The translations under genes and the position numbers were made by a program. A DNA stretch of 64,000 nucleotides from Liolophura sinensis (lineage: Eukaryota; Mollusca; Polyplacophora; Chitonida; Chitonidae), in contig NC_088300.1 in NCBI RefSeq assembly GCF_032854445.1, positions 56,828,984 through 56,892,983 on the forward strand. The letters run 5' to 3'. The notes under the pieces are model-generated. The model saw only the letters and a program-made list of their open reading frames with translations. It was not told the origin of the DNA and did no database searches. Shown piece after piece: positions 1 through 64,000 of this stretch. Position 1 is the stretch's first letter. Each line of letters opens with the position of its first letter.

Positions 1-1750
1 TTCAGTCCAGTAGCTTACATCACCAGATAGGATGAATATTCCTGTGTTGTTTTCAGTCCAGTAGCTGACATCACCAGATAGGATGAATATTCTTGTGTTG
101 TTTTCAGTCTGGTAGCTAGGATGAATATTCTTGTGCTGTTTTCAGTCTAGTAGCTTACACCACCAGATAGCATGAATATTCCTGTGTTGTTTTCAGCCCG
201 GTAGCTTACATTACCAGATAGGATGAATATTCCTGTGTTGTTTTCAGTCCAGTAGCTGACATCACCAGATAGCATGAATATTCCTGTGTTGTTTTCAGTC
301 CAGTAGCTGACATCACCAGATAGGATGAATATTCCTGTGTTGTTTTCAGCCCGGTAGCATACATCACCAGATAGGTTGAATATTCTTGTGTTGTTTTCAG
401 CCCGGTAGCTTACATCACCAGATAGCATGAATATCCCTGTGTTGTTTTCAGCCCGGTAGCTTACATCACCAGATAGGATGAATATTCTTGTGCTGTTTTC
501 AGTCCAGTAGCTTACATCCCCAGATAGGATGAATATTCTTGTGCTGTTTTCAGTCCAGTAGCTTACATCACCAGATAGGATGAATATTCCTGTGTTGTTT
601 TCAGTCCAGTAGCTGACATCACCAGATAGGATGAATATTCTTGTGTTGTTTTCAGTCTGGTAGCTAGGATGAATATTCTTGTGCTGTTTTCAGTCTAGTA
701 GCTTACACCACCAGATAGCATGAATATTCCTGTGTTGTTTTCAGCCCGGTAGCTTACATTACCAGATAGGATGAATATTCCTGTGTTGTTTTCAGTCCAG
801 TAGCTGACATCACCAGATAGCATGAATATTCCTGTGTTGTTTTCAGTCCAGTAGCTGACATCACCAGATAGGATGAATATTCCTGTGTTGTTTTCAGCCC
901 GGTAGCATACATCACCAGATAGGTTGAATATTCCTGTGTTGTTTTCAGCCCGGTAGCTTACATCACCAGATAGCATGAATATTCCTGTGTTGTTTTCAGC
1001 CCGGTAGCTTACATCACCAGATAGGATGAATATTCTTGTGCTGTTTTCAGTCCAGTAGCTTACATCACCAGATAGGATGAATATTCCTGTGTTGTTTTCA
1101 GTCCAGTAGCTGACATCACCAGATAGGATGAATATTCTTGTGTTGTTTTCAGTCTGGTAGCTAGGATGAATATTCTTGTGTTGTTTTCAGTCTAGTAGCT
1201 TGCACCACCAGATAGGATGAATATTCCTGTGTTGTTTTCAGTCCAGTAGCTGACATCACCAGATAGCATGAATATTCCTGTGTTGTTTTCAGCCCGGTAG
1301 CTGACATCACCAGATAGGATGAATATTCCTGTGCTGTTTTCAGTCTAGTAGCTTACATTACCAGATAGGATGAATATTCCTGTGTTGTTTTCAGTCCAGT
1401 AGCTGACATCACCAGATAGGATGAATATTCCTGTGCTGTTTTCAGTCTAGTAGCTTACATCATCAGATAGGATGAATATTCCTGTGTTGTTTTCAGTCTA
1501 GTAGCTTACATCACCAGATAGGATGAATATTCTTGTGTTGTTTTCTGTCCAGTAGCTTACATCACCAGATAGCATGAATATTCCTGTGTTGTTTTCAGTC
1601 TAGTAGCTTACATCACCAGATAGCATGAATATTCCTGTGTTGTTTTCAGCCTGGTAGCTTACATCACCAGATAGAATGAATATTCTTGTGCTGTTTTCAG
1701 TCTAGTAGCTTACATCACCAGATAGGATGAATATTCCTGTGTTGTTTCAG

Positions 1751-1771
<21 letters not shown>
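1..1771. repeat. 51-bp minisatellite, about 35 units, ending on an exon boundary
   Basis: Tandem 51-bp units fill the window from its left edge. Each holds a TGTTGTTTTCAG block, then a TCCAGTAGCT-like block, ACATCACCAG, and ATAGGATGAATATTC. Some units are shortened to 38 bp (near 105, 653 and 1150). A higher-order period of 548 bp (ten full units plus one short unit) makes roughly 147-428 and 695-976 near-identical. The last unit merges into the first visible exon of the downstream RUN-domain gene, so the array lies in, and reaches the end of, an intron of that gene. 51 is a multiple of three, which explains the open minus-strand frames here; they are not genes. The array continues beyond the window. 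Confidence 0.97.
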
Positions 1772-6662
<4,891 letters not shown>

Positions 6663-7830
6663 AGTAGAAGCAGATTTGCCATTGGCAGTTACTTAACTCT
6701 GTGAAAGGGCCTGGCACTTTGTTATCTGTTAAGTTTGGCTGTGTCATGTCAGAGTTGCCCTCCATCAGTGCACACATTGTCCCGTGTAGTCTGTGCGTCA
6801 TACTGACTGTCGTCTACCTTAACTTAATGATAGCAGGGTTCTACTTAAGCAAACATAAGCAATGCCATTCAAAGTGCAGGGCAAAACTATCTTCATTTAT
6901 GTTGTTAGAAATATTGCTGCACCATTAAAAACATTCATAATAGGATAAAATATGGTGGTCTTTTCACACCATAAGAATAAATTGTCTACTGAGCATTTTC
7001 AAAAATAGATATTTTCTCTGATAAACTATCTTAGGATCATTTTAATGGACTTTCAGGTGCTTAGAATAATGTATAAACATTTAGAAAATATCATCTCAAA
7101 AACCTACCTTACATACCAGCATAGCGATTGCTTTGGTGGCATTTCTGGACCCATTTGTCTGATGCATGTTATGAGTCTCATATTATATTTGACTGTACAA
7201 AGCAAGTGATCAGTGTTCAAAGACTGATCACAAAGTTCAGAGATGCATTATACTAAGTGTGTCCTAGCACAATCTTTCTATGACTTGTTTCAGACATGAC
7301 TTGTTACTTGTTACTCGTACTAGGTCAGGATATTAAACCTTTGCTAGCATTGATAACAATAGCACACAGTGATATTTTGACTGACATCTTGACTGCTGCT
7401 CCATTATAAGTATGATACGAATCTTATATTATAGGTTTGTATCATGCATTAATAGGCTTATATCATGCATTAACTTAAGTCACATATTATCCAGAGATTA
7501 CTTACCTGTGATGCAAGAGCTGGGGTATCTTTCTGGGCATACACTGTAAATCTACATTTATATCTGCATCTTTTGAATATTTTGGGAAAAGATACAGGTA
7601 CATGGATGTAATTGTTTTTTAATTGAGAAGTGTTTTCAGCTGTTTGTAACCCTATGTTGATGCATTATATTTATATGCTAATAGCATAAAGGCAGTGCTC
7701 AACAATGAGGGTGTATTCTTAACCAACATTCCACTCCTTACTTAACAGGTGTTTATTTACATCCTTTAGGTTTATCACTACAAGATGCGAGTATGCTGTA
7801 AACTTTAATAAACTTCTGTTGCTATTTTTC
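6663..7830 (+). other. 3' UTR of the RUN-domain gene
   Basis: AT-rich non-coding sequence follows the TAG stop at 6660-6662. AATAAA signals occur at 6976-6981 and 7807-7812; either could end the transcript. The 75-codon frame at 6701-6928 has no recognisable features and is treated as chance. Confidence 0.55.
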
Positions 7831-10408
7831 TGTTATCAAGGACCAACAAGTAATAGGTAATCCAATATAAAATAAGTGTTCCTGATGTGTTTGGAAGGTA
7901 TGTACACCTTTAACGCATTAATTGAAAGGTTGGTTAATTCCTTAGTCTGTTTGTACCACGTAGTTCACAACAATCCAGTCCAATCCTGCAGAGATGCCAT
8001 AGTTGTTATGCTAACAAAGCTACTTTCTGATAGTTTAGGTGATTCTTTGTCTATCCTATGGTGATATCAAACAGTAACAGCATCAGTCATCTCGTGGAGT
8101 AAATCACTTTCTGATTTCTTTTGTGTCACAAATATAAATTTCTTAAATACGGTTGTTAAATGACTGGTTACAGATACATTCATAACAGCAGAGGTACTTA
8201 CATATATAATTAGATGGATTTGGCATAGGAAATGTGTTGAAGAACTTACCATTCTGTCTTCCTTTACTGTTGATGTATATGGTAGCCTTGGTTGTGTGAA
8301 CGCTAAAGTGTTCCTTATTATTCATGTATATTATACAATAATATGTTGTATAATGTTTAGATTATGGATGGTATTTGACATGACATGTTATGCTTACTTT
8401 GTTATTGACACTTAAGGATGCTGTTACAATACTAGATATAAATTTATCTACATTGGAGAGATTTATTTGAGTTTAATTCAAATTCCTATTGGCGATGTAA
8501 GGGGTACAGTAATTTTCTGTTTCACATTATCTTTACACATGCAATAATCTCCAAGCATAAAAAAATTAATAGTAACAGACTTTATCTTGATGTTTTTGTC
8601 CTGATTAATTATCCCATGTGTTTATTATGTCTTTGTTCTTATCGTTATTGATTATGGGCAGCTAAGTGGTGCCTCATAATATTCCAGGTGCAGGAGTCTG
8701 TGTTTGGTGTAACACCTGTATTTGAATGAGCCTGGCAGATTTTACACCTGTCACGTGTGATTATAGATTGTGCAATATCTTATTTTGACCTTTTGTGGAG
8801 TACTAGAGACAGACTACTGGTACAATTTATAATATAATTCAAACCCAGCCTATACAGTAGTGGCATATTCTCTAGCAGAGTACAGCACAGTTTTTGATTG
8901 TCTTTCACTTAGTCCACCTAAGCCAAAATCGCCAGTTGGCATTTGCCCACACTGGACCCATGGCAAGCAAATATCACAGAATAATTGAATTTTAAGTTGC
9001 TCATCTTATAAAGCAGTCTGTGCACAATGTGTGAACTGCTTTGCTTGAGGTGCCTTGCCTTTTTATGAACTTACCCAAACTAATGTTCTTATGGGTAGCT
9101 ACTTGAGTGGAGTGCATTATTTACAATTCTTCTTTCAGATATGGCACTTTTCTGACTCGAGGAAATCATTCCTTTTGTTGCATTTATGATTTTATGTGTA
9201 TAATTTCTGGATTTTCTGAACCTTATTTATTTTTGTTTCAATAATAATTTATTTATGCTGTGCATATGGCAGCTTTAAGCCAAATATCTTTTTGAAATGT
9301 CTCCATATTAAATCTTTCAGTTTACTATTTATTGTTTAACACATTCCTATTCCTATTCCATATAAAGGTATTGACTGATGTTTGTTGTTTACATAGGTAT
9401 GTTATCATGTATTGGTGATAAAGTGAATATGTTATGTTGTCTATATGTATTTTCGAATGCTGTCTATTACAGTCCTAACAGAGATGATAGATGTTAGGTT
9501 TGGATTTGTGTAAAACATATTTACGACGCATATTTGTTTAATAAGCTTAAGGGCCCGATGTAATCTCTTTACTGTACAACTATACCACAACCTAGGGCCA
9601 CTGTCTCAAAAATTTTTCCTTATTTCCCTTAACTTTTTCATAAATGATGTTCACTATTGGCTATGGCACTATGGAACAACAATGAAAGAAAAAAAACAAT
9701 GAACTACAATTTTTTCCTAAACAATATATATGGATATTTATCTCATAAGCATACTTGAACTGAACTTCCCTGTCATGTATTCATCTACCTATGAGTGAGG
9801 ACATAAGGATCTCCTGTTAAACTGAGCTGTTGCCTTACTCGGTTATTTCTTTTCTTTCCTGTTTTTTTTTTTTTTTTTTTTTTTCTATTTTATAGTTGCT
9901 CAAGGTAAACCATGGCAAAACTATTGTTGTGCATAAGTAAATGGGATAATGGTCTTGGCTGTTGCCAGGTTTATTATGTGGGTACGCATAAATATCCTAT
10001 TTTGCATACAAAGATAAAGATATTTATAAAGAGAGAGTGGGAGAGAAAAATAGCCATGTTAGGGTGGAAATCTGTGTACAGTATGTGAATGTTTTGTGAA
10101 AAGTCATTGATGGCTATATGGGAATAAATTTTATGTTGCAACAAACTGATACTCTCTAAGTGTTTGACTCATATTTTAGTCTGCAAACTTTCTTTTTGAT
10201 ATTGTATTTATTGCATGGTGGTATAGCTTAATGTTGACGTTGCTGTATATTATTTGATAAATGACAAATTTCATGCAAGCACATAATGTGCTCTAACATG
10301 GGGGTAGGACAGACAATGTCTGTGTATGTATAATACAGGAGTTGGCCTTGAATGGTGATTTCTTGATGAGCAAGACCTGAAGCAATACATGTACTTATCA
10401 TTTTCAGG
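7831..10408. other. Intergenic, nothing recognised
   Basis: AT-rich DNA with only short unconvincing frames. It holds a run of 23 T at 9862-9884. No exon with good splice borders, RNA gene or mobile element was seen. Confidence 0.6.
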
Positions 10409-10410
10409 CC

Positions 10411-10768
10411 GGCCCGAATAGCACAGTTGGTTCAGCGTCCACTTCAGGAGAGGTAGATCCAGAATCTATCCTGGGTCGAGTCACTCCTAAGACTTTAAAA
10501 GAGGAAGTTGTAACTTCCTCGCTTGGCGTTCAGTATGAACGGGATAGTGCAATGACTGGTTGACCCGTATCAGTATAATGGTTTGGGCAGGGCGGCTTAC
10601 TTGCCTTCGGTATGTCCTCTCAGTGAAGCAGCACTAGATAAAAGAGCGGTGGAAATCCGTCCTGCAACAAGGAGGTACATTACATACACCCTAAGGATTC
10701 CTTCGTCATCATATAACAGAAAAACTGTTGAGCACAACGTTAAATCCCAAGCACTCACTCACTCACTA
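10411..10768 (+). mobile_element. tRNA-derived SINE (family B), full length
   Basis: Starts GGCCCGAATAGCACAGTTGG (A-box-like), has a B-box-like TGGGTCGAGTCAC near 10473, an internal region with GAAGCAGCACTAGATAAAAG, and ends in CGTTAAATCCCAAGCACTCA plus ACTC repeats. Shorter copies are at 37869-38056 and 63263-63452. This is the best reference copy of the family here. Confidence 0.88.
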
Positions 10769-10884
10769 TAATTTTCTGGTGGTTTAATAAGTAAAGCATG
10801 TCCAAAAAGACTACTTTTATGTTAAATTTATCACAAAAGAAATTGTACTAAGCAATCTTTAACGTTATGCCCTGTGTTATTCAC

Positions 10885-11085
10885 TTGGAGGATGAGTTCA
10901 AGTCCAGCTCATGCTGGCTTCCTCTGTCATCGTACATGGAAAGGTCTGTCAGCCACCTGTGGACGGCCGTGGATTTCCCCTGGGCTCTACCCAGTTTCCT
11001 CCCATCATAATCCTGCCTCTGTCATACAAGTGAAATGCATGTATTCTTAAGTACTTTGTAAAACACCAATCAAACAAATAAATAA
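10885..11085 (+). mobile_element. SINE family A, 5'-truncated
   Basis: Begins near GATGAGTTCAAGTCCAGCTC and contains the TCATGCTGGCTTCCTCT, CCTCCCATCATAAT and AAAACACCAATCAAA blocks, followed by AAAT repeats. Confidence 0.88.
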
Positions 11086-11985
11086 ATCATTTGAAGAAAC
11101 CGAAATATCTGGTGGAGTGTACTGCTGGCCTTTGGCGCATAACCATAACTGACAAACTTTCCATGCATGGTGAACAGATTTTCTCCCAGTATGACGATGA
11201 GATTGATGTGGATGTAAGTGATCTTGAACAAAGTTCTTGTAAGGCCACTTAAACTGCCCTCTTGACGGTGTCAACGGCTTATCGGTACCAAGCCCCCTTA
11301 GAGCAATAGAGGCAGGCAATCTCAAAGCTGAGAATAAACCAACACCTAGCATGGCTCTGAGCGATTAAAAGACAAGCATCTAAGTAATGTTAATGACATA
11401 ATACTGGGCTGGTACCAAAAGAGTGCACTTTAGTTATTTGGCACCGATATGGCTTCCACTCTTGATTTATTTCTATACCATATTTGATTGTTTTGTAAAC
11501 GCCATATCGGCATCCAAGAAATTTTCACTCTTACATTGGTGTCAATTCATGGATGGAGGATATCTGAGTGCTTGAGATAAACCACTGACATCTGGCAAAT
11601 TGCTGACAGTACATGATGTGCACTGAACATGTCCAGCACAGATGTGCACTCCATATTCGTGGTATATAAGTGACTTCACAAGCATTGTCAACCTGTTGTT
11701 GTCAACTAGGCTTCACGAACTGTGAGAGTGGGGAAACTAACCAATTTCCTGTCCAAGGCCGAAATTGAACTCATAATTCGTGTCAACCTGGTTATGGGTC
11801 TTAACCACTCAGTCCTGCAATAAACCTCTTGACATAGCACTACAAGCATATCGGTACATACATTGTAAGCAAAGCATCTTAGTGGAAAATTATGCCAGTA
11901 TACTTAAAAAATTTTTGGTTATAATAACTGACTGTGACATTTGAACTCTGTCTGATCAAGTATCAACTGGTCACCCCAGAGCAAT
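11086..11985. other. Intergenic, upstream of TGFBRAP1, nothing recognised
   Basis: No exon, RNA gene or repeat family recognised. The minus-strand 101-codon frame at 11047-11352 begins inside SINE tail sequence and has no recognisable domain. Confidence 0.55.
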
Positions 11986-12166
11986 TGTGGGAATCCTGTG
12001 GGTTATCTCCCCTTTGTGGTGGGTGGTTCCCGGCGAGGAAACATGGCGCGGTGCGTCAAAGAAAAGGAAGTGAGAGATGCAGAATGTGAGATGTAACAGC
12101 AGTCACTATGTTTCTCACGAACAGATGAGAATTATCCCGCCGGATGTATCCCTGTGATCAAACAGG
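11986..12166 (+). promoter_or_regulatory. Probable promoter / 5' UTR of TGFBRAP1 with a 17-codon uORF
   Basis: The DNA just before the start codon is richer in GC and CpG than its surroundings (CCCGGCGAGG, ATGGCGCGGTGCGTC). An ETS-like AAGGAAGTGA lies near 12064-12073. An upstream ATG at 12043 opens a 17-codon frame ending at TAA 12094-12096, some 70 bases before the main ATG at 12167. No TATA box is obvious. The transcription start is unknown, so the uORF matters only if transcription begins upstream of 12043. Confidence 0.45.
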
Positions 12167-15100
12167 ATGAGTGTGAAGGCCTTTGAACTCGTGCCCGCCA
12201 TTGAGCGGGTGAAACTGATGTCGGACAAGGCGAAGACACAGGTTGCTGCAGCCAGTGTTGTTGTTGTACCACCTGTCATTATGGGATACGATGCTTGCAT
12301 GATCACATTACAACAATTAAACAAAAAAATCAGATCGCCGATTCGCTGATATTGGTTGCATCTTTAATAAATGAGTGAATTGTAAATCCAAATGAAACAA
12401 AGAGGAAATGCATTATTTTCTGAACAACGTGTGACAGGCCTTATACCAGTGTTAATTAAACTCAAGTTGGAGATAAATTATATGCAAAGACTTGGATCTT
12501 TTGAACTGCTAGCACTTCAAGAGATAGGCAGACAGAACGAAATTAGTTCTTTGTATTATCATCTAATAACTTTGGTTAAAATTAATAATAAATGGTTTTG
12601 GGTATCAAGTTAAATCTGCAGTCATTTTTAATTGGTCAAATTTGGAATTATGCAGTCATTCAAAAAATTATATTGAATATTTTGAAACATTACTCATGAG
12701 TAGAACCATTTAGAAATAGGCTGTCTGTTGTTTTCATGTTCTGATTTATCTTGTGTGGTCATTTTCATTAAATTTTCAACCCATATAATAGACTGAATGC
12801 AATGGTTATCATCCTTTCCTGCTATAATAAGACTTAGAAGTTAGTTGACTTTGTGGATTAAAATTTTATATATGTATGTATGTAATAAACAATGTTTAAT
12901 ACATTGAATTTAATGCATCAAGTTGGTTAGCGCGCTAGCACAGCGTAATGACCCAGAAGCTGCTCACCAATGCGGTCGCTGTGAGTTCAAGTCCAGCTCA
13001 TGCTGGCTTCCTCTCCGGCCGTAAGTGGGAAGGTCTGCCAGCAACCTGCAGATGGCCGTGGGTTTCCCCCGGGCTCTGCCCGATTTCCTCCCACCATAAT
13101 GCTGGCTGCCATCATATAAGTGAAATATTCTTGAGTACGGCGTAAAACACCAATCAAAAAAATAAATTAATTAATGCATCAAATTTGGGTGCATTTAGTT
13201 CAGAGATTCCAGTATTCAAATTCTTATTTATAATACCCTAAAAATAAGTTTTTTGCACTGAGCACTTCTATGCTTTCATGAGGTGTTGTATGTATTGTTG
13301 ACTTATGAGATCTTTTCTCATTGCAGATTGAGTGTATTGAACTATGTGGGAAGAACCTTTACATTGGAACCAATGACTGGTATGTATTAGACAACCATTT
13401 GAAAAGGAAAACCGTACAGTTCTTGTGTTTGCATTTGTTACTGGTATTTAATTATCAAGCTAGTATTATCTGTAGTAAGTGATGTATAGTGACACATAAA
13501 GTAAGCTTTTTGGTATGACACTTGTGGAATTACATGTACGTAGTTGATATTGCTATATAGGACTCTTACAATGATAGAACATATTGGTTTGTTTGCTGAT
13601 GAGACAGATTGTTTCGAATCCTGTTTTTTTTTTGTGTTTCAGCTTTGTGATACATTATGTCCTTGAAGAGAAAACCAGTCAGTCTGGAAAAGTTGTGTAT
13701 GGCAGTGAAAAACAGGGCCACAAGTATTTGACACTGGTAAGCCTGGTTGTTATGTGTGCACTTTTCTTAGACATACAGGTTTTGGCCTGTCTTAAACACA
13801 GTAAATCGTCAACCTTTTCAACCACTGAAGCACTTTTTTAGTGGAATTTATGGACACTGTTAATATGAAAATGGCAAGGGAAAGGATGTGTTTGTGTCAT
13901 TAAAGAGGAAAGCTTCTTAAAACTGTGCAAGTTATTTCTCCACACCCCAGAGTTCTCTCAGAATGTTTCAAAATATTGGTTGCATTGGCGGTTGAAATGG
14001 TTGAAGAGTTAGGGTACGTGTTCAGATAACCTTTTAATTTTTTTAGAGAATTATTAAAATAGTGAGTAGAGTTAAACAATCACAGTACACATTTCACATC
14101 TAAAACATCTGAGCATCAGTGTTATTAGAGGATGTGTTAAATTTGGTATACTCTGGAAAACATTGAAAGTACTAAATTTGTAGTTTGCCAGTATGTTGGA
14201 CTGATTTTGTTATTAAGAATGTAAAGCCCTCTTCATTTGTATAAAATAATAATGTATAGAAATTAAACCCGGTCCTGAGTGAAAAAGATCATTTGAAAAA
14301 TTTTTGATCCATTTTTAGTAATTTTATAAATCATTTTGCCTTTAATTTCAGAAAAAACCAATTAGCCAGCTGAAGGCTGCCCCTGCCCTGAACAGAATAA
14401 TGGTGCTGTGTGACTCTACACTGACCCTTCTGAACATGTTTGACCTTGAGGTGAGATGAGTGATAAGTAGACAAAGTGATGCGGATGGAAACATTGAGCA
14501 GTATTACAAAGTTGACGTTTTGAGGCCTCCCAGTATCGTTATGATTACCGTATACTGAATTCTAACAGATTTAATCATAGCAACATTAGAGCATTGTGTG
14601 TAGCATCTAATCAGAGATGTCATTGTTCATTTTATGCCATTTCATGTGTAAAACCGTTTTAGAGAGAATACGATAATCTTGATAAAGAATTATACTTGAT
14701 GTTACTTTTTTTTTCCTAGCCAATCCTGACAGGTGCCAAGATCAAGGGTGTGGTTTATTTCTGTCTCAACGAGAACCCTGTACACTCCAATCCATTCAGT
14801 GTAGAGGTACATGTATGGCCTACTTATATATCAACTTCAGCACCTTCTTTATCTGTATATGACATGTTTGTCGAGTTGTGAGATATTTAACAATGATTTC
14901 TCCTGGGTGAAAGTTAAGATGGTAATATATTACCAGTGTCGGGTATCCTGGTTCAAGAAGATTTGAAAATTCCACGTATTCAGTCATACTTGCCAACGCT
15001 TAGCCCAAATATTTTCACTCCAAGATTCTTTTCAACGTTACTGATTTAATATCTTTAAATTAAATATATATTTAATTCTTTATTTTTTTATATCTCTGTT

Positions 15101-18100
15101 TCTCGGTATGTTTATAAGGGCGAAATTTGTTTTAAACTCACTTTTCCAAATTTGCTTGTGATTTGGTACCAAATTTGAACATTTTATTTGACCTTCTTTC
15201 TATTTGTACAAAGTCATGATTCTTGCCTGGTATTTGCGGTACCTCCTGTTTGCACTTGTGCGCTGTCACCGTTGTTGTTGACAGGTATGCGTGGCACTGA
15301 AGAAGAGGCAGATCCAACTGTACACAGTGACAGAGGATAAGATCATCCATACGCGGGACATTTCTTTACCAGAGCCTGCTCTCATTCTGGTGGGTACAGG
15401 CAAGAATGTGCACTCTGCCATGAAAGATCAAGTCAAGCTAGTTTTGAAAATTCACACATATCACAGTAAGATCTATCTGATGTTGATGTGTGTCATGTCT
15501 GGTGTCAGTGTTCTGTTACTGGTAGGTGTCATGACTGGTGTTGGTGTTTTGTTACTGGGTGGGGTATCATGTCTGGTGTCGGGTTTTCCTCCTGGTTGTT
15601 GTCATGTCAGGTACCTTTGCTCTGTCACAGAGTAAGGTGTAATGTTAGGTGTCTGTGTTCTGTGACTTGATGTTGTGTCATGCATATGTCCATTAACTGG
15701 ATTGGTGTCCTGTCTGGTGTCAGTTTTTGGTGTTCTGTTACTAGGTGTGATGTCATATCTGGTGTTTGTGTTTTGTGAGTGGGTAGAGTGTCATGTTCTA
15801 TGATTAGATGAGGTATCCTACCAGGATATAAATTTGTAGACGTTACTGATGTTTATATTCCACAGAGTATGGATGGAGTGTTTGTATGTGCTGCCTTGAC
15901 CTCCCAGTATTGTATGATTAACTATGAGAGTAACAATGTCCAAGATCTCTTCCCACTGGAGAATGAACACACAAAAGCTATCATCAAGAGGATCAGTAAG
16001 GTAAAGAACTATGCTAAATAAGTAACTTAGTCTCATTATCCGTTAACAACCAGTTTAACCACTTACTAAAGTAATTCCTCCAAAACAAGTAAGTTTTCAT
16101 CATAGATTTTTTCAGAGTGTCCTCAGTGGCAGAGCATTCAGTTCAAACCATTATCATTTGACGAGCTATTTCACTAGTTCTCTTTGCCTTGTCTTATGCT
16201 CATTAATTACGACACTGTTGTTGGGAAACAAATCTTTTGTTATAAATGGTATGTGGTATAGAAAGTTCTTCATCCACTGACAGACAGTGATGTAGGAATG
16301 GACACATTTTAATGGCAGATGTAAATTGTGAGTCAAATCAGCATAGTATCATAGCCCAAATTATATCCAGGATTTTAAAGATGTGTCCTTATTTAAAAAA
16401 AGAATGACCAAATACAGAGAAGGCCGGGCTCTTCCACTACCAGGCATGGCACCACTTTTCTGTCCAACCATTATTGCACAGTTCGTTCAAAGCAGCAAAC
16501 TCTCTTGATAGGTGGTTTGTGCCAATTTTTACACATTATTTCTAAGGTTAATCTCTGCGTGGAGATTTTAGCAGCACCAATAGGTGGACAAACCTTTTTG
16601 TTATTATGGAGTTACCTCCCCTCCGTTGCCGTTGCGAACTCAGTGATTGATAAATATGAAAGATAAAGCCCCATCATTCCTTTGATTCTTTAAAGGGTCC
16701 AGAATGACCCTTGATCTAACCCTGATAGTTACCTTTGAATAATAACATAATCACCAAAAGCCTAAGTTCAAAGATGGTACAAGATGTGAAGGTTTTCCTC
16801 ACTGTAACATTTGACTGATGTTTGCAACAGTGTCAGTACACGTATTTGTTATTAAGTGTGTTATAATGTGGGAGTGGTATAAGTGTAGTGAGGTGCAATG
16901 ATTTTCTCCTTGTTCTGCCAAGTTTCTTTCCCAAAGATGACTGCCAATTTATATCTGCAATTTTGTTAAATACTATAATTCTTGTAAGTTTTGGAACATC
17001 AGGCGTGGTCCTGTTAACCAATATACATGTACATGTAATTGTAACAAAAACACACAATTTCTCTCTTGTCACATGACTAGTCCATCTAATGAACAACATA
17101 TAAGATATGCTCTCCCGAAGAAACTGAGAGGGAAATGTAATTTTTGGCTTTCATGACTGCTGTCATTGTCCTAAAAGTTAGAAGATTTGCAGTATACATG
17201 ACATAATTTAACTACAATCAAATAAAACAAACCAATATGTTTTCAAGGCATATTATGTAGAGAGCCAGGTTTTTGCTTGGGCATGTCATAATCATGGTAG
17301 CATTCACAAGTTATTCAGATGTTTAGTGTGCTGCTTTCTCATTGGTCACAGGAGGAGTTTCTGTTAAGTGGTCCCAGTGCTCTTGGCATGTTCGTCACAT
17401 CTGCAGGGATATCCCAGAGGCCTCCTCTACAGTGGAACAACAATCTGATAGGTGTGACATTCGTCCATCCCTATATCGTCTCCATGAATGATGAGTTCAT
17501 ATCCGTTCACAGGTAACTGATGTCATATTGCATTTGGTTTGTTAAACCTCTAGTTAGAGGCTTGCTGTTGTGCTTGTAAGTCAAGATATGTGAACATTGT
17601 AAATTTAATACTAGGCGAAACTCCTTTAATAGGAGACCTTATTCCAAATAAAATATTTGATTAAGATACAACGGTATTCTTGAAAATTTGTTGGATTTAA
17701 ATGATTTTTGTTAAATGCATTAGACTTCATTTTGTACAAAGACTATTTAATAATTTGTATATTTCTTTATTTATTAGTGTTGATTGATTTTAGTTTTGTT
17801 TAAGTACCAATTAAGCACTTTTCGGGCCTAGGATTCTACATACGTACTTCATGTAAGAAGAAACATGAATAAAAATGGTTTGCATTTGACCTAACAGTAT
17901 TTTAGATCAGCAGCAGAAACAAAGCATACCATTTCAAGGTGGTTCATACCTAGGCGAGTATGATGGGAAGATTTTTGTGTCGTCTGCCAAAGAGATATAC
18001 AGCCTTGTTCCTGTAGCCTGGGAAAAACAGGTTTGTCTTACAAGGTCATTTAGCATTTTTTTAGAGTAGTACATTTATATTAAAAAATTTTACGGTAGAA

Positions 18101-21100
18101 TTTTTTTTGTTATTTTTTTTTTTTTTAGTTTCACGGGTGCTGGAAACCAAATTTTTTGTTCTTTCTTTTTTAAACATATATTTTTGCAACCTGAAATAAA
18201 AAGCCTCAATGGCGAGTTGAATATCTTTGTTGTAAGTTGTCAAAAAGGAGCATCCAGTTCAGTTAGCTCCATTTTAGTTAGAATATGCCAGTAGTGCTTC
18301 TGTGAATAACAATATTGATGTTTCTCTGCTGACAGATCCAGTCCCTTCTGGCAGACAAGAGAGTAGCTGAGGCTTTAGAGCTCACCAAGAATGCTAAGAA
18401 GACTGGGCTGAGCCGAGAGAAGTTTATGAGAGTGAGTTTCTGGATTACACATTAAGTTTACGCCATAATCGGTGGCCAAATCACTTAGCCATAAGAGACC
18501 GCTTCAGTGTCACAAGAAAACACAATATATGTACACCCACTTATTTACTTGTTGTCATATGGTACAAAAATTGTTAAGTACAATGTTAAACCCCAAGCTT
18601 ACATGCATACTTAGCCATAAGAATGAGTTTATGGATTACAAATAAAGTTTGCACCATAACCGTTAAATACTCAATCTTAATTTAAGTCAAATTTAAAACT
18701 CATAACAATGCTAATTTTGTGCGAATTTGGAGTTAAGATTGTGATAGATATGCCTCATATTCCAACTATTAAGTGTTCACAATGTGTACCCAAGGATTAG
18801 GTCCAAATTAGCATTATGGTAGATCTTTTGTATTAATCAGATGTAAAATTCAGAGCTCACTTTCACAAAACTTAATCTGAACCCCATGTTATATAAAAAA
18901 AAGTTACAAGAAATATGATTGATGAAGTGTTGTGAAATTGACGTCCGATATGAAACCCAATCTGACATCCAGTTTAATCAGCGTCAGACTGCATCCAGTA
19001 GTAAGCATTATGTCATCTTCTATGAGGTGCATTTAAAGGTTGGTAAGTAAGTACTCTAATAAGATGTTCCTTATTAGTAAACAAATTCTTAGCTTATTAG
19101 CACAAATCGTTATTATCGTTATATCGTTATGAAGTAATCATTATTCCCGTTATATAGCAATGTCAAACTATCCCAGTTTCGTGTTTGTTTGTACAGATCT
19201 AGGATACCAGTTATGAAAACATTTAGCTCTAGTGAAAATTTAAACATGGACATATCACAGCCTTGTTCTGTTTTTCTCTTGAGCAGTTGTTTCGTCGCAT
19301 CCAGCAGCAGGCGGCATTCATTGAATTCAGTCAGCAGCACTTTGAGGAGGCCAGAGAGCTGTTTAAAGGCGGCCAAATTGATGTCAGAGAGGTCAGTGTG
19401 CTCCAGTTTTTTTCTGCTTTGTTTTCCTCACAGTTGCAAATCTTTGTTATTACACCTAATGCCCAAGTGCATCCATGTGTGACTCTTATTCATTTCACAT
19501 TATTAAATGTATAATGTAGTCTTTTACGATTCATAATATGACTTTTACTTTTAAAAAATGTATCTTTTAATGATTATTAAGAAATCTAATTTTTGGGCAG
19601 AAGTGAATCAGAGTCAAGTCTAGATAATATATTCATGGTACCAGCATTATTTATTCTATAATTTTCACATTCATGAATTTCTGTATGTTGAATACTTGAA
19701 TAGGTACTCAGCCTTTACCCCAAAATGCTGCCTTCCTCTTCTAACTTTGCCCGGGCTGTTCCCCCTCTCCATGACATCGCTGACCTCAATCAGCTGACCA
19801 AAGGTGACATAGAGGTCATGAAGGAATACAAATACTTCCTTAGGTCCTATTTGGAGGAGATCCGTGGAACAAGAGAAGGCATGGGATTTAAACAGGTCAG
19901 TATCTTCCACAGCACCATTATTTGTCATTATATCAAGTTATTTATGTACATGGTGTTTAACACAGTACTGAAAAACTTTCCCGTTACACGCCCTTTACCA
20001 GGTTTACAAGTAAGGACATGAAAGTGTCCTGTTGCCAGGTACATGACAGATCTACTGACTTAAAGCTGCAGACTATTTAGAGAGAGGCTCACATTGGCAA
20101 ACTTGTTTGTCTGGCCTTATGAACTACAGTGAGAAGAATGATTAATTAGACAGCAACGGTCCTCCGTAATAATTTGTTTATATATACTTGTACGTATATA
20201 GAAGAGAAAAGGCCCATGTACAACAGCAATTATATATAAGTTGAGTTCAGTGACCTGGTTGACAGCAGCATGTGATGAAAATCTGTGAAGATGCTTGCCT
20301 TTTGTACAGCAGCAATGTTATCTGTTTAACTTACTTGCCCAGGAGGTATCCACAGTGCTGTATCCCTTCTTTACCCCACCTGCTGCCAGGATGACAAAAA
20401 TTTAGATATGAAACATGTATTTAAAAAAATAATCAATGCTGAAGTCTCATAATTGTATTACTGCAACCTTTTCGCTTGTTTGCAAGGTGTTTATTTAAAC
20501 ATATTCTGAAGGTTTTATTCTGTGTAGATGGAAAACATTACACTATTTGTGAAGCCCTGAAATTGACCAATCGAAGCAATGTAGTCTTGTCTTCAAAGTC
20601 AGATAAGATGTGCATAAGATGCCCTGAAAGTTGCTCTTTTATTTGTGAAAAGGTTGAGGAATGAGGCGAAATCCAAATATTGGTAGATGTTTTGATGATA
20701 TAATGCACAGTGCTTTCCTTCTGGGTGAAAAAAAATCAAATAGAAGGTGTTACCAGAGAAATCAAAGCCGTAGTTCCTTTTCCAACAGGAGATAGATGGA
20801 GCACTTCTGAAGTTGTATGCAGAGGTTAACTCCCCTGAACTAATCCCCCTGATCGCCATTGACTCTGGCTGTGACCTCAAGGACTGTACAGAGGTGCTAG
20901 AGCAGTACCACAGGTATCACGCCCTCGGCCTGCTCTACAAGTTCCACGGGGAGAATGACAAAGCTCTGCACACATGGAGCAGGTAAGAGTTGATTTTTTT
21001 GTCCCAAAAATTGAATGTGTGATAGCAAGCAAACTCCATATAAAGTCTTACGTTGAGAGGTGAAACTTACTTTTCCAGTAGGATATCATCATTACCTTCC

Positions 21101-24100
21101 AGAGCACCCTTCTAAGATCAACAAAATTCTCAGATGAAAAAAAAATGAGCAAAAATTTAGGTCATTTACATGTACCTTATGAGCTGTTCTACACCACAGG
21201 AAATAGACCATGTTTATGTGGCAGGACCTAACATGCTAGTCATTGTTTTCCATGCTTCAAACATTTTGCAAGATACTGAACATATCTGCATATGTCTCTA
21301 GAAATAATTTCTGTATTTGAGTTATCTAATTTCAACGTGCAAAACTTAACTTTACCTGCAGGAAATGTGAATTTTTCGTTGCCCTCTCAAATTAGGAAAT
21401 ACTTGCACATATGTGAGTTAATAGCTAAATTGGCAGCTTTGACGCTTCATTTGTTGAGATGTTTTTATCATTACCAGGCTTGTTAATGGCGAGATTGAGG
21501 ATGAGTCCTTCCCAGGGTTTGAGTTTGTTGTGGAGTTTCTGGCAAAGTAAGTTTTCTGACAATCTTCTATCACAACATTATGTGTATAAAGCTTTCTTGA
21601 TGTACATGGCATACTTATGAGGCTGCTTGTTAAAGTCTTGTAGATATTTCCACACATAATTGTGTTTCACAGTAACTCAGGTGATTGTGGTACAAGTTCC
21701 CTGTAATGAAGATTTGCATTTGACAACAGAAGATATATATGGATCATAACTTCTATTTATTCAGTGAGCGACGTTTCAGTATAGATACTACCTTAATTCC
21801 TCAACTTTTTCGCATAGAAAGATTAACTTTCTGTGTAGTTTATGCTCATTTTTAATTTGTTTTTGGAACAAAACTACGTTGGTTGGTTTGGCCATTTTCA
21901 TGGCTTCACATAAAGTATAGTTTTATCAGGCAATACAGAATAATGCCTTCAGTAATTGCTTGAATGAAGGCCTTGCAAACACACAAAAAGTTTGAAAAAT
22001 TACAGTAATACTGCTGTCTCTCCGGCCGTAAGTGGGAAGGTCTCTCAGCAACCTGCGGATGGTCGTGGGTTCCCGCGGGCTCTGCCCGGTTTGCACCCAC
22101 CATAATGCTGACCGCCGTCGTATAAGTGAAATATTCTTGAATAAATAAATAATACTGTTGTTAGGCATGATATGCTTGATAATGGTATTAGTATCTACAT
22201 GAAAACATCACCCCCTGAATGAATAGCAGTTATACCGAAATGTCGCTCACTGAATAAATAGAAGCTGTAATCCATGTATATCTTATGTTAGCCAACCAAG
22301 CTTCTAAATGCAGTTGAAAGAAGTCACTTTGCATTTGACATGAGCTGAAGTATCTTTTACCTTTAATCAGAAGAAAGAGCAAGAACTGAAAGCCTTATCG
22401 GTCACACATGCTTGTTTCAGTAAATGAAATTAACTTTAAATAAATTATTAGAATGTTTAACTGATCTGGGTTTAGCGCCACACCAGTAGTATTAAAGCCA
22501 TATCTTGGCAATAAATTATATAATGATGTGAAGAATAAAGCCATATATTACTCTGAATCATGAAATGTTTAATTTGTAGTTTAAGTGATCATGAGTTGAT
22601 ATGGAAGTATGTGGACTGGGCTTTGGAGAAGGATGAAGACATTGGAGTGAAGGTGAGTGTGATACACTGTGATATCACAGCCTGCCAGCTGGGAGCATTT
22701 GGACATTAGTTCATTAAGATTGGAGCAGAGGGAAAGGTTCTAAAGAATAATTTTAATTGTTCATACATCATGATTCCTGATCATGAAATTTTCCAAGATC
22801 AGTGCTTACGCAGGGTTTGTAGGGGTCCTTAAAATCCTGGAAAGTCCTTGATTTTAGATGAAGTGATTTCCAGACATGGAAAGTCCTTGATTTTAGATGA
22901 AGTGATTTCCAGACATTGAAAGTCCTTGATTTTAGATGAAGTGATTTCCAGACATTGAAAGTCCTTGAAAATCATGTATTTTTAAATAAGTGCTTGAAAT
23001 TTAGAAATTTGTCCTTAGTATTTTTTTGTTACAAGTAGTTTACTGCCAAATAAACATGTATGTTAAATGCTTAGTGAAATTTGCTTAAATATACTGTAGA
23101 CCAAAAATAGTTGAACACAAGTGTAACTGTGATTATACATACCGATGTTAAGGGAGGTAACCATCGCTAGATGTCGCTCCTGTCAATCTGATACCGCTGT
23201 CCTGTTTCTGAAAGTGATAGGATACAAACCAAAAGCTAAGTTCGTCTTCTTGAGGATGGACTCTCACATGTTACTCCAGACTTCACCATGCCAGGAAAGC
23301 ACATCTTTAGCAACCTTTACATGTGATATGGGTGCAATAAAAACGATGCGATTGATGTAGCCTCGTCCAAAACTGATGCCAACTGAGCGCCAGTGCTGAC
23401 GGAAATGCTGGCAGATTAAAAGTTAACTGGATGAACTGAAAACAGTTGCCATACATGAGACATTATTCATTTTTTTTTTTGTATTTTTTTATTTATTTAT
23501 CTTTTATGATATACATATAATGATTTTGAACATGAAGTTACATGAAAATCAGCTGGTGGCCATGTAAAGCTTAAAGAATAAATCGGTTCATTTCATATAA
23601 TTGAATTTTCTTGTTTTCTGACCTGAAATTGTCAAGAATAACTTGCAGTTGTGATGTACACTAGATATGTAAGATAATGGCTTAAAAATCTCAAAATACA
23701 TGCCAGAATCTTCTATTATGTGATATGGGGAAAGGTACCTGATGCTACAGAAGTGTGGGCATTGAAGTGCCATGCTGTACATGTAGGTGCCTGATGCTAC
23801 AGAAGTGTGGGCATTGAAGTGCCATGCTGTACATGTAGGTACCTGATGCTACAGAAGTGTGGGCATTGAAGTGCCATGCTCTACATGTAGGTACCTGACA
23901 CTACAGAAGTGTGGGTATTGAAGTGCCATGCTGTACATGTAGGTACCTGACGCTACAGAAGTGTGGGCATTGAAGTGCCATGCTGTACATGTAGGTACCT
24001 GACGCTACAGAAGCTTGGGCATTGAAGTGCCATGCTGTACATGTAGGTACCTGACGCTACAGAAGCTTGGTGATTGAAGTGCCATGCTGTACATGTAGGT

Positions 24101-27100
24101 ACCTGATGCTACAGAAGTGTGGGCATTGAAGTGCCATGCTGTACATGTAGGTGCCTGATGCTACAGAAGTGTGGTCATTGAAGTGCCATGCTGTACATGT
24201 AGGTAACTGACACTGATGCCCAATAAAGTCACACTGCATATGTATATCATGTATACTGACAAGCCAAGTCCAAGTCATCTTGCGCAGTTCCAATGGTAGT
24301 TCAGGGATATGACTGTAGGTTTTCAAATTACCAGTCAGACACTGTGACCATTGTGGGGGATGTCATTGTCAATCAGATATGTGGGGTTAATGTATGTCTA
24401 TGTCATTGTACAAACAAGTTAATATAAAAAGTATGGTTGCTCATTTGCATGTGGATTAAGATCCTTGAAAGTGCCTGAAAACAAAACTATTTAAGTCCGT
24501 GAAAGTCCGGGGAAAATCTTTTGTTTATTCCCTTGATTCATGTTCATGTAATGGTATATGAATAAGTATGTATTATCTTGAATTTTTAATGTCCCCTGAA
24601 TGTTTGCTAGGAAAATTGACACTTTAAAGTATGACCTTCCAGACTATGCAATCATCAGCCAAGTGTGATATGTTTCAGATTTTCACGGAACGTCCTGCGT
24701 CAGAAGCTCAGACAGAGAGATTGCGGCCTGACACTGTTGTCGACTATCTACACAAATTCCCAAAGGCTGTCATTTCTTACCTGGAGTATCTTGTCTTTCA
24801 GAAAAAACTTGAGGTTTGTAGAAGTTTAACTTAATAATTCTGTATGTAAGTGGGAAGGTCTTCCAGCAACCTGCGGATGGTCATGGGTTTCTCCCGGGCT
24901 CTGCCTAGTTTCCTCCCACCATAATGCTGGCTGCCATCGTGTATGTGAAATATTCTTGAGTATGGCATAAAACACCAATCAAATAAATAAAATACATAAT
25001 AATTATATAGAATGAAAAACTAAACTTGTCATACATGAATTTTAGGTGCATATTATTATATATCGTTCATTATATTTCTTGAACTTCGGTAAATTTGGTT
25101 AAACAGTGACAAATAATACCATGGTCAGTAAGCCAAATCATGTAAGTATTGTAAGGGTTGTGTGAAACCACAGCCAAAAAGTAAATTTGGGGACCTTTTG
25201 TCAGTAGATTGTAATGTTAGACTGTTTTCTCAGTGGACAATCCACAATTGCTTTAATGAACTGCCCCTGATAACATGTTCGAGACTGTTGTATATTAACA
25301 TGCTAATTTTTTCAATAGCTGAGACATCCTGCAGAAAGTCCTTTTCTTACTCAGACGCCTCAGTAAATAAATGACCCATGTTAAAACACGAGATGTCAAC
25401 AATTTGATGTACTTAGTGACTCTTTGAGCTGCTGATGACAGTTACATATGGCATCCTTTTCTGTTCTTGTGTATGATCTGTGACAGTTACATATGGCATC
25501 CTGTTCTGTTCATGTGTGATCTGTGACAGTTACATATGGCATCCTGTTCTGTTCATGTGTGATCTGTGACAGTTACATATGGCATCCTGTTCTGTTCATG
25601 TGTGATCTGTGACAGTTACATATGGCATCCTGTCCTGTTCATGTGTGATCTGTGACAGTTACATATGGCATCCTGTTCTGTTCATGTGTATGATCTGTGA
25701 CAATTACATATGGCATCCTGTTCTGTTCATGTGTATGATGTGTGACTGTTAACAGAAGGAAAAGTACCACACCCACCTGGCTGTGCTGTACCTAGATGCT
25801 GTGCTCAAACTGCTTAAGGACCCCAGTGCAAAGAAAGAGGACCAAGACATTGCCAGGTGAGGGCTCAGGGTTTATTACATGACTGTGAAAAACCAATAAC
25901 CTGTTTGTCTATAGTTTGAGATGTAATGTAACTTTCAGCATTATTTCAGTCATATTAAAGAAGCTATGCTGCAGATTTTTGGCAAATAATCGATCAGTGC
26001 AAATGTTTGTTATTATTTTAGAATAGCCAAAGTAACTACCTTCCAAAATATATTAGCCTTCTCTCTGCACATGTTATTGCTCAAAATAGGTAATAAATTT
26101 TCTAAAATTTGTAACACTAGTAGCATTATAACTTTTTCAAACTTCAAAATCATTTTAACAGTATAAATAGTACAGGTACCTGTCTGATATTTACTCAAAG
26201 GAAATAATTTGAGCCATTCTGAAAAAATGCTGAAAATTTGATTTGATCTAATTGATTTTTGCTTAAAATCTCCAGTATAGTCTCTTCAAAATGGTGTCTC
26301 TTTGCACTAATATTTCAACTATGGTGTCACTGAGATGCTATGTGGACGACAATAAACTGCTGACTCCGACTCAGGATGGCATCCAGGTCTTCTTGAAATG
26401 TGAAATGGAGTGAGGGATTTAACATGATTCGTGTTGTGTTTGTTTTAGATCGAAGCTACGTCACATGTTACAAATGTCCAACTTGTACCGAGTTCAGTTG
26501 ATCTTGGGAAAGGTTCGAGAGACTGATATGTATGCAGAGTGTGCCATACTCTACGGAAAGGTAGGATGTTTGTTGAAGTTGATCAAGTTTATTTAGTAGA
26601 GTAAAAGTTTGCTGGTGGTGAAGACCTTGCCAGGGCCTACACTACAAGAGTTATCCCCCTTAGTGTGACTGATCATTCATCAGCGTTGTGCCCACTTATA
26701 TATACTGTTCTTTCACTGTTATTTTGAGTATTCGTGGAAGTTTTTGATTGATTTTTTTAATAAATGAATAGTATTGGCCTCCTTGGAATTTTCGTATAGT
26801 TGTGTGTTGAAACAGAAGAGGTATCAGATTGAGGATGTAGATATCATTTGCTTATCAAGTTTTTGTTTGATATTTGCAGCTGGAAGAACATGATAAGGCA
26901 TTGAGGATTTTAGTTCACAAACTTAAAGATTATGGTGGTGCTGAAAACTATTGTTTGGTGAATTCCCACGGCAAAGAACATTCCTACAGAAAGCGACTGT
27001 TCCATATATTATTGAATGTGTACTTAGATCCTAACTATGAGTAAGTACATGAGGACTAAGTGCAAGTGAATAAGCATTGGACTTTATTATACTGGTATCA

Positions 27101-28706
27101 TTATCGTATCAGGAACATTAGTTTAAAATTTGGTACAATATTCCTAGAAATTAATAATTATGGAAACTTACCAACATCAGATGTACTCTTGAAATTAGTT
27201 CTGCCTGTAAGCACATATTTGTTGTTTGAGAAAGAATCAAAACATACCTGACATTACATTCTTATAGGTATGTTAATCTTCAGTCATTGACCAATTTCAA
27301 ACTTTTTTAGAAGTGGGAAATCATCCAGTCTTTGTACTGGGCCGATTATGGCAGTATTTCTCATGCCTCCATGGTACTTAACATTGAAATGTTAGACCTA
27401 TGGGTGGTCTTTCTCATACCTCCACATGTAAGATTGAAATGCATGTATTTTCAACATTCCCTGCAGTTTTGATGATTTAAGGCACAACTGCCCCATAGTT
27501 GGGGTCTGTTCTTGTTCATACAAAGTACAAGCACTGTACCCTGACATCATGTTGTGTTTCTGTTCATCAGAAGGCGAGATGTACTGTTAGGCCCAGCGGT
27601 GGCTCTGTTAAATAGTAATGAGTCAGACTTTGATACTGTTAAGGTAAGATATGAATGTATAACTTTATGTTTTTAGCTTAGTTGTTGATCCCTAATATTT
27701 AAATTTTATACAAGTTAAAATAACAATCAAATACTTAAGTTTGCTTTCGTGAATGTATTTAAAATGTGCAAAGGCAAATTACTGAGACTAAGCATCCTCA
27801 GACTTCATCATGTCAATTTTTGTCAGCATGGTATTGCAGTAAGTCAGCACCACATGTATTACTGTGTCGACATTGAAAGTGAGTCACGTTATGATCTAAG
27901 TTCGGTGTATGTGTGTATTGGCAGGTGTTGCAGGCGTTACCTGACTCCTGGTCTGTAGGTCTTCTCTCCCAGTTTTTATCACGGGCCACCCGTAAGAGTA
28001 TGAACCACTCAAGGACAACTCGGATAGAACGTATGTTAGCTAGGGGAGAGAATTTACAGGTCAAGCAGGCATCTATTCAGCTACAGAGCGATCCTGTCGT
28101 CCTGACGGAGGAACAGTGAGTACTTGGAAGTTGAACTGATGACTAACTGAACAAACGAAAATGGCATATTAAAAAAGGATCAAAGGTCAGATACATTTTA
28201 TGGCCAGCTGAAGACCATTATTCATTCTGACATCAAGCTCTTACTGTCTCAGCTGTGGATTTAGATCTGGAGGTCTTTCAAAAAACTGTTCAAAGAGGGT
28301 GGGTTCCTCCACAAATAACATGTGTCAAATAAGAGAAAAAACCAAACACCACTCAAGTAACTTAAGTATGGTGATGTTTATTTGTTACTGACTTATTTTG
28401 ACATGATAGTTCAGTGTGACTTGCTTATTTTGGAAACATATTGTAAACAACCATGGTGTGAATATTTTGTAAGATCTAGTCAGTCAAGAAATCAAATATT
28501 CAGTTTGTGCGAATAACTATCAAGCCAGCAATTTAAGGAATGTGTTTTTTATTCTCTTTTTCAGAATGTGTGCAGTGTGTAACCGAGCTTTCAGTGAGAC
28601 CACGTTTGTGCGTTATCCAAATGGAGTTGTGACTCATGTACATTGTGCCAAAAACAAACATGTCTGCCCAGTGACTGGCAAACTGTTCAGCACCAAAAAA
28701 TCCTGA
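12167..28706 (+). CDS. TGFBRAP1: TGFBRAP1 / Vps3-type CORVET subunit, complete, 22 coding exons
   Basis: Exons: 12167-12241, 13327-13379, 13643-13736, 14352-14450, 14720-14806, 15285-15389, 15866-16000, 17352-17512, 17898-18030, 18336-18431, 19287-19391, 19704-19895, 20789-20982, 21478-21546, 22580-22652, 24679-24813, 25756-25856, 26449-26560, 26880-27040, 27571-27643, 27925-28115, 28565-28706. They join into 861 codons without a stop; vertebrate TGFBRAP1 is about 860. Family landmarks are in order: MSVKAFELV start, NLYIGTNDCFV, NRIMVLCDS, ALGMFVTSAGISQR, LDQQQKQ, DLNQLTKGD, KEKYHTHLAVLYLDAV, LPDSWSV. Residues about 25-300 form the citron-homology (CNH) propeller; about 560-730 is the clathrin-type helical repeat region. 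The C-terminus has C817-x2-C820 and H839-x-H841-C842, a zinc-binding-like remnant. The protein is the Vps3-type subunit of CORVET, tethering early endosomes through Rab5, and was first described as a TGF-beta receptor-associated protein. All borders are GT-AG; exon 1 has an unusual donor, GTTGCT. Confidence 0.96.
12915..13175 (+). mobile_element. SINE family A, near full-length, in TGFBRAP1 intron 1
   Basis: Begins AGTTGGTTAGCGCGCTAGCA (tRNA-like head), with GAGTTCAAGTCC as the B box, the full core and GAGTACGGCGTAAAACACCA before an A-rich tail. Low divergence suggests recent insertion compared with the copy at 5628. A 65-codon frame inside it is not a gene. Confidence 0.92.
13800..14017 (+). 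repeat. Dispersed repeat R1, copy 1 (TGFBRAP1 intron 3)
   Basis: Matches 30615-30823 by eye: shared blocks include TAAATCGTCAACC/TAAATCATCAACC, the TTTCAACC segment, GTTATTTCTCCACACC/GTTATTTCTCTACACC, and TTCAAAATATTGG. Roughly 210 bp, same orientation, moderately diverged. No tRNA-like head was recognised, so the family is unknown. Confidence 0.7.
15484..15790 (+). repeat. Degenerate tandem repeat, TGFBRAP1 intron 6
   Basis: Imperfect units of roughly 40-50 bases around TGTCATGTCTGGTGTC and TGTTCTGTTACTGG lie between exons 6 and 7. The open frames through it begin in exon 6 and run into the intron, so they are not independent genes. Confidence 0.7.
18540..18602 (+). mobile_element. SINE family B, 3' tail fragment
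   Basis: TGTCATATGGTACAAAAATT followed by TTAAGTACAATGTTAAACCC matches the 3' end of the family B copy at 37869-38056 (TCATATGACTGAAAAATTGT, ACGACGTTAAACCC). Diverged and short; in intron 10 of TGFBRAP1. Confidence 0.6.
20465..20660 (+). repeat. Dispersed repeat R2, copy 1 (TGFBRAP1 intron 12)
   Basis: About 195 bp matching 61474-61671 in the same orientation. Shared blocks are GTTTATTTAAACATATTCTG/GTTTATTTAAGCATATTCTG, GTGAAGCCCTGAAATTGACC/GTAAAGCCCTGAAACTGGCC, AATGTAGT and CTGAAAGTTGCTCTTT. Unnamed interspersed family. The frames at 20476 and 20599 lie wholly or partly in it. Confidence 0.75.
22015..22153 (+). mobile_element. SINE family A, 5'-truncated
   Basis: Starts TCTCTCCGGCCGTAAGTGGG and carries the core (AACCTGCGGATGGTCGTGGG, CACCATAATGCTGACCGC) to GAAATATTCTTGAATAAATA. 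It lacks the tRNA-like head and the CACCAATCAAA box. Intron 14 of TGFBRAP1. Confidence 0.9.
22844..22968 (+). repeat. 39-bp tandem repeat, 3 copies
   Basis: Copies start at 22844, 22883 and 22922 with GTCCTTGATTTTAGATGAAG, plus a partial fourth. Intron 15 of TGFBRAP1. Confidence 0.93.
23734..24211 (+). repeat. 52-bp minisatellite, about 9 units
   Basis: Units begin GGTACCTGATGCTACAGAAG, continue with GGGCATTGAAGTGCCATG and end CTGTACATGTA. It lies in intron 15 of TGFBRAP1, several hundred bases before exon 16. Substitutions between units are few. Overlapping minus-strand frames are repeat-driven. Confidence 0.96.
24845..24993 (+). mobile_element. SINE family A, 5'-truncated
   Basis: GTAAGTGGGAAGGTCTTCCA, AACCTGCGGATGGTCATGGG, CCTCCCACCATAATGCTGGC and GGCATAAAACACCAATCAAA, followed by an AAAT tail. 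Begins about 30 bases after the exon 16 donor of TGFBRAP1. Confidence 0.92.
25434..25755 (+). repeat. 43-45-bp minisatellite, 7 units, ending at the exon 17 acceptor
   Basis: Units start TGACAGTTACATATGGCATC and end around CTGTTCATGTGTGATCTG. The last truncated unit, TGTGACTGTTA, joins directly to ACAG, which is the acceptor of exon 17 (first exon base 25756). The intron end is therefore built from array sequence. Confidence 0.93.
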
Positions 28707-29045
28707 CGGCCTGATTGGTTGTTAAGTGGCAGCTGGTCTGTGTCAGGAGAAATGTGACAAAGTGAATACATGTATATGTTTCAGTGTTTGTGCAATCTTC
28801 ATCTGATTGATTTTGGAATCCCAAGATTGATCTAGCAGCTGTAAATTATGTTTGCAATAAATCTTGTTTGGAGCTTTTGAAATGTCGTGAAGTCGAAAAC
28901 ATGCCAATCTGGGACAAGCCATGACAGTCTTCATGTCACACTGTCTTCATGTTTGTTTTATCACTGTCCAAATTTTAGCCTGCTTTTTGAATAGTCCATT
29001 TTTCTTAGTCTTTTTTTATATCTATTACAAATGAATAAAAGGGAT
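28707..29045 (+). other. 3' UTR of TGFBRAP1 with two poly(A) signals
   Basis: AATAAA occurs at 28856-28861 and 29034-29039 after the TGA stop at 28704-28706. A short UTR of about 170 or 350 bases is implied. The minus-strand frame at 28743-28934 has no recognisable features. Confidence 0.65.
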
Positions 29046-29449
29046 TTTGTTTTCACTTAATCCTGTCATAGTGGAAGATAAATAGCATTATAAAAGTTAT
29101 AGCATTATTTCCATGATTTATGTGTAGATATGTATTTGTTATTTATAAAGTGTAAAATTGTCGGTTGAAACAAATAGTTTACACTACACTTTTATTACCA
29201 CATGGGTGGGTATATTGACCTGTGAGTCAAATCTTATCACACATTATTGAAACAAAACTGTTGATACAGATAAATAATTGAATTAAACTACAGTCAAGAT
29301 TGAATACCACAGAAATTGTTCTGATGACAAGTAAAAATAATTGGTTTCAACAGTGATAGATGAAAAAGATTCACCTTGTCTTGTAAGTTGATAATCATTT
29401 TCCCTTCTAACAGTATTTACAGTGATCAAGTATCACTGCACAATATCCC

Positions 29450-29800
29450 TTGTTGTGCAGATCTTGGCTAATTGGTTCAAACACTTGTTATTCAGTCACT
29501 AAGACAATCGAGGTACAGGTTCAATCCCAGTCTTGGATACAAAAGTTTTTGATTCTTAACTGTCACTGTTCACAGGTGTCAATATGTGGTCGACGACATT
29601 CGTATTGTTATCTAACATTAGCTGACCACTTATCTTTCACCAGTGTGGTGAGCATATCTGAATGGGAAATTTCTTCAATAGTTTGCCAAAGGTTTGTGAC
29701 TTATTCTTGGCATTCAGGTTTCCTTCCTCGATTAAACAAACTGCCATCGTACAAATGAAGAAAAAATTCTTGAGCTTGGCGTTAAATAACAATGATATAT
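29450..29800 (+). mobile_element. Putative tRNA-derived SINE (family C), diverged
   Basis: A tRNA-like head is suggested by TTGGCTAATTGGTTCAAAC and a B-box-like ACAGGTTCAATCCCAG. The 3' end, CCATCGTACAAATG then TTCTTGAGCTTGGCGTTAAA, echoes the family A tail (CCGTCGTATAAGTG...TTCTTGAGTACGGCGTAAAA). It probably shares the 3' module of family A behind a different head. Confidence 0.55.
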
Positions 29801-30614
29801 ATATATCAAATGCATAAATACTTCCGGTTTTATCCTCTATAATGGTGCCATGTCCTGTATGTACCTTCGGACAAGTTTCATCATTTGTCAGCCAGTGAGA
29901 AAGTATATTTTGTTTATTGATTGTCATTGATTTTAGATCCAAATAGCAATAGGGCAATTATGTATGTCAATGGCAGTTGGAATTTGTTGGCAGCAGCAGC
30001 ATATGATTTGGAAACATGCGTTTTCATTAAAAAAAAAACAACATGTGTTACAATTATACTTCACAGCTTTGTCTGTTTAGGATATTTACAGAATTTAAGT
30101 TAAGTATTGTTACTGATACATTCTGATATAATCAGAAAGCAGATTTGCATAATATTAGTACATGTACATGTATGTTGATTTTATGGTTACAGAATGAGCT
30201 GTGAATAATTGTTAAGAGATAGAATCGTGAGATTATGACACTGTGCTTGATCCAGGATAAGCGACTGTTGAATGTGTGAATGTGGGATTTAGAATAAAGA
30301 AGATGTTTCATTACCTGGGCATTTAGAATGGCTGTGGAAATGAAACACTACTACACTTGTTCTTTTTTTATTGTATTTTATTTATTAGAAAATTTCACTT
30401 ATCTTTTGGATGATAAAAGAAAAAGAGCATGCTATATTATACAAAATAATACCTCAGCTGAAAGAAAACTGAACTATTGTGAAAGAAGGGGGGTGAGGAA
30501 TTAGCTGAAGTAACCTCTCTCATCATCAGATGAAATACAGCGGTGATCAACCCATTGTTAATAGTAACCTCTTACAATACATGTACCACACACTTAGAAT
30601 ACAGTGCAATATAC
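29801..30614. other. Intergenic, nothing recognised
   Basis: AT-rich sequence with no credible exon or RNA gene. It contains the common ACATGTACATGTA motif near 30161-30173. Confidence 0.6.
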
Positions 30615-30823
30615 TGTAAATCATCAACCCTTTCAACCGCTAATACACTTTTTGTAATGAAATTTATGAATACACTTATTGTGAAAATGATACTAAAATG
30701 ATTTGCCTGTGTCACTGAAGGTGTAGGCGTCATAAAATTGTGCCAGTTATTTCTCTACACCCTTTTATTCTATCAGAATGCTTCAAAATATTGGGTGATG
30801 AGTTCAAAGAATTAGGGTATATG
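30615..30823 (+). repeat. Dispersed repeat R1, copy 2
   Basis: Second copy of the approximately 210-bp element also seen at 13800-14017, same orientation, with small indels. Being outside any gene, it argues for an interspersed repeat rather than a conserved intronic element. Confidence 0.7.
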
Positions 30824-31139
30824 AAGCTTATATGTGATCATGGTCAAGCAGTTGGGTAAGCAATAAAAATTAGATTGGCTTACAGGTGATAGTTTCTGGT
30901 TACAGTTTGGAACTGAACGATTTTTGAGCACAGGCCCTGCAGCAAATGATCTGAAGTTTTGTGATACTAGGATAAACATTGTATTCTCACTAATTTTGAC
31001 AGACTTTTTGTTATGTGGGTAAGAAATTACATGTCATAAGTTTGATTGCTTTTGAATGTGAAATCCTGTCTGTTAGCTTGAGTCCCACGCCATCCTGTGG
31101 CTGTATTAAGAGCTGGTTGTGCGGCATTATTCCTGACTA

Positions 31140-34100
31140 GATGTGAAGCAGTAGTCTGGACTGGGTTTGGGGTACTGCTGGTGGCTGGATGTGGAGCATG
31201 AGTCTTGGCAGGGTTGAGGATACTGCTGGTGGCTGGATGTGGAGCATGAGTCTGGACTGGGTTTGGGGTACTGCTGGTGGCTGGATGTGGAGCATGAGTC
31301 TTGGCTGGGTTGGGGATACTGCTGGTGGCTGGATGTGGAGCATGAGTCTGGACTGGGTTTGAGATACTGCTTGTGGCTGGATGTGGAGCATGAGTCTGGA
31401 CTGGGTTTGGGGTACTGCTGGTGGCTGGATGTGGAGCATTAGTCTTGGCTGGGTTGGGGATACTGCTGGTGGCTGGATGTAGAGCATTAGTCTTGGCTGG
31501 GTTGTGGATACTGCTGGTGGCTGGATGTGGAGCATTGTTCTTAGTTGGGTTTGCAGTATTGCTCTTGGCTGGGTTTGGGTACTGCTCTTGACTGGATTTG
31601 GAGCATTAATCTTGGCTGGATTTGTGTTATTGCCCTTGGATGGGTTGGGGATACTGCTCTTGGCTGGATGTGGAGCATTGTTCTTCGTTAGGTTTGTACT
31701 ATTGCCCTTGGCTGAGTTTGGGATACTGCTCTTGGCTGGATTTGTAGCATTGCTCTTGGTTGGGTTTGCAGTATTGCTCTTGGCTGGGTTTGGGATGCTG
31801 CTCATGGCTGGATTTGGAGCATTGCTCTTGGCTGGGTTTTAGATAATGCTCTTGGCTAGATTTGGAGCATTAGTCTTTGCTGGGTTTGGGATACTGCTGG
31901 TGGCTCAATGTGGAGCATTAGTCTTATTTGGGGATACTGCTGGTGGCTGGATGAGGAGCATTAGTCTTGGCTGGGTTGGGGATACTGCTGGTGGCTGGAT
32001 GTGGAACATTAGTCTTGGCTGGGTTGGGGATACTGCTCATGGCTGGATGTGGAGCATTGCTCTTGGTGGGTTTGGGATACTGCTGGTGGCTGGATGTGGA
32101 GCATTAGTCTTGGCTGGGTTGGGGATACTGCTCATGGCTGGATGTGGATCATTAATCTTGGTTGGTTTGGGATACTGCTGGTGGCTGGATGTGGAGCATT
32201 AGTCTTGGCTGAATTTGGGATGCTGCTGGTGGCTGGATGTGGAGCATTAGCCTTGGCTGGGTTTGGGATACTGCTGGTGGCTGGATGTGGAGCATTAGCC
32301 TTGGCTGGGTTTGGGATACTGCTGGTGGCTGGATGTGGAGCATTAGTCTTGGCTAGGTTTGGGATACTGCTGGTGGCTGGATGTGGAGCATTAGCCTTGG
32401 CTGGGTTTGGGATACTGCTGGTGGCTGGATGAGGAGCATTAGTCTTGGGTGGGTGTGGGATACTGCTGGTGGCTGGATGTGGAGCATTAGCCTTGGCTAG
32501 GTTTGGGATACTGCTGGTGGCTGGATGTGGAGCATTAGTCTTGGCTGGGTTTGGGATACTGCTGGTGGCTGGATGTGGAGCATTAGCCTTGGCTGGGTTG
32601 GGGATACTGCTGGTGGCTGGATGTGGAGCATTAGTCTTGGCTGGTTTGGGATACTGCTGGTGGCTGGATGTGGAGCATTAGTCCTGGCTGAATTTGGGAT
32701 GCTGCTGGTGGCTGGATGTGGAGCATTAGCCTTGGCTGGGTTTGGGATACTGCTGGTGGCTGGATGTGGAGCATTAGTCTTGGCTAGGTTTGGGATACTG
32801 CTGGTGGCTGGATGTGGAGCATTAGCCTTGGCTGGGTTTGGGATACTGCTGGTGGCTGGATGAGGAGCATTAGTCTTGGGTGGGTTTGGGATACTGCTGG
32901 TGGCTGGATGTGGAGCATTAGCCTTGGCTGGGTTTGGGATACTGCTGGTGGCTGGATGTGGAGCATTAGTCTTGGCTGGGTTTGGGATACTGCTGGTGGC
33001 TGGATGTGGAGCATTAGCCTTGGCTGGGTTTGGGATACTGCTGGTGGCTGGATGTGGAGCATTAGTCTTGGCTGGGTTTGGGATACTGCTTGTGGTTGGG
33101 TTTGGGTATGCATCATGCTCCTGGTTGGGTGTGCAGCATTGTTCTTGGCTGGGTGTGGAGCACTGCTTGACTGGGTGTGCAGCATTGCTCTTGGCTGGAT
33201 GTGGAGCATTGCTCTTGTCTGGGTGTGTAACATTGCGCTTGGCTGAATGTGGAGCATTGATATTGTCGGTGTGCAGCATTGCTGGTGTCTGGGTGTACAG
33301 CATTGCTCTTGGCTGGGTTTGCAGCATTGCTCTTGACTGGGTGTGCGGCATTGCGCTTGGCTGAATGTGGAGCATTGCTATTGTCTGGGTGTGCAGCATT
33401 GCTCTTGGCTGGATGTACAGCTTTGCACTCGGCTGGACATGGAACATTGCCATGTTCATGAGTGTGGAAAGCTGCTCTTGGCTGGGTGTGAGGAGGTGTT
33501 GCTCTTGACAGGGTGCGGAGCTTTGTTCTTGGCTGGGTGTGAAACATTGATCTTGTCTGGGTGTGGAGCATTTCTCTTGGCTGGGTGTGAAACATTGATC
33601 TTGTCTGGGTGTGGAGCATTTCTCTTGGCTGGGTGTGGAACATTGCTCTTGGCTGGGTGTTGGGCATTGATCGTGTCTGGGTGTGGAATATTTGCTCTTG
33701 GCTGGGCTTGGGGCATTGCTCTTGGTTGGGAGTGGGGAATTTCTCTTGTTTGGATGTGGTTCATTGCTCAAGTTGCATGTGTTTGGAGAAATGTTCTTGG
33801 CTGCATGCATGAGAAGAAATGCACTTGGTTGCATGTGTGTGGAGAAATGCTCTTGGCTGTATGCGTGTGGAGAAATGCTGTTTACTGCATGCATGTGGAG
33901 AAATGTTGTTTACTTCAATGTTATGACAAAGTGCTCTTGGCTTCATAAATGGAGAGAAATGCTCCTGGCAGCATGAATGTGCAGACATGCACTTGGCAGC
34001 ATGAGTGTGCGGAAATGCTCTTGATTTGATGCTTGTAGAGAAATGCTCTTGGCTGCATGAGTGTGGTGAAATGCTCTTGACTTTATGAGTGTGGAGAAAT

Positions 34101-34700
34101 GCTCTTGGCTTTATGAGTGTGGAGAAATGCTCTTGGCTTTATAAGTGTAAAGAAATGCTCTTGGCTTCGTGAGTGTAGAGAAATGCTCTTGTCTTTATGA
34201 GTGTAGAGAAGTGAGTGTGGAGAAATGCTCTTGGCTTAATGAGTGTGGAGAAATGCCCTTACCTTTGTGGGTGTGGAGAAATGCTCTTGGCTTTATGAGT
34301 GTAGAGAAATGCTCTTGGCTTCATGAGTGGAGAAATGCTCTTGGCTTTATGAGTGTAGAGAAATGCTCTTGGCTTCATGAGTGGAGAAATGCTCTTGGCT
34401 TTATGAGTGTAGAGAAATGCTCTTGGCTTCATGAGTGGAGAAATGCTCTTGGCTTTATGAGTGTAGAGAAGTGAGTGTGGAGAAATGCTCTTAGCTTTAT
34501 GAGTGTAGAGAAATGCTCTTGTCTTCGTGAGTGGAGAAATGCTCTTGGCTTTATGAGTGGAGAAGTGCTCTTGGCTTTATGAGTGTAGAGAAATGCTCTT
34601 GGCTTCGTGAGTGTGGAGAAATTCTTCTGGCTGCGTAAGTGTAGAAAAATGCGCATAGCTGCATGGCAGTGTGGAGAAATGTTCTAGGATACATGCGTGT
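31140..34700. repeat. Large G-rich minisatellite in three monomer zones (48, 24, 26-28 bp)
   Basis: Zone 1 (about 31140-33110) has 48-bp units built on GGGATACTGCTGGTGGCTGG and ATGTGGAGCATTAGTCTTGG. Zone 2 (about 33110-33770) has 24-bp units such as GTGTGCAGCATTGCTCTTGG-CTGG. Zone 3 (about 33770-34700) has 26-28-bp units, AGTGTGGAGAAATGCTCTTG followed by GCTTTATG. All share the TGTGGAG...CTCTTGGCT core, so the zones derive from one ancestor. Because the units are stop-poor, several frames on both strands stay open, including one of 465 codons (32497-33894, minus); these are most simply by-products. The + strand is strongly G over C. Confidence 0.95.
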
Positions 34701-34759
34701 GGAGTGTTTGTTCTAGCCGAACATGAAACACTACCCCGTAAATAGTGCAAAAATTGCAT

Positions 34760-35787
34760 TTATTTTAATTAAAATAAATGAAGCATTACCTGCCATTTTT
34801 TGGCAACTGCACTGTACTGTTTGCTGCATCAAACTCGCACACATTCTGTTACATAATGTTACTATGAAGTGTTAATCATTGACAGCCTGAAGATCTACAT
34901 GTGTCTTCACATCGATGTAGGGTAAATGCGAATACAAACCCCACACTAAGGTGAACAGACAGTACAATACCTATATGGCGAGGCCAAGTGAGCTAATCAG
35001 GAAGTTACTGTCAGACTAACAGTGATACTCATTCAGTGGGAAAGACAAGTAGCCATTGTTAGCTGTCCGTTTTTTTCTGCTCATTGCTTTACGACTCGCT
35101 CTATCACGGCTGGTGCGTTCGCCTTGATGACGTACTCAATGACGTATTACGACGATATCACGTATTACTGGAGACTTCCTTATAGACGTAAAGGAATTAT
35201 CACATTCATAATAATTAGGGCATGCTTTTGATAATGAAGATTATTAACTTACAAGTGCGGAATTTTACACGTGAAAAATTGCCAATTAGTCCTTTGTATT
35301 TTAGTAGAAGCTTCATTGATCGAACAACGCCCAAAACCATCAATTAAAACGGAAACCTTTTTGATAGAAAATGTTTTCTCTTTTGACCTGATGTTCTATT
35401 ATTTAAGTAATTAAATTCACTCTTGCTGTATTATGTCAAAACTTGTGATATTTACAGTGTTTGGTTTTCGAATTGTGGAAACTGTGCTAAGACTACAAAG
35501 AAATTTTTTCAAATACATCGGAAATCCAAATTCTGAAAGTGAAAATTTAATCGACCCTGCCCTGATATTTGACCGCCTCATTCAGTACGTATCGGGTGAC
35601 ATTTACCGCTCAGACGCTTGACCCAACTCGCGTGAACATCAAATGCCATCGTTCCATTTTTTATGATCTATTCATGGCCTGTATACTTGTTCAGGGTGGT
35701 CGTGCTCTGAACATGGGAAATGATGCATGAACATTGAACAGGTTGTGGAAAACAAAAACTGAAGACCGGTATCATTGTACCGTAGGC

Positions 35788-35828
<41 letters not shown>

Positions 35829-36725
35829 ATACTGGAATTTTGGAATCACGCGACTGGTAGCTCAAAGAAATCTGTCGCCCTAGGCCCGATGTGTGTGTGG
35901 CTTTCTCCTTGGCTTACGTCTTATAGTCTGCTTGAAGTTTGGAAGAGGTTTGGAAGATCACACCTGATTTGATACACCTATACATCAAAAGGAACATGCC
36001 GTGTTTCTGTGTTACCTCCGTGTTCCTTGGGAACACTGTTCTATTCACATCATAGTTGTAGATTGTCTCTGGGATTAGCACTAGGGGGTGATTTAGTTGT
36101 ATGTGAAGAGGAGATGTTGTGTGCGAGTAGACGAGTATACTGCTCTCAATAGGGTTAACAAAGTTATGTGTTAAGATCTATTTTTTCAATCTGCTGTAAC
36201 GGGCTTACCAAGTGACTAAGGCCGTCCCATTCTGCTGTAAAGTTTTGTTTAATCGATGTACTCTTTCTCCTCTGCATCGTCCAGTGACTAAGGTTCCAGA
36301 GTCCCAGGCTGGTGAACGTCTTGTTTGGTCCGAACCGTGTGCTATTGCTCCTCTGTCTGACCGTTTGTTCGTTTTGTTTCGCCCGGCAAGAAATTTTCTT
36401 TTTTTTTTTTTCTCTACTTCAGGTGAACGTTCCTGGAACTATTCATTCTGTGGGGAATGGTGACTTTGATGTTACATGTATACTGCACAGAGCCACTTTC
36501 GAACATATTGCCTTCAATTTGAATGTGCCTACTGTAGATTAAAAATAGATTCTTCTGTCCATTGCATTTTCCTTACTCATTTTCGGATGAATGAATACGA
36601 TCTGGAAAAGCATTACTTTATTGCTGGTTTCGTTGGCATCTTTGATAATCTCTCACTTAATATGTTTGGTGCCTTACACCACTGCATTCGTGTCTGACGT
36701 CTCAACCTTCTAAAGTAACCCTCCT
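34760..36725. other. Non-coding stretch with (TA)n and CRE-like sites
   Basis: No gene recognised. A (TA)n microsatellite is at 35789-35825. Two CRE-like sites, TGACGTAC (35128-35135) and TGACGTAT (35140-35147), lie 12 bp apart in a more CpG-containing patch. The frame at 35433-35621 (62 codons) has a fairly protein-like composition but no recognisable domain. Confidence 0.5.
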
Positions 36726-36730
36726 CTTTT

Positions 36731-37310
36731 CTGGCTGGTTTGTGCGCCCTCTCCAGCAACCTTATCATTCTCTGGCTGGTTTGTGCGCCCTCTCCAGCAA
36801 TCTTATCATTCTCTGGCTGGTTTGTGCGCCCTCTCTAGCAACCTTATCATTCTCTGGCTGGTTTGTGCGCCCTCTCCAGCAATCTTATCATTCTCTGGCT
36901 GGTTTGTGCGCCCTCTCCAGCAACCTTATCATTCTCTGGCTGGTTTGTGCGCCCTCTCCAGCAATCTTATCATTCTCTGGCTGGTTTGTGCGCCCTCTCC
37001 AGCAATCTTATCATTCTCTGGCTGGTTTGTGCGCCCTCTCCAGCAACCTTATCATTCTCTGGCTGGTATGTGCGCCCTCTTCAGCAACCTTATCATTCTC
37101 TGGCTGGTTTGTGCGCCCTCTCCAGCAATCTTATCATTCTCTGGCTGGTTTGTGCGCCCTCTTCAGCACTCTTATCATTCTCTGGCTGGTTTGTGCGCCC
37201 TCTCCAGCAACCTTATCATTCTCTGGTTTGTCGGCCTTCTCCAGCAGCCTTACCATTCTCTGGCAAGTTTGTCCGCCTTCTTCAGCAACCTTACATTTCT
37301 CTAGCTGGCT
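36731..37310 (+). repeat. 41-bp minisatellite, about 14 units
   Basis: Units read TTTGTGCGCCCTCTCCAGCA, ATCTTATCATTCTCTGGCTG, G. As 41 is not a multiple of three, a frame moves through all three registers, and the unit has no stop in any forward register. This explains three overlapping + frames of 160-190 codons. Units decay toward 37310. Confidence 0.96.
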
Positions 37311-37868
37311 ATTGTAGCTATCCATTTCAAAGGACCACATTATTAAATCGATGTTAAATACTGTTTCACCCGTGACGGTTAATTGCTCATGAAAGGAGCA
37401 AGTCTTATATCAATTAAACATTCTATGTGAAATATCAAAGTTTTATGTAAGACCTCTGTTTCCAGCACGGGGTCATACTGTAACTATGTATGCATGGCTC
37501 GTGTGTATCTTACGTGAATTCAGCAGATTATAAGTATATAAGGGACAAATAAAATACATAGGCCTACCCAGTAAACCAGCCAGAGAATAGATTGGCTGTC
37601 CGCCTTTTAACAGGCATAACCTTACTCTCATGTTTATCTCCGAGTACTTTGGCCAACAGCTCAAGCATGCAGCCGTCTTTAGCAATGTTCAAGTCATCTG
37701 TTGCAACAGGCCTTATATGTATCATTCGGTTTCACAATGCAAGCCTGGGCGCACATCAATCAATTTTTTTTTTCATCTAATTTTTTTTTCATTTGTTCCA
37801 TTCCCGTGTCACATAATAAAACAGGTTCACATATCCGTGAAGTGTCACCCATCCTTACAAACTTAAGT

Positions 37869-38056
37869 CCTCGCTTAACGCTCAGCATTAAGGGGACAGT
37901 GCAACATGATTTACTTGCCTTCGATAAGACGTCTTGGTGAAGCAGCACTAGATAAAAGAGTGGTGCAATTAGTAGGCACATTACTCCTTCGTCGTCATAT
38001 GACTGAAAAATTGTGAAGTACGACGTTAAACCCTAAGCACTAACTCACTCACTCCT
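37869..38056 (+). mobile_element. SINE family B, 5'-truncated
   Basis: Contains ACTTGCCTTCGATAAGACGT, GAAGCAGCACTAGATAAAAG, TCGTCGTCATATGACTGAAA and ACGACGTTAAACCCTAAGCA with an ACTC-type tail. A deletion shortens the middle compared with 10411-10768. Confidence 0.9.
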
Positions 38057-38811
38057 TACAAACTGGAATATACGTCGCTGATTAAGTGAAAATGTAGTCA
38101 CACCCTAATATACAGGGCATGAAGACCTTTTGTGGCTTACAACAGTACTAAGATTAGGTCATCGTCATACAATAATGTCAAGAGTCGTAGTATGACTGTC
38201 ATACTACGCTGCAGCTGTCAGCAATGTCATCCACTGAGTAAAAACCTTTTCCAACACGAAATATTGGTTCGGGCTATGTGGAATATGAAACTCTCTTTGT
38301 ATTAACTTGTGTTAATTAGCCATACGATATATGTATTTTATGTGTCCCTAAAACTACATCCCTGCATACAATCAGTTGAACTCACGAAAGATCCGTTTAT
38401 ATATGGACAGCATGCCGCCATGCTCGGACTGGAGGTCTTTCCGTTTCAGAAAAAAAACACCGATAACCAACATAAAATACACAATTATTCTTAAAATGTA
38501 TTAAACATAAGACTTTAACATTTCACACACATTATTTAACTCATATAGGACACCTTTCATGAATATTTCAGCGTCAGGGTTGAAACAGCATTAAGCTAGA
38601 AACATACCGACAAATTGCATATGTTTAATAATGTGCAATGTCAGAGTGGCACCGATCATCGGGGATGCGGTGTTTCTGCATAAGCCTAACATTGTACGTT
38701 TCACGTCTGCATTTTTTAAATATGTTGATGTTTTAATACTATTGCGCTGATATATCATGCTGACATGTTCATAGAATGTGTTTTAATATCCATTCAAAAC
38801 GCGTGAACCTG
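38057..38811. other. Non-coding, nothing recognised
   Basis: Between two SINE fragments; only short frames without recognisable content. Confidence 0.55.
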
Positions 38812-38928
38812 CGGATGGTCCCCCGGGCTCTGCCCGGTTTCCTCCCACCATAATGCTGGCCGCCGTCGTATAAGTCAAATATTCTTGAGTACAGCGTAAA
38901 ACACCAATCAAATAAATAAATCAATCAA
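38812..38928 (+). mobile_element. SINE family A, 3' fragment
   Basis: ACCTGCGGATGGTCCCCCGG with a short internal deletion, CCTCCCACCATAATGCTGGC, GAGTACAGCGTAAAACACCA, then AAAT and CAAT repeats. Confidence 0.92.
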
Positions 38929-40898
38929 TCAAAACGTGTGTGGAATACCAAAGTATTAAATTTAAAACATTTACAGTAATTACGTATTTAAGAGGGTTAT
39001 GGTTTTATTGCGGGACAATCCATAAATAGCGTTGCTGTAGTGCAAAGTCACACATACGCATGACTCGCAGCCAAGAACTACACCCGTGTTTACGTCTGAA
39101 AATGTTAACGATGCTCCAACCCATGCAGTTGTCATTGTAGTGAGCACGATCCAGCGTCTGTAAAATATAATCACCCTTTTGTTCACAATTGCAAGTCTGT
39201 TCACGTGCTGATCGACCTTCATGTACAAGAAAACCTTTATGTTCAGAAACAGGAAGAACGCAGTACCGATACATACTATATAGCAACATGTTAATCTCGT
39301 CGTTTTCAGATTTATGGATCCCAACAATGTACATATACACACACTTATGCTATTTTGACATCTATGTATACTGTGCTTATACAATGACCAGGTGTGCCCT
39401 TTTCTTCCATACTATATTATCTAGAATTACCCTTTATTGTAAATGTGAAGACCGAAATTGTATACCCTTAATAAGGTTGTGTAATAATGAAGTCGTTATT
39501 ATATAGACCCAGTATATAAAGTTGTGTATACACTTAACACGGTAGTGTATTTAGCATTTCCCCAATAGCACAATCGTCTATGGTCTGACATTTAAAAATC
39601 GTATTAGCTAACTATACAAGGGTCAAGCGGACGAACCAAATCTGTTTCCTCAGACCTTTCAAATTGTCCTGTGTAAATACTTGTTATTTATGTTCTCATT
39701 GTGTACAGGTTTGAGCATTCGCATTATATACAGCGGTGGTGTACTCGTGTAATAAGGTTTCCAGTGCTTTCCCACTGAGTGAACACACAATGTAGATATG
39801 CAGGCCTTTAATTTTCCCCCAGCCCCTGGAGCTGTGCGTTCAGGCATGCAGGTATATATACAGCTAGCCCTTTCCCTTATCTGTTTACGGAGGCGTCCAC
39901 GAAATGCACCTCTTGGAGCTGACCTATTTGTATAATATATGTCGTCGGAATCAGTCACCCGGTAGAAGTGTACACATGTTGTAGATGTGTGCAGGAAAAA
40001 AGTAATGACGTGGGGGAAGGGGGGGGGGGGTATTGGGGGGATTTAATCAAATCCTTATCTACGGACATCCCTTCATCCGCTTAGCGAACCCGTCTGGTGC
40101 CGAGAACCGTGAAGTCAGGCGCACGCCCATGACCAATGCGAGACGTGGGCGGGAGCTAGGGGTGTGACCCAGCACTATACTACACACACGATGAGGGCGT
40201 TCATGAATATCACGGCCATCTTATGTATATACTTAGTCAAACTTGAAATTCGCATTCCTTATCGCTAACCGTGCACATTTTAGAGAGTAAATTGTAAAGA
40301 TATGCTGGACATCAGATTGCTGGAATCGGAACATTCACCAGAAATCAGTAGTGAAAAATCAAAGTGAAAAGTTTTTGTGACCTTTTTGGGGAATAAATGG
40401 TTTCCCGTTACGCTTTGTGAAGAGTAACATGACATATTCAGGTTGTGTACCTATAAAGACAGTTTTTTGTAAGTCTGTGAAAATATCTGCAGAAATAAAC
40501 CGTGTATATATAGACTAGCACAGCACCACACTACTTGACTTGTGCACCATGTATGCGTTGGCATATTTTTATGTGTACTGATCGACCACAGAAATCGTTT
40601 CCAAGGTTATAGATTATAATGTGTATTTGATTACTTAGATATGTAATGGCCTATATACGTGTCATGAAGTACAATAATAGGCCTACATATAGGAATGTAA
40701 TGTAGGAAAAAGATATTTCATGAATGTTTTTGTTTTATATTTCGTCTTCAAATATATAGGCCTGTACGAGAGCAGTTCTGTGTATTCACTCAAAGACTAA
40801 CATGTATATGCGACTCGGTGGATGAATGAATATTTGTTATATTTCTCTAAAAAGATATTAGAATCTGTTCTACACATATTTTAAGGTCAAATATCTCT
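38929..40898. other. Non-coding with a GC-rich, promoter-like patch at 40045-40190
   Basis: No gene proved. The patch 40045-40190 has many CpGs, a GGGCGGG box and an ACCAAT (CCAAT-type) motif. A + frame of 25 residues at 40191-40268 begins MRAFMNITAILCIYLV, hydrophobic like a signal peptide. On the other side a minus frame (ATG at 39958) begins MTDSDDIYYTNRSAPRG. A G run lies at 40019-40030. A bidirectional promoter is possible but unsupported beyond this. Confidence 0.3.
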
Positions 40899-40994
40899 CT
40901 GGTGCTGCTCGGTTTCCTCCACCCACCAAAATGCTGTCCGCCGTCGTATAAGTGAAATATTCTCGAGTACGACATAAACACCAATCAACTATAA
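40899..40994 (+). mobile_element. SINE family A, 3' fragment
   Basis: GCTCGGTTTCCTCCACCCAC, AAAATGCTGTCCGCCGTCGT, GAAATATTCTCGAGTACGAC and a CACCAATCAA end. Strongly 5'-truncated. Confidence 0.88.
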
Positions 40995-42500
40995 AAAAAA
41001 TTTTTTTTATTTATATCTATTTTATATTACCGATTTGATCAGTTTTATATGCCGCTTACAAGTATGTGCACCTAAATGTGACAGGGGGCATACAGGTTTT
41101 TGAGAGGAGTAAACCGAGTCAAGAAACTGGGAGAAAACATCGCACTTCAGCAGGTACTAGACAAAGTTCTGGTGTTAGGCCGCATGTAGCCACTTCAGCA
41201 TGTACATGCGGGAACTGGATTCAAGCTCGTATTCTCATTGGCTACGCTGTTCCCGAGGAGAGCATGTGAAACACATTTTACCCGCCTGTTTTGGGCACAT
41301 AAGGAACAGAATATCCAGGCAACTTGAATGCCCGAAACTGTCTGGCATCACAGTTACATTGAGGGATGTCCCGCGGGATGATGTAATATATCATGTAAAT
41401 GTTTAATCAAATGCGTGCAATTCGCGGACAGCCTCCAATTCGCGGACAGCCTCCAATTATCTATTCTATTGCTATGTGATTTGCCTATGGCAAATTATAG
41501 GGAATAGCTTGAAGTTATCTGATAGGATCGTGCAGATATATATTCACGTATATACGAATTTTTTGTATTCACTAACATCAGTATTTTGTGTCATGTTTAT
41601 CCTTGTATATGTGAAGAAAGAAAGAAAAATCACATCGACACCCAGGTATTTCGGCTTAATTATGATACGTGTGCATATTATACAGGCTGAAATCATCATT
41701 TAACGAAGATGCTGACAAAGGGAGACTACGGTATTATATGTTTTGACAATGATACATGAAATAGCAGCCATTAACAACAGTATTATAGTGGTTCATTACA
41801 CTACTGAACGGCAACGTGGCTCTATTCTCGTGAAAAGCAAAGCAGATCTATGGAAGCCGACAGCATTCGTTGTCCTCTGCGGCAATTGCATAATGCTATG
41901 TTTATATAGGCGTCAAATTTTGGAGGGGTGTGCTGATCGATTTTAAACTCAAATGCCCTTGTTTGAATGCCAACACATGCCTAATGCCTATCGAAATGGC
42001 GAATAGATGTTCATCTATTCCTTGTAAATACACGCATGTAAGTTACCAAGAGTTAGAGGTGAAATGATTGGTTTGTTTGTGATGCCGTAGCCGAGGACGC
42101 TGGCCTTCAACTCACGTGTGTGTGTGCGCGTGTATATATATTTATATATATACACAACAATATTATCTTGCAGCTCTCAAACCACAGAGGTTTGATGCCA
42201 TGGCATAAACAACTGCCACATTGTTAGCCTCATTATAACCTACTGCTGATATTGTCCTTCAATAAAACATCACTAATACACATCATCACAATGCACTTTC
42301 AAAATTATCTGCATATCGCCTTCAGCGAAGTTGGAATCCGCTGCACAGCGTTGGCTGGCTTCATCATGTTGTGCATAAGGAAATGAACGGTACGCATCAA
42401 ACTATACCCAGTTCACTTTCATAACAGTTCGTGAATATATGTATTTGCTCTAAATTTTTTCGTTGTGTTGTGGCGTTATAATATATTGGAAAGGTCATTT
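40995..42500. other. Non-coding, nothing recognised
   Basis: Contains an 18-bp unit AATTCGCGGACAGCCTCC in two direct copies at about 41422-41457 and short frames without recognisable domains. Confidence 0.5.
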
Positions 42501-42521
42501 TCGAAATAAAGTTTTCAGAAA

Positions 42522-42815
42522 ATGGATTTACGAAGTTTGAAAAGCTTGGAGAAACTGGTGGTGATGATGTCTTGGAATAGACTGACGTGTCAGGAAACCT
42601 TGATGATCCACCTGGAACGGGCAACAATCGTCAATATCGTGAACGAAGACGCCACTATGGCATTTAAGTGTGTAGTGGCATTTAAAATTGCAAGGAAAGA
42701 AAGAAAAAGGTCGATACAAAGTGGTTCACAAACAGAGCAAAACTTAAGCAAACCGACAGCAAGCTGGTTTTCTTGGAAAATTAGGCCTATCATTATCGCG
42801 TGTGCTTGCCTATAG
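42522..42815 (+). pseudogene. Possible decayed homeodomain-like fragment
   Basis: In the register starting at 42710 the + strand reads VDTKWFTNRAKLKQT, close to homeodomain recognition helix 3 (WFxNRRAK) but one Arg short. About 80 bases upstream in the same register is a basic RERRRHYG, as at a homeodomain start, then two in-frame TAA codons. The spacing is too short for a full homeodomain. An acceptor-like TTTTCAG lies just before 42517. A competing register stays open for 97 codons (42522-42815). This may be chance; no assignment is made. Confidence 0.15.
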
Positions 42816-44575
42816 ACAAGCAGGTTAATATGTCGTACAGGTTTAAAAGAACGTTTAAAAGACTTTTTATTGGGTGTTGAGTTGTGTTAATATGGTGCCC
42901 GTGCACAGAATGTAAAAGAACGCTTGTATGTCAGGGTAAGGCTGCTCACTGATGCGCACAGTGTCTGTCATAGAGTGCGTGAGAACAACACGTCAAGTCG
43001 ATCATTTATTGGAGCCAGAATACAAACAACTTCCTGAGGTACACCTCCGTGTATATTAAAGCATTTCACACTTAAAAACCTGGCCTGGCTTAGGAAGAAT
43101 CACGTTCTCTGCAAGCTCAGATTAAAAACATCCCAACAACGCTAACTATATCCTGACTGTAACTTCCTGGTATCCAAATACTAAATGTTTCACCACTGAC
43201 TTTTACACTCAGGAAAAAAAAAAGAAACCACCATTTAGTTTTTATTGAAGCAAATTACCAGTTGTCAAGACAATATAACCATGTTAAGTTATGCAATATT
43301 TCCTGAAGAAATCAAAATTTGTGAAGGACAGGTGGATTTCAACAACCCAAGACTGAAAGAACAGCACTGTCAACTACTTGTTTTCACTATGGCTCCATGA
43401 AAAGTGAGAAAAGGGTAAATCTGTTGGGAAATATACTGTCCACGTCCTGGAATGCACCTGAACCTCCTATACCAGCATTAGGGTGACATGCAGCTCACGA
43501 TGGTGCTGATAAGAAGCATGCATAAGCTAAATAACATGATTACCCGAAGACTGTTCCACAAAAGGTACAGAAGTTGGCTGCTGATGAATCTATCATGGCA
43601 AAATATTACCATGTGTTACCATGACATTTATGCTTCGGCAAATTTGCGCATGTTTTACAGAACAGTCCCCCGATACACGACCTATTGGTCAAAGCAAGAA
43701 AAAAACTTTGTAAAGAGTAACTGCCTTTTTTTATTTATAACAAAATATAATTTCAGAGTTGTATACATCAACCGACATGAGCAATCCAAGTACAATAGTG
43801 TACAATATTGGACCCCTATGTGCAGCAAAGTTTCATCTGTTAAGGCATTTCTGAGTAGGTAATCACTTTGTGCTCACTAAGTTCATTCATTAATTCACAT
43901 ATCGTCCAATCACAATTAAAGTATCAACAACTGGATATATGCATATAAAAGCAATCAGAGAAACACATCTGGGCCAGTCTTCTATTTGTTACAGTGCTGT
44001 CGTAGTTCTAGTTAGATATAGATATAGATATACATATATATGAGTGTACATGTATGTGAGTGCTTATCTATATATCTCTTAAAGTATAGACAAGTATTAT
44101 CTCAAATTCATCCAACATTCCCAAAGTTACTCCCAATTATGAACACTGAATAGTTCCAAATTTATGATGCAAGTAAAAAAGATCAGACCAGTGGCCTAGC
44201 ACATTTTGCTCCAATATTTCTTCAAAACACAACTGTTCTTTTTTTTTGTGTATATATTCCAAATTCAAAGTCATTTTACTAAAATCTGATTCATGAACAA
44301 TTCCTGTCCACAAGGGGGTCATAGGCTGTTGGCCAACATGCATGGAGAGCTGGTCAGTGGATTGGGTAGGAACAGCCATGGACACCTCCCAACTCTGACC
44401 ATACCACTGGACTGGTCATCACCTGGGGGAGTTCTGTTATCACAATGGTCAAAATGATACCTCTTCTTGCAGATCACCAATGCATGAAGGTTGAAGTGAT
44501 TATTGCAAGCAGGGTAAAACTCTTAGTCTCAGTTTCCAAATTTACAAATTATTAAATCCATTGAGCACACGACTT
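42816..44575. other. Downstream flank / possible 3' UTR of the minus-strand gene
   Basis: No exon recognised. A GATATA microsatellite is at about 44014-44040. On the minus strand an AATAAA signal is at 43730-43735 (seen as TTTATT on +), a possible end for the gene whose stop is at 44576-44578. Confidence 0.4.
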
Positions 44576-45169
44576 TCAAAGTCGTTGGAAGATATCATAC
44601 TTGTCTTTGAACCCTATTTTCTTGCTCTTCGCATCAGCTTTCTTCTTGGCTGCCAGCTGTTCTCTCATTTCTTTGGCAGACATTCGCATTAACGGGTCTC
44701 CATTGGCTTGGGCACCATTTGTCTGGGGTTCTGGTTTTGGAGGCTGCACTGGCTCTGGGGTAGGAGCTCTTACAGGTTCCGGGGTAGGTTCCCTAACAGG
44801 TTCCGGGGTAGGTTCCCTAACAGGTTCCGGGGTAGGTTCTCTAACAGGCTCTGGTGTTGGTGCTCTGACAGGTTCTGGAGTTGGATCTCTCACAGGCTCT
44901 GGGGAGGGCTCTCTGATGGGTTCCGGAGAAGGTTCTCGGGCAGGTTCTGGAGAAGGTTCTCTGGCTGGTTCCGGAGAAGGTTCTCGTGCAGGTTCTGGAG
45001 AAGGTTCTCTGTTGTGCTCTGGTTCAGGATCGTCTGTAGGAGGAGGAGGGATTGTGAACTCAGCTATTGCAGACTCAGGCTCTTCTCGCTCAGGAGCAGC
45101 TTCTACTTGACTTGTATTGACAGCGCTTATTTCCTCATTATCTGAATCCAAGTCAACCTGGCCGTTTGT
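44576..45169 (-). CDS. C-terminal exon of an unidentified Pro/Glu/Arg-repeat protein
   Basis: The minus strand has an acceptor TTATTATTGCAG before 45169, then 197 codons to TGA (44576-44578). Residues 1-52 are acidic (DLDSDNEE) with a PPPP patch. Residues 53-148 are 12 octapeptides of the type REPSPEPA, drifting to VREPTPEP and ending VQPPKPEP. Residues 149-197 form a basic helical-looking tail with [15 protein letters not shown] and [10 protein letters not shown] at the end. The repeats have diverged at third positions but keep the amino-acid pattern, and the non-repeat tail is compositionally normal, which supports real coding. I do not recognise the family. The architecture suggests a flexible, possibly phosphorylated (SP/TP) spacer before a conserved terminal peptide. 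The opposite-strand frames here are shadows. Confidence 0.75.
44726..45013 (-). repeat. 24-bp coding repeat, 12 units (octapeptide R-x-P-[ST]-P-E-P-x)
   Basis: The 24-bp repeats within the exon encode the octapeptides. Units nearest the N-terminus use Ser-Pro, central and later ones Thr-Pro, and the last Lys-Pro, so there are three sub-blocks. Confidence 0.93.
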
Positions 45170-45218
45170 CTGCAATAATAAGTTTTTTTCACCATAAGTA
45201 AGGGATCTCCTTCTCCTA

Positions 45219-45320
45219 TGTAAAAACAAGTGCTAATCTGTAAAAACAAGTGCTAACCTGTTAAAAACAAGTGCTAATCTGTAAAAACAAGTGCTAACCT
45301 GTTAAAACAAGTGCTGATCT
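45219..45320 (-). repeat. 20-bp tandem repeat, about 5 copies, next to the terminal exon
   Basis: TGTAAAAACAAGTGCTAATC-type units alternate with TAACCTGT variants. They lie in the last intron of the minus-strand gene, about 50 bp before the terminal-exon acceptor. Confidence 0.88.
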
Positions 45321-45630
45321 GCAATAATTGCAACATCTGGCAAAAATGTCTTGTACTCAAACTATGTCTTAAGTGAAAGGTTCCTGTTACAAGAAAGAAT
45401 TCCAAAATTTTGACCAATCTTCCCATGGTAAAAGACAGGATGTCAAACACTCAACAGACAGCGCTACTGAAAAGAGCAACTTGTCACAGCTCAAACAGCT
45501 TTCCACGTGACCACTTATAACAATTGGTCCTTTAACAACTTTTTGGACACAAAGAGGTTGCAACACATGCAGGTATAATGCAATCTGGTATTAAGTTTCA
45601 TATGATCAAAGCATGGTTAAAGTCTATACT

Positions 45631-45690
45631 TATAATATAATATAATAAATATAATATAATATAATTAATATAATATAATATAATATAATA
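45631..45690. repeat. TATAA-type microsatellite
   Basis: Runs of TATAA/ATATA units with a few AAT and TTAAT interruptions. Confidence 0.95.
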
Positions 45691-45973
45691 GTCTTCAAAG
45701 AAAACTAGTGTTCTTTTTTTTTAAAACTTAGTCTCAAGCAAATCCAACAAGGTAATATTTCCAAGAATCTTCCTGATATGTACAAGTCTGAAATCAGTCA
45801 TGACTGTTTTTTCTTTGGTAATGTCTGTGAAAATTGTGAAAATGGCAAATAAATAGTTGCAAATGTAAGTAGAGCATTCTCTTAATAGGCAAAGGTGCAA
45901 AGACATCCTAAATAATTTGTTGTATTTATAGAAAACTCATTAGGTTGATACAAACACAGGCTAGAAAACCTAC

Positions 45974-46035
45974 CTCTATATCTGCACTTGTAACTCCATT
46001 CAGCTCGCCATTTTCCCCGGTTTCTTCATTTGTGT
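45974..46035 (-). CDS. Probable penultimate exon of the minus-strand gene
   Basis: Minus-strand acceptor TTATCTGTTTACAG and donor GAG|GTAGGT enclose 62 bp. It ends in phase 0 and joins in frame to the terminal exon: TNEETGENGELNGVTSADIE then [13 protein letters not shown]. The same acidic, Asn/Gly/Glu-rich style in both supports one protein. The first two bases complete a codon begun in an earlier exon. A 61-codon frame over this region (45926-46111) is the exon with flanking intron. Confidence 0.55.
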
Positions 46036-48554
46036 CTGTAAACAGATAAGGGAATCCACTATTAAGCACTAATACAAGAAACACAAATTTGTCATTCCTG
46101 CCAGTTTCCACTCATAGCTCATGTTTTTGTGTTTCTTTGCATAGACTTGAACACTTCAAAGCATAACTGTGTTATAGTCTCGTATTATATATTGGAGTCT
46201 GCTAAACATTAAAATCCACACAACACTACAAAATTACACATTTCCCTTTTTAATAACATTCAAAATAATAATAATGCCTTTAACAAAATACATATCACTA
46301 ACTCATTATTTTTTGGCCATGAATAATATCACGTACAGAACTTATTATTTGACAGAGGTGTTATTATTTGAAATACACCTGTACAAACATATCTGAATAT
46401 AGCATGAGATTAGCTTAGTGCTGATAACATAGATCAGGATTTGATGGGAGTGGTCAGGGGAGTAAGACAGGAAAGGTTTGGGAACAAGGTACATTGTATA
46501 CATATCCCAATAAATCACTATCCCATTTACAGGTTCGTCACATGACTGCATTGTTTTGAACAAGAACTGGAGTCACTAAGCAACTGGAGTTCAGACAGTT
46601 GACTGGAATCTGGCCTCAAGAAGTCCTTACAACAAACTGCCCTTAAAACCATTAATGTGGCATATCAAACTAGACCCCAGTTAGGCGCCCTGTCGAAATA
46701 GTACAAGGCTACTTTGAGGGAGAGGTGAATAAATCAATCTGCCACCCAACTTGCAGCAGTTGGTGTAAACTGGAGATCGGCCATAGGAGACTACACTGGC
46801 CTTCTGCACAATGAGAACAACTGCATATTGCATATTTCTGTGACACAGAACATAGGTTATTTAGAAGTTAGTAAGATGTCTATCAGCTCCACAGGCAATT
46901 TTGCAGTGTATTTGAAGATGGGACAGTGAAAGACCTATATGTACACATGTAGTAGACGTAATTCTCATTTAATTCTCAATTCCCTATTAGTAATCAATAC
47001 ACAGCTCATTCTAATTACTGGCTACCCTGACCCCTCCTGCATCTGAACTGTAATCAGGGTGGAGGCAGTCATTATAGCTTGTACTGTAATCAATACACTC
47101 AGATAGCCTGTGATTGGTCAGTCAAGCTCTTCACTATCAGGGTAGAGTAGAAATGGTCAAGGACGGTTTTAGCAATAGGGCAATACTTGGAACTCTGCCA
47201 AGGTACAAGCATATAAATCAAGTTGAATGACACAGGACAGTTGCATCGGGCCACAACACATTATTTGTAAAAATCAAAGTTTTACAAATGAAACACACCT
47301 TCCAGTTGCCTTGCTACATGTATTTTTGTACTGCTTGTAACTTCTCTCCATACAGGAGTAGTAAGGAAATAAGAATTCAATTCAATTTAATATCTACTGT
47401 TATTCCAACAAAAGCCATTCAAATGGTATTTGATTTACAATGCCAAGATCTTCCTGATGATCAGTAATGTGTATTACAACTGATAAAAATAGTAAAATGC
47501 TTAGCTAAAGATGCTCCAAAGTTTGCCATGATGTAGCGACATGGCTACTGCTTCTTCAGTGTTTAACAAAACGGGTGATGCTAAGTGCTAGACCATTAAG
47601 CTTTAGTTTAAGTAATGCATTATACATATCCATGAAAGGACAGCGCCAACTTGCAACATGTCCTATGTCACCAGCTAAAAGAAAGAGAAAACAAAGAACA
47701 GGATGATATTATAATTTGGCCCACAGCTAAAGAAATAGCAATGTCAAGAGCCACCAAAGATTTGTGCATGATGAGACTGCTTTAATTAGTGTCAGCCCTT
47801 AACAGCCTACACCCTCATGATGACGGCCGAATAGGTGGATGTCTTCACAGAACAACAACTCACCTGAGAAATCATCTCTACCACTAATTAACCTGCTACA
47901 CCTGTTTATTGTGATGCACTTAAAAACTCCAGCAGAGATAAGCGATACGTGTAGGGAGTGAAGAGTTAACAGAAGATAGGCCGTGTGAAATCATCTGCAT
48001 ACCTTTAGTTCAGAGTTAAATGGATTTTTGGTGCACAGAGAAAAATAAATGGCATGTCAGCAAAATCGCTAAGACTGCCCTGTTGGCTTTATCTGCCCAA
48101 AGGTTCATTATTACACAGAGACTTAAAGAGATAGCTCGGGCGACAATGAAAAAAAAAAACTGACACATTCTAAGGCAACACTCACGAAAACTTAGTAGCT
48201 CTTTAATGTTAAGCTTCTTGAAATGCATTACAGTTTAATTTCAGATACATGTACCGACACAATTAAGAAAATTTTAAATTTGTTCATGTGACTTGTGGTT
48301 TATACAGAGCTCAGGAATATTTCACTTTATGATGGAGGTCTAGCTTATGGATGAAGGAAACTGGAGACAGAATCTGAAGAATGGCATACTACACATCAAC
48401 GACACATGAGAAACCTTCTGACTTATTTGAAACAGCATGAGTTTAGATTAAAGGGTGCAACTTCATTGATCAAGGGCTTGTTACTTTCAGGAGGATCCCA
48501 CTGCATGGCTCACCCAACCTTACTCCAAGGAAAACTGTTGTTTAACAACCAGAC
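46036..48554. other. Probable intron of the minus-strand gene
   Basis: No convincing exon except the weak candidate at 47864-47918. No SINE of family A or B was recognised. Confidence 0.4.
47864..47918 (-). CDS. Weak candidate exon of the minus-strand gene
   Basis: Minus-strand acceptor GGAGTTTTTAAG and donor TCAG|GTGAGT enclose 55 bp, open in one register (RLISGRDDFS near the end). It starts in phase 0 and ends one base into a codon, exactly what the 45974-46035 exon needs. Phase agreement alone has about a one-in-three chance, and the acceptor is short. Confidence 0.2.
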
Positions 48555-48641
48555 TCAAGGATATTTCAGTTGTCCAAGGATATTTCAGTTGTCCAAGGAT
48601 ATTTCAGTTGTCCAAGGATATTTCAGTTGTCCAATGACAGC
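48555..48641 (+). repeat. 19-bp tandem repeat, 4 copies
   Basis: GGATATTTCAGTTGTCCAA repeated without spacer. Confidence 0.93.
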
Positions 48642-51600
48642 CAGTTTTCTAGATGCAGAAAACTGCCCAGGCAATCCATCATTATTTGGTACATTACTGG
48701 AAATTTTCTCAGTAGTGACATAAGGAGATGCATGGAGAAGCTGACCATCAGTGGTTTTCAATGGATGCTAGAATGCAAAAGGAGACCCACAAGTTCTGTA
48801 AACCATTTTTTGTCAACACAAACAAAGAGAGATGGGAAATCTATGAATTTCCTGTCCAACCCCTTGACTGTGTATCTTCTAGTTATGAGTTAAACCCACA
48901 TTTTTTTTCTAGTTATTGAAAGACAAACATCAACCACCCAGCTACAAATCCCTGATGAAATCATGGAAAGTTAACATGAAATTATGTGAGACGTTGTTTG
49001 AATGGAACTATTTTATCTATCAGTTTGAAACTGCAAACCAGAAGAAACAACGAACTGTTCACAACTTGTAACATACATGAAAAGCTCCAAGTAATAAAAC
49101 ATAACAGAGTATTAACAAAAATTTGTCTTGACTGAATATGAATTTTGCTCTTACATGGATCACTGAAGAGAGAGACCCTCTCCGGCCGTAGTGCCACACT
49201 CATTGTAATTCCACTTCGTCTGTCTGTCTTTGTCCAAAACTTTGCTGTAGTTGAACGTCAATTTGTTCAGGTAACAACACAAGTAAGTCCAGACAGTATA
49301 CTGGCTATAGGTATAGTACAGACAGCTACTCAGTCACAATCACAACTCTCAACAGTTCCACATTGTTCTCTTCTATATCAGTTAATGACTTCAATCTTCC
49401 TACACAAAAACAAGACTGAGGAGAAGCCTGCGGGGATATCTGGCATAAATAACATTTTCATGAATACCACGCTGTTTGTCACCACCAGGTATCCATAAAA
49501 TCTGAATCATTATCTAATTTGGACAACCATGCCTGTATGCATATGCAAATTGTAATCTTCAGACCTGATTTTATCACTGAAAGGTTATACTTGTATTAAA
49601 ACAATTTTCTTCATGGCCACGTCATGAGTATCTTTACTAAACCTATCACACATACTATATGTAGATCACAAAGATGACCCAGTGAAGATAAGACTTCCAT
49701 TTGTAGGGGTGAAGCACAGGTATGATTAATTAGGGTTTTTTTTAAATTTAGTATGTAGTTTTTAACACACACATACATATATTAATCCAATTAAGTTTGT
49801 GCTTTGGGCCATACAGCTTGCTTGTTTCTTGGTAACAAGGAAGGGCTGCTTCATTTTCACTGAGCAATCAGGTTAACCCTTATTTAGAGATTACCCCTTG
49901 AGTAATGCCCCCTTGTTTAACACAATCTGGAGCTTGTATAAACTAAAGCTTATCAAGGAAATTTCTTACAAATAAAACCTTCAACTATTTATGCACAGCC
50001 AAATTCAGATTTAAAAGTTTGGTTTAAAAAAAAACGTGATTAAGTGCCTAGCTGGGATACAATATGGATCTGCAGTTTATTATTTATAAAAAGTTAAAAT
50101 GTCAGCATTTCCTTCACTGTTGAAAGTGATGTTTCATTCAGTTAGGTGTCACTTTTGTTTCTTTTTCACTTTCATTATGGTATTCATCCTTCAGTGTGCA
50201 ATGTCCTCCATGTACCTCAAAAAAGGTGATCATTTTTAGGGCATAAGCACAACAATACCTGCTGTTTGGTTCTGTATACTGTGACAATACTTCCATCACA
50301 ATGCAGGTAGCCCACGAGCACCCTCTATTCATTGTTTTATTAATATTTACTACCTTCATCAACACTCATGGGTAAACTTCAAGGACCTGTTTATCAGCAA
50401 TAAATTAATATATTTTAGCAGGTGAATGGTGCATGAGGGTATAAAATAAAATCTTTACCCTCAAGATATGATCAGCTAGCCTATCAAAATACAGGCAGCC
50501 AAGGTATTTACAGCCTAATTAGGCTTATATTACCATGTCACACTTGGCAAGAAAACAAAAATGGTCTAAAATACACATAAAACACAGCTCATTCATCAGC
50601 ATATGCATGCTGTGATCAGTTTTAACAGATGTATGCCTCTTCTATCAGGTGGTCTGTGCCATGCTGACAGTATCTAATAAACCTGGATTCACCTGTAAAG
50701 CAGAAGAGAATGTGGACAGGTACGCCACAGTTTGTCCACATTCCACTATATGTACACTGACCAGGGAGCCTGACCACACAACTACAGCACTGTTTATCCC
50801 TGCATAAGAATGGCATGTATTCACCTGTGATTTACAGGTCTCAAACATTACCTGTAATTAGATACACAGCTGGGTTTGTTCAGACAGGTGAGGTCAGGCA
50901 GGGTTGTGGGTAACAATTACACGAGCCTCTCAGAATCTAGGCCAGACACACATACCCATATCTTCTGTACAATGTGAGAACAGGTATATGTGGGATCTTA
51001 CAGCTCGACTGGCTAAACGGCAAAATCTTTCTTAATTAAGCGCATGGCCATAACACTGTTATTACCAGAACATCATGTATGTTTGTCTTCAGAAGATATT
51101 TATCCAGTTATGTAATGCAAAAACACCAGTTACATCAAAAAAAAACCCTGCTAACCATACGTAAATCACCATTGTTGAAAAACTTAAACCATGTAAAGAA
51201 GTTACAAGACAAACCTTCTAGGATACACACAATTTTCCTGACTTGACTTTATTACATCTATGTCTCTCTTTTCCATTCATTTTCCTAAATATTTAGGGCT
51301 ACAAATGATTCTAGGCTGCAGTTCAATGGTTGAGTTCAAAGTTATGTTAAGATGAGATAAGTTAAATGAGAAATAGATTTGAACTACCATGGAAAAGTAA
51401 ATTATGTAGAGCTAAATCTTTTGAGATATGGAAATGTACAGGAATTAGGGGCCAGGAACATACCATGTTCTACAAGGAACATGTCAACGAAAGGGAGTTG
51501 CGGGGTGGGGGGGGGGGGGGGGGGGCGAGAGGGTTGATGTGGGTTGTCCACAAATAAAGTGGAGAGGTGTTTATTTTTGCATACATATATTGAATACTGA

Positions 51601-53230
51601 AAACAAATAATAAATACTTTAGTCTTCCCATAACACAGCACTCTATTCTGTTCTACTCAGCACATGTTTTACTACTCAAATCTAGGGGAAAGTAAATGCC
51701 CATAATCCTCCGTTTACTAAACATGAAACTGTATTTTGAACATTTTGTGTAAAAGACAACAACAGAAAAAATAAACTTTCCCCTTCCACGTATGAAATCA
51801 CTGTAAAGTCACAGCAAACAATTACAAGGAAATGACAAAATACATATGCACATGTGCTCAACTGGGCAAAACTGAGGGCAGGTAACTGAGATCTGAGGGG
51901 GGCAAACCAGAGGAACAGGTACATTTCTGAGAGCTGTGTCACTCAGTGCTAAAGGGGGAAGAGGTCATCTCACTATAAAGCAGGAGAAGTTTGGCCAAGA
52001 ACCAATCAGTACATGTACTTAAATAATTAGCTTTCCAATATATACCCGAGAATAATAGAGCAAAGTGAGTGATGTTTCATAAATGTTTCATAAATAACCA
52101 TAAAAATTGTAAATTTCACAAAATGGAGCAGTATGAACAAGGTGGAGGTGACTGACTGCTCACCTCCAATGTTTCACAAGGACTACTCACTTCTAATTAT
52201 TTCCACACCGTTGACCTATCACATATTTCCCCACCTCGTCACCGCACCTACAGTACTTATTAAGGCGTGGGTCTGTGTAGGTGGGAGTGAGCTGACGGAG
52301 GTACTGATGCACTTAAGATTTTCTGCCACATACAGGTACATGTACATACTACTTTTTTCTAGCTCTAGGACGTTTGTCAATAACTCATCATTTAGTATGT
52401 GATGTGCAGTTAATCGTCAAACAGATAGGCAAAAACGAAGATAATAATATAGGTATTGTGTAGTAGCTACAGCAATAACTGTGCTTTTACAGACATAATC
52501 ATATTGGGACTGGCACCTGCAAGGTGTTGCCATGACTTATGTTGAGGGGTGCTAATGGGTCATTTCATATCAACTGTAATACAGAAAGTTGCAAAATTAC
52601 ATGGTGCCTTTGTTTTATTGCTCTTGACTAGCCCACAATATTTTTGTTTTGCCTTCTCACCTACTACAAATGTAAAGACATAATTCTTTGTTCCTGTAAT
52701 AACATATTCAATATTGTAGAGGGCTGATAATGAATGGAGATCCTCAGATACCGAAGCTATGATCTCTGGCTGTCCATGATACACCAAGGCCAGGAAGATG
52801 TTTACAAATGGTCGCTAGGACAATATTCAAAATACTCTTTTCCAGGATTTTAAATAAACACCAGGAAATGCTAATTGCCCGTGTAAGAGTATGACAAGCT
52901 GACACTATCACATACTGACTTCAACTTCACACAAACCACATCTAATGTTTTCCTGTTACCTGGAGTGAATACGGAAAAATGTGGCTTATCTTACACAAGA
53001 AAATGATTAAAATAATCACACCAGAGTAGCTGCCTCACTGTTAAGATCATGTAAGATAGAGCACAAACAGTTTAAGTCAGCTGTACATGAACACATATTT
53101 CTGATTAGGAACTATGTTTAATCAGACATGTGGGGGGGGGGGGGAGTAGTCAGCAATGTGTGTCATTCCATGCTTCATTGCTAGAAAGTTAAGTTTATAT
53201 ACATGTTATGACAAGCTCAGGTGAAAATGA
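48642..53230. other. Probable intron or intergenic, nothing recognised
   Basis: Long AT-rich stretch with short frames only. G runs on the + strand occur at 51507-51525 (19 bases) and 53132-53144 (13 bases). Several isolated donor-like motifs on the minus strand lack a matching acceptor and open frame. Confidence 0.4.
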
Positions 53231-53234
53231 CTCT

Positions 53235-53500
53235 ACAATAAACTTGTGTGTGTACCTGAAGAGAATAATTGAATACATTACTTCATTACTGGTTGGAGGC
53301 TTAGGCATACATGTATAGAGTTAAAGGTTAAAATGTCTTCTACATCTACAAATGTCAAATGAAAGATGAAGATCTGTATAAATTACAATAAACTTGTGTG
53401 ACAGAAGAGATTCTTTAACACATTACTTCGTTGATGGCTGGATGGGTTCATATGCTTAAGGTGAAATGTCTTCTACAAATGTCAAATGAAAGATGAAGAT
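53235..53500 (+). repeat. Tandem duplication, period about 150 bp, 2 copies
   Basis: Both halves start ACAATAAACTTGTGTG (53235 and 53385), share a CATTACTTC segment and end ATGTCAAATGAAAGATGAAG. The second has a deletion and scattered substitutions. Confidence 0.85.
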
Positions 53501-53673
53501 CATAACAGGGTCTTAAACTATGTCCCATACAGTCCTTGCTCTGCTCAATTCATCCCAACAAGCGCTCCCTGATCACATCACCTGAGGTTTCCCAGTAATT
53601 AATTATTCGTCAGAAAACAAGTTCAGGTGTGTTGAGCTACCCTATGTTATGTATATTCAGCTGCACAAATTAC

Positions 53674-53761
53674 CTGCAGGTCATGACGAGGAGGTGGGGG
53701 GGGGGGACATTTAGGGTCTGGTATTACAGGTAGCTCCACGACTGCTGACTCTGCATTGCTA
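53674..53761 (-). CDS. Weak candidate exon of the minus-strand gene with a poly-proline tract
   Basis: On the minus strand a frame reads SNAESAVVELPVIPDPKC, then six Pro and RHDLQ, ending at a donor CTGCAG|GTAATT in phase 0. Style resembles [13 protein letters not shown] in the terminal exon. A branch-point-like TTCTAAAC precedes the possible acceptor ACATCAG, but there is little polypyrimidine tract. Four of the prolines come from an 11-base C run, whose length decides the frame. Confidence 0.22.
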
Positions 53762-54667
53762 CTGATGTTTTGTTTAGAATCTACCCACCTGAGTCACCTG
53801 CTAACACAAGGGTGGCTCAAGACAGCTGACAATAACAACATCAAACAGGGCTGACTGCACTTTCCAAACAACACAAAGCCTGGCACTTCACCCAGCTACA
53901 TGTCGAAGATTAGCCAGGGATTGACAGAGTTGTCTGACCTCTGACAGGATGGGAGGTGTAATGTGAATGGGAGGACGTGGGGTTACAGTTTGGAGGGGGG
54001 GGGGGGGAGGGTGTGCAGCCGGTGATATGCAGCACTAACACCTTGGCATGCAGCTCATGATTACCCTGAAAGATATCCCCAAATAAAGCTCATCATTCAC
54101 TGCATTCTGACTTCTCCAGGAGATGGGGCCAAAATGTGTCCATTCCTGAGCACAGCCAGGTCAGCTGCAGATAGAGCATTTTCAATCGTATAGACACTAA
54201 GGCAGCTGGGAGAATATAAGTCACCACTGAACACTGGGTTTCTAAAACAAAAATTTACCTTTCCAAACTTTGTGCGACAATTAACAGGAGTTATATTGTT
54301 AAGGTCTTTCCTTGTGCTGTCTGAAGTACACACATGTGTATGGTAAACAGGCTGCCACTGTCACACTCAGGTACAATACGACAGGATGGCAAGCTGCTGT
54401 CATCTGAGCACCAGTAGCATCTGTGTCAACTCCCTCCATCTTTGTTTTTGATACATACAGGTAAACAAAGTTTTAGCTAGCAGAATGCAGAAACTCGTGG
54501 CAATACACATGCACTGGGTAATGCATACATAGATACTAGTATTTAATAATAAACTCAGATATTTATCATGTATTTGCATTACTGTTTTTCACATTTATCA
54601 GTAAATATCATTGTCAGGCATGCTGTATAGAAAGTAATCATAATCTTATTTACTTATTGGATTGATC

Positions 54668-54832
54668 TTTTGTGTTATATTCAAGAATATTCACTTATAC
54701 GACCGTTACCGGCATTTTGGTGAGATGAAACCTAGCAGGAAGCTGCAAGATCTTCCCACATACAACCAGAGAGGAAGCCAGTATGAGCTGGACTTGAAAC
54801 TCACGACGACAGCACTGGCAACAACAACCCAC
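54668..54832 (-). mobile_element. SINE family A, degenerate minus-strand copy
   Basis: TTCAAGAATATTCACTTATA, a CGACCGTTACCGGCATTTTGG version of the core, GAAGCTGCAAGATCTTCCCA and GAGAGGAAGCCAGTATGAGC keep the order of a minus-strand family A element. Confidence 0.75.
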
Positions 54833-57160
54833 AGAATCTCACAGACTGTTATGTCCCCAATCAAACACACTGGAATCTACACAGGACTCTCAGATATCAG
54901 GAAAAAGTTCAAGTTAGTCATGGTCGAAATTTATGGTCATTTCGGGTACATTAAGATTTATTTCACCAATACAGATTGGTGAGCAATCTAGTGTTAAATG
55001 TTTTGAAACCTACATCATAAAATAGCTCTAACTCATTTCTAGACTTAAAAAAACTTTTTTCAATAGGCAGCATGCTATTTTAAGATGGCTGCACTTAATG
55101 AGAGGAATGTATTGCTGAGATTTTCAGCACGAACGAGTTTTGTATGGCTATGTACTGGATATGTCTTCAATTTATAAATATCTCTATTACATATGTGTTA
55201 ACCTTAAACAGCCGATCAGGATTTTAATTGACACTTAACACAGTAAACCCTGCCTAATTTCTGCATGTCCTGCACACAAGGAAGTGGGTCAGGGGCCATA
55301 GTAAGGCCCTGGTATTTAGACCCAGAACAGTGGTGTGGTGCAATGTGGAAAATTTCTGCTAAACAAAGAAACAAAACTTGTCAGTGGAGATGATAACCTG
55401 GCACAGGAATACATGTATCCTTATAGAGGTGTACAGAGCCATAAATAGCTTGTGTATCACCCTCCTGGCAAGTTCTAACAGGTGTATTGTGACACGGTGG
55501 TGGGAGCCAGTGTAGCTATGCTGAGTGAATTCCTCTGGAAACAGACCATAAACACAGTTACCATTGTGTTACATAAACACATCAATAATCTGAGACAGGC
55601 AACAAAAACACACATGAGAATTAGGTGTGGGACATTCCTGTAGTCACTATATACGGCCTGTGGGCCAGATATGGAGTCAATTAGGTTTGTGCTATGTAAA
55701 AGGACTGGACAGGTACTTAAGTTAAGCAGACGAGTGTGGTAAGGAGAGACACTTGCATGGCGCACAGACATACATGATGGCCAAATGTCTATCTAACATT
55801 CCTTTAAACCCCTACCCACTTTGTGACAGCTCCTTCTGGAGGAGGGCCAACCCCTGTTACAAAGGCATGGCTTAACAGGAAGGCAGGTCAATAGTGGCCT
55901 CTTCCCAGGCCTGACATATGTATATATACAAGTATGTACATATATGTATGGAGCAGCACATTTGCAGGTTGACATAAGGACTACCCAGTTTCACATAGCT
56001 TACAGGCTGAATATATGGGCCTGTGCTATACATATGCTACTGCCAAGTGCTGAGTGAACCATGCACACAGCAACAGACAAACATACGTCGATCAATTAAA
56101 GACAGTTCCATGGTTTTCACATGTACTAGTCTGCCAGAGCATTCTTTATTAAAAACTATTTCATTCTGACAAAGTTGGCCGTCGTGGATTTTCTCTTAGG
56201 AAGTGTTTCTTGCGCATACAGGCAAGAGGGTTGACAGATTGGAAGTGCAAGATTTTCCTTTGTGATTTAAATATTTTCAGTTGTGGATGATTTTGTTTAA
56301 CTTTCTATGGTTCAGAAAAATGCCACAATTCATCATTTTCTTTTTAATGTGCAGTTCAACGATCTATAGCCTGAACTTCATGGGTTAAATCTGAAGATTT
56401 TCAGCCAAGATATCTACAAAGTTTGTGCATATCTAATAGAAGTCCAATAAATGTACACTCAGTGAGTTACAATACGTCACAATATAGTTCATTCCGATAA
56501 CAATAGTTAATATCTGTTCCACAAGAATAACAATTTGTTAAAAAAAATCACTCCAAACTACCAAACATATTTATGACATGGTGCTTTAGAGAAAATACTG
56601 TATCTTTGCTGCAGAAGAAATTTTAAGAGCAACACATATGTACATGGATAAAGGCTATATATGCAATTGCCAACACACTCCATGCTGTTTAAAAAGGTGC
56701 CAGAACATTGGAAGCATACGTAATTCATAGTATTCACTTCTATAAGGTGTTTTGGTTGTAAAGATTTGGTTGTCAAGATTTGGTTGGATTCTACCTGTGC
56801 ATCAGAGATGTGTTCTACTCTTTGTCATAATACACGTGTTAATAATAACATAATATTGTTTCGAACAGCTCTTCCCACCTTAAATACAAAATCGTGATAA
56901 TAATCCTTAACCCAGCCCGTGAAGTGCTTAGTGCCAAAAATAGAGAAAATGAGAGTTCAGAAATGCTTCCCGTGCAGTCAAAACAGCTGGAAAATACATG
57001 TAGAAAGCCATGCCACAAAACAACTTGTCAATCAAATCTGAAACAGATCTGCATGAAAGCAATCAAGTGGACAGAGGAAGCCATATCAGAAGATGAGGCA
57101 AGATTTTGGGGGGGGAGTAATTGTGGAGCGCCTGCAGACATGCCGAGTGCTTGCCATCTC
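54833..57160. other. Probable intron or intergenic, nothing recognised
   Basis: No gene, RNA or repeat family identified. The + frame starting at 56894 runs on into the 48-bp array and owes its length to it. Confidence 0.4.
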
Positions 57161-57162
57161 AC

Positions 57163-57221
57163 CTGGATATCTGGACTTCTCACCTTTATAGCCTCGTTAC
57201 TACTCTCTCCTCTCACCACCA
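57163..57221 (-). CDS. Weak candidate minus-strand exon with strong splice signals
   Basis: The acceptor on the minus strand is unusually good: TTTTTGACTTCTTCTTGTCAG region before 57221. Two consensus donors follow, ATAAAG|GTGAGA inside and ATCCAG|GTGAGA at the end. One register is open for VVRGESSNEAIKVRSPDIQ. The phase does not link directly to the candidate at 53674-53761. Coding status is unproved. Confidence 0.22.
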
Positions 57222-57312
57222 CTGACAAGAAGAAGTCAAAAACACCATTACAGTTTGTCACAAATGATACAGATAACCCATGCAAACAATTGGAACAGGT
57301 CGTTTGTCACAG

Positions 57313-57757
57313 GTATTTACAGTGTTCCCAGACCGCCTACATGCTTGCACAGGTAGACAGGTATTTACAGTGTTCCCAGACCACCTACATGCTTGCACAG
57401 GTAGACAGGTATTTACAGTGTTCCCAGACCGCCTACATCCTTGCACAGGTAGACAGGTATTTACAGTGTTCCCAGACCGCCTACATGCTTGCACAGGTAG
57501 ACAGGTATTTACAGTGTTCCCAGACCACCTACATGCTTGCACAGGTAGACAGGTATTTACAGTGTTCCCAGACCACATACATGCTTGCACAGGTAGACAG
57601 GTATTTACAGTGTTCCCAGACCGCCTACATCCTTGCACAGGTAGACAGGTATTTACAGTGTTCCCAGACCACATACATGCTTGCACAGGTAGACAGGTAT
57701 TTGCAGTGTTCCCAGACCACCTACATGCTTGCACAGGTAGACAGGTATTTACAGTGC
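57313..57757 (+). repeat. 48-bp minisatellite, 9 full units plus a partial
   Basis: Units start at 57313, 57361, 57409 and so on: GTATTTACAGTGTTCCCAGA, CCGCCTACATGCTTGCACAG, GTAGACAG. The length is a multiple of three, so + (YLQCSQTAYMLAQVDR) and minus (NTCLPVQACRWSGNTV) frames stay open. The unit holds both an acceptor-like TATTTACAG and a donor-like CACAG|GTAGAC. Confidence 0.97.
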
Positions 57758-57980
57758 TCAATAATCAGGCCATTATTAAAAATTTGATCGTTTGGAGGTA
57801 ATCTGAACCATCCTACAAAGTAGGGTCCTCATCTTAATTTTATTGGGCTTATGATGGAATTTCTTTTTATTTTTCTTTACAATCCCTATCTTTTGCATTA
57901 AAAAAATAGGCCTGTGGACCTACACGATGTTTTTTTTTTCAGTGGGACTACCATTAGCAAAGAATTTACTATTTCTGGCT

Positions 57981-58624
57981 GACCAACAGACAATGACAAT
58001 GTTGACTGACCAACCCACAAATACAATGTTGACTGACCAACCGACAATGACAATGTTGACTGACCAACAGACAATGATAATGTTGAATGACCAACCCACA
58101 AATACAATGTTGACTGACCAACCGACAATGACAATGTTGACTGACCAACAGACAATGATAATGTTAACTGACCAACAGACAATGACAATGTTGACTGACC
58201 ACCAGACAATGACAATGTTGACTGACCAACAGACAATGACAATGTTGACTGACCAGTCGACAACTGCAATGTTGACTGACCAACAGACAATGACAATGTT
58301 GACTGACCAACAGACAATGACAATGCTGGCTGACCAGCCGACAACTGCAATGTTGACTGACCAACAGACAATGACAATGTTGACTGACCAACAGACACTG
58401 ACAATGTTGACTGACCAGTCGACAACTGCAATGTTGACTGACCAACAATGACAATGTTGACTGACCAACAGACAATGACAATGTTGACTGACCAACAGAC
58501 AATGACAATGCTGACTGACCAGCCGACAACTGCAATGTTGACTGACCAACAGACAATGACAATGTTGACTGACCAACAGACAATGACAATGTTGACTGAC
58601 CAACCAGCAGTTGCAATACTGACT
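57981..58624 (+). repeat. 27-bp minisatellite, about 24 units, with an 81-bp higher-order period
   Basis: Unit TGACCAACAGACAATGACAA-TGTTGAC, translated as LTDQQTMTM. Variants come in threes (for example with CAGTCGACAACTGCA), giving an 81-bp higher-order repeat. One unit near 58440 is shortened. Frames on both strands are open because of the repeat. Confidence 0.97.
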
Positions 58625-58639
58625 CATACATAGCTTATA

Positions 58640-59267
58640 TTGTTACAATGTTTAGTTGCCAGTAAGTAGCTCACATTTTTCATAAGACCTTCTTGATCTA
58701 GCTAATGCCAGTAACATTTCTTCTGAAGTCTTGATAACAGAAATTTACTATTGCTAGTTTTGTTTGTTACATATCTACATTTGATCAGTTTACACATGTA
58801 CATGTACACATTCTACTAACCCCTTGTATCTATCAAGGTGATTGACAATGGCTTTTTAAGTACTGTGCAGAAGGCATTCTGTTAGCCAGTGTACAGACAT
58901 GGTAACAGACCAAAGGCTTCAGTCACAGTCATCTATGTGTCACATACCTCAAGCTTATTACTTCTCTACTAAGTGTTTACATACACATCCCCTGAACTGT
59001 CTCCCTTTGATGTAAGGTCACCATCAACAACAGATCCTGGATATGTGATGTGCAGGCTATGTGTGCAGCACCGAAGCTAGAGTATTGCAGACTAACCTAT
59101 ATAATACCTTCAGCAACCTACTAGTTCAGGTCCACATTGTAAACATCTCACTTGAACTCTGTTAAAAGTCTCAGGTGAATGCAAAAACTTGACTACAAAT
59201 GGAATGTGAAAGAAAAAACTCACTTTAGACACACAATTGAACCGTAGACGTGCCTTAATTGATTTAT
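58640..59267. other. Non-coding, nothing recognised
   Basis: AT-rich; contains ACATGTACATGTACAC near 58795-58810 but no gene or mobile element. Confidence 0.55.
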
Positions 59268-59541
59268 TTACATATATTTGAATGATGTTTTATGCCCTAC
59301 TCAAGAATATTTCACGGACAGCATTATGGTGGAAATGGCTTAATAGAGAAAGAAAAACATTTCTTAAAGCTTAGTTATTAGGCAATGTTTATATGGACAG
59401 CATTATGATGGAAATGGCTTAATAGAGAAAGAAAAACATTTCTTAAAGCTTAGTTATTAGGCAATGTTTATATGGACAGCATTATGATGGAAATGGCTTA
59501 ATAGAGAAAGAAAAACACTTCTTAAAGCTTAGTTACTAGGC
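59268..59541. repeat. SINE A tail fragment followed by a 79-bp tandem repeat (3 copies)
   Basis: 59268-59332 reads as a minus-strand family A 3' end (TTTTATGCCCTACTCAAGAA, TATTTCACGGACAGCATTAT). The 79-bp units begin at 59316, 59395 and 59474 with GGACAGCATTATG, which is SINE core sequence, so the array was seeded inside the SINE fragment. Confidence 0.85.
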
Positions 59542-60592
59542 ATTACTTGGCATACTCAGCTTCCTTCACACCTGTACACACCTACAACCTACAACCATTA
59601 TGGTCAACTGAACAATCATAAACAGTTAGCATTATTGTCAGAAGAGATACATGAAGTCCTTGTAGTATAAATTTGGGTGGAGCTGGTATTGATATTACAT
59701 ACAAGAAAAGGGTCAACAAAATTACAGTTAATGGCCAGGAATTAATCTGTGTCTTAATCTTACAAATTAGTCAGGTGACAAGCATGTGTGGATAGTAGTG
59801 GGTGTGCAGGTATGTCTATGTAGTCCCTTGTGGCCCTCAGGTATGCAGGTACCTGTGTATTTGCCTGCATTAGCAAATGATTTGTCATCAGCACCAGGTG
59901 TGGTGTGAACAGTCACTTGATGGACTGTTTACAAGCATCCAAGCACAAATGTATATCCCTAAAGAGAACCTAATATATTCAGAGGTATAGATGAATATCT
60001 TATTAATTTGTATTCAATCCTGCATTTGCTTCGAGTGAAGTATTGTCAATATATGCAAAGGAGACAAAACCGCTTTTCTAGTTGAGAATACCAATTAGTG
60101 GAAGTAAACCGGCAGATAATACCAATAAACTGTTAGTTGTGAGAAGTGCTTGCCCATGTGCACACACCTATGCTCCATGGATGAAAGGACTTACAACAAC
60201 AGAATAATTGAGCAAACATCTTATGACCTGCTTGGTCACTGCATTGACTGTATAAACCTTCACACCAGCTTATAGGTACTGCTCATAACTTTCCTATCAA
60301 TTGACTCTTTTGTGGAAATAACAGATTCCGAAAATACATGAATACATTACCACAAAGTATTCACCTCCTAGATGTGCTGGCTTTAATACTATCTCAAGGA
60401 AATTTGTTACGCTCTAGATCTTGACACTACCTGACCCAGGTGTGCACCTGTCCTCATTAACCTTACATGATGCGACACATAAACATCACAGGTAGGTAAC
60501 GGTTAAATATACGTGCATTACGTAACCAGATAATATACATGTATACGTGCACATTTGCACCTTACTGGGAGAAGTATTTAAGTATTTAGGCA
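59542..60592. other. Non-coding, nothing recognised
   Basis: No gene or known repeat identified. Confidence 0.55.
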
Positions 60593-60990
60593 TGGGGTTT
60601 AATGTCGTATTTTACAATTTTTCAGTCAAATGACGACAAGGAGTCATTAGGTGTGTGAACATACATTGTGTCTCCTTGTGCGTGTCCATGTCGCTAAAGT
60701 GCTGGCGCCACTGAAGTATCATGCCGAAGACACCAGACATGACACCCCACCCAGCCACATTATACTGTCACTGGGCCAACCAGTCATGTTTCTTTCCTCT
60801 TATCTCCCATTGCTGAGCACCGAGAGAGGCAGCAATAAGTACCATTTTTGAATGAATGAATGATTATGGCTTAAGGCTACCATTTTTGAAGTCTTTGGTA
60901 TGACCAAACCTGGGTTTGATCCCAGGGTCTCCAGATTTCAAGGCTGATGTTCTACCCATTAAGCCGGGGAAGCAGTCATGCATCATGCTG
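60593..60990 (-). mobile_element. SINE family B-like element, minus strand, with tRNA-like head
   Basis: The + strand starts GGGGTTTAATGTCGTATTTT and CAGTCAAATGACGACAAGGA, the reverse of the family B 3' end. At its far end the minus strand reads CTTAATGGGTAGAACATCAG (A-box-like) and CTGGGATCAAACCCAGG (B-box-like). The middle differs from 10411-10768, so it may be a subfamily or a composite with a second inserted fragment around 60850-60890. The 66-codon frame within it is not a gene. Confidence 0.65.
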
Positions 60991-61473
60991 AGAGAAGGGG
61001 CTAATGTCATATGCATGTGCCGTACATGTTATAGCTCAAACACTACACATATCCTGTAAGTCCTACATTCCAAAGGTTGTTATGTTTATAGAACGTAAGT
61101 ACATACGTAATTCCTTGTTTACTGCGCAGTTAATTGAAATAACAGTTAAGACCAAGTCAGTACATCCGGTCTTAAGCAATCCATGTGGACGACAGAAATT
61201 CTGCTGTATACACCCCACCTTAAGCTGCTCTTAACATGAAAACTGATTGTCAGAAGTTGTTTACACCATAAAAGTTTCCGTAACTGTGCATACCCAGATC
61301 TCAAATGCTTGCACTGTTTCGTCATGTTAAAGTTTATTTAAAACGGATAACTGTGAAAAACATTTTGAAACTAGATGCAAACATCAAAAAATTTGCCGTT
61401 TGATGAGGCACTTACACCATTCAGTTACCATATTTCCAAAGGCTACATTTGTCATTCACTGTAACATACTGTA
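60991..61473. other. Non-coding, nothing recognised
   Basis: Short frames only. Confidence 0.5.
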
Positions 61474-61671
61474 ATTCTTTTCGCATCTTTACAAGATGTT
61501 TATTTAAGCATATTCTGAAGTCATTATTATGTGTTAACTGATAAAAGTATACTTTTTGTAAAGCCCTGAAACTGGCCAATCCACCCAATGTAGTTTTGTA
61601 TCAAAAATCAAATAAAAAATGTGCATAAATTCCACTGAAAGTTGCTCTTTCCTATGCCAAAAAGTTTCACA
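61474..61671 (+). repeat. Dispersed repeat R2, copy 2
   Basis: Partner of 20465-20660, same orientation, with substitutions and small indels. Confidence 0.75.
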
Positions 61672-62588
61672 AGTAAAATACTTCTGACAACTATGTACGA
61701 TATATGCTACAAAATCACTTTGCACGAACTATGTTTATAGGATGAGTTCAGCTACAAAAACAGGCAAATTCAATCCAATTTTTTTTTACTTTGAATCAAA
61801 TTTAATTTTGTATATACCTCATGTTTTTATGAATGCAAGCATATGAAGGCAGGTGTAAAAAAGTTAATTGAAATTATTATAAAGTTAATTAGTTATTGAA
61901 AGAGATAAAATTCCAAGAATTCAATTTTTTTAATGTCTTGGCACATATGGCATTTATCTGCTTTTGTGCTTAAACTCTCCATATAGGTCCATGCAGCAGC
62001 AGTATAATTTGTTCTTATTTTACCAGATAAATCAAAACCAAAACCTGGTTTTTCAAATCTTTTGTCATGTAGCTGTTTTAACATGTACAAACAGGAAGTA
62101 ACTGTTTTAGGAGGCAGAGATATAGGGCATCTGAACTAGGCCAGGCAATATTCTGCAGATAGTACCACCTGGTACAGGGAATCAACCTATTATACTCAAC
62201 AATCAAGGTTCCAATCCCACCAATGTAGCTATATATAATACTGACGCACAATTCTAGGCCCTTCAAATATAAATGTCAACAATGTCCTTTCACCTTTGGT
62301 GTACTTTAACTAGTCTGAGCCTGTTAAGTTTATCAGTCACTGGTTTCAACAGTACTAGAATGAACTCCAGTTTAAATCCAGATCCTACCTGCTTCCATTA
62401 AGGTAAAAAAAAACAAAACAAATTAACTCATTCCACTGCATCTAAAAGGAAAATATCAATTCATTTTTTATTAACTTTGACAACTACATGTACTACTGAT
62501 TTTCAAGTTTTAAAGATGTTTTAAGAGGAACTTTTGTGACTAATGTTTAACATCAGGATATTCATCAATCAATCATTAAAAAGAAAGA
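61672..62588. other. Non-coding, nothing recognised
   Basis: AT-rich; no credible exon, RNA gene or mobile element. Confidence 0.5.
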
Positions 62589-62589
62589 A

Positions 62590-63485
62590 ACTCTTCAGGA
62601 GTATGACGAATCATAGTTACACTCTTCAGGAGTAAGATGAATCATACTGACACTCTTCAGGAGTATGACGAATCATACTGACATTCTTCAGGAGTATGGT
62701 GAATCATAGTTACACTCTTCAGGAGTATGGTGAATCATAGTCACACTCTTCAGGAGTATGGTGAATCACAGTTACACTCTTCAGGAGTATGGTGAATCAT
62801 AGTTACACTCTTCAAGTGTATGGTGAATCATAGTTACACTCTTCAAGTGTATGGTGAATCATAGTTACACTCTTCATGAGTATGGTGAATCATAGTTACA
62901 CTCTTCAGGAGTATGGTGAATCATAGTTACACTCTTCAGGAGTATGGTGAATCATAGTTACACTCTTCAGGAGTATGGTGAATCATAGTTACACTCTTCA
63001 AGAGTATGGTGAATCATAGTTACACTCTTCAGGAGTAAGATGAATCATACGGACACTCTTCAGGAGTATGGTGAATCATAGTTACACTCTTCAAGTGTAT
63101 GGTGAATCATAGTTACACTCTTCAGGAGTATTGTGAATCATAGTTACACTCTTCAAGTGTATGGTGAATCATAGTTACACTCTTCAAGTGTATGGTGAAT
63201 CATAGTTACACTCTTCAGGAGTATTGTGAATTATAGTTACACTCTTCAGGAGTAAGATGAATCGGGGCGGCTTACTTGCCTTCGGTAAGTCATCTCAGTG
63301 AAGCAGCACTAGATAAAAGAGGTGTGGAAATTCGTCCTGCTACAAGGAGGCACATTACAAGTACATGCACCCTAATGATTCCTTCGTCGTCATATGACTG
63401 AAAGATTGTTGAGTACCACGTTAAACCCCAAGCACTCACTCACTCACTCACTCTTCAGGAGTATGAGGAATCATACTGACAAACA
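62590..63485 (+). repeat. 31-bp minisatellite, about 22 units, split by a SINE
   Basis: Unit CACTCTTCAGGAGTATGGTG-AATCATAGTTA. Variants change the block after CTTCA (AGGAGTA, AAGTGTA, AAGAGTA). The array runs to about 63262, is interrupted by a family B SINE, and resumes for one unit after 63452. Confidence 0.97.
63263..63452 (+). mobile_element. SINE family B, 5'-truncated, inside the 31-bp array
   Basis: GGGGCGGCTTACTTGCCTTC, GAAGCAGCACTAGATAAAAG, TTCGTCGTCATATGACTGAA, TTAAACCCCAAGCACTCACT and ACTC repeats. The tail CACTCACTCA passes straight into CTCTTCAGGAGT of the array. No clear target-site duplication is visible. Confidence 0.92.
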
Positions 63486-64000
63486 CTCAAAGATAACCTT
63501 GAATGAAGTACGCACTTACACAGAGCTTTTTAACATGATGATCTACACATCCAGAAAAATATCCAAATTTCATGTACTTGTCCAACTCTTAAAACCGAAT
63601 CTCTAACTTTTGCAAATGTAATGTGTACCATGTTACTCTACATGGTGACTTTGCCATAATTTCTCCAGAGGATTTCCTATTTGTTCTTGACTACCTATAC
63701 ATAGCTTAAACATGGTAATCCCTGTACAAATTTCCTATTACTGGCAACCAAAGAATATATACCCTGACTGGTAAACACAGTGTAATGTATGTTTAGTGTA
63801 TTGATTTAAATGGGTCAACATACAGATATATATAATGTACCATGGAATGGGTTAATAGATACAAGCCAGGTTCAGCAAGGTACTGTTTGTACTCTAATAT
63901 TGATACACGTCTGTTTGACATTTCCATAAAATTAAAGTAAAGGTTTGATAACCTGTACAAACATTGTTTATACTTAAACATGTTCAGGCACAAGAAACTT
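63486..64000. other. Right edge, nothing recognised
   Basis: Non-coding AT-rich sequence to the window end. Confidence 0.5.

Follow-up and report, generated by a model that had tools for sequence, protein, structure and literature searches.

A minisatellite that repeats a predicted 3' splice site of a RUN-domain gene in the chiton Liolophura sinensis, most likely a further mirage

The window analysed here, 64,000 nucleotides of Liolophura sinensis contig NC_088300.1 (assembly GCF_032854445.1, positions 56,828,984 to 56,892,983 of the forward strand), opens inside a minisatellite that runs up to the first visible coding exon of a predicted gene (Table 1). The seven predicted exons of this gene (E1 to E7) join in a single, fully phased frame of 283 codons plus a stop, and E1, taken from 1751, has an open frame of 146 nt up to its donor GTGAGC. 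The predicted protein matches the Pfam RUN domain (PF02759) with an E-value of 2.8e-25 over residues 102-270 of 283; the Pfam query differs from the corrected gene model by one residue at the E5/E6 join. The host looks like a RUN-domain gene of RUNDC1-like type, as the stretch around IMKKAL appears to resemble vertebrate, including human, RUNDC1. A search for orthologues of the RUN protein gave 14 pattern matches in a prokaryote collection and one in a viral collection, none of which was confirmed, and a PDB search with the first exons returned a single match up to an E-value of 10 (at E 0.41).

Downstream lies a second plus-strand gene, modelled in part (13327-26560), with CNH and Vps39_1 domains, which we take to be TGFBRAP1-like. 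A SINE-like element, presumably of a molluscan type, occurs in seven copies around CAAGAATATTTCACTNATACGACGGC, with 0 expected in shuffled sequence; its motif had no counterpart in two sequence collections or in the literature searched. On the minus strand, an open frame at 44576-45215 with repeats of the REPSPEP/REPTPEP type is apparently a 24-bp coding minisatellite; it had no Pfam match up to an E-value of 0.1. At 31140-34704, 48/24-bp and 28-bp units make up a large, strongly G-skewed minisatellite complex. Scanning the window for Rfam families and tRNAs returned no matches.

Table 1. Features of the array, the RUN-domain gene and the SINE-like element, in window coordinates
Feature	Position	Strand	Remarks
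Minisatellite	1-1750	+	35 upstream junctions; found by junction cutting and Tandem Repeats Finder
Two successive 548-bp blocks	1-1096	+	543/548 bases identical
38-bp unit	108-145, also 656-693 and 1153-1190	+	13 bp short
Lone upstream junction without AG	1541-1547	+	TTTTCTG
Candidate branch-site-like CTTAC	1709-1713	+	A at 1712, 38 nt upstream of 1750, where the AG ends
Last, partial copy	1751-1772	+	opens the predicted exon (22 bp), with TCCGG at its start
Alternative acceptor	1769-1772	+	CAG/A, phase 0; outscored by 1751 with two of the three matrices
RUN gene E1	1751-1896	+	first visible predicted coding exon; donor GTGAGC
RUN gene E2	2321-2426	+	weak donor GTCTGT (1.09)
RUN gene E3	3225-3320	+	
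RUN gene E4	4575-4685	+	
RUN gene E5	4995-5185	+	
RUN gene E6	5514-5608	+	
RUN gene E7	6556-6662	+	last exon, with stop codon
SINE-like copies	2858-2883, 5876-5901, 13108-13133, 22114-22139, 24933-24958, 38862-38887, 40940-40965		

The array consists of a unit of about 51 bp repeated in tandem over bases 1-1772 of the plus strand, with 35 copies upstream of the predicted coding exon. Because the window opens inside the array, the start of the array lies beyond the left edge and the count of 35 is a lower bound. Tandem Repeats Finder gave its best rows a score of 2514 over 117-1772, and bases 1-117 fell in other rows. Cutting the array at its TTTTCAG-like junctions yielded 36 of these, namely 35 upstream and the predicted real one at 1750/1751. 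Their spacing was 51 bp in 31 cases, 38 bp in three and 50 bp in one, the last being the unit next to the exon, in which one T is missing. Comparison of bases 1-548 with bases 549-1096 gave a match at 543 of the 548 positions, so that this part of the array was probably formed by a recent block duplication and growth would have proceeded partly by whole blocks of 11 units. Such a block copy fits a recent change of length in the one haplotype represented here. The minus strand has open frames of up to 180 aa across the array; that of 180 aa (147-689) stays open because the unit length is a multiple of three, so that any frame free of stops persists, and it shows no sign of being a gene.

An earlier note on this DNA had described the array as a minisatellite that repeats a 3' splice site about 35 times, and this description holds: the AG is kept at 34 of the 35 upstream junctions, the exception (ending at 1547) having CTG, and the first upstream junction is clipped by the window edge to TTCAG. 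The acceptor that the note quoted for the first visible exon of the RUN gene is also found as given, with TGTTGTTTCAG before and TCCGGTAGCTT after the 1750/1751 boundary, as is the additional T of the upstream junctions relative to that of the exon. Homology to the array continues for 22 bp beyond the predicted junction, into the predicted exon, and stops at 1772.

Two candidate acceptors, 1751 and 1772, are both in phase 0, and we compared them with three scoring matrices. The two local matrices were built from the 17 other modelled acceptors of the window, and percentiles refer to the plus-strand AGs beyond 1900. With the zone-smoothed matrix, 1751 scored 3.41 (97.4th percentile) and 1772 scored -1.58 (75.8th percentile); the 17 acceptors, scored with the same matrix by leave-one-out, ranged from -5.42 to 9.3 with a median of 4.27. 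A human-type matrix placed 1751 at the 94.6th and 1772 at the 81.0th percentile. The unsmoothed matrix reversed the order (88.3rd percentile for 1772 and 77.0th for 1751) and scored 1751 under 16 of the 17 other acceptors (leave-one-out); with 17 sites this matrix is noisy, and it is the least trusted of the three. An exon start at 1772 had been named in advance as a finding that would speak against the proposal, and it is disfavored by two of these scorings and favored by one.

The earlier claim of a premature stop, whichever upstream copy were used, is borne out by the sequence for all 35 decoys. In the phase of the exon, the stop comes after nine codons in 22 decoys and after three codons in the other 13, in these through the TGA of a CTGAC variant (ten decoys) or within the 38-bp units (three decoys). 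The particular decoy that had been quoted, starting with TCCAG and reading SSSLHHQIG before a TGA, is one form among several. TCCAG opens 14 of the 35 upstream units, and the other 21 begin with CCCGG (nine units), TCTAG (eight), TCTGG (three) or CCTGG (one); TCCGG was found in none.

Thirty-three of the 35 decoys could be scored, as one is without enough context and one is without an AG. All 33 scored above 1751 with each of the three matrices, and the last copy therefore cannot win on local strength. Donor-like sites within the array were weak: the 160 GTs had a top score of no more than 0.96, compared with 1.09 to 7.01 for the 13 modelled donors on the donor scale used. Given such weak GTs, the most likely effect of decoy use would be a longer E1 and not a separate exon. 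We considered RNA structure as a means of masking the decoys and rejected it, as the predicted fold of 1599-1896 (298 nt around the last copies) was no better than chance when compared with shuffled sequence (z 0.64).

To place the array within the window, we scanned the 51 nt around each of 31 modelled junctions, comprising those of the RUN gene as far as it is visible and of the downstream gene in part, for copies within 3 kb at an edit distance of 12 or less. Copies were found for one of the 18 modelled acceptors and for none of the 13 modelled donors. The copied acceptor was that of E1, with 34 copies at 3 to 10 edits. Many other minisatellites are present in the window, several with acceptor-like AGs on one or the other strand, and in a control array (25436-25751) all six plus-strand AGs reached the score of the weakest decoy (unsmoothed scoring). 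Acceptor-like repeats alone are not special; overlap with a modelled exon edge is, and this was seen once in the window. The intron before E6 contains a 38-bp array (5299-5407) with acceptor-like sites, CTTTTGCAG occurring twice and CTTTCGCAG once; the edit-distance scan found no copies of the E6 junction.

The units also bear on the direction in which the array grew. In the single haplotype, the TCCGG start is found in the exon copy alone, and the T deletion in the last unit alone; both bear on whether the boundary copy was kept out of homogenisation, as expected of a mirage. One or two CpG-type transitions separate TCCGG from 25 of the 35 upstream copies (those with TCCAG, TCTAG or TCTGG), and the other ten (CCCGG and CCTGG) carry a change of another type relative to the exon copy. 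The CpG-type pattern would fit growth of the array from the junction, with the constrained exon keeping the ancestral form. The end of the array at 1772, exactly at CAG/A, is also what one would see if the array were intronic and extended up to the true acceptor. That the array repeats an intron-exon junction has the support of the sequence and of close precedents in amphioxus; its growth out of that junction is plausible, and recruitment of a splice site from the array fits too.

We also compared variation in the two parts of the unit. Among the 21 distinct full units (of 31), the mean pairwise difference was lower in the intronic part (0.058) than in the exonic part (0.121). Variable columns made up 6 of 29 in the intronic part versus 10 of 22 in the exonic part, a difference that is not significant (Fisher p 0.074) and that compares non-independent units. 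The AGs of the decoys have not been purged, which argues against strong harm and does not separate neutrality from function.

We consider it probable that the array is a long "mirage", a term used in amphioxus for minisatellite-like tandem duplications of intron-exon boundaries (PMC3087553), that it arose as a by-product of repeat growth and that the last copy is chosen for its nearness to the donor. A 51-bp segment taking in 29 bp from the 3' end of the intron and 22 bp from the start of the next exon would have been multiplied by tandem and block duplication to give the minisatellite. The donor at 1896 would then be paired, by exon definition, with the nearest good acceptor, at 1750/1751, and the upstream copies would mostly be spliced out with the intron. 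E1 is 146 nt long via the last copy, and decoy exons would measure from 196 nt up to 1,891 nt or more; we infer that nearness to the donor is the simplest reason for the choice of the last copy. Rare use of a decoy would give rise to transcripts with an early stop, which would probably be degraded. The array would most likely be a tolerated by-product of repeat instability, with no demonstrated function.

It is unlikely that the ancestral exon began at 1772 (CACCAG/ACT ATG) with a wholly intronic minisatellite upstream, and that splicing either still uses 1772 or has recruited the last TTTCAG, adding seven codons (SGSLHHQ before TMSIMKK). The end of homology at 1772, at a phase-0 CAG/A, and the preference of the unsmoothed matrix are what such a history would predict; however, the pyrimidine tract at 1772 is poor, a second branch-like CTTAC has its A just 9 nt upstream of 1771, where that AG ends, and the remaining two scorings rank this site lower. 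An alternative promoter or first exon is very improbable; transcription would then begin downstream of the array, the ATG at 1775 or at 1784 would open the protein or a short isoform, and the TTTCAG motifs would not be splice sites. While both ATGs are in frame, the phased frame is open upstream of them to 1751, and the scores of 1751 with the smoothed and human-type matrices point to an acceptor there. The N-terminus of vertebrate RUNDC1, presumably longer than that of the visible product, further suggests that upstream exons lie outside the window.

A different proposal accepts the duplicated boundary and gives it a role: decoys would be used substantially, the resulting early stops would lead to nonsense-mediated decay, and the length of the array would set expression. 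Retention of the AG at nearly all upstream junctions, the higher scores of every scorable decoy, the early stop behind each of them and the lower variation of the intronic part are all compatible with such a rheostat. However, the difference in variation falls short of significance by columns in units that are not independent, and published mirages, in the available text of two reports, reportedly leave splicing undisturbed (PMC3087553, PMC3902484). We therefore regard regulation by poison acceptors as improbable. As judged from its sequence, the array would at present count as one further mirage, and the poison-acceptor reading is unproven.

If the array is a mirage as we favor, it would extend mirages beyond lancelets. 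Near-identical acceptors before one exon, with a stop behind each wrong one, would allow a clean test of the choice between equal 3' splice sites, and array-length alleles would supply the dose for it. The array is also relevant to the idea, proposed in the amphioxus globin paper, that minisatellites can move boundaries and give rise to introns (PMC3087553). A stronger statement is doubtful: that this mirage lies outside cephalochordates and exceeds the copy numbers of BflGb6 (at most 6) and PGBD5 (at most 7) in the available accounts, that its last copy prevails over at least 33 higher-scoring acceptors, and that array length forms a natural dose series for the selection of one acceptor by exon definition and might, as decoy transcripts decay, control how much the gene is expressed. 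Among the literature matches listed, judged by title and abstract start, none was a mirage in a mollusc, although this does not prove that none has been published.

Repetition of a gene's own splice site within a minisatellite is reportedly known from the human interferon-induced gene 6-16 (IFI6), where multiple splice donor sites are said to have been described by Turri in 1995; the site repeated there is a donor, whereas here it is an acceptor. Tandem repeats in human segmental-duplication genes resemble this array in that minisatellites shift exon limits, and internal repeats at exon-intron boundaries may create new introns; in that study, the units average 30 bp in four copies and the focus is on recent paralogues and intron gain (PMC2812944).

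The closest likeness is to the mirages of amphioxus Adh3 and the globins BflGb6 and BflGb9, in which a boundary is duplicated and many, but not all, repeats carry AG or GT signals (PMC3087553). Here the repeats span the predicted exon-intron boundary by 22 bp into E1, and the splice signal is present in nearly all units (AG in 34 of 35 upstream junctions). As in the chiton array, the duplication in BflGb6 covers the 3' end of an intron and the beginning of the exon that follows (exon 2). The BflGb6 units number 6 or 3 and measure 150-160 bp, and those of the Adh3 mirage measure 10-72 bp (PMC3087553); the chiton array, in a different gene, has 35 or more upstream copies of a unit of about 51 bp. 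In lancelet PGBD5, also a different gene from this one, tandem repeats of 2 or 7 x 60 bp and 3 or 6 x 108 bp overlap splice sites (PMC3902484). The Adh3 data and globin RT-PCR suggest that regular splicing is undisturbed (PMC3087553); the PGBD5 repeats were likewise judged not to disturb splicing, and Adh and troponin C were added as mirages without aberrant mRNA (PMC3902484). The hosts in both reports, in the text available, are cephalochordates (PMC3087553, PMC3902484). By analogy with these systems, the chiton array is most likely a further case of a type already described in lancelets.
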